64,000 bases of DNA from Ariolimax columbianus (Eukaryota > Mollusca > Gastropoda > Stylommatophora > Arionidae): the NCBI GenBank assembly GCA_036924085.1, contig JAVGWX010000005.1, positions 99,482,672 to 99,546,671 on the forward strand, given 5' to 3'. Below the pieces are notes generated by a model, which did not search any database, had not been told where the DNA came from, and saw only the letters and a program-made list of their open reading frames with translations. Position numbers and translations under genes: made by a program. Below are positions 1 through 64,000 of the stretch, piece by piece (the stretch's first letter is position 1; each line of letters starts with the position of its first letter).

Positions 1-340
1 CTTATGATGTTTGAGAGGGCTTTCAGTTGAAGAAAGAAACAATAACACTGTGACATTAGCTTATGATGTTTGCGAGGGCTTTCAGTTGAAGAAAGAAACA
101 ATAACACTGTGACATTAGCTTATGATGTTTGTGAGGGCTTCCAATTGAAGCAAGAAACAATAACACTGTGACATTGGCTTATGATGTTTGAGAGGGCTTC
201 CAGTTGAAGCAAAAAAGAATAACACTGTGACATTAGCTTATGATGTTTGTGAGGGCTTCCAGTTGAAGCAAGAAAGAATAACACTGGGACATTGGCTTAT
301 GATGTTTGCGAGGGCTTCCAGTTGAAGCAAGAAACAGTTG
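1..340. repeat. 59-base tandem repeat, about 5.7 copies, cut by window edge
   Basis: The unit beginning CTTATGATGTTTG restarts at 1, 60, 119, 178, 237 and 296, a constant 59-base period with a few substitutions such as GAGAGGG/GTGAGGG. The first unit begins at the window edge, so the array probably continues to the left. Confidence 0.95.
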
Positions 341-344
341 CTGT

Positions 345-660
345 GGTTCTTGAGCTAAAAGGATGCTTAAAGCCAGATAGACTTTTAAAAATCTTGCTAT
401 GCTGCTGAAGGGAATGCAGAATAAACCCATGGCTAGTTAGCATTTTGGATAAAGACTATTAAATAAATTGCATTGGTGGTCCGCAGACTGCCGAAGTATG
501 GCATTCAATTTGAGTTGAGTATGGAGGGGCATCTCAGAGGATAGAGCATGAGTGTGCACAACCAGTGAGCTACTGGTACCATTAATATACATTTTTGGCC
601 ATTTTATAAGAGAGACTGAGCACCTGTAAGCCTGTCTGGAGTGCAGTCATGTCCATTCTG
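345..660. other. Unassigned intronic or flanking sequence
   Basis: Unique-looking sequence between the 59-base array and a LINE stub. No coding similarity, splice-bounded reading frame or repeat structure was recognised. Confidence 0.5.
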
Positions 661-669
661 CATAATATA

Positions 670-747
670 GCATAACATAACTTAACTTAACGTCTTTATA
701 CTGGTTTAGAAGACCCTGCAGAGTCTGTATACAACCAGTTACAACAT
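670..747 (-). mobile_element. 3' stub of a CR1-like LINE
   Basis: About 75 bases match the 3' end of the LINE family seen at 22945, 24567, 33121 and 40105: AACTTAACGTCTTTATACTGG followed by the CTGCAGAGTCTGTATACAACC block. On the minus strand it ends in repeated TTAAG, the same short tail as the other copies. Only non-coding 3' sequence remains. Confidence 0.75.
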
Positions 748-1090
748 GTCAGTGATAGATTTGATCTAAGCTTATATATGTTCATGACAGATTGGGTCTA
801 TTCATGTGTTTCTAGATAAATTCTATGCTTATGATAGACTAGATCAAAATTGATTTGGTCTATTCTAAAATAACGAATGTCAGTGATATACTGACTATAT
901 ACTCATTTAAGATTGGTCTATTCTATATAATTCATACACAACTCCTGCCATCATTCATATTTCACTCATGTCATCCTATCCTAAAATAACAAATGTCAAT
1001 AATAGATTGAGTCCACTCTAAAATAGAAAATGTTAATGATAGAATGGGTCTACTCTAAATAACAAATAGCAGTGATAGATTGCGTCTGTA
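748..1090. repeat. Imperfect tandem repeat of about 60 bases
   Basis: Degenerate units contain CAGTGATAGATTG-GTCTA followed by CTAAAATAACAAATG, recurring roughly six times with gaps. No coding capacity. Confidence 0.65.
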
Positions 1091-1800
1091 ACAAATGAGA
1101 AATTGGTAAATAGGAAATACATTTCGATAAAATACACAGAAGCATGCCGGCATTTTCTGTTATTGAAAGCTGAAAGTGAATATCGGCTGGGACATTCAGC
1201 AACAACAATAGCAGATGCTCAAAACTAGAGCATCCAGACTAAGCGGTCATGAAACTTATTGAACATTCCCAACACCTTAGCTATTACATTGAGAAAGTCA
1301 AGGCTGTTAGTAAGAAAACTGCATACAATGAAATCCTTACCCTAACCGTTGGGGATTTTTCACATTCAATATTAGAGACCTGATCAGCAGATAACAATAA
1401 CAATGTTATTTCATTATCACTATGACAAACAAATGATTTATAACAAAATTATAAATGAATATTTTTTAGGTCTATCTATCTTCAGTCCACTTGTGTCGTT
1501 AGACATCATGGGGAAGTGTGACCTTTATATCACATTTTTTTGGCAGGTAAAAATCTGCTGGTGACTTGCCAGATCAATCCCAGTATCTGTTACTAACCAT
1601 TAGGTTGGTAGCCCCTGGAATATACAATTGCCTATTTTTAGGACTGGTGGTAGTGTAAGCGTAAATTGGAGCAAGGTAGACCCACAGCATGTCAGGCGCC
1701 ATTTATGCTGCTCTGCTAACTACATAACCAAGACCTGATGTTATAGCCACAGAGTCCCATTTTTGCAACATATTCTCTGTGGGGCGATAATCCTTAGAAT
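1090..1800. other. Unassigned sequence
   Basis: No reading frame with recognisable similarity and no clear repeat. The right-hand part (about 1550-1760, around CAGATCAATCCCAGTATC) could be an old repeat, but no second copy was recognised in the window. Confidence 0.45.
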
Positions 1801-1804
1801 AATT

Positions 1805-2052
1805 TTAGTAAATTTTTAACTTGAATTTTGTCAGAGCAGCGGTCGTTAAGCCTACTCTTTTTGATTTCCAACTGCCATGGGATTTTCAACGTGCGCGCCA
1901 CTACACACAGGTGTCTGATCTCACTACTCAGAGATCAAGAGAAATTTTTACAGGATGATCCACTTGAAAAAATCTTGGTCTCACGGTGATTTAAACCCGC
2001 GACCTCCAGCACCCGAGGCAATTACCTTACCCGAAGACCACTGGGTCCCCCA
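1805..2052 (-). mobile_element. tRNA-derived SINE, family D, copy 1
   Basis: On the minus strand a tRNA-like head has an A-box-like stretch (CAGTGGTCTTCGGGTAAGG) and a B-box-like stretch (GGTCGCGGGTTTAAATC). A body follows with the landmarks CACCTGTGTGTAGTG and CCATGGCAGTTGGAAATC. A second copy in the same orientation at 62150-62398 shares the whole layout. The two internal promoter boxes support RNA polymerase III origin. Confidence 0.75.
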
Positions 2053-2059
2053 TATTATT

Positions 2060-2440
2060 ATGGTAAGAATATAAAAAAATATTTTTTCAAGAATTGCTCA
2101 GTCGGCATTACACATAATAATCTATGTCAATAGGAACACAGAAGATAGTTTATAGGTCTTACATCGATCCAGTTGTCATATGAAAGTGAATCATAGACAG
2201 TCAGTCAATGAGCGAGAAGATCATTACAAGTCACACCAAAAAGATGTATTTTATAGAGGAATGTTGGAATCTCATAGACAAGGAAGAAAACTAACATTTT
2301 TATATACATTAGAAAAATGATGTTATAAGAAGATTAGGGTTGGAGCATTCTGTGACTACAAACAAAATGATGGCAGGAGGACAAACAAAGATAATGAGAA
2401 GAGGGAAAGAGATCAATTTTATAATTATAAAAAGTTCGGT
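2060..2440. other. Unassigned AT-rich sequence
   Basis: No recognised coding or repeat content between SINE D and the LINE fragment at 2440. Confidence 0.45.
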
Positions 2441-2905
2441 TAGGCGGCAGAGGACCGTTGTGTCTGAGGCCACATCCATGGCCCGCTGCTGTGGTGCGGC
2501 TCCAGACCTCGTCCACAACGAAGGGGAAGGCTGCTATCTGCTGAAGCCATACTGTGTGAGGGCAGTCTCTTATGTGTCTCCAATCGGTTGGGAGAAGTCA
2601 GCGGTTGGCGCTGAGGAACGATCTGTGAAGTACCTTGTGGGCCGAGGCTTCATGGTCCAGCTGTTTAATATGACCGAACAAAGAAATTCGGAGACTGTCC
2701 AGTGGTGCCGAGATTGGGTGTGGGTCATTTAGAAGATACTTTCACGTTATGGATGTAGTCGGTCGTGACATCGGCTCAGAAAAGACAGTTCGCTGTCTAG
2801 GATTTCTTGAGAGCACTGCAGTGCAGAATTGTCTGTGCTGAACAGAACAAGGTCATCAGTGTAAGCGAGATCATTAATGATTGACTGGTCGATATTGATA
2901 CTCTC
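2440..2905 (-). pseudogene. Decayed LINE reverse-transcriptase fragment
   Basis: Read on the minus strand, 2770-2900 encodes INDLAYTDDLVLFST, the YxDD catalytic box of reverse transcriptase with its usual hydrophobic flanks, followed by LDSELSFLSRCHD in the order usual for LINE polymerases. Downstream to about 2440 the frame is broken by stops. The LINE clade cannot be set from this piece. It lies in the same sense as the kinesin gene. Confidence 0.7.
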
Positions 2906-2945
2906 TTAGTGTCTTAGTGCGCGCTGAGGCGGTCAAGAACCCAGT

Positions 2946-2952
2946 ATATATA

Positions 2953-2988
<36 letters not shown>

Positions 2989-3053
2989 TGTATGTATGTA
3001 TGTATGTATGTATGTATGTATGTATGTATGTATGTATGTATGTATGTATGTAT
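2946..3053. repeat. (TA)n followed by (TATG)n microsatellite
   Basis: About 16 bases of TA dinucleotide run into roughly 23 TATG tetranucleotides without interruption. The long open frames across it are artefacts of the repeat. Confidence 0.98.
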
Positions 3054-3289
3054 TATATACAAACACAATTAGGATAGATAAATAACAGAAAGAACAAACA
3101 AACACAAAAAATAGGAACGCACACAAGACACAGATTACAAGTATGCCATAAACACATTCATCTTAAAAGGTATAACCAAATGTTTGGCAGTGGAAGGTGT
3201 GTGGGGGGTATAGCAAAAATAATTTTAACATTTATTTTAAAATATCTTGTACAATTTTATTCCATAATGATATCAGGAAACACTTTTCA

Positions 3290-3610
3290 AAGAAAATGTC
3301 AGCAAATAATTGTTCTACCAAAAGCCAGTAATTATTTTCATTGAACAATAACAAATATTGTTTCTAGAAATCTTAAGGAATTATTTTCATTGAACAAGAG
3401 AAAATATTTTTCTTAGGGAATTATTTTAATTGAGCAATAAATATTTTTCTTAGTTATCATACAGAATTATTTTCATTGAACAATAACAAATAATTATTTT
3501 CCATTCAACAATAACAGATATTTTGCCTTCAAATCTTTAGGAACAAATTTTCATAGACCAATAAAGACATTTTCCTTAAAAATCTTCAGGTAATGTGTTC
3601 TCCCTAGAAA
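3290..3610. repeat. Imperfect AT-rich tandem repeat of about 55 bases
   Basis: GGAATTATTTTCATTGAACAA followed by TAACAAATATTTT recurs about six times with indels. No coding content. Confidence 0.65.
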
Positions 3611-4120
3611 ACTGAAGAAATTCTGTTAAATAGAAACTTCTAATTCACTTTAGAATTAGTGCAATATTGAATTTAGAACCAAAATATCGGAAACAATGCT
3701 ATGACGCTATGAAAGTAAAACAAGCTACGCATGTCAATACAATGCTAGCCTATGCATAATGTAATAGAAACAAGTGAGATGTAGACTATTTAGCAGTTAA
3801 ATGAATGCTTTCTATTGAAATAAGTAACTTTCATATAGAAAAATAAAGCAATCTTCACACAGATCAGACATAGGCTAGTATTCTTACTTTCATTATATAA
3901 TGCATTCAACAATCTAAGTTCACTTTCACTAAACAAATCATCAATATTATATAAATCACATTTAATAGTACTAAATACTACTATATATAACAAAATGTAA
4001 CATTTGGTACCATAATAAGCAATTAATTTTATTAACGCTGCTCAGCATATATAACATCCATTGATCTAAGTTCTGAGCAGCTGGCTCTGTAGCTGATTTA
4101 ATGATGAATTCAAGAAAGGC
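3610..4120. other. Unassigned AT-rich sequence
   Basis: No recognisable gene, element or clean repeat. Confidence 0.4.
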
Positions 4121-4172
4121 CATTGTAATTAATGATATGTATATCACATAATATATATCATTAATTACAATG
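4121..4172. repeat. Perfect 18-base inverted repeat (hairpin)
   Basis: CATTGTAATTAATGATAT at 4121-4138 is followed after 16 bases by its exact reverse complement at 4155-4172. The spacer is also TA-rich and could extend the stem. It may be the relic of a small palindromic element; no target duplication was identified. Confidence 0.9.
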
Positions 4173-4179
4173 ACCCAAA

Positions 4180-4730
4180 TCCTCTTGCCAAGGAAAAGAA
4201 GTCAATGCCTGGCTTCAAAGCTACAAAAAAAAAAGCTAACAGTCTTGTTAGGGACTACTGTAGCTGATGATTGTAAGTTAAGCATAAGATGAGATGATCT
4301 ATCATTCTGACAATGCAAGACACATAAAGAATGTTGCAAAATCTATCCTCCCTGTTTAATACAAATCAAACAAAATAGCTAGGATGACTGAATAATTTTA
4401 ACAGAATGGTTTACTAAATATTTTAAGCCTACAGTCAGAGGTTGCTGTTTGTAGTAGAAAATGCCAATCAAGATGTTGTTACTTCTCGTCAATGCACTTT
4501 GTAACCCATGAGCTTTGATGAAATTTTTGTAGTCTCCCTATCTCCTAATACCACATCTATACATCAGCCGATGGACCAAGGATTAATTGCATCCAGCTTA
4601 TTATTTAAGGTGAACATTTGTAAATGCTGTAACTGCTTTAGATAGTGATACATCTAAAGGGCTAAACAGAATAAATTCACAATTTTATGAAAGGACTTTA
4701 ATATTATAGTAGTAAAAGAAAATATTAGAG
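4180..4730. other. Unassigned AT-rich sequence
   Basis: Contains an A9 run and scattered short frames but no recognised gene or repeat. Confidence 0.4.
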
Positions 4731-4734
4731 ATTC

Positions 4735-5130
4735 ATTACGAAGTTACCCCGTGAGAGCTGGAAAGACGTGTCCTTGGGATCTCGATCAGAGATAGAATCC
4801 ACAATATTGAAATAAGAGAATGTACTCTATTTCGAGATGTCGCGGAGGCTGCGTTGTCTCGCAAATACCACTGGGCTGGCCACGTGCTGCGCATGCCAGA
4901 TAACAGATGGACACTCATAACAACATTTTGATGGCCATGTGATTATACATGACCACGCAGCTGCCCACCCATACGATGGCAAAATGGTCTGCTGAGAGAC
5001 CTAGGTCCGAAATGGTACGACATGGCGAAAGATCGGACTGCATACAGGACATTGTTGGCTACCTAGCATATGGCACACCCGCCAGACTGAAGTCAAGTAT
5101 ATTGTATTGTATTGTATTGTATGAGATTCA
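4735..5130 (+). pseudogene. 3' end of a LINE (C-terminal ORF2 region) with ATTGT tail
   Basis: The plus strand encodes a degraded LINE C-terminus: a block like RDVAEAALSRKYHWAGHVLR, then a PDNRWT-like block and a PPIRW-like block, in the order typical of RTE/jockey-type ORF2 ends. Frame breaks occur near 4920. It ends in about four ATTGT pentamers (5100-5120), which fits a LINE whose 3' end is a short simple repeat rather than poly(A). Confidence 0.75.
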
Positions 5131-5139
5131 TTGGAATTA

Positions 5140-5375
5140 CTGGGGATGGCGTGTGCTAGTGGTTAAGTAACACGGCTCACAATATGAAAGTGCTGGGTTT
5201 GCTCCCCATCACAGCACCGGCCATTACTTCGGGGAAGCAAACCCTTTGAAAATGCAGAAGGAAGCAGGCCCTTACAAAATAATCCATGCATGCCTAATTC
5301 CAATAAACTGGGCCGACAGTCGCAAAATAAAAATACAGTGCAATGCACACGACCTAGAGGAATAGAGAAATAACG
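5140..5375 (+). mobile_element. tRNA-derived SINE, family A, copy 1
   Basis: The head has an A-box (TGCTAGTGGTTAAG) and a degenerate B-box (GGGTTTGCTCCCC, against GGTTCGATCCC in the copy at 56370). Then come CAGCACCGGCCATTAC, GGAAGCAAACCC and the GCAAAATAAAAA block shared by all family A copies. Part of the central core around 5290 is deleted or diverged. It lies just past the LINE tail at 5120. Confidence 0.85.
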
Positions 5376-5379
5376 CCAA

Positions 5380-5790
5380 CGCCAAATAAAAAAAAATTGG
5401 AAGTAGTGAAAGAATCCACAAAGAAGGGTGCTTGGAAGAAGTTAATCTATGCCACTATGGACAACTTTGAAGGTTTAGAGACATCTATGGAAGTCAGTAC
5501 AAATGTTTCCCAGATGGCAAAGTAATTTGGAACTGGAAGTGGAGTCTAAATATGTTCGGGAATGAATTTAAATCTCGTTTACCGCCAACAAAGATTTGCT
5601 TTTGTTAGAGGAATAAAGGTTGGAACTTGAGATTGAGTCTACAGCTAATGATAATGATTCAGTTACCTTTTTAGAAATGTCTACAAAAGCATTACAAGAA
5701 TACACTGAGAAAGGTTTAGCAGGTTTTCAGAAAAATGACTCAAACTTTGATAAAAGTATGTTAAACAGCATAAATTCTTATAATTTTTCA
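5380..5790 (+). other. Unrecognised sequence with a broken coding-like frame
   Basis: A plus-strand frame reads LELEIESTANDNDSVTFLEM from 5618 and continues with acidic and lysine-rich residues to about 5790, where it runs into a SINE. A similar phrase (LELEVESKYVRE) occurs just upstream at 5530 in a broken frame. The composition looks protein-like rather than random, but no family was recognised. It may be a fragment of a processed pseudogene or of a DNA transposon. Confidence 0.35.
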
Positions 5791-5960
5791 TTTTTTTTTC
5801 GTTCCTCTTATTTCTCTAATACCCAAGGCGGTGTGTGTTGCACTGTGGTTTTTATTTTGTGCCTGTTGGTCCAGTGCATCTGACTTCAGCATGCATTTTA
5901 TGTAAGGGTCTGCTTCCTCCTGCATTTTGTAAGTGTTTGCTTCCCCGGATGCTTTCAGCA
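5790..5960 (-). mobile_element. SINE family A, copy 2, 5'-truncated
   Basis: The reverse complement shows the family A core (TGAAGTCAGATGCACTGGAC, then GGCACAAAATAAAAACCACA) and 3' part (GCACACACCGCCTTGGG), ending in an A-rich tail seen here as T10. The tRNA head is missing, as expected of target-primed reverse transcription. Confidence 0.85.
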
Positions 5961-6290
5961 AATGGTTCAGTCATTCCTCTCTGAAGTTGTTTTAAAGTAT
6001 TTGTTTTGCAGTCTGCATGTTTTGCTAGTCTGTCTGCTTTCTCGTTGCTTGATATGTCTATTTTCTGAGAATCCACTGGACCATAACTTTGATGAGTTGT
6101 TTTTGTGTGCATCATGATGATTGTTTGACCCAGCTATATAACTTCTTTGTAGTTAGGTTGCAGGTATGTTTCTCGTACTTGTAGTATTACTCTTCAATCA
6201 GTGAAGACTACAATACTGGGTGATCTTTGCTTTCCTTGTTGAACCAACTTTAATGCCTGGGTGGTATTTAAAAAAAAATAATTTATATAA
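5960..6290 (-). pseudogene. LINE RNase H fragment
   Basis: The minus strand encodes an RNase H-like end: DISSNEKADRLAKHA, matching the conserved GNEKADRLAK block after the catalytic histidine. Further upstream on that strand is an RSPSIVVFTD-like stretch. Downstream comes TLKQLQRGMTEPFAES, also present at 11180 in a plus-strand relative. Stops and frameshifts are frequent. The SINE A copy adjoins its 3' side. Confidence 0.75.
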
Positions 6291-6299
6291 GCCCAGTAC

Positions 6300-6605
6300 T
6301 AGTTCGTCATCCAACTCTCCAATATCAAGACATATAACATTTGTTATAGACTCAGTTGATGAATATCCACTATCTCCTTTATCCTTCCTTCAACAATAAA
6401 CTTCATTTTAAAAAGAACATGTCAGTCCCCATAAGCAAAAGACACTAATATTTAGAAATCGTTGTTCCATCAATATTGTTTCTTTAGACTTAGTGATTTA
6501 CTGCACTTAATAAATTATGGTGTAAGCATTGAGTTAGTCTTCCACGTGCATTGAAATGTGGAAAAAAGGCAGTAAATATCTCGAGATAGAGCAATTTTTA
6601 AATTG
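6300..6605. other. Unassigned sequence
   Basis: No recognised gene or repeat between the two LINE fragments. Confidence 0.4.
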
Positions 6606-6609
6606 ATGG

Positions 6610-7115
6610 CAGTGGTTAAGAACCAATTTTAATTGACCCGCTCCTGAACAAGGTGGTTGGTCTTGTGTGGGTACCAACTCTGTTTCCACTCGTTGCGGTC
6701 GCAGGCACGAGTTGACCAGTGGATGAGCAGTTTATTCAATTAAGGGTCGCGAATGTTCCTGTTCTTCTCTTTTGAGTCTTGCCATCTGGTGGGAGGTCAA
6801 CCGCAAAGTCTCTTCTTTTCCAGAGGATGACATATAGCAGTTCTGGAACTCCAGGCTTGTTTCTCCTTCTTTTGATGTGGCTAGCCCATCCATATTTTGA
6901 ATGGTTTATATTCTGCTGAATGTCTGACTTGTGACATTCTTCAGATGTTGCTGTTGTGAAGACCCCTCTGTTGCTGTTGCCTGATTGTCAGTCCTACATG
7001 ATGGCGTTCAATATCTGTAATTGGTTCTCTAGTGCTTTTGTTAGTGGTCATGTTTCACTGCCGTAACACAGTGCCGGTAAGACAGTTTGGTCCAGCACCA
7101 AACCCACTATAATAA
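6610..7115 (-). pseudogene. Decayed LINE ORF2 C-terminus (RTE/jockey-like)
   Basis: On the minus strand, in order: VLDQTVLPALCYGSET (the usual end of the polymerase domain), KSDIQQNINHSKYGWASHIKR-like sequence, and a final basic stretch with FAVDLPPDGKTQKRR, all typical of the last 150 residues of RTE-type ORF2. Several stops are present. Confidence 0.7.
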
Positions 7116-7540
7116 CGGGTATGTCTGTAGTTCCCAATGCACTTAATTTGATTTACAGGTGTACATTTTATGATACTCCTGTAGGACCCTTACTAAATAA
7201 GATAGAACAGGATCACTGCACCCTACTACATGGTGTATAGGATGACTTTATAGGGTTGATTTGAGTCTAGTAACCTCATCACTTAAAACAGATCTGCTAC
7301 ATAAATCAAGAGCACAAAAATATTTTGAAAGCATGCTTCCTGAATGTAAGTCAACTGTAGTTGTGGCCCTCATGCTCTTATTGAAGTTGGCAAGTTGATA
7401 TGATTTTTTTCAAAAAACAGTTTTTCTTCCTTGTGTAAGTTTTTGATTGGTATGAAGTTTTTGATTGGTCTGGTTTACAGGTTTTAATTTGTGTACAGAA
7501 ATTTTGTGTAATTTTAATTAATGATCAGTATTTTTTGTAA
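7115..7540. other. Unassigned AT-rich sequence
   Basis: No recognised gene. Short repeated phrases (TTTTTGATTGGTATGAAG) lead into the 77-base array. Confidence 0.4.
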
Positions 7541-7544
7541 CCTT

Positions 7545-7800
7545 CACCTAATTTATTGATTGTGCAATCTTGACCTAATGTCTTGATTGGAAACTATACT
7601 TATTCATTTCACTACAACCTTGACCTAATCTATTGATTGTGCAATCTTGACCTAATGTCTTGATTGGAAACTATACTTATTCATTTGATTACAACATTGA
7701 CCTAATCTATTGATTGTGCAATCTTGACCTAATTTCTTGATTGGAAACTATACTTATTCATTTCATTACAACGATGACCTAATCTTTTGATTTCAACCAT
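7545..7800. repeat. 77-base tandem repeat, about 3 copies
   Basis: Units start with ATTGATTGTGCAATCTTGACC and include GGAAACTATACTTATTCATT. The start-to-start spacing is 77 bases for the first three; the last unit is degraded. Confidence 0.85.
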
Positions 7801-7814
7801 AATCTAATCTCTCA

Positions 7815-8190
7815 AATGCATGAAGAAGAGGGATCAAGATGCTGAGCAGCGCATGAGCTGCAATGGTCAGTGACCCATAGCTGACTGCTAGCGTCAGGGC
7901 CAGCGAACCATAGCTGCCAAGACCCTTCTACACCTCCACGTGGTGATCCTGGATAACAGGCTGCAGTAAGGCAGACTGGCTAAGGAGAAGGGATCGAAGA
8001 GGGAATGCTAACCCGGTACTCAAAAAATGCTTGCTGAAGTCGGATGTGTTGGACCGAAAGGTGCAAATATCGCAGCCAAGCTGTAAACAACGACACAACG
8101 CATTCCGTTCTCTGGACTACATTCTGCTACTAACCCTTTCAGGGTTTGGTAGCGGAAGATTGAGAACGAAAGAAGAAGAAGAAGAAATGC
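7815..8190 (+). mobile_element. SINE-like element family B, long copy 1, with (GAA)n tail
   Basis: About 375 bases closely match the element at 44775-45175. Landmarks in order: GATGCTGAGCAG, GTCAGGGCCAG, GTGATCCTGGAT, GACTGGCTAAG, the core GAAGTCGGATGTGTTGGACC, GGTTTGGTAGCGG and a terminal (GAA)n at 8169-8187. The core is shared with SINE family A, so these look like separate SINEs built around one central domain. The (GAA)n tail resembles that of the LINE at 18075-21474. Confidence 0.8.
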
Positions 8191-8199
8191 ATGAAGAAG

Positions 8200-9175
8200 C
8201 TAAGTATTTCACAGCTGACTGAACAAAGCCCAAGATACCACATCTACATATCACACAGATCTTATATTTATCAACAAGGCATAAAGATTGGGAATAATTT
8301 TTAAAAAATCATTGATGTATTACATGTTTTATACACTCTCTAATGTTGATTCCTACCTCTCTCTAGCCTCTCTTTTTTCCTTTTGTTTATCTTCATCGCC
8401 TTTTCCTTTATGCTTGCTACTGTAAACAGCAATTGTGAGGAGCAAATGAAATAATAACACAATAAAAAAAACGCTGCATGCTGCAAAATAACGAAACCAA
8501 TATATATAACAGGATTTACAGTACATAACAACTACAAACAAGCCAAATTTCACCAATGAGAGCACACCAAATAATGTCACCAACAAGAGCATACCAAATA
8601 ATGTCTCCAATGACAACACATAAAATATGGCTTGATCACAGCCTACTGTAGATACAGGCCTTCTGAATCACAGAGAAATCACTTTGAAACGGCACATTCC
8701 AAGGCTGACTAAATAACTTAACTTGCATGTGTCAGCTATCAGTGCAACTATAATAGCGTGTTCGGGAATATAAGATGGATAGGCAGTTGGTTTCAGAGCA
8801 GAATTCTGTGAAAAGATAACTCTCATCAGTGATTTGTTGTGTTTTGTACCATGACTTTGTTTTATTTCTCTGTGTGAAGCATGTATTGATTATAAATCTT
8901 GACACAATATGTAGTCGGTGTTGCAATGTATGGTTTCAAAGGGATTTTCCTGGTGAGTCAGACGACCTATCTAAAGTAGGCCATGGCTTGATGCCATATA
9001 AACTAGAGCAGGGATTCCCCCTTTTGTGTTCTACATAACATCAATATTACATTACTTACAAATACTGTATGAATAAAATCAGTATCTTAGACATTACAGA
9101 TTGTGGTCATAAAGGATTAAGTCTTGCAACTTCAATATGGTTTTTTTTTTTTTTTAGCTTTATGAGATCTGGTGA
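8200..9175. other. Unassigned intronic-type sequence
   Basis: Contains a short two-copy repeat (CACCAA-GAGCATACCAAATAATGTC, 8550-8610) and AT-rich stretches. The small frames here show no conserved domain or paired splice sites. Confidence 0.4.
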
Positions 9176-9179
9176 CCAA

Positions 9180-9265
9180 AGGTAACGGTAGTCCCAAGAC
9201 AGTTACTGCTGTAGGGATGAAGTGTTATATATTTCATTATGCTAGGACTTCAGATATGTGAGTGG
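9180..9265 (-). mobile_element. SINE family F fragment
   Basis: The plus strand reads GGTAGTCCCAAGACAG, ACTGCTGTAGGGATGAAGTG and a CATTATGCTAGG-like end, the same order as in the family F copies at 35095, 56705 and 59010. Only about 85 bases remain. Confidence 0.6.
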
Positions 9266-9382
9266 AGATGACAAGATGTAAAGGTAGGCACATAACAGAT
9301 GCTGATGTTGGAGAGTAAGTGTTTGAGACTATATTATACATGATACAATTATATTGCAAAAGTCAATATTGATAAACTATAT

Positions 9383-9545
9383 GGCTTAGCTTGGCTTTGT
9401 TCGTTCTCAATCTCCCGCTACCAAACCCCGAAAAGGACTTAAGTCGCAGAATGTAGTCCAGAGAGTGGAATGTGTTGTGTTGTAGTTTACAGTCTGACTG
9501 TGATACTTGCACCTGTCGGTCCAACACATCCGACTTCAGCAAGTG
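9383..9545 (-). mobile_element. SINE family B, 3' half
   Basis: The reverse complement carries the core GAAGTCGGATGTGTTGGACC, then ACTACATTCTGCGAC, GGGTTTGGTAGCGGGAG and ATTGAGAACGAA. It is truncated at the 5' side just before the core. Confidence 0.85.
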
Positions 9546-9554
9546 ATAAGTATT

Positions 9555-9960
9555 ATCTTATTACAAAAAGTTTATGTTCCAACAACATGCTACCAAACAT
9601 TTATGAATAGATAAACAATATTTGCTCCATTTAAAATTGAAAGATTTTCCACTTAAATCAATTATTAAAGTATAAATATTTCCAAATTAAAATCAATTAT
9701 CCCTTAAATCAACATTTTCAAATTTAGATTAATATTTTCAACCTAAATCAAAGATCACTAAAATCAATAATTTCAACCTAAATAAAATATCAATATTTTC
9801 AACCTAAACCAATGATCAATTAATAAATAATTTAAACCTAAATCAAAGATTATTACATCAGTATTTTAAACCTATATCAATGATTACTAAATAAATATAT
9901 TAAAACTTAAATCAATCATTTTAAACTTAAATCAATATTTTTCAGCAGTATCTCAAACCA
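9555..9960. repeat. AT-rich imperfect repeat (about 25-base units)
   Basis: Phrases such as TTTTCAACCTAAATCAA and ATCAATNATT recur more than ten times with irregular spacing. It is a degenerate minisatellite with no coding content. Confidence 0.6.
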
Positions 9961-10586
9961 AATATACACTAACATAAGCCTTACAAGAGATTGCCAACAT
10001 ACTAAAACTATGCACAAACAGAAAAGTGCAGCAGTGAGTCTCACTGTCAAATAAATATATAGATGAAAACAATACAAAATTAACAACAATATTTAGCCAC
10101 AACAATAAAATAAAATTTGTGACAATAGGTAATACAATGACAAAATGTCACTGTCAAAAAAATATAAACATAAACAAAAATTGAAATAAACTCAAAGATG
10201 ATTCAAAGCTAACACCTTACAAGCTATTTTATACATAAGCAAACAACAAATACAGCAGACAATGAAATTCCAACTCAAATGTGTTTAAAAAAAAATTGTT
10301 CTGCATAAAAAAAATGTATGGGTAGAACCAAAAACAATTTTAGCTTTATGGCATTAGAAAAGTAGTAAATGTCAGCAATTTTAGAAAATAGAAGTGGTAG
10401 ATGTTTGGAGTCCACACATCCTCCTGAGCCCATGGTGTGCTCAAAAGGTAAGAAATTTACACATAATGTGGTATATAATTGAGAGGTTAACCAATTGAAA
10501 ATATTTTGAAACATAGTTTGAAATGGAATTTTATTGTGCTATGATAATTTGGCAAACAAATGACAAACTGGCCAGTCAAAGCATAC
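9960..10586. other. Intron downstream of exon J, AT-rich
   Basis: No exon that could follow exon J (phase 2, expected to encode a KYDLLVWFEI-like block) was found here. The following kinesin exon probably lies left of the window. Confidence 0.5.
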
Positions 10587-10676
10587 CTGGATGGAGTGAT
10601 GATTCCATATTTTGGCGAGGGAACTGGTTTAGATACTGGCATGGTTGGGAAGCTTCGGCTGGGAGGAGGTCGCACA
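10587..10676 (-). CDS. unc-104: KIF1-type kinesin, exon J (last visible exon)
   Basis: This 90-base exon reads VRPPPSRSFPTMPVSKPVPS and continues KYGIITPS. It matches the KIF1 tail segment in which a proline/arginine stretch is followed by MPLSKPVPATK. The acceptor is ACATCCACAG before TGTGCG; the donor is CCAG/GTATGC. It begins after two bases (TA from exon I plus T gives Y) and ends with AG in phase 2. In vertebrate KIF1A/B the next exon leads into KYDLLV-FEI; it is not in the window. Confidence 0.9.
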
Positions 10677-10679
10677 CTG

Positions 10680-11035
10680 TGGATGTGGATGAGAACGTAC
10701 AGATGTTTGTAACTCTGTAATAAAATATTTAACTCTTGTACATTCACTAAGTGAAAAAAACAAATAGAAGTTGTTATTGTTTCGAATGCCCACAATGAGT
10801 AGGTTATTCTTTTGTGAGCCCTGAAAAGGGCGTTAGATAGCGGGTTGCAGTAGCTTTCCTCACAGCCCGAGCGTGCTAATGAAGGTGGACTGGTGTCCTC
10901 CAGGCGATTGTGCTATGCTTGGCTTCATCTGCATGTCACTCACTACTATGGGGATCATGTCGATCCCTTACCTCGTTAGCCAGGATGCCATGAAAACGGC
11001 TCGTTTCCAGGGAGGGCTACTAGCTGGGTCAGACA
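10680..11035. other. Intron I-J, left part
   Basis: Sequence around 10860-11000 is richer in GC than its surroundings and may be part of the LINE that becomes recognisable at 11040, but no domain could be read. Confidence 0.4.
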
Positions 11036-11039
11036 ATCA

Positions 11040-11640
11040 TCATGATACACACAAAACAACTCATCAAATAGACATATCAAGCAATGAGAAAGCAGGCAGA
11101 CTAGCAAAACTAGGTGCAAGTATGCTTTAAATAAACCCATCATCCAACATGCATACTGCAAAACAAATACTTTAAAACAACTTCAGAGAGGAATGACTGA
11201 ACCGTTTGCTGAAAGGGCCTGCTGGGGGTGCCATGTATAAATAAATTACACACTCAAACAAAAATGACAACATCAACAAACAGCAATGCAAGGAACAAAG
11301 GCATAATCTTTCAACCTAGGATAGAACACACCAGACAACATTTACATAAATAAGTTTCTCTCCAACTGTAGAAACTGCAACCTATCAACATTATACAATG
11401 CAACATGTACTACTTGCTTGTCCAGGGTTTGTCACAGAAATAGAAATGTAATTGATAGACACCCCAACAATCAATAACACCTTATATGACTCATAAAAAC
11501 TACAAAACACCTGTACATTTTTCAACTTGGAATTGGCTGCGAAAGAGTGAACAGCTTGGCAGACCTAATTAATCAACAAAAAACAATGGTCAAGCTGCTG
11601 TTAACATTAAAACAATAAGAGTGAGTTGGTCTGACAGCAA
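11040..11640 (+). pseudogene. LINE RNase H and C-terminal remnant
   Basis: The plus strand encodes IDISSNEKAGRLAKLGAS (RNase H end), then after frame breaks an AKQIL-NNFREE-like block, then CNLSTLYNATCTTCLSRVCH-like C-terminal sequence before a long 3' trailer. It is a relative of the fragment at 5960-6290 and of the decayed LINE at 30290-34690. It lies in the intron between exons I and J, antisense to the kinesin. Confidence 0.65.
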
Positions 11641-11908
11641 GGTATAGTTACACATACTCATGGAAGGCTTGACCTTGTGACATGGGAGGCTTGATATAAA
11701 ATGTATAATGTACTTCTAAGTTATCAATGTAATAGGAACCAAATAAAAAATTGAAATTGAAAAGTATAAATGAAGAATTAAAAAAAAGAAAATAGATGCC
11801 ACAAAAATAAATCTTATATTGAACACAGATTGACATTGCAGGTAATGTGAAGTGGGTCAAATTGAGTTTATCACACTAGATAAATATTTAGTTACCACAG
11901 TGACTTAC

Positions 11909-12027
11909 TATGGGCAGTCCTTTGCCTGCTCATGTAGTGGATGCTGTTGGTAGTGTCCGAGGACCTCGAAGACTAGAGGCTGAGTCTTGATGTAATCAAT
12001 GAATGCCTTTGTCACTGTTACTGTAAA
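11909..12027 (-). CDS. unc-104: KIF1-type kinesin, exon I
   Basis: This 119-base exon encodes [20 protein letters not shown], then [19 protein letters not shown] and two bases of the next codon. It matches the KIF1 signature [24 protein letters not shown]. The acceptor is TTTGATTTTCAG/TTTACA (phase 0, joining HVQN of exon H); the donor is CCATA/GTAAGTC (phase 2). A 34-base minisatellite starts 8 bases beyond the acceptor AG. Confidence 0.95.
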
Positions 12028-12035
12028 CTGAAAAT

Positions 12036-12625
12036 CAAACATCAGATCAGTCAGTCTATCATATGGTCACTTCAAACATCAGGTCAATCAGTCTATATGG
12101 TCCCTTCAAACATCAGGTCAATCAGTCTTTATGGTCACTTCAAACATCAGGTCAATCAGTCTATATGGTCCCTTCAAACATCAGGTCAATAAGTCTATAT
12201 GGTCCCTTCAAACAACAGGTCAATCAGTCTATATGGTCACTTCAAACAACATGTCAATCAGTCTATCATATGGTCACTTCAAACAACAGGTCTATCAGTC
12301 TATATGGTCACTTCAAACATCAGGTCAATCAGTCTATATGGTCACTTCAAACAACAGGTCAATCAGTCTATCATATGGTCACTTCAAACAACAGGTCTAT
12401 CAGTCTATATGGTCACTTCAAACAACAGGTCAATCAGTCTATATGGTCAATTCAAACAACAGGTCAATCAGTCTATATGGTCCTTTCAAACAACAGGTCA
12501 ATCAGTCTATATGGTCACTTCAAACAACAGGTCAATCAGTCTATATGGTCCCTTCAAACAACAGGTCAATCAGTCTATATGGTCCCTTCAAACAACAGAT
12601 AAATCAGTCTGTCATGTGGTCACTT
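12036..12625. repeat. 34-base minisatellite abutting the 3' splice site of exon I
   Basis: Roughly 17 units of GGTCACTTCAAACAACAGG followed by TCAATCAGTCTATAT; a few units are 3 bases longer (CTATCATATGG). On the transcript strand each unit reads GACTGATTGACCTG..., which contains YTNAY branch-point-like sequence. The first unit, GATCTGATGTTTGA, runs directly into the exon I polypyrimidine tract TTTTCAG. Long open frames in three phases are artefacts of the period. Confidence 0.95.
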
Positions 12626-12824
12626 CAAAATGTCAGTAAATTATATGAAAATGAACATGGTTATACATGTTTGTGGGTGACAGGAGATGAATAGAGAACT
12701 GCAGAGAAACAATCCCTAGTCCCCTTAGTCTTGGATCAATCATGTTCTGGCATCTGCCTAGAGTGGGTTAGAAACTACAGATGCTTATCTCTACACAGTA
12801 CACAAAAGTTGGAGAAAATGTCAA

Positions 12825-13175
12825 GAGCTAAAAGGTGAGAGTTGAAAGGTCAGAACTAATGGGCACTGACTGAAAGGTGAGATGAAAGGTCAGAACTAAA
12901 GTGTGAGAGCTAAAGAGTGAGGTCTGAAGGGCAGAGCTAAAGGGTGATAGATAAAGGGTGAGAGCTAAAGAGTGAGAACTAAAAAGTGAGAACTAAAGGA
13001 TGAGAGCTAAAGGTCAAGAGCTAAAGGGTGAGATCTGAAGGGTGAAGGCCAAAAGGTGACAGTCAAAGTGTGAAAGTCCCAGTGTGAGATTTGAAGGGCA
13101 GAGCTAAAGGGTGAGAAACAAAAGGTGAGTGCCAGAGGATGATATTCAAAAGGTGTTAGTGAAAAGGTGACATCA
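12825..13175. repeat. Short purine-rich tandem repeat (about 12 bases)
   Basis: Dozens of variants of GAGAGCTAAAGGGT and GAGAACTAAAGG. With the 34-base array it makes up most of the 1.2-kb intron between exons H and I. Confidence 0.9.
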
Positions 13176-13250
13176 TGTTCCACTATGGCAGAATAAGACA
13201 AGACATTTTGTCTTAGTTGTATTCCAAACAAAACCAAAATGAAGACTTAC

Positions 13251-13341
13251 ATTCTGGACATGATAGAATCCAAGAGGAGGTCCCTTTCCAGAATTTTTCA
13301 GGGGCTCTGTGGAGAATGCTTCGTCATGGCGATGTAGGAAG
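13251..13341 (-). CDS. unc-104: KIF1-type kinesin, exon H
   Basis: This 91-base exon encodes [16 protein letters not shown], then [14 protein letters not shown], among the most conserved stretches of KIF1 tails ([28 protein letters not shown] in animals). The acceptor is GTTATTTCAG/CTTCC; the first base completes the N codon left by exon G (AA+C). The donor AAT/GTAAGTC is in phase 0. Confidence 0.97.
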
Positions 13342-13439
13342 CTGAAATAACACAAGCCATCACGACAATGCTAGACATGAAGGACACATTTTTTTAGCAG
13401 TTGTTTTTCTGCTAGTCTGATTGATTTTAGGGAAATGGA

Positions 13440-13596
13440 TTGGCTTGGCTTCGTTTGTTTTGAATCTCCCGCTACCAAGCCCTGAAAGAGCTTAAAGTAG
13501 CAGAATGTAGTCCAGACAACAGAATGTGTTGTGTCATAGTTTATAGCTTGACTGTGATATTTGCACCTTTCGGTCTGACACATCTGACTTCAGCAG
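13440..13596 (-). mobile_element. SINE family B, 3' half
   Basis: The reverse complement shows the core GAAGTCAGATGTGTCAGACC, then ATTCTGCTACTTTAAGC and GGGCTTGGTAGCGGGAG. It is truncated before the core. It lies in the intron just upstream (transcript sense) of exon H. Confidence 0.85.
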
Positions 13597-13754
13597 GTTT
13601 TTTTTTTTAAAGGAAATGATTATTTTCAATCAATCCTGTTAGATGGTGACATCACAGTCATGAAATTAACAATCTACATACTGCAGTAGTTTGAAATCAA
13701 ATTTACAGCCATTAAGCTACAGAAATCACTAGTATTCATGCATTTTGTCTTATT

Positions 13755-13925
13755 TTGAAAGAGACAGAGTGAGGGAGAAAGGGAGAGATGAGGTGTTGGA
13801 AGAAGGGAGGGAAAGAGGGAGCAAAAGGGAAGGAGAGGGATGAATGATAGAGATGGATTGAGGAAGAGAAGAAAAGAGAGACAGAGATAGTGGGAGGAAG
13901 AAAAGAGATAAATAGAAAGAGGGAT
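13755..13925. repeat. Purine-rich (GAGGAA)-type low-complexity tract
   Basis: Irregular GA-rich sequence with GGGAGG and GAGAGA motifs. The opposite-strand leucine/serine-rich frames are composition artefacts. Confidence 0.8.
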
Positions 13926-14172
13926 TTTTTGGGACGTTCGCCTTATTTCTCTAATCCACAAGGCGGTGTGCGTTGCACTGTGCTGTTTATTTTGCGCCTG
14001 TCAGCCCAGTGCATCCGACTTCAGCATGCATTTTATGTAAGGGTCTGCTTCCTCCTGCATTTTCTAAGGGTTTGCTTCCCCGAGGTAATGACCGGTGCTG
14101 TGATGGGGATCGAATCCAGCACCTTCGGATTGTGAGCCATGCCACTTAACCACTAGCCCATGTCGTCCCCTG
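13926..14172 (-). mobile_element. SINE family A, near full-length copy 3
   Basis: The reverse complement runs from a head with A-box (CTAGTGGTTAAGTGGCATGG) and B-box (GGATTCGATCCC), through CAGCACCGGTCATTACC, the core TGAAGTCGGATGCACTGGG, and on to CGCACACCGCCTTGTGG with an A-rich end. It lies inside the purine-rich tract, which resumes on the other side, so the SINE probably inserted into a GA-rich repeat. Confidence 0.9.
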
Positions 14173-14291
14173 AAAGAGGGAGTGATAGGGAAGGGAGAGG
14201 GAGGGAGGAAGAGCGATAGAGATCAGGAAAGGGAGAAAATTGATATGAAGAAGGGAGAGAGAGAGAGAGAGAGAGTGGGAAAGAAAAAGAG

Positions 14292-14360
<69 letters not shown>

Positions 14361-14365
14361 CTACC
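14173..14365. repeat. (GA)n purine tract
   Basis: Long near-perfect GA repeat at 14250-14358, preceded by irregular GGGA-rich sequence. Mirror symmetry makes it a candidate for triplex-forming DNA. Confidence 0.95.
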
Positions 14366-14369
14366 TTTG

Positions 14370-14755
14370 GAACATGGAACCATAACAGTTGTTCTCCTTG
14401 ACTTGACCTCATCGTTCTTGTTCCCTTTTGAATATGGGATTGTAATGTTTGCTCTCCAAACAAATCATAGTATTGGACTGCCCTCTTGAGCTCCTGCCCT
14501 AAGACTCCAGTTGCTCTTGTGTCCTTCTCTTTTGTTCTTGGCCAGGTGATATTTGACAATATTATCTTTCAATGTTGGTTCCAAACGAGTGCATGTTTAG
14601 TTATATTAGTATGTTACTTCCTGATGGTGTGTCTCATTCTTCTATACTTTCTTTCCTTAATTTCCAGCTCTATTTATCGATGTGTTCTCTGCCATAGATC
14701 TGTGTTTATTCCCAACACAGCTCCGAATAGGAATCAGTGGAAAGTGACTGCTGCA
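14370..14755. other. Intron G-H, unassigned
   Basis: No recognised element or exon between the GA tract and the 43-base array. Confidence 0.45.
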
Positions 14756-14756
14756 A

Positions 14757-16190
14757 TGCTATGTTCTTCTATAGAATCTGCAGAGAACGACAATTACAGC
14801 CTTTTGTTCTTCTATAGAATCTGCAGAGAGTGACTATTACAACCTTTGTTCTTCTATAGAATCTGCAGAGAGTGACTATTACAGCCTTTTGTTCTTCTAT
14901 AGAATCTGCAGAGAGTGACTATTACAGCCTTTTGTTCTTCTATAGAATCTGCAGAGAGTGACTATTACAACCTTTTTTTTTCTATAGAATCTGCAGAGAG
15001 TGACTATTACAGCCTTTTGTTCTTCTATAGAATCTGCAGAGAGTGACTATTACAGCCTTTTGTTCTTCTATAGAATCTGCAGAGAGTGACTATTACAGCC
15101 TTTTGTTCTTCTATAGAATCTGCAGAGAGTGACTATTACAGCCTTTTGTTCTTCTATAGAATCTGCAGAGAGTGACTATTACAGCCTTTTGTTCTTCTAT
15201 AGAATCTGCAGAGAGTGACTATTACAGCCTTGTGTTCTTCTATAGAATCTGCAGAGAGTGACTATTACAGCCTTGTGTTCTTCTATAGAATCTGTAGAGA
15301 GTGACTATTACAGCCTTTTGTTCTTCTATAGAATCTGCAGAGAGTGACTATTACAACCTTTGTTCTTCTATAGAATCTGCAGAGAGTGACTATTACAGCC
15401 TTTTGTTCTTCTATAGAATCTGCAGAGAGTGACTATTACAGCCTTTTGTTCTTCTATAGAATCTGCAGAGAGTGACTATTACAGCCTTTTGTTCTTCTAT
15501 AGAATCTGCAGAGAGTGACTATTACAGCCTTTTGTTCTTCTATAGAATCTGCAGAGAGTGACTATTACAGCCTTTTATTCTTTTATAGAATCTGCAGAGA
15601 GTGACTATTACAGCCCTTTGTTCTTCTATAGAATCTGCAGAGAGTGACTATTACAACCTTTGTTCTTCTATAGAATCTGCAGAGAGTGACTATTACAACC
15701 TTTGTTCTTCTATAGAATCTGCAGAGAGTGACTATTACAGCCCTTTGTTCTTCTATAGAATCTGCAGAGAACGACTATTACAGCCCTTTGTTCTTCTATA
15801 GAATCTGCAGAGAACGACTATTACAACCTTTTGTTCTTCTTTATAATCTGCAGAGAATGACTATTACAACCTTTGTTCTTCTATAGAATCTGCAGAGAGT
15901 GACTATTACAACCTTTTGTTCTTCTTTATAATCTGCAGAGAACGACTATTACAACCTTTGTTCTTCTATAGAATCTGCAGAGAACGATTATTACAGCCCT
16001 TTGTTCTTCTATAGAATCTGCAGAGAACGACTATTACAGCCCTTTGTTCTTCTATAGAATCTGCAGAGAACGACTATTACAGCCCTTTGTTCTTCTATAG
16101 AATCTGCAGAGAATGACTATTACAGCCCATTGTTCCTCTACAGAATGTGTGGAGCGCGACTGTTCCAGCCCTATGTTCTTCTATAGAAAA
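14757..16190. repeat. 42/43-base minisatellite, about 33 copies
   Basis: Unit TTCTTCTATAGAATCTGCAG followed by AGAGTGACTATTACAGCCTTTTG; variants have a CCTTTG end (42 bases) or GAACGACTATT. Variant units cluster: AGAACGAC forms dominate after 15750, which indicates growth by local duplication. Each unit contains the palindrome CTATAG and a PstI-type CTGCAG. It lies in the intron between exons G and H. Confidence 0.97.
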
Positions 16191-16360
16191 TGTGGTGAGC
16201 AACTTCTGCAGTTGTATGTCCATTTGGAAATTGATGGGAAAAGTTAAAGAACTTGATCTGCCTACAAAATGACAACACTGAAAACCAAAACTGGGCAGTG
16301 GTGGGCCAGTGCTCCTTCTGACACAAAGAAAGAAGAAATAAACCAGCAGAAGGCAAGTAA
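16190..16360. other. Unassigned intron sequence
   Basis: Short stretch between the minisatellite and the SINE F/SINE B nest; no recognised content. Confidence 0.4.
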
Positions 16361-16760
16361 CATCAGAGCAAAGGTCAAGCTAGTCCCATAGCAGACACTA
16401 TTGTCAGAAATGAAGTTTTTTCTTCTTCTTCTGCATTCTCAATCTCCCACTACCAAACCCTGAAAAGGGCTTTGCAAGTAGCAGGATGTAGTCCAGAGAA
16501 CTGAATGCGTTATGTCGTGTTGACTGCGATATTTGCACCTTTCGGTCTGACACATCAGTCTTCGACAGCATGAGTGTTATAAAATTGAATGTACTAGGTC
16601 TTAGCGTTTGCCAGGTAGGGATGACCAGTTCCTTCCCTGCTGCCTTGTTTTCTCTAACAGTAAGTAAGGTATCGATTTACAGATGAGTAGACTGGAGCAT
16701 GTTCATACTGGAGAGTAAATTGGATGCTTTTGCCATGAGAAGCAAGAGCTCTAATTAGTC
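16360..16760 (-). mobile_element. SINE family F interrupted by a SINE family B copy (16418-16572)
   Basis: Family F sequence GTCCCATAGCAGACACT at 16375 stops at GAAATGAAG and resumes after 16572 with AGTGTTATAAAATTGAATG, TACTAGGTCTTAGC and TTTACAGATGAGTAGACTGG. Between them lies the 3' half of a family B SINE in reverse, with its (GAA)n tail seen as TTCTTCTTCTTC and its core as GGTCTGACACATCAGTCTTC. This is a clean nested insertion. The minus-strand end of F near 16700-16750 looks tRNA-like. Confidence 0.8.
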
Positions 16761-16844
16761 TACCATTGAGATGACACAGAACCTTGAAAAACAACAGAAG
16801 AAGAACCAAGAGGCAGAGAAAGATGAGAATAAGGTCCCACATAC

Positions 16845-17031
16845 TTGAACTGGCAGAATATGTCTGCATACTCTGGGGAGATGTTGGATGCTTGCAGGAT
16901 GGTGACCCTGAACTGGAACAGGCTGCCAACCGTCAGATGCCCTGGCAGGTCCACTGTTTCCATCTCTGGGCAGTAATCAATCTTGTCTGGTGCCTCAGAC
17001 ATCTTGTTGTCTCCGTTAATTTGCTGGTTTT
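16845..17031 (-). CDS. unc-104: KIF1-type kinesin, exon G
   Basis: This 187-base exon encodes a linker ([20 protein letters not shown], then [12 protein letters not shown]) followed by the conserved start of the next domain: [20 protein letters not shown] and [10 protein letters not shown]. The latter matches the KIF1 block [25 protein letters not shown]. The acceptor CCCAAAAG/AAAACC completes the E codon started by exon F (phase 1). A competing AG at CCAG/CAA would give the wrong phase for exon F. The donor TTCAA/GTATGTG is in phase 2. Confidence 0.95.
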
Positions 17032-17109
17032 CTTTTGGGAGTCAAGAGAAAGTCTTGGACTTAAGGATGGCAGAGCTAATGTAAGTACTTGTATGAAAAT
17101 ATATAGGTA

Positions 17110-17640
17110 GGATATAACATGTGACTAGATGAATGGATGAGTAGATGGAAAAATTAATGGATTAATGAGAAGGATGCATGAGTGCATTGATGAGTTGATA
17201 GATGGATGGACATGTGTATGAATAGATGGAAGAATGGATGAATGGGTGGATGGATGAGAAGATAGATGGATGAGTAAATAGAAGAGTGAAATGAGGGATA
17301 AAAAGATGGTTGATAATTGAATGGGGGATATATGAATGGTGAATGTATGGATGGTGAGTAAATGAATGATTGAGTGAATAGATCAATAATTGATGTATTG
17401 ATGAGTATACAGATGGATCACTGAATGGATGGATGAGTGGATATTTGAAAGATTGGTTAATAAGTGAATATATGGCTAGATGGATGTTTTGATGGGTAAA
17501 TGGATAAATCACTCAATCAATGGATGGATATATGTCTTGCTGGATGTATTGATTAGTAGATTGATATATGTGGATTGATTGACACATAGATGGATGGACT
17601 TATGAACTAATGGATGTATTTATATGACAGACCTGATGCA
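17110..17640. repeat. Degenerate (GGAT)n-type tetranucleotide repeat
   Basis: GATGGATGAATGG-like units with TGAGTAGATGG variants fill almost the whole 634-base intron between exons F and G. Long opposite-strand frames rich in H, P, S and I are artefacts. Confidence 0.95.
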
Positions 17641-17665
17641 AGCATTGAGTTATCCATACACTGAC

Positions 17666-17771
17666 CCTCTCCCTCCACAATCCGCAGTTCTTCCATGGAG
17701 GACACAACATCCTCCTTTGGTTTGCTCACACCAGGAGGAGGTAGTGGGAAGCTGGTGGCATGCACATATTT
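17666..17771 (-). CDS. unc-104: KIF1-type kinesin, exon F
   Basis: This 106-base exon encodes KYVHATSFPLPPPGVSKPKE, then DVVSSMEELRIVEGE. The EELRIVEG block is diagnostic of the KIF1 linker that follows the AKI-F-DE-F segment. The acceptor CCTTTCAG/AAATATG is in phase 0, joining exon E; the donor GAGAGG/GTCAGTG is in phase 1. The proline-rich first half is poorly conserved and likely disordered. Confidence 0.92.
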
Positions 17772-17779
17772 CTGAAAGG

Positions 17780-18074
17780 ACAGAGAAAAATTACATAAAA
17801 GCTTACAAAATGATCCTTACACCTGTAAAGATGATAAAAGACTCTCCAAGACAATTGTGTGGCCTATATAAGGAAAAATTAAAAAAAAACTTACAAGACG
17901 ATCATTACACTGGCAGAAATGTATCGCTTACATCAGGGAAATATATGACTTTATATCAGGGAAATGTATGACTTATATCAAGGAAATGTATGACTTATAT
18001 CAGAGAAATGTATGACATATCAGAGAAATGTATGGCTTATATCAGAGAAATATATGACTTTATATCAGGGAAAT
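17780..18074. repeat. Intronic minisatellite (about 40 and 22-base units), left part
   Basis: Two related unit types: CTTACAAGACGATCATTACAC followed by TGGCAGAAATG, and ATATCAGGGAAATGTATGACTT repeated about six times. The array resumes at 21475 after the LINE insertion, so the LINE split it. Confidence 0.85.
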
Positions 18075-21000
18075 TTTCAATCTGTACGGACCACCAAACA
18101 GAGACCTATCGCTCTCGAGTATGGAGGTCAGAGACTCCAACTGCATAGTAGTTGGAGATTTCAACAGCCACTCGGAGAGATGGGGATACTCTGACACAGA
18201 CAGTAGAGGTGACGAAGTGGAAGATTGGGAGATAGATGCAAATCTCTCCCTAATCAATAGGCCGGAGGATAGCCCTAGCTTCTATTCAAGAACATGGCAT
18301 ACCACCTCGACTCCAGATTTGGCCTTCTCCACACAGGACATACACTATAAAATAGACCGCCAGGTGCTAAACCAACTGGCAGGTAGCGACCACAGGCCGA
18401 TCAGGCTAACCATTGACATGGAAGTAGGCCCACAGGAAACAAAACCGCTCCCACGTTGGAATTACAAACGAGCCGACTGGGACAGATTTGCAATCCTGAC
18501 AGATGGGCTGTGTGAAACCATCAACACACGAAACACCAAAATGAAGCCCATGGTAGAGAGCCTAAGCAAGGCAATAATGCAAGCCGCCACTGAAACCATC
18601 CCAAGAGGAGCTAGGAAAAACTATAAGCCCTACTGGAATGATGAGTTACAGAAAGTGGAAGATGCAGTAACTAATGCGAGGAACATGGCAGAACGAGAAA
18701 AATCCGTGGAGGCAAACATCGCCCTCAAAGCCGCCGCGGCGAAGTACAAACACACTCTCAAGCAAACAGCAAGAGAAAGTTGGAAAAATAAAACGGAAAG
18801 TTTAAACCTGGACAAAGAAGGGAACAAGCTATGGAAGCTAGTCAGAGCCATGAACGACGAAACCCCGTCAAATAAACAAATTACTATCAAGCAAGGCGAG
18901 AACTTGATCACAGGTAAGAAAGCCGCAAACGCCTTTGTCGATCACTATGCCAGAGCAAACCACATCGAGGTCCCTGCAGATAAGCATACAGACATTAGCG
19001 AAGAGCTAAAGGGGCACGAAAACATAAATACGGCTCCTGAAGAGCACATGATGGCCAAACTAACAATGCGCGAAATGGAAGAGGCTATGAGAACACTAAA
19101 GAGAAGGAAATCTCCCGGAAAAGACGGGATAACAAACGAAATGCTGATGGGGCTGGGCCAAACAGCGAAGGAAAAACTACTATCAGTCCTGAACCAAAGC
19201 TGGAAAAGGGGTATTGTACCCCAGGCATGGAAAGATGCAATACTGGTACCAGTACCAAAAACAGGAAAGGACAAAACAGATCCGAATGGATACAGGCCCA
19301 TAAGCCTACTGAGCTGTGTCGGCAAGCTGATGGAACGGATGATAAACACCAGACTGATGTGGCATCTGGAAGAAAAACGAATACTAATTCCACAGCAAGC
19401 CGGCTTTAGACAGCACAGATCCACTGAGGACCAGGTCATCCTCATAGCCCAGGAGATAGAAGATGCCTACCAGGCACAGAAACACACAGTAGCTGTTTGG
19501 GTGGATCTGGAAAAGGCATTTGACAAAGTCTGGAAGGATGGACTTAGAGTCAAGCTAAGAAGAAGTGATGTTTGTGGGAAGATGTACAAGTGGATCAACC
19601 ACTACCTCAAACAAAGAACGGCCAGAGTCCAAGTACAAGGGCAGATGAGCAAAAAGGTGACACTCGAGCAGGGAGTACCCCAAGGGGGAGTACTGTCACC
19701 CACACTCTTCCTGGTATATATAAACGATATTACAGAGAATATACCAAGAAGAGTCCATAGCTCAATGTTTGCAGACGATCTGGCTATGTGGACCTCTGAA
19801 AAGAATCTCACCATAGCAAGAAATCGGATGCAAACGGCCCTAACATCGCTGGAAGAGTGGGCGAACTCATGGCTGGTCAAAATAAACGAGGAGAAAACCA
19901 CGTGCACAATATTCTCGCTCTCATTAAAACCCCAAAGTACCAAATTAAGCCTAAATGGCAAAATCCTGCAGCCAAACGACAACCCAACCTATCTGGGAGT
20001 CACATTTGATCGACGCATGACATGGAAAAGTCAGATTGAGAGAAACCGAATGAAAGCCAGAGAAAGAATGGCGATCATGAGGAAACTTGCTGGCACAAGC
20101 TGGGGAGCAGACGAAGGCATACTAAAGAAACTGTACACTGGAAGAGTGAGACCAGTTCTCGAGTATGGCATCGCGGCATGGACAACAGCAGCGAAGGCGA
20201 ACTTCGATAAAGTCAACAAACTTCAAAACCAAGCTATGAGAATCATAACTGGTGGAATGAAGTCAACGCCAATTGTAGAACTTGAAAAGATTACAAAACT
20301 GCAATCCATGACCGACAGAAGAGACTGCAGAGCCCAGCTGCAGTCAGAGAAACTCCGAAGACTGACGGACCATCCAATGTACCAGAGGCTAAACAATTTG
20401 GGAACTGGGAAACTAAAGCGGAGAAACTTTGCAGAAATAGCCAAAGCAAAGATGCACGAAGATCCCATAAACGCACTAACAACACCAAAACCCATCACTA
20501 CTGTACGAAAACCTACTTGGAGGCAGGATATATTTCCAGAGGTGGTAGAAAATATACCAGGTATTGCAAACAAAAACTGCCAGACCGAAAAAGAAAGGAG
20601 AGACACTACCTTAAGCTTCATAACGAAAAGCTACCCAAGCATGGACTGGACCCATGCATACACCGACGGTTCTGTAACAAACACTACACAGAACGGAGGG
20701 GCAGGAGCATTCCTGAACCTACCAAATGGCAGAAAAATAACACTGTCATTCGCTACTGGTAAGTACACGAGCAATTTCAGAGCAGAGGCAGAGGCACTGA
20801 GGGCGGCAGTGGAAGAAATGGTAACACACAGTGAAAATGAGAGCCATATAGTCCTGCTGACAGATGCTCTCGAAGTAGTCACAGCGCTAAAAAGCCAGAA
20901 AAACACTGAGCTTAATGACTTAAGAGCAGCACTCTGCAAACTGTGCCAACAGTCCGCACCAAAAAGGGTAGTGGTACAGTGGGTTCCGTCACACTGCAAC

Positions 21001-21474
21001 ATCCAAGGCAACGAGGAAGCAGACAGACTGGCAAAAGAAGGTGCAAGGCTACCACAAATAGATACCAGAATGACGTACGAAGAGTCAAAACGGCTTATCA
21101 AAGCCAGGTACATGTCCAAATGGGAAACCGAACATACTGGTTACACCAAAAACGATGCCTATTACCAGTTGAACCGAAGAGAGCAGGTCGTTGTCTTCAG
21201 ACTTCGCACTGGCCACAACAGACTGAGGTACCACCTCTTCAACAAATTGAAGATAGGGTGTAACGACGAATGCCCGTGCGGTACTGGTAAAATGACCACT
21301 GAACATCTGCTGCAGAACTGCCCGACATACGAGGATCAGAGAGAGCAGATGTGGCCATTGCCAGTGGAACTGCAAGACAAGCTCTATGGTAGTGGCGAGA
21401 GTCTCAGGATGACCGCCGCTTTTTTCGAGAAAATAATGGTTACTGTCTGACTGTGTACGCAGAAGAAGAAGAAG
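18075..21474 (+). mobile_element. 5'-truncated LINE, I/Nimb-like, with (GAA)n tail and target-site duplication
   Basis: The insertion is bounded by ATATCAGGGAAAT at 18062-18074 and again at 21475-21487, a 13-base direct repeat. The surrounding array contains the same phrase, so this duplication is likely but not proven. The 5' end cuts into the endonuclease domain. The 3' end is AGAAGAAGAAGAAG with no poly(A). An apurinic endonuclease plus reverse transcriptase plus RNase H suggests the I superfamily (I, Nimb, Loa and relatives); the exact clade is an inference. It lies antisense to the kinesin, in the intron between exons E and F. Confidence 0.9.
18076..21450 (+). CDS. LINE ORF2 polyprotein: endonuclease (partial), reverse transcriptase, RNase H
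   Basis: The frame is open from the truncation point; the first in-frame ATG is at 18121, which gives 1109 residues. Numbered from there: the remaining endonuclease has VVGDFNSH near 10 and GSDHRPI near 88. Reverse transcriptase starts about 330 (KSPGKDGITNEML), then AGFRQHRSTEDQV, VDLEKAFDKVW, GVPQGGVLSPTLF and the catalytic MFADDLAMWT near 550. RNase H has YTDGSV near 846, an aspartate in LLTDALEVV, and WVPSHCNIQGNEEADRLAK near 955. A C-terminal Cys/His cluster (CNDECPCG, then EHLLQNC) is near 1046-1070. No stop or frameshift occurs in over 3.3 kb, so the copy is young. Without its 5' UTR and the N-terminal half of the endonuclease it is unlikely to move on its own. ATG 18121 is only the first in-frame ATG, not a native start. 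Confidence 0.93.
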   Translation, partial: FNLYGPPNRDLSLSSMEVRDSNCIVVGDFNSHSERWGYSDTDSRGDEVEDWEIDANLSLINRPEDSPSFYSRTWHTTSTPDLAFSTQDIHYKIDRQVLNQLAGSDHRPIRLTIDMEVGPQETKPLPRWNYKRADWDRFAILTDGLCETINTRNTKMKPMVESLSKAIMQAATETIPRGARKNYKPYWNDELQKVEDAVTNARNMAEREKSVEANIALKAAAAKYKHTLKQTARESWKNKTESLNLDKEGNKLWKLVRAMNDETPSNKQITIKQGENLITGKKAANAFVDHYARANHIEVPADKHTDISEELKGHENINTAPEEHMMAKLTMREMEEAMRTLKRRKSPGKDGITNEMLMGLGQTAKEKLLSVLNQSWKRGIVPQAWKDAILVPVPKTGKDKTDPNGYRPISLLSCVGKLMERMINTRLMWHLEEKRILIPQQAGFRQHRSTEDQVILIAQEIEDAYQAQKHTVAVWVDLEKAFDKVWKDGLRVKLRRSDVCGKMYKWINHYLKQRTARVQVQGQMSKKVTLEQGVPQGGVLSPTLFLVYINDITENIPRRVHSSMFADDLAMWTSEKNLTIARNRMQTALTSLEEWANSWLVKINEEKTTCTIFSLSLKPQSTKLSLNGKILQPNDNPTYLGVTFDRRMTWKSQIERNRMKARERMAIMRKLAGTSWGADEGILKKLYTGRVRPVLEYGIAAWTTAAKANFDKVNKLQNQAMRIITGGMKSTPIVELEKITKLQSMTDRRDCRAQLQSEKLRRLTDHPMYQRLNNLGTGKLKRRNFAEIAKAKMHEDPINALTTPKPITTVRKPTWRQDIFPEVVENIPGIANKNCQTEKERRDTTLSFITKSYPSMDWTHAYTDGSVTNTTQNGGAGAFLNLPNGRKITLSFATGKYTSNFRAEAEALRAAVEEMVTHSENESHIVLLTDALEVVTALKSQKNTELNDLRAALCKLCQQSAPKRVVVQWVPSHCNIQGNEEADRLAKEGARLPQIDTRMTYEESKRLIKARYMSKWETEHTGYTKNDAYYQLNRREQVVVFRLRTGHNRLRYHLFNKLKIGCNDECPCGTGKMTTEHLLQNCPTYEDQREQMWPLPVELQDKLYGSGESLRMTAAFFEKIMVTV

Positions 21475-21640
21475 ATATCAGGGAAATGTATGGCTTATAT
21501 CAGGGAAAATAAGAAAAACACTTACAAGGTGATCATTACACTGGCAGAAATGACCAAAACAAACTTTACAAGACATGGTACAAAATGAGAAAAAACTTGA
21601 CAAGACAATTGTATGGTCTTACTTTATTTACTCTTGATTA
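21475..21640. repeat. Intronic minisatellite, continuation right of the LINE
   Basis: ATATCAGGGAAATGTATGGC and CTTACAAGGTGATCATTACAC units match those at 17780-18074. Further degraded units (ACTTTACAAGA..., CTTACA...) appear at 23570-23670 and 23900-24020, so one old array has been broken up by several insertions. Confidence 0.8.
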
Positions 21641-22935
21641 CTTGATGACCCTTTCGTCAGCGGAAGTTGTATCCCTGCGGGTCTCAACTTTACCTCCAGT
21701 GATCTCTAACCTGGGCTATGGAGGTCCAGTGGGTAATAAGCTTTCCTTTTAATGTATCTTAGATGTTGTAGTGTTGTGCAAGGGAGTCTGACCAATGCAT
21801 TAGAGATCGATTCTATAGTCTTTTTTCGCCTTGAGGGCAACAGACTGCTGTCGAAATGCTCAAATATTTATCTTTTCTTCTGATTATGTGGCCTGCCTAC
21901 CTATGTTTTGTTTGCATGAATAACTGCAATGATAGGTTAGAATTGTGAAGGTTCTGCATGTGCTGACTGCGGAGAGTAAGTCCAACCAAGCGTCTTTTCT
22001 TCTTCGGTGATCCTCCTGAAAAAGATGTGTCGTAGCTTACAGCAAGGTTGCAATATCTGTATCTTTTGACCCAATTTAAGAATTTAAGCTGGATTTTTTT
22101 GAGTGCCGATTTTACCTTCTCATTGCGATCCCTTCCCTTGGCCAAACTACACTTGGGAAGCCTGTTTCCAGAGTTGCCACATGGAGGTGGAATAAGGTCT
22201 TAGTCAGCTATGGTTTGCTGACTCTGATGCCAGCAGCCAGCTGTAAGTCACTGACTGCTGTCAGCTCATTCACTGATGCATCTTGGCCCCCACCATCCAT
22301 CTCTAAAAAGAGGTCTGGGTCACTCACACTTTGTTCTCCATTACTTTGGCAAGTATCCATGTTTCAGTAACATAACATATTGCAGAGAGCACTGTGAAGT
22401 TGAAGATAGGAGCACGTAGGATCCGGTCCTAGCAATCTTCCAGGACTGTCTGGATGGACAAGAATGCCGCTTAGCCAGTGTGGTGGCACCTTGCTTGTTC
22501 TGGTTCTACACTATTCTGCATGTCAAAGATAGCAGTATTTCTCAACGTCTACTAATTTGTTTCCCATTGAGGGTAACTGGGTCACAATGGGCGAAAGTTT
22601 GCATGGCTTTAGTCTTGAAGATATTCATATCTAGTTCAGTTCTCTTTCCCTCTTTTTTGAGCCTTTCTAACATATGGTTGGCTTCTGTGGACGTGATCAG
22701 CACTATGTGATCTGCGAACCGAAGATGATTAAGGCGTCTGCCATCAACATTGATCTCAATGCTACAACTGATGATTGATTCGAAATACACCTGAAGTTCG
22801 AGGAGATGGGATCTCCCTGGCGGACCCCTATTTGTATTGAAACCCCAACTGGGCACTGGAATGGATGGATTGTAGCAGTGCAATTTGTGCAGCAGCTGGC
22901 AAGAACTTTAATGCAGCCAGGATAAAAACCTTGTT
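21640..22935 (-). pseudogene. Decayed RTE-like LINE, polymerase to C-terminus
   Basis: On the minus strand, in order from 22935: IGVRQGDPISSNF (RT motif before the catalytic box), INVDGRRLNHLRFADHIVLI (FADD changed to FADH), EANHMLERLKKEGKR, FKTKAMQTF, then after breaks KKIQLKFLNWVKRYRY, AGHIIRRKDK and a C-terminal IAQVRDHWR-like end near 21700. Several frameshifts are present and the third catalytic residue is lost. It is sense relative to the kinesin. Confidence 0.8.
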
Positions 22936-22944
22936 TCATTAGGG

Positions 22945-23510
22945 AATGCCAGAAACGTCTTTATACTGGTTTAGAAAACTCTGCAAAGTCTGTATACAAC
23001 CAGTTTAATTTAGTTTTCCTTGCTCTAAAAACTATGCATATCTAATGTACTCTTGGATGCATTAATTGTCCCTACCTCCACTACTTCCTGTGGCAATGCA
23101 TTCCAAGCATTTACCACTCTCTGACTAAAAAATTATTTCCTTATATCTAGTCTGGACCTTTCTTTAGTTAATTTGTAGCTGAGTCCTTTTGTTCTTCTAG
23201 CTTTTCTTGTAAGAATTTAGAAAAAAAATGTTATAGTCTAATTTATTGTCTTTCTATTGTTCTTTATAATCAATTGCCTATTTGTAGATGATGGTGAAAA
23301 TCAAAAGAGTCTGGTATTCTATGGCCACCTCAAGACGATAGCAGGTTGAGATATGGTCCAATGTGCAGCAGGAACGCCAAAAGTAAACTTGTTCGATTGG
23401 TTGACAATATTAAGGATGGGATGAACTCTAGTGAAAATTCATTTCGTGAACAGTTTGTAAATGGTCAATAATTTCCAAGGTCTTCTTTATCTCCCTTCTT
23501 GTGTAAGAGT
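22945..23510 (-). pseudogene. CR1-like LINE 3' end, copy
   Basis: It begins on the plus strand with AACGTCTTTATACTGGTTTAG, the common 3' UTR of this family, then CACTACTTCCTGTGGCAATGC (the WNALPxEVV region of ORF2 on the minus strand) and degraded coding sequence to about 23510. It directly adjoins the RTE-like fragment. Confidence 0.75.
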
Positions 23511-23689
23511 TTCGTCTTAGAGCTAAGCCAAGCTGTTAGTATTTTCTCCATATGAAAATATCTAGCAAAATGACCTTACATGATGAAAATGACATCAAAA
23601 CTTTACAAAACTATTGTAAGGTCTCCAATAACAGAAAATGACCAGAAACTATACAAGACTTGTACAGATTTGTCTTATTTCTGTCCTTT

Positions 23690-23895
23690 TTCACTCCCGA
23701 TGGAGTATAGAGCTTTCACTTCAGTAAGCCATCTTTGGGAACTATGCATGCCCTTGCAGTGGTGATTTCTGTAGCAATTTGGTTTACACGGCTAGGGTGC
23801 TAACCCAGTGCAGAACACACTCTTAAGTAATCTTTTGTGAGTGGCCCTATTCTTATCTTTCCAGTAAGAGGCTCTGGGATTCACTCAGAGATTGT
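23690..23895. repeat. Dispersed repeat family E fragment
   Basis: GCAGTGGTGATTTCTGTAGCA, GCACAAC-like and GTAAGAGGCTCTGGGATTCAC phrases match the element at 28780-29310 (and, in reverse, 42840-43225). It lies between remnants of the intronic CTTACAAGA array, so it is probably an insertion. Confidence 0.55.
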
Positions 23896-24129
23896 ACAGC
23901 CTTACATAATAAAAAAAGTGATTTTCTAAAAACAACTTTACAAGATTATTATATGTTCTTACATTATAATATGAAAAGCCCTTAGAAAGTGATTCTACGA
24001 CCTTACACTGGCAAAGAAGAAAAAACCCAGATAAAATGTGTTGAAATGTTAAATAGAATCTTTCCACTTTTTCCTTATTTCTGCTCTCATTCTCGACTTC
24101 ATCTTCATCTTGGATTCTTGATAGATGAC

Positions 24130-24475
24130 TGATGACGCAGCAACTGACCTTCACATTTTAATGCATCATCTCTCAGGGCAGCAACAAACTCTTTCTACCA
24201 ACCCTCGCTCTGGTTAATAATTTTAATTTCAGCCACTACAGTTCTCCATCAAATTCTTTTTAGTTGGCCTCTCTTTTGCTTTCCTTTGGGGATCCTTATC
24301 ATGGCAATTTTGGTGATAGTATCTAAGTCTTCTGAAGACATGATCGTAAATTTTCAAAAGCTGACCATTACCACCATATAAAATATTATGTAAGGCTACA
24401 TGTGAGTTTTTTAAGAGAACATGAGCCAGGCCACTACGAACAATAAAATAATAAGGCCTAGCTATCCTCATGCTG
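24130..24475 (-). pseudogene. LINE ORF2 C-terminal fragment
   Basis: A minus-strand frame encodes RKRGQLKRIW-RTVEAEIK, then EFVAALRDDALKCEGQ, the usual last block of a CR1/RTE-type ORF2 (RGRP--TWRRTVEAE...). The frame shifts near 24290. Confidence 0.65.
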
Positions 24476-24559
24476 ATGGGATACTATCACAGAGGCGGAA
24501 GTTAACTGTTACAATATTTGTAAAAGCCAGGCCTCTAGCTCATGGTAGATTTGGCTTGG

Positions 24560-24978
24560 TCGAATTGATTGCAGTTATATGTGTCCCATAGACAGCCGTC
24601 ATTTGATGGTTGCACACAACTCTTGGTTAGTGATAATGTTCAACCAGACTTAATACATGTTTATAAGATAATCAAAGGAACTGATAAATTAGATTATAAC
24701 AAGTTTTTCAAAATACAACCACCTATAAGAACAGAAAAGCATAGCTACAAATTAACTAAAGAAAGGTCCAGATTAGATATTAGAAAATATTTATTTTTAG
24801 AGAGTGGTGAATGCTTGGGATACATTGCCACAGGAAGTAGTGGAGGCAAGGATAAATAATGCATTTAAGAATAGACTGGATGCACATAGCTTTTAAAGCA
24901 AGGAAATGTAAAAGAAACTGTTTGTATACAGACTCTGCAGTCTTCTAAACCAGTATAAAAACGTTAAGTTAAGTTAAG
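24560..24978 (+). pseudogene. CR1-like LINE 3' end, plus-strand copy
   Basis: The plus strand encodes LIHVYKIIKGTDKLDYNKFF, then SYKLTKERSRLDIRKYLF and a degraded WNALPxEVV-type block, the classic C-terminus of CR1-group ORF2. It ends with GTATACAGACTCTGCAG, CTTCTAAACCAGTATAAA and ACGTTAAGTTAAGTTAAG, the TTAAG tail seen on all copies of this family. It is 5'-truncated. Confidence 0.85.
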
Positions 24979-25008
24979 TCAGACAAACAAAAGTGAGTCA
25001 GAACCGAC

Positions 25009-25097
25009 CTTCTGAAAGTACTCCTCGTCGCTGAAAGTGATCTTGGCATTGCCTGACTGTTTAACGCCTGGAGTAAACTCTTGTGGGTCATCTTTAT
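25009..25097 (-). CDS. unc-104: KIF1-type kinesin, exon E
   Basis: This 89-base exon encodes KDDPQEFTPGVKQSGNAKIT, then FSDEEYFQK. It matches the KIF1 block [24 protein letters not shown]. The acceptor CGTGTCCAG/ATAAAG gives the last two bases of the D codon begun by exon D (phase 1); the donor AAG/GTCGGTT is in phase 0. Confidence 0.95.
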
Positions 25098-25326
25098 CTG
25101 GACACGAGAGGGAGATGATATTCATTATTTTAGAGATCCCAAAGAAATGAATTGAACAGATTTGACCACATGAAAGAGGTGAATATAACTTCTCCTTCTG
25201 ATCCCCAGGAAGAGAGTATTCCACTTTTTTATTTCTGTATGATATATGGGATATTATTTCTAGAGCTTTCTTTTATACCTAGAAGCCTAATCTACACTCT
25301 AGTGGCTTTTTGCGTGTGTGTTTGCG

Positions 25327-25343
25327 TGGGGGGGGGGGGGGCG
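25327..25343. repeat. Poly-G run
   Basis: About 15 consecutive G residues after GTGTGTTTGCGT. A similar run occurs at 26536-26552. These are slippage-prone simple sequence and possible G-quadruplex formers. Confidence 0.9.
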
Positions 25344-25519
25344 CTTTTTACTGCTTATTGTGGGATATAGTTTTGACAAGATGACCAGCTCCATTCCTAA
25401 CCCTAATTAGTTACTTCTTATGACATGCCTCACAGGTTACAGTGTAACTATTCTGTGCTCCCCTTTTGGGACCACACAACACAGAGGTGAGTCCTACTAT
25501 ATACCTCAAAAACATTGTG

Positions 25520-25645
25520 TATAACTGAAAGTATCCCATCTGGCACCATCTCCTGCTCCTCCAATGATTGAGTTTGAGAATCGCTTGATGTTCCTTAAGA
25601 GATGCCTCAAACCCATGGCTTGAATGCATTCAAGACGTTTGATTT
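25520..25645 (+). pseudogene. Penelope-like element terminal fragment
   Basis: The CACCATCTCCTGCTCCTCCAATG...CTTGATGTTCCTTA...ATGCCTCAAACCCATGGCTTG run matches the better-preserved copy at 27320-27395, which continues an identifiable GIY-YIG domain. Only the last 40 or so codons remain. Confidence 0.55.
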
Positions 25646-25649
25646 ATCT

Positions 25650-26970
25650 TTCATCCAAAACGATGTTGCTCATTGGTGCATGCCATTATTAGCACAGCCA
25701 TTTTTAAATGGCTATTGTTATGTCATGTTGCTTATCTGTTCCATGATACTACCTGCAGGACACTCTTCAAGTCCTTAGCAATGACACTGCCAACTTATGA
25801 CAGTGGTACTGCGTTGTGAACTTCTATTGCAATTTTAAGGTTTCCATTTGAAACCTCATCATACATAAACTGGAGATTGGAACCCAGTCCTTTCAGCACT
25901 AATGACTGGGTTTCACTAAATTCCTTACTTCTAATGTAAACATATTTTTTTAAGCACTAGGATCCCACATCTCATCTGTTTTGCTTCAACTTCACTGCAC
26001 TCTGGACTGACCGATAGGTACTCTTTCTCTTTGCGCAAATAATGAAGGGTGCAGATACTGATGGTTCCTTTAGATCACTAGTTGTAGACACTCCTGCTCT
26101 GTCCTCTCAGACGTTCCTCCATACTAGACCTCTGTCAAACTTAAAAATTGTTGTAATCTATGGACTGCAGGTTTATTGGTTGGATTGTCATCTGCCAAGA
26201 GGCGATCATCGACTTCAAAATGTCACTTCTATTCATATCAAATGTCCTTACTACTGATGCCTTCGAGGCCAGGATGGAAACATTTTCATTATCACAAACC
26301 CTACATAGTCCTCCAATGGTTTGAGGCCTCTATATCCGCTATCCACTCATGACATTGGCAGTCCATTTACACATTCCAAAGCAAAGGTTGAGAGCCTGAT
26401 ATGACGCCCTCATTAAGGAGGTCTAAGACAGCACACATTTACCAAACAGAAGTGAGAGAAAAGTAGCAGGTATTTTGCCTAATCGATCCTAGTCCTTCCA
26501 GCACTGTTCTTCTTGGCAGTCTGGCTAACAAGCTGGGGGGGGGGGGGGGGGCCCTTAAGCTACTGCAACCTGCCACTAAATGTCCTTTTCAGGACGCACG
26601 AAAGAGAAAACATACCCATTGTGGGCATTAACAACAACAAGAACACCAACAGCAGCAACCTAGTCCTTCCAGCACTGTGTTTCCTTACATGTTATTTAGA
26701 CCATAATCAGACAACAACCACAAGGACACATACTTTACTAACCATGCAGGGGAGGAAGACTAACGTCTGATCGGCACTACATGCTGATTAGACATGTTAG
26801 TTAGGGTTAGGCAAACCAGCAACAACAACAACACAATTGCAGCAACAACAACAACACAACAACAACAACTAAGCACTCAAAAAGGCACATGCACCAAACA
26901 TTAGAAAAGAAAAAGTAACCGGCTCTCTTGAGATTTTAATCGCGCTTACTCAGTGCTAGTGATAAGTTTT
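25650..26970. other. Intron D-E, mostly unassigned
   Basis: Contains a poly-G run (26536-26552), an (AAC)n stretch (26815-26870) and two occurrences of CTAGTCCTTCCAGCACTG (near 26487 and 26660). No coding domain was recognised. Confidence 0.45.
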
Positions 26971-26975
26971 CTTAC

Positions 26976-27094
26976 CTGTGATTGCTTGAACAGTTACTCT
27001 CAGATACCCTTTAACATCTCCCTTGTCGCTGACAATAGCCACACGATGGACCAGAGGTACAGGGTAGAACAGGTTGCTTAGGTAAACAAAGGCT
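26976..27094 (-). CDS. unc-104: KIF1-type kinesin, exon D
   Basis: This 119-base exon encodes [20 protein letters not shown], then [19 protein letters not shown], nearly identical to the animal KIF1 consensus ([38 protein letters not shown]). The acceptor TGGTCAG/AGCC completes R from the AG left by either exon C1 or C2. The donor ACAG/GTAAGAA is in phase 1. It is the shared exon that follows the two alternative C exons. Confidence 0.98.
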
Positions 27095-27144
27095 CTGACC
27101 ATTGCAGCAAGGGAAATAACAAAATGAAGAGTTTAAAAAAAATC

Positions 27145-27425
27145 TTCTATAAGTCATGCAACCTTATCTATACTATTATTTGCAACACAAAATACATTGG
27201 GGAGACTGGCCTTCAACTCTATGACCTCTTCCATTAACATCTTGATGACATTTCCAATAACTCCGGCTCTTCTGTTGCCAGCCACTTCAATAGCCTGGAC
27301 ACTAAAGTCACTAGCACCATCTCCTGCTTCTCCAATGATTAAGTTTTAGAATTGCTTGATGTTCCTTATGGGATGCCTCAAACTCATGGCTTGAATACAT
27401 TCAATACATTTAATTTCTCTCTCTT
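27145..27425 (+). pseudogene. Penelope-like element GIY-YIG endonuclease fragment
   Basis: The plus strand reads CNLIYTIICNTKYIGETGLQ, then HLDDISNN, SVASHFN and, after stops, MPQTHGLNTFNTFNFS. In Penelope-like elements the C-terminal GIY-YIG domain carries LIYCI-C---YIGETGR-L--R---H, then VA-HFN, then GTLNP-GLN--FSF, in this order. One in-frame stop lies after LFH. It is 50 bases from exon D, antisense to the kinesin. Confidence 0.75.
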
Positions 27426-27449
27426 ATTATTATTGTTTATCAATAAGTG

Positions 27450-27482
27450 CACACACACACACCCTTGTGTGTGTATGCGTGC
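27450..27482. repeat. (CA)n/(GT)n microsatellite
   Basis: ACACACACACACCC followed by TTGTGTGTGTATG, a short imperfect inverted CA/TG repeat. Confidence 0.8.
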
Positions 27483-27629
27483 ATGTGTGGGCTTTTTGGT
27501 TTTTTTCCCGCCTCTTTTCTTTGAATGTGTTTTTCTTGATATTTGTTCATTTTTTGTGGTGTTTTTTGTGATTTATTCATGTTTTTGTATATGTATAATC
27601 ACATTGACAATTGCTTATTTGATACATTC

Positions 27630-28335
27630 TATTTCATAACTGGCATACCATGTCTTACAATCTCATGCCATTTCCAGGTATGGAACTCCCGCCACTGGAA
27701 AATCGTCTTTATGTCATGTATCCACCTTCCCTCGGTTGCCCTCTTGCCCGGAAGACGCATATAAGCTCGCAGGGAAAGCTGATCAGGGAACATTATCATG
27801 AGATGACCGAACCATCTCACCTTCTGTCTGGATTTGTATTTGGCATACATGGGATGGCATTCATCTTTTGTGCGAATGTCCTTGTTCCTCAATCTATCTA
27901 TCCCCGAGACGCTGACGGCTATTTACAGACATCTCATTTCGCAGGTGAAAATTTAACTCTCTCCTGCCTTGGCCTTGGACATGGCCCATGTCTGGATCTG
28001 GTAGCACAGGGTTGGTAGGAAGATGCTGTGAATCAGTTGCTGCTTTATTACCAGACTAATGTGGGGATGTCTGAGCAGTGGTGTCAGTTGATAAGTCCCT
28101 CCTGCTGCTTTCTAGCATCTGGTCTCAATATCTCTGTCGTACTTGGCATCTTCTGAGAAAATGCTGCCCAGGTACCTGAGCTCCTGAGCCCGCTGAAGAG
28201 CCATATTATGAATGCTCAAATTAAGCAGCTTCATGAGTTCTGCTCACTTTAGAGTTATCGTCTTAGCCATGCTGATACACATATCATACTTATTGCAGGT
28301 TGCGTCCAACGCAAATGAGTCTATGAACACGACTC
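27630..28335 (-). pseudogene. Decayed RTE-like LINE ORF2 C-terminal half
   Basis: On the minus strand, from 28280 downward: a LNLSIHNMAL-like stretch, YLGSIFSEDAKYDRDIETRC, TPLLRHPHISLVIKQQLIHS, IFLPTLCYQIQTW, CEMRCL, then KSRQKVRWFGHLMIM and WIHDIKTI near 27700. This order is that of RTE-type ORF2 thumb and C-terminus. Several frame breaks. Confidence 0.85.
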
Positions 28336-28605
28336 ACCGATTAATACATAAACTTCAACCATAATCATTATCAATTGCCTATAACACCCGCAGTAGAGCA
28401 TAGACCCTCAACAAACACACACCAAGCCTTTCTGTCCTCATCCAGCACCTCTAGCTGATCCTAAGTCAGCCCCATCTTTATTATGCTCACAGTTATTTCC
28501 CTTCAGCCAATGCAGCTATCAAACTTATGAATGCCTTATACATGATATGTTCTGTTAATACAAAAATACTAAGTTTACATTTTGACTCCTCTCGTGTAAT
28601 CTAAT
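28335..28605. other. Unassigned sequence
   Basis: No recognised element between the LINE remnant and the SINE A fragment. Confidence 0.4.
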
Positions 28606-28716
28606 TTTTTTTTTTTGCGTTCGCCTTATTTTTCTCTAATCCCAAAGGCGGTATGCGTTGCACTGTGGTTTTTATTTTGCGCCTGTCTGGCCAGTGCATC
28701 CGACTTCAGCATGGTG
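28606..28716 (-). mobile_element. SINE family A, 3' fragment
   Basis: The reverse complement begins at CATGCTGAAGTCGGATGCAC, runs through GGCGCAAAATAAAAACCACA and GCAACGCATACCGCC, and ends in A12. Only the core-to-tail third is present. Confidence 0.9.
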
Positions 28717-28779
28717 TAATCTAATGAATGTAGTGACAAAAATTTATTGAACTCAATAAATTATTATTCTGTTTATTCC

Positions 28780-29310
28780 TTATGAAGTATTACCAAGGTC
28801 ACCAGAGTCAAAGGTTTCTTACAGGAAACTTGTGTTAAAGCCCTTTTTGTATTCTTGCAGTAGTAGTTTCTGTAGCACTTTATTGTGCGTGTTGAAGTTG
28901 CAAACTGAATGCACAACCCTTCATAGTCATCTTTGATGACATGCATGAAGGTGCTGCCAAGCAGTCTAGGTTCAAATGAGGGATATTTTTTTGCGATCGT
29001 AATCGGTTCAAGGACAACCCAGCCTAGAGAATTTGGTTCTAGAGCAAGTCTGGGAAGTAAAGGCGGCTGATGTGATGCTGACCACATCATCCCTAGTGTG
29101 CCATTGGTCAAGAAAATATGGGCCTAACACCATAAGGCTAATATGCGACACTGTGTGTAAATAAGATTGTCAATTTTTACTTTTGTGAAATTGCAGCCGA
29201 GCTAGCAACATTCATAACCCTCATTAGTTGTTGATTATGACCTACATGGTAGGGGGCAGCAGTCCTATTCTTTCCTCCCGGTCAAGGGTCCTGATTTCCA
29301 CACAGTGCAA
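28780..29310. repeat. Dispersed repeat family E (possible SINE)
   Basis: The segment around 28960-29150 is repeated in inverted orientation at 42955-43200: AATGGCACACTAGGGATGATG, AGCATCAC, CCTTTACTTC-CAGACTTG, GGCTGGGTTG. In that copy the minus strand carries TAGGTTCAGTCCC, resembling a Pol III B-box, which suggests a tRNA-derived SINE, though the A-box is unclear. Confidence 0.6.
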
Positions 29311-29404
29311 CTCAATGAATAGTGTTCACAAAAATATATAACACAATAAATGGTGTGATAGTAAGAAGTAGCCAGTAACAAAACCTCACATAAAGAACTT
29401 TACT

Positions 29405-29565
29405 GTTACTAGAGTTGTCAAAGGCAGAGTATATACTAACAGTTAGGTAAATGTCAACTAGAAGAAATCCAAGGGCAGAGTGCAGCAGGTAATATACTAA
29501 CAGTTAGGTAAATGTCAACTAGAAGAAATCCAAAGGCAGAGTGCAGCAGGTAATATACAAGGAGC
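29405..29565. repeat. Tandem duplication of about 75 bases, 2.5 copies
   Basis: TATACTAACAGTTAGGTAAATG followed by TCAACTAGAAGAAATCC occurs twice with GGCAGAGTGCAGCAGG between, plus partial units at both ends. The mariner element begins right after it. Confidence 0.85.
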
Positions 29566-30265
29566 TTGTCATAAGTCTTTACCCTGACCATGAAGGAGTA
29601 GGAGGAGAAAGTTGAAATTTGACACAGTGCTTATTCCTTCTCAATGTAGCCACCACCTGAATTTATACATTTCTGCCATCTCAGCATGACCTTGAAAAGA
29701 CCTTCAGAATAAAGTAACCTATTTTTCTAACTAAACCAGTTATCACAAGCCATTACGACATCTTCGTCACTGTCAAAATTATTTCCTTTCAGCTGTTTTT
29801 TAAGTTTTAGGAAAAGAAAAAAGTCAGATGGAACTAAATCCAGAGAATATGGTGGGTGTGGAAGAATTTCTATATTTAAATTCTTTGCTATGTGCAGCAC
29901 AAGCCTTGCTTTATGGGAGAGCGTGCTGTCTTGAAGCAAATGCAGAATTTGAGTGTGAGCTATTCCTTGTTTTCTGGTTACAGTCTTTCTTAGTTTGGTA
30001 AGGAGATCTGCATAATATTGCCCATTAAACGTGTTGCCATGAGGCAGGTAATATTTCAATATGATACCTTTGATGTCCCAAAAAACAGTCAGCATCACTT
30101 TTCTTGCAGATGTCTGTGCTCTTGGCTTGACATATGTTGGTGAGCCGGTGGTTTTCCACTGCATGCTGGAAATTTTGGATTCTGGGTCATAATGGTGAAC
30201 ACAAGTCTCATCTACTGACACCATGGTTGGCAACATGTTTTTCGACCGACAAATTTTGAGCAACT
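29560..30265 (-). pseudogene. Mariner transposon, 5'-truncated transposase
   Basis: A minus-strand frame of 178 codons encodes the catalytic core of a mariner transposase: SVDETCVHHYDPESK (first Asp), LLQDSTLSHKARL (second Asp) and PPYSLDLVPSDFFLF (third Asp). Exactly 34 residues separate the last two aspartates, the D,D34D spacing of true mariners. After the stop near 29727, degraded codons still resemble the mariner C-terminus, and the end near 29560 (GCTTGTCATAAGTC) is probably the inverted terminal repeat. The N-terminal DNA-binding half is missing where the element meets the LINE at about 30270. Confidence 0.88.
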
Positions 30266-32479
30266 GGCCACAGTAATCAACCCTCGTTTATTCCTGTTCA
30301 CATCACATGTCAGCAGATGCGGAACAAAGCGGGATCTGTGCACAGCTGTTACTCTGGAGTATGTTCTGGTTGGATTCTGTTCAAGTGGCTGTTAAGTTGT
30401 ATGTGTTGAGTGCGAAGTCGGAAAATGGTGCTTTGGTCTCTCCTTTTCAGGAAGTTGATGTTGTCTTTGGGATTTGGGATGGCCACATGTTTGTAGATTT
30501 CTCTCCCAGTATTTCCCATTGCCCATCTATTTAGCCAGACCTCTCTGTTCGCAGTCTTCAGTAGCTGTTTGACTGTAGAGTTGTTGGTGTGTATTGTTGT
30601 TCTTGACTTGCTCCCTTCTTAGCCAGTCAGTCTGCCTTGTCATTGCGAGGTGTATTTGAGTGACCAGGGATCCATTGTATAACTATTCTGACTTCATGGG
30701 ATGTGAGAAGTTGGTTGGCATCTAGGGATATTTGGGTAAGTTCAGGCCTACAGTGACCACCGTCTTCCAGAGGTTGAAGGGCAGATAATGAGTCTGCTTT
30801 GAGCTTTTGATTGGAAAGCATCAAATACAATCCTCAAGTGGTACAGAGCTACTTCCAATGCTGTTATTTCTGCCTCATAATTTTAACATTTCTCCCAACA
30901 GGCATCAAACAGCTCATCAGATGTTCTGTCGGATACTCTATGTAGACTCCATATCCTGCTTTAATAGTTGCCTTAAGAGCAGATCCATCAGTATAGATAT
31001 GTATCCATTCTTCTGGGTAGGTAATCGTTCTCTGTGATGCTCTCATAATACTGACTGGATCAGCACTTCTTGTTGTATTATCTGTTAGTTTTGTTTGAAT
31101 TTCTGTCATTTTAAAACATATTTGTGGTGGTAAACGTCTTGTTGTTCTCTGTGTTTCTTGTCTTTTGTCTGGGACATGATATCTGTCTTTAATCTCACTG
31201 ACGTGGTGGAGGACTGACTTTTGTTTTATTCCTTGCTTTTGTTGCCATTTTTCTACAAGCCCTCTATTGGGGTGGTCTTTGCTCATTATTTTACTCCTCT
31301 CATAAACTTCCATAGCAGCCACATCTCTTTGCATCTCAAGAGGTTCCACATTCACATGAATTTTTACATGCTGCAGAGGGCGTTGACCTCATTGCTCCAC
31401 TAATAAGGCGCAGGGCATTGTTCTGCACTCTGTCCAGGGACTCTACATTAGCTTGTGAGTATGTTGTCAGGAGTGCACTGCTATATTCTAAAGCAGAGCG
31501 TACATATCCAAGATGCAAGCCTCTCAGAGTGTCTTTGTCTGATCCCGATGCTGTACCAGCGAGCTTCTTCAATAACTGTAGCCGTCTCAACGCTTGATTT
31601 TTAACATTTTTAACATGTTTTTTGAGGCTGAGCTGTTGATCGAGAGTGGCGCCAAGATATGTAGGCTCTTCCTCTTTGGGCAATTTATGTTTGCCGAATC
31701 TCAGACTGATATTTTTCTGGGCTACTATGTGGCTAATGGTAAAGATAGTGTAAACAGTTTTTTCACAGTTTATCTTCAGTTTCCACATTTGGCAATATTC
31801 ATGCAGTCTTCTCAGGTCTCCATTTAATCTTTGTATTGCTCTTTCTACATCTTCACGGCTCTGCCATATTGCCAGATCATCAGCATATATGGCTTTTTCA
31901 ACTTTGATGTGCTTGGCCAGATCATTGATGTAGATGAAAAGAAGAGTTCAGCTTAAAGCAGAGCCTTGTGGTAAGCCTTCCTCTAAGACTTCTTTAGAGG
32001 AGACAGCATTGTTCCTCTTTGTCTGGATTGTTCGGTCAAGGAGGAAATATTTTATCCAGTTGTACAGCTTTCCGCTAATCCTCACATCAGTCACCTTCAT
32101 CAAGAGACCTTTTCTCTGTACTCAATCATGGGCCTGTTGTAAATCGAAAAAGATTGCTACTGTATCTTTCTTATTTTGGAACCCACCATGAATTTTTTGT
32201 GTAAATCTGAAAAGCTGGTATTCTGTGCAACTACCTTTTCTGAAGCCTGCTTGTTCATGGCAAATGATTTCTAAACACTCAAGGAACCAGGCATGCATTT
32301 ACCATTCCTTCTGCTAATTTTCCAAGGCATGATGTTAATGAGATAGAACGGTTGCTTTTTGGTTCATCTGGAGGTTTGTTGCCTTTCAGGACGGGGATAA
32401 CATGTGCATGCTTCCAGCCTTTTGGCAGTTGTCCATTTCTCCAAGTCATGTTTATTAACTTGAGGACTGTCTCTTTCCC

Positions 32480-32945
32480 CAATGAGCCCAGGTGAGTTAT
32501 CATTTCATTATGGATTCTGTCTAGCCCAGGTGAGTTTTCATTTCATTATGGATTCTGTCTAGCCCAGGTGAGTTATCATTTCATTATGGATTCTGTCTAG
32601 CCCAGGTGAGTTATCATTTCATTATGGATCCTGTCTGGCCCAGGTGAATTATCATTTCATTATGGATCCTGTCTGGCCTAGGTGAGTTATCATTTCATTA
32701 TGGATTCTGTCTGGCCCAGGTGAGTTATTTCATTATGGATCCTGTCTGGTTCAGGTGAATTATCATTTCATTATGGATTCTATCTGGTCCAGGTGAATTA
32801 TCATTTCATTATGGATCCTGTCTGGCCAGGGTGAGTTATCATTTCATTATGGATCCTGTCTGGTTCAGGTGAATTATCATTTCATTATGGATCCTGTCTG
32901 GCCAGGGTGAGTTATCATTTCATTATGGATTCTGTCTGGTCCAGG
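32480..32945. repeat. 38-base minisatellite within LINE reverse-transcriptase codons, about 12 copies
   Basis: Plus-strand unit GTGAGTTATCATTTCATTATG followed by GATTCTGTCTGGCCCAG. Read on the minus strand it encodes GPDRIHNEMITH, the conserved entry block of the reverse transcriptase. 38 is not a multiple of 3, so the array would destroy the frame and must have grown after the LINE was dead. Confidence 0.95.
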
Positions 32946-33120
32946 AGACTTTCTAGGTTTTAATTTCTTCAAACCTTGTTGAAATTCTTGCATACTGAAG
33001 TCATCTTCAAATATGGAGGCACTTGCGGTTGGAGCTTTCTCTTGATGTCTCAAGTGTCCTAGGCGTCCTTTGTCCAACTCAGAAAGCTTTCCTTCTCTGT
33101 TCACAGAGGCAAAGTACCAG

Positions 33121-33485
33121 TTTTTTTTTTAACTTAACATCTTTATACTGGTTTAGAAGACCCTGCAGAGTCTGTATACAACCAGTTACATTTACATCAC
33201 CTTGCTCTAAAATCTATGCGCATCCAGTTTATTCTTAAATGCATTAACTGTCCCTGCCTCCACTACCTCCCCTGGCAATGCATTCCAAGCAGACACCACT
33301 CTCTGACTAAAAAAATATTTCCTAATATCTAACCTGGACCTCTCTTTAATCAGCTTGTAGCTATGCCCTCGTGTTATTGTAGGTGGCTGTATTTTAAAAA
33401 AACTTGTTATAGTCTAATTTATCGATTCCTCTGATCATCTTATAAACCTGTATTAAGTCACCACAAATTCTTCTTGAAGTGATCT
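33121..33485 (-). mobile_element. CR1-like LINE 3' stub inserted in the decayed LINE
   Basis: It begins on the plus strand with TTAACTTAACATCTTTATACT, then ATACAACCAGTTACATTTACA, CTACCTCCCCTGGCAATGC and CTCTGACTAAAAAAATATTTC, matching the copies at 22945 and 40105. LINE codons before and after it belong to one another, so this is a nested insertion. Confidence 0.85.
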
Positions 33486-34304
33486 GCTTTTTTCTGGTTC
33501 AGTTATTATTCTTCTTACATCTATCACTGGCTTATGATTTTTCTCCTCCTATTTCCAGATAAATTGTCCATCAATGCCCAGGCTCTCTTCCCATTGTGCT
33601 TTAGGTCAAGTTTCACACACACATGTTGATGACCATTTTTCATGTTTTGCATTCTTAATTATATGAGTTTGACCGATGCACATAATTTGTTGTAGAGGAT
33701 CTTTGATTCTTGTGATGGTGCTCTCTCGAAGGCTGTTCTTGTTTCATTTCTTTCAGATAGTCACAGCTTGCATTTTTTTAGTGTAGAATAGTGTGTATGA
33801 CTTCCTACTACCCCTTGGGATGCTTCGTGATGCTGCTTTCAGAATAGCTCTTGTCACCCCCTTATTGAGTCTTTCTACACTGCTGCTGTCAATATAACCA
33901 AGCAGGTAGTCAGATGATTTTTTAAATTGTCTCCAGTCTGTTTTACCAAAGTTCCAGCGAGTTTTCTGTTTGTAGCATGCTTTACTGAGAATGGTTATGG
34001 TGGTGAGGATTGGCCTGTGATCACTTCCAACAATGTCATCAAGAACTTGCAGGTTGCAAGAGTCTATCAAATCAGAGGAGCAGATCGTCAAGTCAGGTCG
34101 ACTGAGAGAGAGAGGTGGGCCCTGTGCAGCAGCGTTGGGGTAGAGTGCATTCTGTAATACATACAGGTTGGTTGCATCACAAAACTCCTCCATGAATTTT
34201 CCTGTACTGTTATGGTCAGTGTAACCCCAACGAGTGTCCATTGAAGTCGTATGTAAGGAGTTTTTTGTGATATTGTGTTTCATGCAGATCTGGCAGGTTG
34301 CAGG

Positions 34305-34308
34305 TCAA

Positions 34309-34347
<39 letters not shown>

Positions 34348-34360
34348 GGGGGGGGGGGGG
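34305..34360. repeat. (GT)n and poly-G microsatellite
   Basis: About 18 GT dinucleotides followed by about 15 G. It interrupts the endonuclease part of the decayed LINE. Confidence 0.95.
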
Positions 34361-34854
34361 AAGATATTTTGTAAATGTTGTATATAGTGTACTTTGATCC
34401 AGTGTGCCAGATATTGATTTTCTGATTGTCTGTGGGATGGGCTAAATGTGTGACAAATTCCTGAATGTCATTTTGGGTGTAGGTAACTATAGGTAACTAT
34501 GCCATGTTAGTCGGTGCACTCACAGGCATAGCTAGTGTATTCTATCAAGCTCAGGTCAATGTCCTTGTGTAGAGTTTCTTGCAAGAGAGCCACATGAGCC
34601 CTGTGGCTGTCAAAACCTTGGCAAGCTCAAGCTTCTTATTTCTCAGGCCACAAATATTTAACTGTAGAACGGTAAATGAAAGCTTGCAGAAAGGTAGATC
34701 AAGGAAAGAGGCCAAAGATGCAGCAGTGAATGAGCTGACAGAAGCCAGCAATTCCAAGTGGTAGCCCTGGAGACAGACTGCAGCCATGCATCCTAAGAGA
34801 TTAGAGATTGAAGAGGGAAGACATCCCTGTCCCAAAAATGGTGTGCTGAAATCA

Positions 34855-35035
34855 GATGTTAAAGTAAAGTAAAGTAACCCATAGCATTACTGCCGTAGGA
34901 GTGTGAGGTGTTAGCGATCTCACATTTCAAAAGCTCTGCTATATGAGGGCGGTAGCCATCACCTCTCCCTTGCCGCTTTTACTTCCCGGACTGAACCGAT
35001 ACCCATTTAAGGCTGGGACCAAAAAACACAGATAT
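34855..35035 (-). mobile_element. SINE family C, truncated copy
   Basis: AGTAACCCATAGCATTACTGC, GTGTTAGCGATCTCACATTTC, GGGCGGTAGCCATC and ACTGAACCGATACCCATTTAA match the complete copy at 58318-58578. The tRNA-like head is absent here; the right side joins a family F SINE. Confidence 0.85.
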
Positions 35036-35059
35036 TGCAGCAGGGCGCTGTGTGTGTGT

Positions 35060-35280
35060 TCCTTAGGACTTTATTTCTGAACATCAGAAGAAATAAACGA
35101 TAAAGGTAGTCCTATAGGAGACACTGCCAACAGGGATAAAGTGTTAGACACTTGATTGTACTAGGTCTATCTATTCAGAGGTGCTGTGACTAGTTCCTTT
35201 TCTCAGAGCTGCATTTTATCTAACTATAAGTCTGGTATCAATTTACAGATGGGTAGACTGAAGTGAGTTAAAAGTACGGA
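35060..35280 (-). mobile_element. SINE family F copy
   Basis: GGTAGTCCTATAGGAGACACT, GCCAACAGGGATAAAGTG, TTAGACACTTGATTGTACTAG, GACTAGTTCC and GGTATCAATTTACAGATGGG occur in the family F order. The end (TTTACAGATGGGTAGACTG) is the complement of CAGTCTACCCAGATGTAAAT near 39960 in a SINE with tRNA-like boxes. Confidence 0.75.
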
Positions 35281-35451
35281 AACGCCTTGATAGTGCAGTA
35301 AGACAGCTTTTCTTGAAGACATAACACTGACAATAAACAGCTGTTGCCTTGTAGGTAGAATGGGGACATCCAAAGGCTAGTGAAACAGCCACAAACAAAT
35401 GTATGCTGAAGGTAGATATGCGAGGCACCTGGGAGTTAAATGAATGGTCAT

Positions 35452-35775
35452 ATAAACACCAATTGAACCGTCTGCCCATGAGTATACCTCCCAACCAACA
35501 TTAACTGAACCATCTGTCCACTAGCATACCTTCCGACTAACACCAACTGAACAGTCTGCCAACTAGAATACATACCAACTAACACTAATTGAACCATCTG
35601 TCCACCAGCATACCTCCCAACTAACACCAACTGAACCATCTGTCCACTAGCATACCTCCCAACTAACACCAATTGAACCATCTGTCCACTAGTATACCTC
35701 CAAACTAACACCAACTGAACCATCTGTCCACTAGCATACCTCCAAACTAACACCAACTGAACCATCTGTCTACTT
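35452..35775. repeat. 42-base splice-donor-like minisatellite, left block (about 8 units)
   Basis: Units read on the minus strand: GTTAGTTGGGAGGTATGCTA followed by GTGGACAGATGGTTCAGTTGGT. GTTGGGAGGTATG is the exon C2 end plus its 5' splice site. Three units keep GGGAGGTAT exactly; most others keep GGAGGTAT. The block ends where the RTE-like LINE begins and resumes at 38545. Confidence 0.95.
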
Positions 35776-38535
35776 GTATCAGGTCAGGTCAGGTTAGGTC
35801 ATCCCGTAACCGGTGAGGTCGTTGGGGCCCACATGAAGACATCCTCACAAACCCATGCCACCCCTCTCTGTCAGATGTCGCTGCCTGTGACTCTTCTGAT
35901 CAGAGACTGGTCCATTCTTTTATGTTGTCCTCCCATCTCTTTTTGTGCCGGCCTCTTCGTCGTCTGCCATGCACCTTTCCGTAGAAGATTGTATTTGCAA
36001 GACCATTTGATCTCAATATGTGACCGTACCAAGTGAGTTTCCTTCTTTTGACAATTGCTAAGAGGTCTTCGAAAGGCCCTATTGCTGTTGTAATTCTATC
36101 TCGTATTTCCTCATTTGTAACTTGATCTTTGTACGTGACGTTTAAAAGTTTTCATAAACATCTCATCTCCAAGGCCTGTATCCTTCGTTGAAGGTCAGCT
36201 GTAACTGTCCATGTCTCACACACATAGAGGAATATTGACAGGACCAGTGTACGCATTAATCTGATTTTTGTTCGTAGTGCTAACCGTTTCTCTTGCCAGA
36301 TTTTGTTAAGCCGTGCAAGTGCCGCTATTGTCTGGGCTATTCTGGCCAACACCTCACATTTTGATTCTTCATCACTGACAATCGACCCAAGATATTTAAA
36401 ACGGTCAACCACTTCGAGTTCCTGACCGTTAGCTTTTATCCTGCTGTTGAAGCCCGTGGCGTTGTTGGTCATTAATTTTGTCTTTCCAGCGTTTATCTCC
36501 ATACCATAGTCAAGAGCTGTTTCATTGAGCCTTCTGACCCATTCCTGGAGTTCTGCTTCTGAACCCGCCAACCCATCGATATCATCTGCAAAACGAAGGT
36601 TGGTAATCGTTCGGCCCCCTATCTTGAGAGTACCAACATGACCTCCAAGTGCCTCACTCATAATTCCTTCAAGGAATATATTGAAAAGAGTTGGAGAGAG
36701 TGTACACCTCTGTCTCACACCAATTGATGTGCGAAACCAGTCTCCTCGCCTCCCATTCACAAGAACTAGACGCCTTGTCATACAGGTGTTCAAGGACAGT
36801 TAAAATATTTCCGTTGATATTATTAAACCTCATGGTTGCCCAAAGCGCTTTATGCCATACCCTATCAAACGCCGTCTTAAAATCCACAAACACATGATAC
36901 AGTGTTTGCTGCTGTTCTAGATATTTCTCGCTTAGCAGCCTTAAATTAAATATCTGTTCTGTAGTGCTTCTTCCCTGTCTGAACCCTGCTTGCTCCTTGG
37001 CAATAATGTTCTCTGCTTGGGGTTTCAATCGGTCAAGGATTAATCTAAGCATGACCTTGATAGGGTGGCTGATGAGGCTTATTGTTCTGTAATTTTGGCA
37101 CAGCTTTAGGTTTCCAGACTTATGTAACGGTATAACTATTGATTTCGTCCATAAGTCCGGCCAGTTTCCGGTCGCCCATATTTTGTTGCAGATGTGTGTC
37201 AGGCCTTCCACCACTACCTCTCCACCTGCTTGTAAGAGCTCTGCTGGTATATTCTCCACGCAGGCCGCCTTCCCTCTTCTCAATGTCTTTACTGCTGCAA
37301 TTACCTCTTCCTTCATTATCAATTGGTTATCCTCTATATTTGTTGGTATTGGGGGGATTGTTTTCTCAGGTTCGTTTCTCCCTTCATAGTTATATAGCTC
37401 GGAACAGTACTCTGTCCATCGTGCCAGTACGTCATTTTCCTCAATAAGGCACTTGCCGCTTTTATCATGAATCATAAGATTCCTGCCTTGTCTTGGTGTT
37501 ACCAGTTCTTTGACAACCTTGTATGCTCCTTTAGCATCATTTCTGTTTAGTCTCTCTTCGATGTTTGTGCATTGCTCACATATCCACGCTTCTTTTACCT
37601 CTCTCATCTTTTGTTGTATGGCTTTCTTGACCTCTTTATAACTGCCGACCTCCTCCGGTGGGTGATTGTGTTTTTTCAGTGACCTTCCTTTATCACAAAG
37701 GTCTAGAATGTCTTTGGTCACCCATGGCTTCTCTTTTTTTTGGGTGGCATCCCAGGATCTCTGTTGCAGTATCTATGAGAGCTGCATTAAGAGACTCTGT
37801 AACTGTATCTGTATCCAGTTCCTCTCTGAGAGCCAACAGTGGCGCAAATCTTCCTCCCACCCTTGCTTGGAACACTTCTGTGATTTTTGGGTCCATTAGT
37901 TTGTCCAGGTCAAACTTTAGCCTGGTCACATCCTTCTTTGCGACTCCCTTCAATCGCAGACGCATGGTCATCATAACCAGATCGTGGTCGCTTCCTATAT
38001 CAGCTCCGGGGAAACTTCTTGTTTTGTCGGTGTTGATGCTCGATCGGAACCTCCTCTGGACCAGTATATAGACAATCTGGCTATGCACTTCCTTGCTTGG
38101 GTTATGCCATGTCCAGCGTCTCGACGGCTTGTTTACCCCAAATCTTGCAAATTCTAGGAGTCTGAGGCCCCGGTCATTGGTTTCTTTATTTCCGTATGGT
38201 CCACATGTTCTCCTCCAGTCATGGACTGCATCTTCTCCAATTTTTGCATTCCAATCCCCCTGGACTACCAATATGTCTTTTTTTTTCGTGTATCAAACTT
38301 TGAAGTTGATCATAGAATGCCTCTATTTCACAATCTTCGTAGTCTGCAGTGGGTGCGTAGCACTGTATTATGGTAATATTAAACGGTGCTGCCTTTAGCC
38401 GTAAGATGATAAAACGGCTAGATATTGGGAGGCAACCCAATATGCATCTGGCTGTGTCTTTATGCACCAGTATCCCCACTCCATGTAAATGTTTGTCCTC
38501 CCTGCCACTGAAGTAGAACTTGTGGCCCTCCTCCG
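35775..38535 (-). pseudogene. RTE-like LINE, nearly complete ORF2 with frameshifts
   Basis: Minus-strand pieces in order: endonuclease with IIQCYAPTADYEDCEIEAFY (38360), MVVQGDWNAKIGEDA (38250) and GADIGSDHDLVMM (37990). RT has LRRGKAACVENIPAELLQAG, NYRTISLISHPIKVMLRLIL, EQAGFRQGRSTTEQIFNLR, YHVFVDFKTAFDRVW, FRTSIGVRQRCTLSPTLFNI and NLRFADDIDGLAG (36600), then YLGSIVSDEESKCEVLARIA and LYVCETWTVTADLQRRIQAL. There is no RNase H. The domain set and 3' end in short ACCTG repeats (35780-35800) fit RTE. Frames change near 38240, 37710 and 36700-36790, so it is inactive. It inserted into the 42-base minisatellite. Confidence 0.9.
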
Positions 38536-38544
38536 TGGTAAACT

Positions 38545-38668
38545 CTCCAAACTAATACCAACTGAACCATCTGTCCACTTATATACCTCCCAACTAACAC
38601 CAACTAAACCATGTCCACTTGCATACCTGCCAACTGACATCAACTGAACCATCTGCATACTAACATAC
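38545..38668. repeat. 42-base splice-donor-like minisatellite, right block, abutting exon C2
   Basis: Three units lie directly after the exon C2 donor (transcript sense): donor at 38668, then copies of the GGAG/GTATG or GGCAG/GTATG junction 42 and 82 bases further. The first copied donor is exactly in frame (42 bases with no stop, adding 14 residues); the second, 40 bases on, is not. Confidence 0.95.
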
Positions 38669-38806
38669 CTCCCAACAAGCCTGAACCACGGGAACCGGTC
38701 ATAGAAGGGGTCACCGCCAGTCATACTGTCAATGTTGGGTTCCGGAGATGTTGGTGACAGCTCAGCCTCATTGTGGTACATCTCCCGCATCAACTCTAGT
38801 CGCTGT
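38669..38806 (-). CDS. unc-104: KIF1-type kinesin, exon C2 (alternative to C1)
   Basis: This 138-base exon encodes [20 protein letters not shown], then [20 protein letters not shown] and FRLVG. It matches the vertebrate KIF1 sequence QRLDLMREMYD...[19 protein letters not shown]. The acceptor is CCCATACAG/ACAGCG (completes R from CG of exon B, phase 2). The donor is GGGAG/GTATGTT (phase 2, AG plus A of exon D gives R before AFVYLS). Its last 20 bases are the source or a member of the adjacent 42-base array. Confidence 0.95.
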
Positions 38807-38879
38807 CTGTATGGGATGGGACCAACAGTAGAGTAAAGTCAGTTACAAGTAGTTACAACATACATCCATAGATAGAGAA

Positions 38880-38897
38880 AAAGAGAGAGATTGAGAG

Positions 38898-38956
<59 letters not shown>
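38880..38956. repeat. (GA)n microsatellite
   Basis: About 30 GA dinucleotides after AGAGAGATTGAGAGATTGAGA, about 75 bases upstream (transcript sense) of the exon C2 acceptor. On the transcript strand it is a (TC)n pyrimidine tract. Confidence 0.97.
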
Positions 38957-38957
<1 letters not shown>

Positions 38958-39014
38958 TCAGTATATAAGAGTGTGAAAGAGGTAAATATGTTGTTTATAC
39001 TAGGGGTCTCAAAC

Positions 39015-39470
39015 GTGAACCACACTGATGGTCCCATGAAGATCAAGGGTCACATGAAGTCAAGTTAATGGATCATGAGTCACATGAAGTAAATGGACTA
39101 AGGTTTACATGAAGTCAAGTTAATAGATCATGGGTCACATGAAGTCAAGTTAATGGACTAAGGGTTACATGATGTCATTAATGAACTAAGGGTTATATGA
39201 ATTCAAGTTAATGGACTAAGGGTTACAGTCATTAATGAACTAACAGTCACAAGAAGTCAAGTTATTGAACTAAGGGTTACATGAAGTAATTAATGAACTA
39301 AGGGTCACATAAAGCCAAGTTAATGGACTAAGGGTTACAGTCATTAATAAACTAAGGGTCACATGAAGTCAAGTTAATGGACTAAGGGTTACAGTCATTA
39401 ATAAACTAAGGGTCACATGATGTCAAGTTAATAAATGAAGGTCACACAAAGTCATGTTAATGGCCAAGGA
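39015..39470. repeat. Imperfect minisatellite (GGGTCACATGAAGTCAAGTT)
   Basis: Variants of AAGGGTCACATGAAGTCAAG followed by TTAATGGACTAAGGGTTACA recur about ten times with unit length changes. It lies upstream of exon C2 in the long intron. Confidence 0.85.
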
Positions 39471-39474
39471 TAGC

Positions 39475-39865
39475 ATAGAGTCATGTTAATGGCCAAGGTC
39501 AAGTTGATGTTCCAATGGCTATATAATGTCAAATTAATGCATGAAGGCAACTCTGATGGTCCATGAGCCACATGAAGATGGTCCATAGGCCACACTACAT
39601 TAACACCTGCATCTGTACCTGATCTAAACCTGATAGTCAAAATATGTTTTATTTGAATTTATCTCTGTAGGACTGTTCTAGAATTGATTGATTTATAATT
39701 GACAACTGGAATTGTTTGACTTGTTTGAACATGTGTCCTTCTACCTGATCTCACATCCACACCCATTAACCTGTGTTGTATTTTCCCACATTTGATATCT
39801 ATTGATTCCTTGTTTGAAAAATGGAAGTGTACTCTTGTTAAATCCCTTCTGAAAATAATATCTCT
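39475..39865. other. Unassigned intron sequence
   Basis: No recognised content beyond decayed units of the preceding array up to about 39600. Confidence 0.4.
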
Positions 39866-39867
39866 TA

Positions 39868-40090
39868 CAGGTGTCAGGGTGAGTACAATGCTTATCTATC
39901 ATGCAAAGGTACTGGGTTAAATCCTAGATGTTTATATGTTCCAGTCTACCCAGATGTAAATAGGTACCTGACTTATAATTAGGGAGGGCAAAATTGCGAA
40001 ATGGTTGACCCCACCTCAGTAAAATTCCTTCCTGGATATTGTGCATCTTGCAGAAGTGCTAATAAATTAACTTTCAGAAAGTCGGTTATC
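39868..40090 (+). mobile_element. tRNA-derived SINE related to family F
   Basis: A head with TGTCAGGGTGAGTACAATGC and B-box-like GGTACTGGGTTAAATCC is followed by CCAGTCTACCCAGATGTAAAT and AGGTACCTGAC. The latter is the complement of the family F terminal sequence. This links the F repeats to a tRNA-type SINE. Confidence 0.65.
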
Positions 40091-40104
40091 ATGTTTGTCT
40101 GGTT

Positions 40105-40345
40105 TAACTTAACTTAATGTTTTTATACTGGTTTAGAAGACTATGCAGTCTGTAAACAACCAGTTTCATTTACATTTCCTTCCTATAAAAGCTATGTGCA
40201 TCCAATATATTGTTAAATGCATTAATTATCCCTGCCTCCCCTACTTCCCATGGCAATGCATTCCAAGCATTCACCACTCTCTGACTAAAAAAATATTTCC
40301 TAATATCTAATCTGGACCTTTCTTTAGTTAATTTGTAGCTATGCA
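40105..40345 (-). mobile_element. CR1-like LINE 3' stub
   Basis: AACTTAACTTAATGTTTTTAT, ACTGGTTTAGAAGAC, CTTCCCATGGCAATGCATTCC and CTGACTAAAAAAATATTTCC match the other copies. It is 5'-truncated within the last ORF2 codons. Confidence 0.85.
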
Positions 40346-40559
40346 ATGTCTAGCGTATCTTGATTAAGGAGTCACCTCAAACTTGTATTATCTCATATTG
40401 CTTATTATGATGCCACTCTCATATTGTGGGCCATAAAATAAAGCTCTGTAGGCCCATGGACATATGGGTCAAGAGGAAGGCAGTCAGGCATGTGTTTTGA
40501 GACCTCTAAAAATTACTAATGTCATTTATCTCTCCAATTTAATCAAGCAGATTTAAGTA

Positions 40560-40925
40560 GAGATCTATCTGTTTCTTCCTATAAAGTAATTATACAGACT
40601 TTATATCTGTTCCTTCCTATTAAACCATTAAAAAGATGCTATACCTGTTCCCTTCAATAAGACCATTATACAAAATCTGTTCCTTCCTATAAAACCATTA
40701 TTCATACTTTATATCAGTTCCTTTTTAAAAACCCATAATATAGACTTTATATCTAATACCAGCTATAAAGCCATACTACAAACTTTATATCTGTTCCCAT
40801 CTATAAAGCCATAATACAAACTTTATATCTGTACCCATCTATAAAGCCATAATACAAACTTTATATCTTTCCCATCTATAAATCAATAAAAACAGACTTC
40901 ATTTTTGTCCCTTCTTATAAAGTCA
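40560..40925. repeat. 38-base imperfect minisatellite
   Basis: Unit CTTTATATCTGTTCCCATC followed by TATAAAGCCATAATACAAA, clear from 40700 to 40870, decaying on both sides. Confidence 0.85.
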
Positions 40926-41034
40926 CAATACAGAAATTAATTATCCTTCATGTTTTGTCAAGAATTTGTTTTTAGGACAATAAAAATACAATTGACACAC
41001 ACTCGCGCATGCACGCACAGACACACACACACTG

Positions 41035-42310
41035 TTCTACATTTTGTTGCACTGACATACTTGAGTGAGTTTAGTCATCTATCTTAAACTGTTACACTGA
41101 CATATTTGAGAGAGTTTAGTCATCTATCTTATACTGTTACACTGATATACTTGAGAGAGTTTAGTCATCTATCTTAAACTGTTACACTGACATACTTGAG
41201 AGAACTTACGTCATCTATCTTAAACTATATGTTACACTGGTATACTTGAGAGAGTTTAGTCATCTATCTTAAACTATCTGTTACACTGACATACTTGAGA
41301 GAGTTTAGTCATCTATCTTAAACTATCTGTTACACTGACATACTTGAGAGAGTTTAGTCATCTATCTTAAACTGTTACACTGGCATACTTGAGAGAGTTT
41401 AGTCATCTATCTTAAACTGTTACACTGACATACTTGAGAGAACTTAGTCATCTATCTTAAACTGTTACACTGACATACTTGAGAGAGTTTAGTCATCTAT
41501 CTTATACTGTTACACTGATATACTTGAGAGAGTTTAGTCATCTATCTTAAACTGTTACACTGACGTGCTTGAGAGAGTTTAGTCATCTATCTTAACTTAT
41601 CTGTTACACTGACATACTTAAGAGAGTTTAGTCATCTATCTTAAACTATCTGTTACACTGACATACTTGAGAGAGTTTTGTCATCTATCTTAAACTATCT
41701 GTTACACTGACATACTTGAGAGAGTTTAGTCATCTATCTTAAACTATCTGTTACACTGGCATACTTGAGAGAGTTTAGTTATCTATCTTAAACTGTTACA
41801 CTGGCATACTTGAGAGAGTTTAGTCATCTATCTTAAACTGTTACACTGACATACTTGAGAGAACTTACGTCATCTATCTTAAACTGTTACACTGACATAC
41901 TTGAGAGAGTTTAGTCATCTATCTTATACTGTTACACTGATATACTTGAGAGAGTTTAGTCATCTATCTTAAACTGTTACACTGACGTGCTTGAGAGAGT
42001 TTAGTCATCTATCTTAACGTATCTGTTACACTGACATACTTAAGAGAGTTTAGTCATCTATCATAAACTGTGTGTTATTCTGACATTCTTGAGAGAGTTT
42101 AGTCATCTATCATAAACTGTGTGTTATTCTGACATACTTGAAAGAGTTTAGTCTATCTTAAACTATATGTTACACTGATGTACTTCAGAGAATATATAGT
42201 CTATCTTAAACTATCTGTTACACTGACATACTTGAGTGAGTTTAGTCATCTATCTTAAACTGTTACACTGACATACTTGAGAGAATTTAGTCATCTATCT
42301 TTAACTTCCC
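41035..42310. repeat. 45 to 50-base minisatellite, about 27 copies
   Basis: Unit ACTTGAGAGAGTTTAGTCATC followed by TATCTTAAACTGTTACACTGACAT; a longer form has AACTATCTGTTAC. Groups of units recur in the same order (for example the block with GACGTGCTTG at 41564 and again at 41984), so higher-order duplication has occurred. Confidence 0.97.
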
Positions 42311-42840
42311 TTCACTTACTTTAAGAAAAAAGTTACACTAAAAAAAATGGAAACATACCAAATATGTGCTGTGCACAAAATACAAACATTTTTTATGAAC
42401 AAGGAAAAAGAAAAACAACAACACTAGGAAAACCAAGCAGAAACAAAAAATAAACTGCATCATGAAATCTGCTTTTAGCAGAAAAATGAAAACAAAATAC
42501 ATTTTTAGAAACTAGCAGCTCTATACGCCAATAAACCAAAGTTTACAATAGCAAAAATCAAAATGAAAACAAAACATAAACATCACAAATAAATGGACAT
42601 AAAAACTATATTTTCAATGTACAATAAATGATTAAAAAAAATTACATCAGAAACATCACAAACATATGCATAAATACCAACATTTTCAGTGGCAACATAA
42701 AAATGTTGATAAAAAAACCCAACAGAAACCAAATAGAAAACATCAACTTCTGAACTAAACGCATAAAAAACCAATTTCTTCAAACAAAATAAAAAAAGCA
42801 AGCATTGAGCTGTGTTTTCTGTCCTGTATCCAATCCCATG
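42310..42840. other. AT-rich, A-rich intron sequence
   Basis: Scattered AAAACATAAACATC-like phrases but no clean period. No exon recognised. Confidence 0.45.
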
Positions 42841-43225
42841 TCCTCATGTGAGACCCATGCTAGATCCCTATGTGGTTCCCGGAGACCCTTACTGTGCAGG
42901 AAGAATAGTTTCACCACAAAAGTAAAGATCTTGTTTACACACCATGCAGTATATTAGGCATACGGAGTTAGGCCCATTATTTACTTGACTAATGGCACAC
43001 TAGGAGTGATGTGGGCAGCATCACGTCGGATGCCTTTACTTCTCAGACTTGTTCTGGAACTCAATTCTTTAAGTTGGGTTGACCTAGAAACAATTTACAA
43101 TTTTAAAAAATATCCCGCATCAATTGGGACTGAACCTAGATAGCTCGGTTGTATTTTAATGTCTGTTATAAAAGATGACTAAAAAGGGTTGTGCATGGAG
43201 AAGGATCACATGCAACTATTAATAA
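42840..43225. repeat. Dispersed repeat family E, inverted copy
   Basis: GGCCCATTATTTACTTGACTAATGG onward is the reverse complement of 28960-29130. On the minus strand TAGGTTCAGTCCCAATTG resembles a Pol III B-box. Confidence 0.65.
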
Positions 43226-43284
43226 CAACATGACATGGAGATTATCATTAGATGATTTCACTTAGATGATCTTCATATAAACAA

Positions 43285-43775
43285 GAGAGTGATTGAGAGA
43301 GAGAGAGAGAGAGAGAGATAAATAGAGACAGAGAGAGAAAGATAGTATTGGAGGAGATAAAGGGGCAGAAAGAGAAAAGAGAGGGAAGAGAGAGAGGAAG
43401 GAGAAAGAGAAGAGAGAAAGAGAAGAAGAATAGAGAGTATAGATAGAAGAAAGAGATTAAGGAGAAGAGGAGAAAGAGAGAGGGAGAGGAGAAAGAGTGT
43501 GAGAGGAGAAAAAGAGAGAGAGAGAGGTAGTTTTGAAGGAGATATAGAGAGGCAGAAAGGAGAGAGATTGAGGAGAAAGAAGAGAGAGGGGAGGAGAGGA
43601 AGAGGAGAGAGAAGAAAGAGAGAGAGGAGAAAGAGTAAAATGAGAGAGAGGTAGTTTTGGAGGAGATAAAGAGGGGCAGAAAGAGAGGAGGGAGATGGAG
43701 AGGGAGAAGAGAGAGAATAGTGAGAGAAAAAAGATATATATATATATAGGGAGAGGAGAAAGAGAGAATGAACAG
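43285..43775. repeat. Purine-rich (GA)n-type tract, about 490 bases
   Basis: Dense GAGAGA, GGAGAAAG and GAGGAGAT motifs, nearly all purine on the plus strand, with a short (TA)n near 43735. A higher-order phrase (AGGTAGTTTTGGAGGAGATA...GGCAGAAAG) recurs at 43340, 43526 and 43650. Long Leu/Ser frames on the minus strand are artefacts. Confidence 0.95.
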
Positions 43776-43917
43776 TTACAACCAAGCTGGGATAAGTTTA
43801 CAAAACTCAACAGTATGTTATGATTGACAGAATTTACTGCACTGCGGACAGTCGCACAGCTGCTCATTCTCTGACAGCTAATGGTGACGGCTATGTACAC
43901 TGGTGGTTGATGTAGTT

Positions 43918-44137
43918 CACTCGTAGTACACACTCTTGATCTGTTCTCTCAGGCATTCCTCCTTGTCCAAACAAGGCTTGATTCCAGACCTCTGCAGCCT
44001 GCAGGATGCTGACTCGGCAACTGCAACATCAGCATCTAGCAGGTGGTCATTGGTTGAGTTCGGTGTGCCTCCTCTAGTCTTGTCTAATGTCTTCACCATG
44101 GGTGCTTTTGAAGTCAATATGTCCCCACTTTCACTGC
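43918..44137 (-). CDS. Possible extra exon or coding fragment of unknown origin
   Basis: A minus-strand frame after a possible acceptor (TTTACTGCAG/TGAAAG at 44138) reads SESGDILTSKAPMVKTLDKT, then LLDADVAVAESASCRLQR and CLDKEECLREQIKSVYYE before a stop at about 43915. Entering in phase 2, as exon C1 leaves it, the frame is open throughout, and a phase-2 donor (CAGAG/GTCTGG) lies inside. Vertebrate KIF1B has additional low-complexity exon sequence at this place in the protein, so an optional exon is possible. Against this, the right half resembles sequence near 26080, which suggests a repeat. Confidence 0.3.
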
Positions 44138-44139
44138 AG

Positions 44140-44775
44140 TAAACACTAATATTACCAGGGCAGTAGGTTCCCAGACTTCCCTGAAGGTTTGAGGTCAGTA
44201 TGTTGGCTTGAGTGGATAGCTGACATAATAGACAAACCAGAACAAGAAAGGATAGAAGACAGAATATATGATGACTGACATAAGCAGCAAGTAAGTATAA
44301 ATAGATACTGTTTATCAATGAAAAAACACAAAGTAATAATAAACATAAGTTAAAACAATACCAGATCAAAAGTCATAAAGAATAAAACCTGAGCTCAGTA
44401 AATATCAGATCAACTACAACAAAGAACAAAGCACTGTACTAAATGTACTATATCAACAAATGTTCTTTGTCAAGGTAAAAACGTACACGATTAATAAATG
44501 TGAACAAAGCCATATGAAACTCAAGATAAAAATTACAGGCAAAATGTGGACCTAAGTAAAGGACAGCATTGAGAACAATTGAAAATCACAACCAAAAATA
44601 TACAGGCTTTAAAAAATGTGTGTTTTGTGTAGCATAGAAGGATTGAAATGGTATGATAAGATCCCTAATGTGAAACTGTTGGACAGAATCAGACAAATAA
44701 CAGTGGAACAGGAGGTCAGGAGAAGATGCTGGTGCTGAATGGTATATACATCAAGGAAACAAGCTGATAGAATTA
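44140..44775. other. Unassigned AT-rich intron sequence
   Basis: No recognised element or splice-bounded frame. Confidence 0.4.
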
Positions 44776-45175
44776 CAAGGTGGAATCAAGATGCTGAGCA
44801 GTGAATGAGCTGTTGTGCTCAGCAACTCAAAGCAGGCTGCTAGCATTAGGGCCAGCAGCCCAATACTGACTGCTAGTGTCAGGGCCAGTGACCCAGAGCT
44901 GTCAAGCCCCTTCTTCACCTATACCTGGTGATCCTGGATATCAGGCTGTAACAAGATAGACTGGCTAAGTAGAAGGGATCAAAGAGGGAAGATTTAGCCC
45001 GTTACCCACAAATGCCATGCTGGAGTCGGATGTGTCGGACCGAAAGGTGCAAGTATCACAATGAAGCTGCAAACTTCAGCACAGCGCAAATCTTTCTCCA
45101 GAATACAACCTGCTACTTACAAGATCCTTTTCAGGCTTCATAGTTCGAGTTTGAGAATGAAGATGAAGAAGAAGA
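44775..45175 (+). mobile_element. SINE-like element family B, long copy 2
   Basis: It matches 7815-8190 along its whole length: AAGATGCTGAGCAGTG, GTCAGGGCCAGTGACCC, GTGATCCTGGAT, GACTGGCTAAG, the core GAGTCGGATGTGTCGGACCG, and a (GAAGAT/GAA)n end at 45155-45175. An internal GCTAGCATTAGGGCCAG duplication makes it slightly longer. Confidence 0.8.
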
Positions 45176-45254
45176 TTTACAAGACAGTCTCTGTTCTGAA
45201 GCCCCCAGGGTAATAGAAATACAATTAAATAAAAGTTTCCTGAGACAGACATAT

Positions 45255-47346
45255 TATGACCTGGAGGGGGTAAAAGCAGATGGCTCAGGAAAGGAGGACT
45301 TTGAAAGAACTAAAGCAGATGGCTCAGGAAAGGAGGACGGAGAGAGCTAAAGCTGATGGCTCAGGAAAGGAGGATGGAGAGAGCTAAAGCAGATGGCTCA
45401 GGAAAGGAGGAGAGAACTAAAGCTGATGGCTCAAGAAAGGAGGATGGAGAGAGCTAAAGCTGATGGCTCAGGAAAGGAGGATGGAGAGAGCTAAAGCTGA
45501 TGGCTCAGGAAAGGAGGATGGAGAGAGCTAAAGCAGATGGCTCAGGAAAGGAGGATGGAGAGAGCTAAAGCTGTTGGCTCAGGAAAGGAGGATGGAGAGA
45601 GCTAAAGCTGATGGCTCAGGAAAGGAGGATGGAGAGAACTAAAGCTGATGGCTCAGGAAAGGAGGACGGAGAGAACTAAAGCTGATGGCTCAGGAAAGGA
45701 GGATGGAGAGAGCTAAAGCTGATGGCTCAGGAAAGGAGGACGGAGAGAACTAAAGCTGATGGCTCAAGAAAGGAGGATGGAGAGAGCTAAAGCTGATGGC
45801 TCAGGAAAGGAGGACGGAGAGAACTAAAGCTGATGGCTCAAGAAAGGAGGATGGACAGAGCTAAAGCTGATGGCTCAGGAAAGGAGGACGGAGAGAACTA
45901 AAGCTGATGGCTCAAGAAAGGAGGATGGAGAGCTACAGCTGATGGCTCAGGAAAGGAGGACGGAGAGAACTAAAGCTGATGGATCAAGAAAGGAGGATGG
46001 AGAGAGATAAAGCTGATGGCTCAGGAAAGGAGGATGGAGAGAGTTAAAGCAGATGGCTCAGGAAAGGAGGATGGAGAGAGCTAAAGCTGTTGGCTCAGGA
46101 AAGGAGGATGGAGAGAGCTAAAGCTGATGGCGCCCCAGGAAAGGACTTGGAGAGAGCTAAAGCTGATGGCTCCCCAGGAAAGAACTTGGAGAGAGCTAAG
46201 GCTGATGGCTCAGGAAAGGAGGACGGAGAGAGCTAAAGCTGATGGTTCCCCAGGAAAGGAGGACAGAGAGAGCTCAAGCAGATGGCTCAGGAAAGGAGGA
46301 CGGAGACAGCTAAAGCAGATGGCCCAGGAAAGGACGGAGAGAGCTAAAGCAGATGGCTCAGGAAAGGAGGACGGAGACAGCTAAAGCAGATGGCTCAGGA
46401 AAGGACGGAGAGAGCTAAAGCAGATGGCTCAGGAAAGGAGGACGGAGAAAGATAAAGCAGATGGCGCCCCAGGAAAGGAGGACGGAGAGAGCTAAAGCAG
46501 ATGGCTCCCCAGGAAAGGAGGACGGAGAAAGCTAAAGCAGATGGCTCCCCAGGAAAGGAGGACAGAGAGAGCTAAAGGAGATGGTTCTCCAGGAAAGGAG
46601 GACGGAGAGCTAAAGCAGATGGCTCCCCAGGAAAGGAGGACGGAGAAAGCTAAAGCAGATGGCTCCCCAGGAAAGGAGGACAGAGAGAGCTAAAGGAGAT
46701 GGCTCTCCAGGAAAGGAGGACGGAGAGCTAAAGCAGATGGCTCCCCAGGAAAGGAGGACAGAGAGAGCTAAAGGAGATGGCTCTCCAGGAAAGGAGGACG
46801 GAGAGCTAAAGCAGATGGCTCCCCAGGAAAGGAGAACGGAGAGAGCTAAAACTGATGGCTCAGGAAAGGAGAAGAGAACTAGAGCAGATTGCTTAGGAAA
46901 GGAGGACTTGGAGAGAGCTAAAGCAGATGGCTCCCCAGGAAAGAACTTGGAGAGAGCTAAAGCAGATAGCTCCTCAGGAAAGGAGGACTTGGAGAGAGCT
47001 TAAGCAGATGGCTCAGGAAAGGACAAAGAGAACTAAAGCAGATGGCTCCTCGGGAAATGAGAACTAAGAGAGAACTAAAGAACATAGCTCCTCAGGAAAG
47101 GAGGAATTTGAGAGAGCTAAAGCAGATGACTCCTCGGGAAAGGAGGAATTTGAGAGAGCTAAAGCAGATGGCTCTTCAGGAAAGGAGGAATTTGAGAGAG
47201 CTAAAGCAGATGCTGCCTCAGGAAAGAAGGACTTGAAGAGAAATAAAACAGATGGCTCCTCAGGAAAGGAGGAATTTGAGAGAGCTAAAGCAGATGCTGC
47301 CTCAGGAAAGAAGGACTTGAAGAGAAATAAAACAGATGGCTCCTCA
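45255..47346. repeat. Large 37 to 40-base minisatellite, about 55 copies
   Basis: Basic unit GAGAGAGCTAAAGCTGATGG followed by CTCAGGAAAGGAGGATG (37 bases). A 40-base form with CTCCCCAGG appears from 46130, and later units carry GACTTGGAGAGAG or GAATTTGAGAGAG. Unit types are ordered left to right, showing stepwise growth. Open frames of the GKEDGERAKADG type exist in places but shift when 37- and 40-base units mix, so no protein is proposed. Confidence 0.97.
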
Positions 47347-48299
47347 GGCTACTGGTATTGGGTTCATTGAACTCTTTACAACTTTACTTTGGTGGCAGTT
47401 ACAGCAGTTCTTACATCTCAAGGTATACTTGACAAGGTGGATGGGGTCTGCCTGGTTTTAGTGGAATGCAAGACTCTTCAGCAAGCTCACCACTATGATG
47501 ATCACAGTGTCGATATCAACCTCATTGACCTGACTGCTATGACAGCATCTTTCCAGAAGCGTGACATGGACTGGAGGTGATGGTCTTGATCAGTATGTTT
47601 GTTAGTGACAATGATTATGAAGACAAATATCTTTCTCAACACTTAAAACAATTGATTAGTATATTTCACCTGACCCTGATGTCAATCATCACTCCCATTT
47701 TCTGTATTATATTCAGCGTTCATTCTCGACTCTTGCCTTTTTGTGTGGAGAAAATTTAGTATTTTCTATTTAATGAGCCACAAAGTGTGGGTCCACTACT
47801 TAAAAAAATATTGTTTTATTTTTGGTATGCACAATGATCTAATGAAAATGTGAACACAATGATCTAATGAAAATGTGACTTTTTAAAATTTGTAAGTGAC
47901 TTGAAGGTGAATCAAGCACTTCAGTACATAAATGGTATTCATTGTCTGGTACAATCAACATTAATAACAAGTCAGAAAACACATTTCAGAAATTTGCCAG
48001 AATGATCGACCCACCAAAGTTAGCAGTGAAAGCTCAGCAACAACTAAACATACATGATCAAATATGACTATATTAATATATGAAAGCAGCTGGAGCAACA
48101 CCATGCAAACAGCAGACTTAAAACACATAAAGAATGATCTATATAACTAAAAATAAATCAACAAAAGAAAGAAATTTACCAAATACTGAAGAAAAGAAAA
48201 CAGTGCAAAATTCAAACGGGCAAAAAACTCACATTATTTATATTTATAAATGACCTACTAAACAGTGAGACACAAACAAAATATTGAAATGTCCCTGAC
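47347..48299. other. Intron downstream of exon C1; contains an unexplained 63-codon frame
   Basis: At 47389-47580 the plus strand has an open frame with balanced, protein-like composition (LDKVDGVCLVLVECK, then LIDLTAMTASFQKRDMDW) immediately after the minisatellite. No family was recognised and the opposite strand is not open. The rest is AT-rich with a two-copy phrase ACAATGATCTAATGAAAATGTG at 47830-47880. Confidence 0.35.
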
Positions 48300-48440
48300 C
48301 TTGAAGGAATGAGGGTGCGGAAATTAAAAACATTTTGCTGCCCGCAGGCTGACAGGCAGTGGAATATGTCTTCTTTGGTCTCGGGTGTGTCCGGGGAAAG
48401 GTCTTCATTGTAAACCTCTCGCATCAGAGTCAGTCGGTGT
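48300..48440 (-). CDS. unc-104: KIF1-type kinesin, exon C1 (alternative to C2)
   Basis: This 141-base exon encodes HRLTLMREVYNEDLSPDTPE, then TKEDIFHCLSACGQQNVFNF and RTLIPS. Its first half aligns with exon C2 ([22 protein letters not shown]); its second half does not resemble [14 protein letters not shown]. The acceptor CCTATAG/ACACC is in phase 2 and fits exon B. The donor TCAAG/GTCAGGG is in phase 2 and fits exon D directly. Lengths 141 and 138 are both multiples of 3, so either exon, or both, can be used without frameshift. Protein evidence for its use is lacking. Confidence 0.75.
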
Positions 48441-48444
48441 CTAT

Positions 48445-48850
48445 AGGAGTCATTGCAGAGGTTGGAGGTTTATTGGTGGGGTTATAGGGAATGGTGTATG
48501 AGGGGAAGGGCACCCACGAAGGTGGTGGCCAATTGGTGGTTCCGTAGGTATACAGGGAATTGTGTTTGGAGGTGTATAGAGATGAGGATTCATTGGTGGA
48601 CCCATGGAAATACAGGCAATTGTGTATGGGAGGTCCACATTGATGGGGGTGCATTTATAAACCCGCGTGTATATGGGGAATGTTGTATAGAGTATGGGGG
48701 GGGGTTCCGACAAAAGTGAGGTGTGGGTGTCATTAGCAGGGCAATGAGAATACATGTAATTATCAAAGGTTGGGACACAAGGTAATATCATTAGCGGGGC
48801 AATGGGAATACATGTAATTATCAAAGGTTGGGACACAAGGTAATACCACA
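48445..48850. repeat. Degenerate 45 to 65-base repeats upstream of exon C1
   Basis: Phrases such as TTGGTGG-TAGGGAATGGTGTATG and GGAATACAGG-AATTGTGT recur with spacing of 45 to 60 bases. At 48731-48845 a 58-base unit (ATTAGCAGGGCAATGAGAATA...) is present twice almost perfectly. The array begins within 30 bases of the exon C1 acceptor. Confidence 0.75.
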
Positions 48851-49785
48851 ATTAGCACATGGAAGGAGTTGAAATAGTTCCCAATGTGGAAGATTAGAGC
48901 ACAAAGGGATCGGATTAGTTAAAAGTGAATGTAATCAGTTTGAAGTGAGTTCATTTATGTTTAAAATCCATGCACAAATATATTACAATTTCAACCCAAA
49001 TTTGTATCAGATAAGAGCAAGTAATTCATGCCAAAATTGTCATATATTTTAATATATTAGAAAAAAATAAAAAACATGTAAGTTTTTTTTCTCAAGTTTT
49101 TGGGGAAATAGAAAGGAAGATTAAGATTTATAGTGGCAAAGAAGAATTGAATATTTTCATGTCCCCCATCATGTCCCAAAAAATTGAATACAGATAAGAA
49201 AACATAAGCAAAGGATTTTCATAAATGAGGAAAAGGAACATCATAAGGCATCCCAATTACAAAATAAACAAGAGTATAATACCCAACATTTTAGGTGCAA
49301 ACCCAAGGTTAGATATTTATCAGGTTCATAGGGGAGAAGGTGCAGAAAGAAATGTTAATAATTTAAGGTATAAAAAGGTATATTTAAGGCGTATTTATTT
49401 TAGTTTACATTTTATTGGAGCAGGAAGGGAGGGAGGTGGTTAGTTTTAGTGTAAGAAAGGAGGTAATGGATGGGGTTTGAGTATGGTCATGGTTCCCAGG
49501 CAAGCAGCATAAGAATAGATACAAATACCCCAAGATAAGTACATTTTCAAAGGACCCAAAAAATTGGAATATAAATTCTTTTAAATCTGGCAAGTTCTAC
49601 TAACTTCGTTTGTTCCACACCCCACCATATCACAAACTGCTCAACATGGCTATCTGATCAAAACATGTACACAACAGCCGAGCATGAACAATTACTTTGC
49701 AACTTGTACTTCCTACATGTCCACAGCTGTCTGTGCACAGTTTGTACAGTCTATAACACAGATAGAAAACCCTCCTCACTACAGC
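48850..49785. other. Unassigned AT-rich intron sequence
   Basis: No recognised gene, LINE or SINE content. Confidence 0.4.
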
Positions 49786-49829
49786 CTGTAGATCAGCATT
49801 TCTCAACCTTTCTATCCTTGAGGAACTCT

Positions 49830-50755
49830 TTCAATAATTGCCAGGTGTTCAGATACCCCACATTCAAAGTAGTACATCTACAGATTGAATTACGTTAGTG
49901 CGATCAGTCAGTGGTAACTACAATAATCGAATGATATGTATTAATAGATTTGATTTAATTCTAAATAAAATGTAACAATTTATTGGCAATGTTAAACAGC
50001 AAAGCTCTACTAACCATCACTGTTCCAATAAGTATAATCTATTGTTGTTGTGTTTTGTGGTTGTCTATCGCAGGTGATTACTTATTTACTGGGTACCACG
50101 TCAAACATCATTTTTCCAATGTTCGGTCACGTGGATTGTCTTGTCGTCCCCCATCAACATGTCCCACATATTACATGTTTCCAGAAGGTTTGTGCAGATC
50201 ATCAGGTGGTCTGGGTGTTGTGTTGCTCCACATTCACATGTCTCATCATACCAGTATCCCCATCTCTTTAAGATCTTCCTGCATTATGATACACCAGTAT
50301 GAAATCTATTTAGTCACTACCATGTTGCATAAGGCAAGTGGTGTCCAGGCGCAGGTTCCTCCCACAGCTCAATACAGTAGACCTACATAAGTTCATTCCA
50401 TTTTTCGATGCAACATTTTCTGGGACCAGTCTGTAGAGGCTGTATTGACTGTAAGAAACTTTGACTAGACATCAGTCTTGTGCACCTCATCTGGTATCCA
50501 AACACAGGGTGCCTTGTGTCGTTTATCTGTCTCACTCTTTAGATTTCTGATGTGGCAATCCTTCGTGTCTCAGGTGGTGGGTGATATGTCTACATTTGGT
50601 ATGTATCACTGATGATGAAGACCACTCTCTTTGTTCATCCATCTGGACTACGTTTGGTCAGTCGATAAGTTCGAAGGTAACCGAGAAGCCCAATGCAGGT
50701 CAGGAAAGACCTTTGACAGTGTGGGCAGGGAATGTTCACTCATTTCACTGGTTTT
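49830..50755. other. Interior of hAT-like element, unassigned
   Basis: Two short plus-strand frames overlap at 49983-50390. They contain cysteine- and histidine-rich stretches but show no recognised domain. Confidence 0.35.
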
Positions 50756-50759
50756 TCTA

Positions 50760-53100
50760 GCCTTTCTCCATTGTACAGCTACTACTTTCACAAATGTGTC
50801 ACATGACGTCGCACCTTCATGAAGACGTGTACCAAGAGGTCGGCCTCGCTCAACAGCTTCTCAATTATTGGGTATTATGCCAAGGGCTTTTAGTGAAGCC
50901 TTAAGCATATCTTTGAAGAGATTATTTTGACTCCCCCTGGGAGCATTTACTATACTCTGTAGCACAGAAAAAGAGTAATTTTGGCAGCCAATGGTCCGGC
51001 ATATGAATTGCATGACTTGCACAGCGGATCTGTGACTGTATAAAAATAGTATTGATGCTAGGGATACCAGTTCTGTCAAGAACGATGGTACCTGCAATCC
51101 TGTTCTACCATTTGATTTTCATCCCGCTTCTGAGAGAGGGACTGCGTGAAAGTGGTTCAGCTTCTTTACGTGTTACCTGTATACATTCCATGTTTCACAT
51201 GCATACAGCAGCACTGGAAACACCAAGCTGTGTACACCTTTGGCTTTATCTGTAGACCAACCTCACTTTGATTCTAAACATTGATGTATAGTCTGCCAAA
51301 TGTGCTACTGGCTTTGGAGATCCTAGTGTTCACTTCACCATCAATGGCGACATTCTGGAATAGTATATGACTAAGGTACGTGAATCTGTTCACAACTTTC
51401 AGTTTCTCAACATTTGCTTTGATAAATGGCTCAGTATAACTTTTGCCAGGAGCTGGTTGATGCATGATTTTTGTGTTATTAGTGTTGATTGTAAGCCCAA
51501 AATATGAATGGCATCTGAGAATCTAGCCACACTATTTTGCAGATCAGTCTTTGAGCCAGCAATGACGGCACAGTCATTAATTAACAAACAGAAGGTCCTT
51601 GATTATGTTTGTTTGTTGAGCAAACCAAGTTCTGGGGTGGGCTAGTGCGGCATTTGACCTTGATATCTTCTGAGCTTGATTTTTCGCCAGACTGTTCACC
51701 TCCCAAGTCGCTGCCAGACTGCCATGATTGGCACACTGCGCTCGTTGCATTTGTCTTTCAAACCAAAATAATTGAACATGTTGAGCAAAGAATTTTTCAA
51801 TGCTGACCCTGATTTCAAGAAAACAATCATAACCAGAGATGGGCCCTGGGTATATAGTTATGGCAAAAGCACAGTCACCTCAATGGAAAACGCTGGAGTC
51901 TCTACGGCTAAAGAAGGCATGGCAATCACAAAAAAATGTAAAGCTTATATTGAAAGTTTTTTTTTCCATCAGGGTATAGTTCATCACGAGTACTCTCCTA
52001 GGGACAAACTGCCAACAAGAGGTACTACCTGACTGGTATGTGTCGCCTATGAGATGTAGTTAGACATAAGAGACCACAACTCTGGGAAAGTGGCAACTGG
52101 CAGATCCATCAAAACAATGCTCTGGCCCATGCATCAGATCTCATCCAAGATTTGTTGCTGAAATATGGCATTGGACAGGTTCAGCACTCTTCCTACTCCC
52201 TAGACATGGCTCCCTGCAACTTTTGGCTCTTGCCAGGATTCAAGGTACCATTTGAAGGGATGAGATTTCAGAACAGAAGAAATCAAGACAAATGAGACAA
52301 AGCGCCTGATGGAGATTTTTAAAAAATGACTTCCAGAAATGTTTGAGCACCACTAAGAGACGTTTATCAACTCAGAAAGAGCCTATTTAAAAGGGGATTT
52401 AGGTTTTGAACTAAATTGGTAAGGTTGTTGTTTTTCTTTCAACCCAAGGGCGGATACTTTTTTTTTATCAGCCATCATATAATTTAAACTTGATCTTCCC
52501 TGAAGTCTCCTGATGTTAAACACTCTCCCAATAATATGATACCTCTGAAAGCATTAATCAACATGGCAGAGAATATGATGCTGAAAAGATGATCTTTGTT
52601 TTACTCCATTTGTGACCGATAAAGGATTCTGATAGCTCATTATTTTCCTGAATTTTATTTAGCCTGAATTCCATTGTGTGGTTGCTGCAATATTGTAATA
52701 AATTTCTTTGGGCAGATGTATTTTGCCATGATCTTCCATAGACCCTCTTTACTGATCACATCAAATGCTATTGTCAAGTCACAGTGTTGTTTTTGGCATT
52801 TTTCTTGTGGCTGTCTTGTAGTGAACACTATGTCAGATGTTCCATGTTATTTCTAGAATCCATAATAATGACTTTCAGGTGGAAGACCTTCATTGAAATG
52901 AGTTGTAATGTGATTCATAAGGATTCTGGCAAATATCTTCCATGTAATTAACAGTAGAGAGATATTTTGGTTGTTGTTAAAGCGACTGCCAATGTGTTTT
53001 GGAATTTTGTGGAATGGTTTCAAATTACCATATTTGTTGGAAGATCATGTGAAGTTTCTCTATTAGAACTGTACTGCCATCTTTATAGATCTCATTAAAT
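50760..53100 (-). pseudogene. RTE-like LINE split by a mariner insertion
   Basis: Minus-strand order: near 53070 a GGSTVLIEKLHMIFQ-like entry; near 52970 ISLYC-LHGRYLPESL (a variant of ISLLSVAGKILARVLL); near 52780 a decayed AFDVISKEGLWKIM region; near 52600 TNGVKQRSSF. After the mariner come LLINDCAVIAGSKTDLQNSV (YADD replaced), MHQPAPGKSYTEPFIKANVE, VVNRFTYLSHILF, NTRISKASSTFGRLY, and a C-terminal NLFKDMLKASLKALGI near 50900. All parts agree with one RTE-type ORF2 in many pieces. Confidence 0.8.
51605..52480 (+). pseudogene. Mariner transposon, inactivated, nested in RTE-like LINE
   Basis: The plus strand carries FFNADPDFKKTIITRDGPWV, then GIVHHEYSPRDKLP, RHKRPQLWESGNWQIHQNNA and SSYSLDMAPCNFWLLPGFK, a mariner-type transposase. 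Of the three catalytic aspartates only the first (in TRDG) remains; the second is N (HQNNA) and the third is N (APCNF). Stops and shifts break the frame. Its right end near 52440-52480 (CAACCCAAGGGCGGATACTTT) is a possible terminal repeat. The LINE codons on each side continue one another. Confidence 0.85.
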
Positions 53101-53149
53101 TGGATCCTTGGGTCTCGTGAGACAGAGGTTGAGAAACCCTGCTTCAGAT

Positions 53150-53330
53150 AGAAGCTATGATAATTTCATTGACCATTTTAGCTATTCTGTATCCTTTACA
53201 CCTATGTATGTTATTCAAATGTTTCTCTTTAAAGATAATAAAGACAGCAATGGTAGACCCTAGTCAGTTCTACAGCAGATAGTCACAAGGGATGAAATAT
53301 TAGAGACTTCACTTAAGCCTTTTAGCACAG
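53150..53330 (-). mobile_element. SINE family F-like segment leading into a satellite
   Basis: CAATGGTAGACCCTAGTCAGT, TACAGCAGATAGTCACAAGG and GATGAAATATTAGAGACTTCA follow the family F order and grade into the 70-base units that begin about 53330. Confidence 0.6.
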
Positions 53331-54945
53331 GGTGGCAAAACATATAGTCAGTCATGTGGTAGATTCTGTAGCTGGGGATGAAGTGTTTGAGACTTCATGT
53401 TAATCCAATAGGTGCAGGGTTGCAAAGGGGCCACATGGGATTATTAACTTGACATTAACTTTATGGGTGTAGGGTGGTCAAAGATAGATACTGACACAAA
53501 GAGGATGATGTGTTAGAGACTTCCCCTTAACTTTATGGGTGTAGGGTGGTCAAAGATAGATACTGACACAAAGAAGATGATGTGTTAGAGACTTCCCCTT
53601 AACTTTATGGGTGTAGGGTAGTCAAAGGTAGATACTGACACAAAGAGGATGATGTGTTAGAGACTTCTCCTTAACTTTATGGGTGTAGGGTAGTCAAAGG
53701 TAGATACTGCCACAAGGGATGAAGTGTTAGAGACTTCACATTAACTTTATGGGTGTAGGGTAGTCAAAGGTAGATACTGCCACAAGGGATGAAGTGTTAG
53801 AGACTTCACATTAACTTTATGGGTGTAGGGTAGTCAAAGGTAGATACTGCCACAAGGGATGAAGTGTTAGAGACTTCACATTAACTTTATGGGTGTAGGG
53901 TAGTCAAAGGTAGATACTGCCACAAGGGATGAAGTGTTAGAGACTTCACATTAACTTTATGGGTGTAGGGTAGTCAAAGGTAGATACTGCCACAAGGGAT
54001 GAAGTGTTAGAGACTTCACATTAACTTTATGGGTGTAGGGTAGTCAAAGGTAGATACTGCCACAAGGGATGAAGTGTTAGAGACTTCACATTAACTTTAT
54101 GGGTGTAGGGTAGTCAAACGTAGATACTGACACAAAGAGGATGATGTGTTAGAGACTTCCCCTTAACTTTATGGGTGTAGGGTAGTCAAAGGTAGATACT
54201 GACTCAAAGAGGATGATGTGTTAGAGACTACACATTAACCTTATGGGTGCAGGGTGATCAGGTAGATACTGCCACAAGGGATGACGTTTTAGAGACTTCA
54301 CATTAACTTTATGGGTGTAGGGTAGTCAAAGGTAGATACTGCCACAAGGGATGACGTTTTAGAGACTTCACATTAACTTTATGGGTGTAGGGTAGTCAAA
54401 GGTAGATACTGACACAAGAGGATGATGTGTTAGAGACTTTACCTTAACTTTATGGGTGTAGGGTAGTCAAAGGTAGATACTGACACAAAGAGGATGATGT
54501 GTTAGAGACTTCACATTAACCTTATGGGTGCAGGGTGATCAGAGGTAGATACTGTGACAAGGGATGAAGTGTTAGAGACTTCACATTAACTTTATGGGTG
54601 TAGGGTAGTCAAAGTTAGATAGTGACACAAAGAGGATGATGTGTTAGAGACTTCACATTAACCTTATGGGTGCAGGGTGATCAGGTAGATACTGTGACAA
54701 GGGATGAAGTGTTAGAGACTTCACATTAACTTTATGGGTGTAGGGTGGTCAAGGGTAGATACTGCCACAAGGGATGAAGTGTTAGAGACTACACATTAAC
54801 CTTATGGGTGCAGAGTGATCAAAGGTAGATACTGCCACAAGGGATGAAGTGTTAGAGACTACACATTAACCTTATGGGTGCAGGGTGGTCAAAGATAGAT
54901 GATGCCACAAGGGATGGAGAGTTAGAAATGCCACTGTGCTATATG
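53330..54945. repeat. 70-base satellite derived from SINE family F, about 23 copies
   Basis: Unit GAAGTGTTAGAGACTTCACAT, then TAACTTTATGGGTGTAGGGTAG, then TCAAAGGTAGATACTGCCACAAGGGAT. Starts at 53721, 53791 and 53861 give an exact 70-base period. Variants with GACACAAAGAGGATGATG cluster at both ends, whereas the middle six units are nearly identical, which fits recent homogenisation. Confidence 0.95.
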
Positions 54946-55385
54946 CTAGACTTTTAGACATATGCAGGGAGACTAGGGTAGATACTGCCACAAAAGATGA
55001 AATGTTAGAGATTGCACTGTGCTATTTCCCTAAATCTTTAGCATAATCATGTGGAGTGACCAAAGATGAATGCAGCTCAATAGCAGATACTGACATAGGT
55101 GATCAAGTGCTAATAATTTGTTATTGCTGGGTCTTAAGTTATATGAGGTGATGTGACAAGGTTAAGACAGTCTTATAGCAGATACTGCTATAGAGGTGTT
55201 AATGACTTGTTATTGCTAACTCTTAAGTTATATGAGGTGATGTGACAAGGTTAAGACAGTCTTATAGCAGATACTGCTATAGAGGTGTTAATGACTTGTT
55301 ATTGCTAACTCTTAAGTTATATGAGGTGATGTGACAAGTGTAAGACAGTCTTATAGCAGATACTGTTGCAGGCCATGAACACTTT
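54945..55385. repeat. 88-base tandem repeat, about 3 copies, related to the 70-base satellite
   Basis: CTTATAGCAGATACTGCTATA, GAGGTGTTAATGACTTGTTAT and TGCTAACTCTTAAGTTATATG repeat at about 88 bases from 55075. They correspond to another segment of the same SINE-derived sequence (AGCAGATACTGC, GTTA-GACTT). Confidence 0.85.
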
Positions 55386-56255
55386 TATTAATGTTAGTCC
55401 TCCAGCTTTATTAGGCATGGGGACCAGGTCCCCTCCTTGAAGTCCCAAAACTGAATCAAGTATTCATTTTAACAGCTGCTTACGCTGAGAATGTCCCAGC
55501 TGTCTAGATAATGGTTGGGTCAGACAAATACTCTAATTTTCCCACCAAATGTCCAACCAAACATGTTTAACGAATTAACATACATTTAACTACTACCAAT
55601 TTTATGCTTCCAATTTAAAAAATGCAGAGACAATATATTTGGAATATAACTGGCAGTAACTAAGAAATGACAAACGTGAAACTGAATTAATGCAACAAAC
55701 ATTCAAATGCCAAGCAAAGGTAGAAGTCAGACTGACCTTTCCCTGCATGAGCCAGTGAAAAAATAAAAAGTGGGATTGACATCAGATTTCTTATAAGGCC
55801 TCAACTGATAAAGTGCATTATTCAAAAGTAGTTGGGATGTGTAAAAACATTGTTCTGAATACATTAAAGTGTGCTTAACATTAATAATTTAAAACCAAAC
55901 AGATTTATAGTCTTGCCAACAAGTTCTTATGAGGAATAAATAAAAAAATAACTCACATCGGAGAAATAAACAATTGCAAGATAATAAGAAATATAAAAAT
56001 ATAACCAAAACAAAAAGATATGAATACAATAATTTCAACAACAATAAATCAATACAAACCAAAGAAACTACTAAAAATTATAAGTAAGAGATGCATTTTC
56101 TTTGTTATATCAACATCCAAACAAATCCATGATATAGAATGATAATTTGTACAAGTGCCTGGTCACATAGCAGAAGGTTAATGCCAGCAGAAAGGCCTCA
56201 AGTACAACAGACAAAAGAGTACTGTATGAGAACTTTATCTCCTCTTCCTACCTTA
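55385..56255. other. Unassigned AT-rich intron sequence
   Basis: No gene or repeat recognised. Confidence 0.4.
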
Positions 56256-56700
56256 TTGTGGATTCACATAATCAAAACTCATACATCCATATTCACAAAA
56301 TGTGTATGACCATGTAAACAAAACTCATATGTCCACATACACAAAACTCATGTAAACATTACACAAAACAGGGACGGCGTTAGCTAGTGGTTAAGTGACA
56401 CGGCTCACAATCCGAAGGTGCTGGGTTCGATCCCCATCACAGCACCGGCTGTTACCACGAGGAAGCAAACCCTTAGAAAATGCAAGAGGAAGCAGACCCT
56501 TACATAAAATGCATGCTGAAGTCGGATGCACTGGACCGACAGGCGCAAAATAAAAACCACAGTGCAACGCACACTGCCTTGGAGAATAGAGAAATATGGC
56601 ATACGTACAAAAAAAAATTACACAAAACCAATTTGTCCACATCACACAAAACACATGTCCACATTACACAAAACCCTAAAATCCATGTACTGGTCTGCTA
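56255..56700. repeat. Imperfect array (CACAAAACTCATATGTCCACAT) split by a SINE
   Basis: Units before 56370 and after 56617 share CACAAAACNCATGTCCACATTA. The SINE A copy between them interrupts the array. Confidence 0.75.
56370..56616 (+). mobile_element. SINE family A, complete copy with target-site duplication
   Basis: The direct repeat ATTACACAAAAC flanks the element (56358-56369 and 56617-56628). The head has A-box TTAGCTAGTGG and a perfect B-box GGTTCGATCCC. It is followed by CAGCACCGGCTGTTACC, the core GAAGTCGGATGCACTGGACC, GACAGGCGCAAAATAAAAAC and A9. At 247 bases it is the best reference copy. The array around it also contains the phrase, so the duplication is probable rather than certain. 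Confidence 0.92.
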
Positions 56701-56704
56701 GGAC

Positions 56705-56900
56705 AACTATTAGTAGGGAAAGGTCAAGGTAATCTCAAAAGCAAACACCCCAGCCAGGGAAGAAGCATTGGATACCTTGTACTGGGTCTCAGCTTTGTTT
56801 TGTTGTTCTTTTTGTGTGTGTTCCCTTCCTTGCCTTCCCTAACAGTAAGTTAGGTACCAATTTACAGCTGCATATTCTGGAGCATGTCAATGCAGAGAAG
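56705..56900 (-). mobile_element. SINE family F copy
   Basis: AAGGTCAAGGTAATCTCAAAAGC, GAAGCATTGGATACC, TTGTACTGGGTCTCAGC, CCCTAACAGTAAGTTAGG and TACCAATTTACAGCTGC appear in family order. Confidence 0.7.
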
Positions 56901-57140
56901 TGAGCCTGGCATCTATGCAGTGCGCAGCAATCACTCTAAGTTTAACTAAAATAGTCAATCGAACATGTCTAGGGTTGAGATTTGGTAGACACAACACTCA
57001 ACATTGTACGTCTTGTGTTCCATGTGGTTAGGTTAGCTCACTGGCTTTGATAACAAGTTCTAGAAATATCCACCCAAATATAATATCAAATAAGATATAA
57101 TAAAAACAGTGAAAAACTCCCTTATTCAGTGTTTCATAAG
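56900..57140. other. Unassigned intron sequence
   Basis: AT-rich; no recognised element. Confidence 0.4.
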
Positions 57141-57655
57141 AAAAAAAAAGATAAAAATATCCACATATACAAGCCCCATAAACAAACTTCAAATTCCAAC
57201 ATATACAAGTTCCCATTTACCTTAAAATACAAACTTCATATACCTACATGTGCAAATCTGATACTCCAACATATACATCCACCATATTCCCACATACGCA
57301 AACAATATATTCCCATATATACAAACACTATATTTTCCCCATAAACAAACCCCATTATTTCTAATATACAAACATAATTTTCCTACATATGCAAACGACT
57401 ATATTCCCATATACAAACTCTATATTTCCATATATACATTTTACAACATACACACTCCATATTCCTACATATATAAACATCATATTTCTACATATACAAA
57501 CACCATATTCCCACATTTACAAACCCCATATTCCTTAATACCCAAAAAAACCTTGTATTCGACCACATAGAAACCCCAGATCTGCACATACACAAACCTC
57601 ATACTCCCAGATTTTAAAAAAAACCCATCATTTTCTCACATAAACAAATCATATA
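57140..57655. repeat. Imperfect minisatellite (CATATACAAACNCCATATTCC)
   Basis: About 20 units of roughly 22 bases containing ACATATACAAAC and CCATATTCC. Related units reappear at 58590-58790, so the array was interrupted by later insertions, one of which is SINE C. Confidence 0.85.
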
Positions 57656-57659
57656 TAAG

Positions 57660-58315
57660 GGAGAATAGCAAACTGGCCACAACTTCTAGTTGATAGAATA
57701 CTTGAATAGCCGAGCCTGTCTTCTATCATAGTAACTTATCAAGTTGAGGTTAGCTCACACATTATTGTTTAACTCTTTTGTGTTTGTACAAAGCTCTACT
57801 CACTACACAATCAGCTTGAGAAAGGAGAAAAGCTGTGTCATTATGACTGGGTCAAAACATTACACACATTCCATTTAACCTGGAGCATTCATTTGTGTCA
57901 ACCAATGGTCTATTATGTAAAAGTATAAAAGTAAGCTAAGGTAAAATTGTTTCTGTTCTCTTTCTTTAACTTATAGTTTCTATAAGATGGGATGTGACTG
58001 GCTCCATGCTCCTTACTTACTTAATTCTTACGATACATCTGGCAGGTTAGTTATTATTCTCTTTTTGCTCTTCTGGTCAAGTAACATACAGGAACATTTC
58101 AATAATAGTGTGCATAATGTCTGTCTTAAACACCCCGTAACATACACATGTCCAGGTGACTATTTTTCAATGAACAATCTGCCCAATTAAACTCTGTTGG
58201 AACAACTTTGAATTTGTTCAGACATTTTAGATAACATCAAACTTCCAACTGCAATTATCATTTTGTAAAAAAATGACGAGTTCACCATTCTCCACTGAAA
58301 GGTCTCATGTTTGAA
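57660..58315. other. Unassigned intron sequence
   Basis: No recognised gene or element. It separates two parts of the CATATACAAAC array, so it may itself be an inserted element. Confidence 0.4.
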
Positions 58316-58317
58316 TA

Positions 58318-58578
58318 GTAAGTAAAGTAACCCATAGCATTACTGCCGTAGGGGTGTGAGGTGTTAGCGATCTTACATTTCAAAGGCTCGGCTATATGAG
58401 GGCGGTAGCCATCTCCTCTCCCTCGCCGCTTTTACTTCCCGGACTGAACCGGTACCCATTTAAGGCTGGGTCGACCCGGGAGCCGTTGCGGTCTGAAAAA
58501 ACATTTCCGCCTCAACTGGGAAATGAACCCACGACCACTCAGATGCGAAGCCAGCGCGCTAACCACTGCGCTTCGCTT
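58318..58578 (-). mobile_element. tRNA-derived SINE family C, complete copy
   Basis: The minus strand begins with a tRNA-like head: AGTGGTTAGCGCGCTGG (A-box) and GGTCGTGGGTTCATTTCCC (B-box). The body with TTAAATGGGTACCGGTTCAG, TGGCTACCGCCCTCATATAG and CCTACGGCAGTAATGCTATGG follows, ending in a TTACTTTACT-type tail. A truncated relative lies at 34855-35035. Confidence 0.9.
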
Positions 58579-58589
58579 AAATATACAAA

Positions 58590-58790
58590 ACCCAAAAACA
58601 TAAATTGAAATGGCTATACATATAAACACCAAATTCCCACATATAGAAATCCCATTTATTCAAAATTAATGTTCACTTATGCAAAACCTATGTCCTATCA
58701 TATGCAAAAACCCATATTCTCATGAAGACGAAATGCATGTCCTCATAAACAAAATTCATGTATCCTCGTAAACAAAACCCTAATGGCCTC
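58590..58790. repeat. Continuation of the CATATACAAAC-type array
   Basis: CACATATAGAAATCCCATTTA and CATATGCAAAAACCCATATTC units match those left of SINE C. Confidence 0.7.
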
Positions 58791-59009
58791 GTACATGTAA
58801 TGAAAGGTTAGGGTTGTCTGCCAAAGCCGTACTTATTGCTTGAAAGTCTTGAGAGGAAAGCAAAATGAACAACAGTGACACATACAACTATCTTGCAACT
58901 ATTTAATCATACTGTGCCATTCATACATTTGCTATAGATGTCTGTCTGTACTGATTGACAACATATAAGTACATTCACAGACACATTTTTCAAATATGGG
59001 ATGGAAGAA

Positions 59010-59185
59010 TGTTAAAGTAGTTTCAATGAGACACTGCCGATGGGGAGAAAGTGTTAAAGACTTCATTGTACTCAAGTCTCAGCTTTTGAGAGATTAGTCA
59101 ACCAGCCCCCTTTCTTCTGGTTTTGTTTTTCCTAACAATCAGGTCCGTATTTAAGATTAGTAAATTGTCATGTAAAGCAACTAGG
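59010..59185 (-). mobile_element. SINE family F copy
   Basis: GAGACACTGCCGATGGGGAG, AAAGTGTTAAAGACTTCATTG, TACTCAAGTCTCAGC and CCTAACAATCAGGTCC occur in family order. Confidence 0.7.
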
Positions 59186-59189
59186 CATA

Positions 59190-59560
59190 TACTTGACCAA
59201 TTATTACATGATATACAAGCACTCTAGCTAAAAAAATTAAAACTGAAATTTTAAATATTCTAATTGTCTTGCAAACCAACGAACGCGTACGCGCACACAC
59301 ACACAAACTCATAAAAAAAATTAACCAAGGCTAGAAACGTCGAACTTAATTTAAACCATAGATAACAATAATATAATCTCAAAAGCATCCCAAAATTAAA
59401 GAAATTATTAAACAAGGGAAAGACCCACAAAAAAAAAAAAAAAAAAAGCAGCTATACAGGCAGCATAACCACACATAGGAAAAAAAAAGAAATGAAAACT
59501 ACTTGGAGGAGACAACACAACGGTTATATTGTGAAATAATTTGTGGCAGCATTTTGTCTT
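59190..59560. other. Intron downstream of exon B
   Basis: Contains a CACACA microsatellite (59293-59305), an A17 run (about 59430) and otherwise AT-rich sequence. Confidence 0.5.
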
Positions 59561-59562
59561 AC

Positions 59563-59735
59563 CGCAGTTTGTCAAGACTCCAGTAGTGGGTGGCCCCATT
59601 CTTGGTGTCCTGTACTTCCACAGCCACGATGGTTTTGGGAAATGGCCTCATCTCATCACGGTCCTCAGCGGGAAGGAGGTCAGGGGGAAGTGGGGAATAG
59701 AGGGTGTCGGTCAACAGAACAAACTGGAACTGGAC
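59563..59735 (-). CDS. unc-104: KIF1-type kinesin, exon B
   Basis: This 173-base exon encodes [20 protein letters not shown], then [20 protein letters not shown] and [17 protein letters not shown] plus two bases of R. It is almost identical to the animal KIF1 sequence [22 protein letters not shown]...[27 protein letters not shown]. In the family this is part of the post-FHA KIF1B domain. The acceptor ATATCCACAG/GTCCAG is in phase 0; the donor CTGCG/GTAAGAC is in phase 2. The 24-base array starts 12 bases beyond the acceptor AG. Confidence 0.98.
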
Positions 59736-59746
59736 CTGTGGATATT

Positions 59747-60175
59747 GTAGGAGGTGTCAAGAGATGGTAGGAGGTGAGTGTCAAGAGATGGTAGGAGGTG
59801 AGTGTCAAGAGATGGTACGAGGTGAGTGTCAAGAGATGGTAGGAGGTGAGTGTCAAGAGATGGTAGGAGGTGAGTGTCAAGAGATGGTAGGAGGTGAGTG
59901 TCAAGAGATGGTAGGAGGTGAGTGTCAAGAGATGGTAGGAGGTGAGTGTCAAGAGATGGTAGGAGGTGAGTGTCAAGAGATGGTAGGAGGTGAGTGTCAA
60001 GAGATGGTAGGTGTCAAGAGATGGTACGAGATGTGTATCAGGAGATGGTAGGAGTAAGAGATGGTAGGAGTTGGATGTCAAGAGATGGTAGGAGTTGGGT
60101 GTCAAGAGATGGTTAGGAGGTGAGTATCAAAAGATGGTATGAGTTGGGTGTCAAGAGATGGTATGAGTTGCCATG
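59747..60175. repeat. 24-base minisatellite abutting the 3' splice site of exon B
   Basis: Plus-strand unit GTGTCAAGAGATGGTAGGAG followed by GTGA, about 11 near-perfect copies to 60010, then degenerate units. On the transcript strand each unit is CCTCCTACCATCTCTTGACA followed by CTCA, pyrimidine-rich with repeated CTTGAC branch-like motifs, and it leads straight into CCTCCTACAATATCCACAG. Confidence 0.95.
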
Positions 60176-60309
60176 AAATGGTAAAGTTAAACATTGTTTG
60201 GTAAAGGTATATCTTAAGGGAAAGGTGGGTGTGGTGGGAGGTACCACAAAATGAAGTGAGGTGGGACAGTAGGACATGACACGTGATTCCGAGAGATGGA
60301 ATGCTGATG

Positions 60310-60875
60310 TATTATTGTGAGATGATAGAGATTGGTGGGGTTGGAGGTAACATGAGATGAGAGAGATTGGTGGGGTTGGAGGTAACATGAGATGAGAGAG
60401 ATTGGTGGGGTTGGAGGTAACATGAGATGAGATTGGTGGGGTTGGAGGTAACATGAGATAAGATTGGTGGGGTTGGAGGTAACATGAGATAAGATTGGTG
60501 GGGTTGGAGGTAACATGAGATGAGATTGATTGGTGGGGTTGGAGGTAACATGAGATAAGATTGGTGGGGTTGGAGGTAACATGAGATAAGATTGGTGGGG
60601 TTGGAGGTAACATGAGATAAGATTGGTGGGGTTGGAGGTAACATGAGATAAGATTGGTGGGGTTGGAGGTAACATGAGATAAGATTGGTGGGGTTGGAGG
60701 TAACATGAGATAAGATTGGTGGGGTTGGAGGTAACATGAGATAAGATTGGTGGGGTTGGAGGTAACATGAGATAAGATTGGTGGGGTTGGAGGTAACATG
60801 AGATAAGATTGGTGGGGTTGGAGGTAACATGAGATGAGATAGATTGGTGGGGTTGGAGGTAACATGAGATGAGAC
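60310..60875. repeat. 31-base minisatellite, about 17 copies
   Basis: Unit ATAAGATTGGTGGGGTTGGAG followed by GTAACATGAG. A variant with GAGAGATTGG appears at both ends. Opposite-strand proline-rich frames are artefacts. It is the second of three arrays in the 1.6-kb intron between exons A and B. Confidence 0.97.
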
Positions 60876-60967
60876 TGAAGATGGTGTGCCAGTGGACATA
60901 ATCTTATCTGTGTCACACATACATAGGGCCCTCCCAGAAATGCCTTCTACCCTAGAGAGTTCAACTA

Positions 60968-61280
60968 CACTAAAAACCCACCCTTACAACAACCTCTTAG
61001 TGTGGCAGTGGGCCAACTCTTATCTCTCCACATACACAGATGTCATCTCTAGCAACCTACAACAGATCATACTGAGAGTCAACCCTTACAACAACCTCTT
61101 AGTGTGGCAGTGGGCCAACTCTTATCTCTCCACATACACAGATGTCATCTCTAGCAACCTACAACAGATCATACTGAGAGTCATCCCTTACAACAACCTC
61201 TTAGTGTGGCAGTGGGCCAACTCTTATCTCTCGACATACACAGATGTCGCCCCTAGCAGCCTACAACAGATAACAAATAG
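60968..61280. repeat. 102-base tandem repeat, 3 copies
   Basis: Unit CCTTACAACAACCTCTTAGTG, TGGCAGTGGGCCAACTCTTAT, then CTCTCCACATACACAGATGTC and ATACTGAGAGTC. 102 bases equals 34 codons, so the plus strand keeps an open frame (YNNLLVWQWANSYLSTYTD repeated). No start, splice or family evidence supports a protein. Confidence 0.92.
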
Positions 61281-61315
61281 AAGGAAAGCCAGACAGATGT
61301 GAGGCATAGTCTTAC

Positions 61316-61384
61316 TTTCTTGTTCAGCTCAACACTGATGGCATTGGCCTCCTTTAGGAAGATTGCATTTCCCCATAGGTCATC
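61316..61384 (-). CDS. unc-104: KIF1-type kinesin, exon A (first visible exon)
   Basis: This 69-base exon encodes [20 protein letters not shown], then NKK. The [21 protein letters not shown] block is a KIF1 hallmark just before [15 protein letters not shown]. The acceptor TTCAACTAAG/GATGAC is in phase 0; the donor AACAAGAAA/GTAAGAC is in phase 0. The preceding exon, expected to end near a YHQFTSLR-like sequence, must lie right of base 64000 or was not recognised. Confidence 0.95.
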
Positions 61385-61553
61385 CTTAGTTGAAGAAACA
61401 AATGCACACGTGAGAGTTTAGAAGAGGACAGTTGTTTCAGTGTCATCATGTTAGCTAGTTTCTGATTAACAAGGCCTTGTGTAGAATACATTACTTGATT
61501 TTTCACAAAATACAAAATTTGTTTAGTTTGTGCGAAGGAGAGAGAGAAGGAGG

Positions 61554-61557
<4 letters not shown>

Positions 61558-61632
<75 letters not shown>
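61558..61632. repeat. (TA)n followed by (GA)n microsatellite
   Basis: About 22 TA units immediately followed by about 15 GA units, upstream (transcript sense) of exon A. Confidence 0.97.
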
Positions 61633-61639
<7 letters not shown>

Positions 61640-62145
61640 GCGTGCGGCTAATGGGTTGTGTGTGAGGTTGGTTTATAAACTCAATATACTAGGTTAAAAT
61701 CCTGTATAGCTAGATTTTCTATCACCCAGCATGTCGTTGGAGTTTTCATGGTATGACTGCTACTCTCAGTCGATTGAGCTGTACATGGGTACTTGATGAA
61801 GTTAGAGAGAAATTCTGTGCCACTGCAGGAATTACAGAGTTTGTGCTGTGTTATCTGCATTCTCAGGGATGAAAGGGACTTTGCACTTACATGGGGGGTC
61901 CAACGACAATGATGTCAGTTCTATAAACAAATTTTGTGTATGTTCTTCTCTTAGTTGTTGTTGCTTTTAAAATCAAAGCAAGTCAAATACATTTGTTTAT
62001 ACCTTTCTTGCTTTAGTTTAGTGGAAGAATCAACGTTATTTCACATGTTTTAACCCATAAGTGCTCTGTTCTTCTCCATGTTGTTGGAGAATCTCAGCAC
62101 AATGCACGAACTCTGTTGCACAGGTGAGGATCCCGTAATGTAATA
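61640..62145. other. Intron upstream of exon A, unassigned
   Basis: A minus-strand 30-base segment at about 61892-61921 with AG and GTAAGTG borders (TDIIVVGPP) was considered as an exon, but it does not fit the phase of exon A. Confidence 0.4.
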
Positions 62146-62149
62146 GGTT

Positions 62150-62398
62150 GGGTCGATTTTTAACATAAATTTGAATTTTGCCCGAACAGCGGCCGCTAAG
62201 TCTTGTCTTTTTTATTTCCAACTGCTGAGGGATTTTTAACATGTGCGACACTGCACACAGGTGTCTAAATCTCTAGTACCCAGAGATCCGAGGAAATACC
62301 AGAAAGTCCATGTGAAAAAATTCCGGTCCCATCCTGATTTAAACCGCGACGTCCGACACTTGAGACCGACGTCTTACCTCGAGATCACTCAGTTCCCC
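62150..62398 (-). mobile_element. tRNA-derived SINE family D, copy 2
   Basis: AACAGCGGCCGCTAAGTC, TTTCCAACTGC-GAGGG, CACACAGGTGTCTAAATC, CCAGAGATC and GATTTAAACCGCGACGTCC match 1805-2052 in order and orientation. Confidence 0.78.
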
Positions 62399-62621
62399 TT
62401 TCTTGCAACACAGCACATTTGTCATCCAGGGTTTGTTAACAGAATGTCTGTTTTGCTCCAGTTTGGTGTGTTTTGAGTGCGTATAATATATTTGTCTTTG
62501 TGTGTGATCGTTGTTGCTTATTTGTTAACAAATTGACTACCCCCAACATTTTCCACTTGTTTAACCACTTAACAAGGCAAAGAACAAAAATGACTACCTC
62601 AGTTTAATAATAATGCCTTAA

Positions 62622-63900
62622 CCTTTAGCACGCTACATTTTTTTGGTGAAAATTTTCGCAACTTTATATTTCGCTATGGTAGCCTTTAGCACGCCACATT
62701 CTTTTTGAAAAAAATTTGACCTAATTAATTTTCTTAATTAGTCACTATGGTAGTCGTTTTTCAAAATTTTTAATTTTTATGTTTGTTTGTCAATAAATAT
62801 GATTTTCTGGCATGTAGACACACAATAGGATAACAAACATGTGGGTGTTATTGTTGTTGTTGTGTGTTTGTTAGTTTTTGAGATTCAAAAATGTGAAGTT
62901 GAAAATTTATGAAAATCTCAGAAAAAATTTGGGCTCGACCACTAGGCCTAGTCGCTTCGATAGAAAACCATGGAAACCATAACAACGTATCGATACTGTG
63001 TTTACAATATCGACACAACTGTTAGTTTCCAATTCAAACGTAGTTCTTTCATTTAAACTAACAAAATTAAAAAATCTACTCGATAAAGATCTTTCCCAAC
63101 AACCTACTTCCCCTTTCGCAAAAAGTCGGCTTGCTCCAAACGGCATATACAAAATTAAAACTGTTCAAAAGCCATTTGTAATCGAACATACGATACTTTA
63201 ACCGGCAAAATATCGTGTATATATGGAGCATGTATTCAGCAGTAAAAAATGGCTGTTTGGAGTGACTAGCACTCGACCATGGCGTGCTAAAGGGTAGTTA
63301 ACTTTCAAAGCTTGTAACTTTTTGGTTTGTTGGTCAATAAATATGATTTTCTAGTGTGTAAAGATACAATTGAATAAAGAACTTGTTGGTGTTATTGTTT
63401 TTGTTGTGTGTTTGTTAGTTAGTTTCTGAGATACAAAAAGATGAAGATGAACATTTATTGAAATCCAAAATAAAATTGGACTTCACCGCTAGGTCTAGTT
63501 GCTCCGATAGAAATCCATGGAAACCACAACAACGTATCGATACTTTGTTTATAATATCGACACAACTGTTAGTTTCCAATTCAAACGTAGTTATTACATC
63601 TGAACAAACAAAATAAACATATCTACTCGATAAAGATCTTTTCCAACAACCTACTTCACCTTTCGCAAAAAGTCGGCCTGCTTCAATCGGTGTAATAAGA
63701 AAATAGAATGTTCAAAGTCCATTTGTAATCTAACATACAAAACTTTTATGACCAAATAAACCTGTGTAGATGGACGTGACGTATTCAGCATAAAAAAAAA
63801 TGGCTATGTCTCCGTCTCTCCCCCCCCCCATTTTTTTCCTTCAATTTCTCATTTTCAGGTCGAGGGTGTCAACTTTCAGTTCAAACTAGCATGCTAAAGG
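62622..63900. mobile_element. piggyBac-type non-autonomous element with TTAA target sites
   Basis: TTAA at 62618-62621 is followed by CCTTTAGCACGCTA. At the right end TAGCATGCTAAAGG is followed by TTAA at 63901-63904. The terminal inverted repeats match at 13 of 14, and TTAA duplication is the hallmark of piggyBac transposons. At 1279 bases with no recognised transposase, it is non-autonomous. The interior holds two direct copies of a roughly 600-base body (62690-63290, 63290-63890), each with GTCAATAAATATGATTTTCT, AACAACGTATCGATACT and TTCGCAAAAAGTCGG. Extra inward termini lie at 62683 and 63280-63293. Confidence 0.85.
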
Positions 63901-63939
63901 TTAAATAAACTCAGCTGTCACGCATGGTCCGATCATTAT

Positions 63940-64000
63940 TCTCATCATTAATATGAACATTATTATCATCATCATTATCACCAACAGCATCATCATCATG
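63940..64000. repeat. (ATC/ATT)n trinucleotide-rich end of window
   Basis: ATCATTAT and CATCATCATC phrases run to the window edge. Confidence 0.85.

What the first reader, a model, noticed from the sequence alone, without database searches (positions are those of the whole stretch)
35452..38806. A minisatellite made of copies of an exon end and its 5' splice site
Exon C2 ends GTTGGGAG/GTATG. The next ~120 bases of intron, and a further ~320 bases displaced to 35452 by an RTE insertion, are 40 to 42-base units each carrying a GTTGGGAG-GTATG-like junction, about 11 in all. The exon end also resembles the unit further upstream (TGGTTCAG before the junction). The array thus seems to have grown from, or into, the splice donor. 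The first copied donor is 42 bases away in an open frame, so its use would insert 14 residues after RLVGR; the next is out of frame. Decoy donors could change the length or efficiency of this exon, and copy number could vary between individuals.
Basis: partly seen in the sequence, partly recalled or inferred. Interest (0 to 1): 0.78.

Follow-up and report, generated by a model that had tools for sequence, protein, structure and literature searches.

The report
Splice-donor minisatellite in a snail-like KIF1 gene
In a snail-like animal's gene for the nerve-transport motor KIF1, the end of one exon with its splice signal appears to have been copied about ten times into the neighbouring intron, a kind of structure already described in lancelets, and nothing here shows that the copies change the protein.

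Summary
On the minus strand, exon C2 of a KIF1/unc-104 (kinesin-3) gene ends GTTGGGAG|GTATG at 38669|38668. Ten further junction copies follow at 40-42-bp spacing: three down to 38545 (the third cut by an insert) and seven in 35455-35778. A 2.77-kb element with reverse-transcriptase matches, its frame broken, splits the array. Eight of ten copies keep AG|GT. Anchored at the junction, the exon end matches the array consensus far better than chance (1 of 50,000 shuffles; 0 of 3,554 other GT sites). In the 120 listed full-length homologues (of 7,998 matches) the exon end is conserved and runs straight into the next exon, so the array most likely grew from the exon, not the reverse. Closest KIF1 proteins are heterobranch gastropods. 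Boundary minisatellites are known in lancelets as "mirages" (PMC3087553, PMC3902484); my limited paper searches showed no mollusc case. Donor cores in the copies are neither decayed nor extra-conserved, so I read them as neutral. Only the first copy (+42 nt, in frame, about as strong as the real donor) could plausibly lengthen the protein, by 14 residues; its use is untested. Two other arrays here abut acceptor sites.

The parts
38669..38806 (-). KIF1/unc-104 exon C2 (phase 2 at both ends), ending GTTGGGAG
   Evidence: Pfam KIF1B E=2.6e-16 on the C2+D peptide; boundaries read from sequence and homology
38660..38676 (-). authentic 5' splice site GTTGGGAG|GTATGTTAG
   Evidence: U1 duplex -6.4 kcal/mol, matrix score 4.85
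38545..38668 (-). proximal part of the array: junction copies at 38627, 38587 and (cut) 38545
38621..38629 (-). first decoy donor CAG|GTATGC, +42 nt, in frame (would add [14 protein letters not shown])
   Evidence: U1 duplex -7.2, matrix 5.18; frame
35779..38544 (-). retroelement insert, about 2,766 bp (ends by eye, within about 3 nt), reverse-transcriptase domain broken over two frames
   Evidence: RVT_1 in 36669-37772 and 36152-36799; edges
35455..35778 (-). distal part of the array: seven junction copies (35740, 35698, 35656, 35614, 35572, 35530, 35488)
26976..27094 (-). KIF1 exon D, (R)[14 protein letters not shown]..., the next constitutive exon

Best explanation
A tandem duplication took in about the last 20 nt of a conserved KIF1 exon and the first 17 nt of its intron, and then expanded inside the intron to about ten 40-42-bp units by slippage or unequal exchange. 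In structure it is a 'mirage', an exon-intron-boundary minisatellite of the kind described in lancelets, here in what is probably a heterobranch gastropod. A retroelement later landed in the array and decayed. Most likely the array is a neutral by-product, the authentic proximal donor is the one normally used, and the first copy is at most a minor alternative donor. Shown: the array, the junction copies, their match to the exon end, the host gene, the insert splitting the array in phase. Inferred: direction from exon to array, the expansion mechanism, neutrality, normal splicing.
For: Anchored match of exon end to a consensus made from intronic copies only: 1 of 50,000 shuffles, 0 of 3,554 other GT sites. 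Exon end conserved and of constant length in 120 of 120 listed homologues. Unit halves not found elsewhere in the window at close identity: all 10 matches to the exon-like half (up to 7 mismatches) lie in the array, and the intron-like half has 3 matches outside, each with 5 mismatches. Inner units nearly alike (1-2 changes from consensus in the four units 35740-35614), outer ones more changed (4-7), as expected of exchange within an array. Donor core 0.897 conserved against 0.920 for the rest, no sign of selection. Precedent: lancelet mirages, said not to disturb splicing.
Against: Without anchoring, the exon end does not stand out in its own intron (10.0 against up to 10.5). The exon match needs a 5-nt gap, so the TGGTTCAG half is likely, not certain (96 of 50,000 shuffles have such an 8-mer). 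Random synonymous codings of the same peptide reach the anchored score in 1,069 of 20,000. No genome, RNA or related-species DNA could be examined. Nine units are too few to exclude weak selection.
Confidence: 0.72

Rival explanations
1. The first copied donor is regularly used, so the gene makes a second KIF1 form with 14 extra residues after LVGR; the array works as an alternative 5' splice site whose use could change with the array.
For: First copy is in frame and open, its U1 pairing (-7.2 against -6.4) and matrix score (5.18 against 4.85) equal or exceed the real donor, and its 9-mer is identical to exon H's donor. Fish KIF1B proteins carry an 85-residue cassette at the same point, so the protein can take an insertion there.
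Against: No protein (240 listed) has such an insert, but none is this species. The donor core is not more conserved than the rest of the unit. In frame and open by chance alone is not rare (about one in six by my estimate).
Confidence: 0.15
2. An independent minisatellite arose or landed beside the exon and its likeness to the exon end beyond the donor consensus is chance or later exchange.
For: The window is full of minisatellites: 29 merged arrays, 12,537 of 64,000 bases. The unanchored test is weak.
Against: Anchored tests. The exon's last eight bases and first five intron bases are repeated exactly in two of the copies with TTGGGAG|GTATGC, in register from the real junction.
Confidence: 0.1
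3. The array is an assembly artefact of a tandem region.
For: Tandem arrays are hard to assemble and no reads were available.
Against: The nine units compared differ individually, by 1 to 7 changes from their consensus, and the insert is flanked by array in phase on both sides. Copy number may still be wrong.
Confidence: 0.03

Closest known systems
Lancelet 'mirage' minisatellites (globin BflGb6 and BflGb9, Adh3, TnC, PGBD5; PMC3087553 and PMC3902484, passages seen)
   Same: Minisatellite-like tandem copies that span an exon-intron boundary; many, not all, units keep AG/GT; inner units alike and edge units diverged.
   Different: Here a gastropod, a KIF1 gene, and a retroelement inside the array. 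Units are 40-42 bp (150-160 bp in BflGb6, 10-72 bp in Adh3 by that paper). Normal splicing and length instability, reported there, were not testable here.
[quoted passage not shown] ATP2A1 case; PMC4974935, passages seen)
   Same: Duplicated segment carries AGGT from an exon-intron boundary.
   Different: No new intron is seen here; all copies lie in an existing intron.
Tandem repeats at exon-intron boundaries of human genes in segmental duplications (PMC2812944, passages seen)
   Same: Minisatellites at boundaries, with alternative splicing or new introns possible.
   Different: Those are recent primate duplicates with RNA evidence; none is available here.
Polymorphic intronic minisatellite of abalone TSSK1-like (PMC6905558, passages seen)
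   Same: A gastropod intron with a 27-bp minisatellite whose copy number differs between individuals.
   Different: The passages do not say that it spans a splice site.
KIF1B cassette at the same junction in fish
   Same: Inserted at the same LVG^R point and ending in a diverged second copy of the exon end (DPFYDRSPWFILVGR).
   Different: A coding cassette of about 85 residues, not a minisatellite; no evidence of a shared origin.

Membership tests
Mirage (exon-intron-boundary minisatellite) | tandem repeat whose unit spans an exon-intron boundary | tested here: met
   junction copies and anchored exon match; the exon-like half beyond the last 8 nt is likely, not certain
Mirage (exon-intron-boundary minisatellite) | many units keep AG/GT splice signals | tested here: met
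   8 of 10 copies keep AG|GT
Mirage (exon-intron-boundary minisatellite) | regular splicing undisturbed | not testable with these tools
   no RNA of this species; 120 of 120 listed homologues lack an insert, which is indirect
Mirage (exon-intron-boundary minisatellite) | length instability between haplotypes or in the soma | not testable with these tools
   one sequence only
Mirage (exon-intron-boundary minisatellite) | reported so far, in what I read, from cephalochordates | tested here: not met
   nearest KIF1 proteins are heterobranch gastropods; the name is structural, so I still file it as the same kind
Intron gain by AGGT duplication | a new intron bounded by duplicated splice sites | tested here: inconclusive
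   all copies lie inside the C2-D intron and no new exon was seen by homology; RNA would be needed
Regulated alternative 5' splice site | transcripts using the second donor | not testable with these tools
   no RNA of this species found

The most novel reading that the evidence does not exclude
The end of this KIF1 exon is a recurrent duplication point: in fish a copy became a cassette exon ending in the same motif at the same junction, and in this gastropod the copying is caught at an earlier stage, with the first decoy donor already able to add a 14-residue variant. Minisatellites growing out of splice sites would then be a source of new exons and splice forms in a neuronal motor.
Probability: 0.07. 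Interest if true: 0.7.

Novelty: new member of a known kind. Interest (0 to 1): 0.4.

Why it matters
If the reading holds, boundary minisatellites are not peculiar to lancelets, and their claimed harmlessness to splicing can be tested at a strong, in-frame decoy donor 42 nt from the real one. The locus also gives an order of events (array, then insertion, then decay of the insert), and raises the question whether short repeats growing from splice sites are a general source of new exons.

Tried and rejected
Array grown into the exon: rejected as the main reading, since the exon end is conserved without length change in the 120 listed homologues. Lancelet as source: rejected, nearest KIF1 proteins are heterobranch gastropods. 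Distal copies as usable donors: unlikely, 2.9-3.1 kb of added exon with a stop (four of seven distal copies tested). This species' own protein fragments: none recognised (best 69% identity). A solved structure for the C2+D peptide: no match.

Results replaced or corrected: the donors of the other exons were read at coordinates off by up to three bases; only the array rows are used, and one search has the corrected donors. The exon was taken two bases too long; one search uses the right start. The rotation test (2,979 of 5,000 reach three) let arrays cover exons and is replaced.

Paper searches: one search named molluscs (57 papers held three of four terms, 15 listed); some searches were general; named amphioxus; one search was for KIF1 splicing, listing only, and its mouse Kif1a paper (PMC12436618) was not opened. 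From only the abalone paper was opened. Absence of a mollusc case is therefore weak, and most subscription papers are not held.

Full report
What is there. The gene is on the minus strand. A peptide of exons C2 and D matches Pfam KIF1B (E=2.6e-16). tblastn with recalled KIF1A stretches and with pieces of P0003, and reading of splice sites, placed exons a 61384-61316, b 59735-59563, C1 48440-48300, C2 38806-38669, D 27094-26976, E1 25097-25009, E2 17771-17633, E3 17031-16845, F 13341-13251, G 12027-11909 and H 10676-10587. There is no RNA evidence for any of them. The protein search gave 7,998 matches, 120 listed; over exons a-E1 (196 residues) the nearest nine of the 240 proteins compared are from Bulinus, Bradybaena, Biomphalaria and Candidula, at 93.9-94.9% identity. 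The source is therefore probably a heterobranch gastropod; the species is not identified.

The array. Ten copies of the junction follow the real one at 40-42-nt spacing: 38627, 38587 and the cut 38545, then seven from 35740 to 35488. Between them lies an insert of about 2,766 bp (35779-38544) with reverse-transcriptase matches in two different frames, so that domain is broken. The unit resumes in phase behind it: the 5' flank stops at TTTGGAG and the 3' flank starts at TACAAG, some one to three bases of the unit being missing and no clear target duplication seen (by eye). The array is older than the insert.

Is the exon end in the unit? A consensus of nine intronic copies (the cut copy and the real junction left out) was aligned to the exon end, anchored at the junction. 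The exon part scores 12, reached by 1 of 50,000 dinucleotide shuffles of the exon. An upstream exact 8-mer in near register, as TGGTTCAG is here, occurs in 96 of 50,000. With the intron part the total is 21; the best of 3,554 other minus-strand GT sites is 9. An earlier run gave 1 of 20,000 anchored, 5 of 20,000 local, 30 of 20,000 without the last three bases, and 0 of 206 other AG|GT sites. Against: random synonymous codings of the peptide reach the anchored score in 1,069 of 20,000 and the local one in 1,818, so much of the match is what any coding of this conserved peptide tends to give; this fits an exon source but makes the codon-level match less telling. Without anchoring, the exon's last 30 nt score 10.0 in their own 600-nt intron flank (mean 7.5 and best 10.5 in 20 others). 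The junction copy is beyond doubt; the TGGTTCAG extension is likely, not certain.

Direction. The 120 listed full-length homologues all carry WF[RK][LM][VAI]GR (50 of them WFRLVGR) and run straight into the next exon's sequence. Of the 120 listed fragment hits (of 505), 112 spanned the junction by my motif test and 106 of these had nothing between; of the other six, P0129 lacks six residues, P0218 has a cassette, and P0134, P0135, P0221 and P0234 look like frames read into an intron, a judgement by eye; 8 did not span. So 232 of 240 spanned, and none of the 240 has anything like the predicted insert (up to four changes allowed). An exon end so conserved is unlikely to have been given by the array, so exon to array is favoured.

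Do the copies do anything? By U1 duplex energy the first copy (-7.2) exceeds the real donor (-6.4); the second and six others lie at -5.7 to -5.8, and two are ruined (-1.6, -0.5). By a matrix of recalled frequencies the first copy scores 5.18, the real donor 4.85, four further copies 4.18-4.45, and the second copy only 0.43. The first copy's 9-mer equals that of exon H's donor. Its use would add [14 protein letters not shown] in frame; the second copy leads to a stop while reading exon D; the four distal copies tested stop inside the insert. The 13 junction columns are conserved at 0.897 and the other 29 at 0.920, and 33 of 42 circular 13-column stretches, itself included, are at least as conserved. 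So there is no sign that the donors were kept or removed by selection, on nine units. I commit to neutrality, with minor use of the first copy possible.

Surroundings. 29 merged arrays (period 14 or more, at least 2.8 copies) cover 12,537 of 64,000 bases. Three have an end within 25 bp of an exon edge: the proximal part of this one, a 24-bp array 19 bp from exon b's acceptor and a 34-bp array 8 bp from exon G's acceptor. Random placement without exon overlap gives 0.37 on average and three or more in 117 of 20,000. That test counts the array that drew attention to the locus, and counts its two halves as two arrays, so it flatters the excess. In the 432 nt before exon b the only AG is the acceptor's own.

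What is known. [quoted passage not shown] the authors say that regular splicing is not disturbed (PMC3087553, abstract and passages). Similar repeats are noted for lancelet PGBD5, with Adh and TnC cited (PMC3902484, passage). Human boundary repeats in segmental duplications can change splicing (PMC2812944, passages). Intron gain by tandem duplication is discussed in PMC4974935 (passages). Earthworm metallothionein introns hold minisatellites of unknown role (PMC12783039, passages). An abalone gene has an intronic 27-bp minisatellite whose copy number differs between individuals, with no word in the passages of a splice site (PMC6905558). I saw no mollusc mirage; only searched with a mollusc term.

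A side line. The third protein search used a fish KIF1b cassette as query (2,875 matches, 120 listed). 118 of the 120 have LVGS, 69-70 residues, DPFYDRSPWFILVGR and then A(F/Y)VYL; the other two differ by one residue in that motif. This is not a sample, since the query was such a cassette; the named ones are fish. The cassette ends in a diverged copy of the exon end. It shows that the protein can take an insertion there and that this exon end was duplicated in another lineage. A link to the array is speculation.

Verdict. Its kind is known; its presence in a gastropod KIF1 gene appears new within what I could search. Function is not shown, and the neutral reading is the most likely.

Noticed in passing
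59736-60167: A 24-bp minisatellite (59754-60167) abuts the acceptor of KIF1 exon b; in the last 432 nt of that intron the only AG is the acceptor's own, an unusually long AG-free, pyrimidine-rich stretch.
   Followed up: partly
12035-12629: A 34-bp minisatellite stops 8 bp before exon G's acceptor; no exon sequence seen in its unit by eye.
   Followed up: partly
48300-48440: C1 is an optional 47-residue cassette exon; 45 of the 120 listed full-length homologues carry a segment of more than 30 residues at that place, e.g. P0002, P0009, P0071.
   Followed up: partly
38669 (C2-D junction); proteins P0137, P0218, P0241-P0360: KIF1B proteins of fish carry a cassette at this very junction that ends in a diverged second copy of the exon end, DPFYDRSPWFILVGR.
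   Followed up: partly
1-64000: Minisatellites are very dense: 29 merged arrays of period 14 or more cover 12,537 of 64,000 bases.
   Followed up: partly
32486-32945: A 38-bp array in the C2-D intron whose unit holds CAGGTGAGT, a near-perfect donor, but on the + strand, opposite to the gene.
   Followed up: no
48300, 25009, 17633: Three KIF1 donors as placed by homology (C1, E1, E2) begin GTC, an unusual third intron base; they need RNA support.
   Followed up: no
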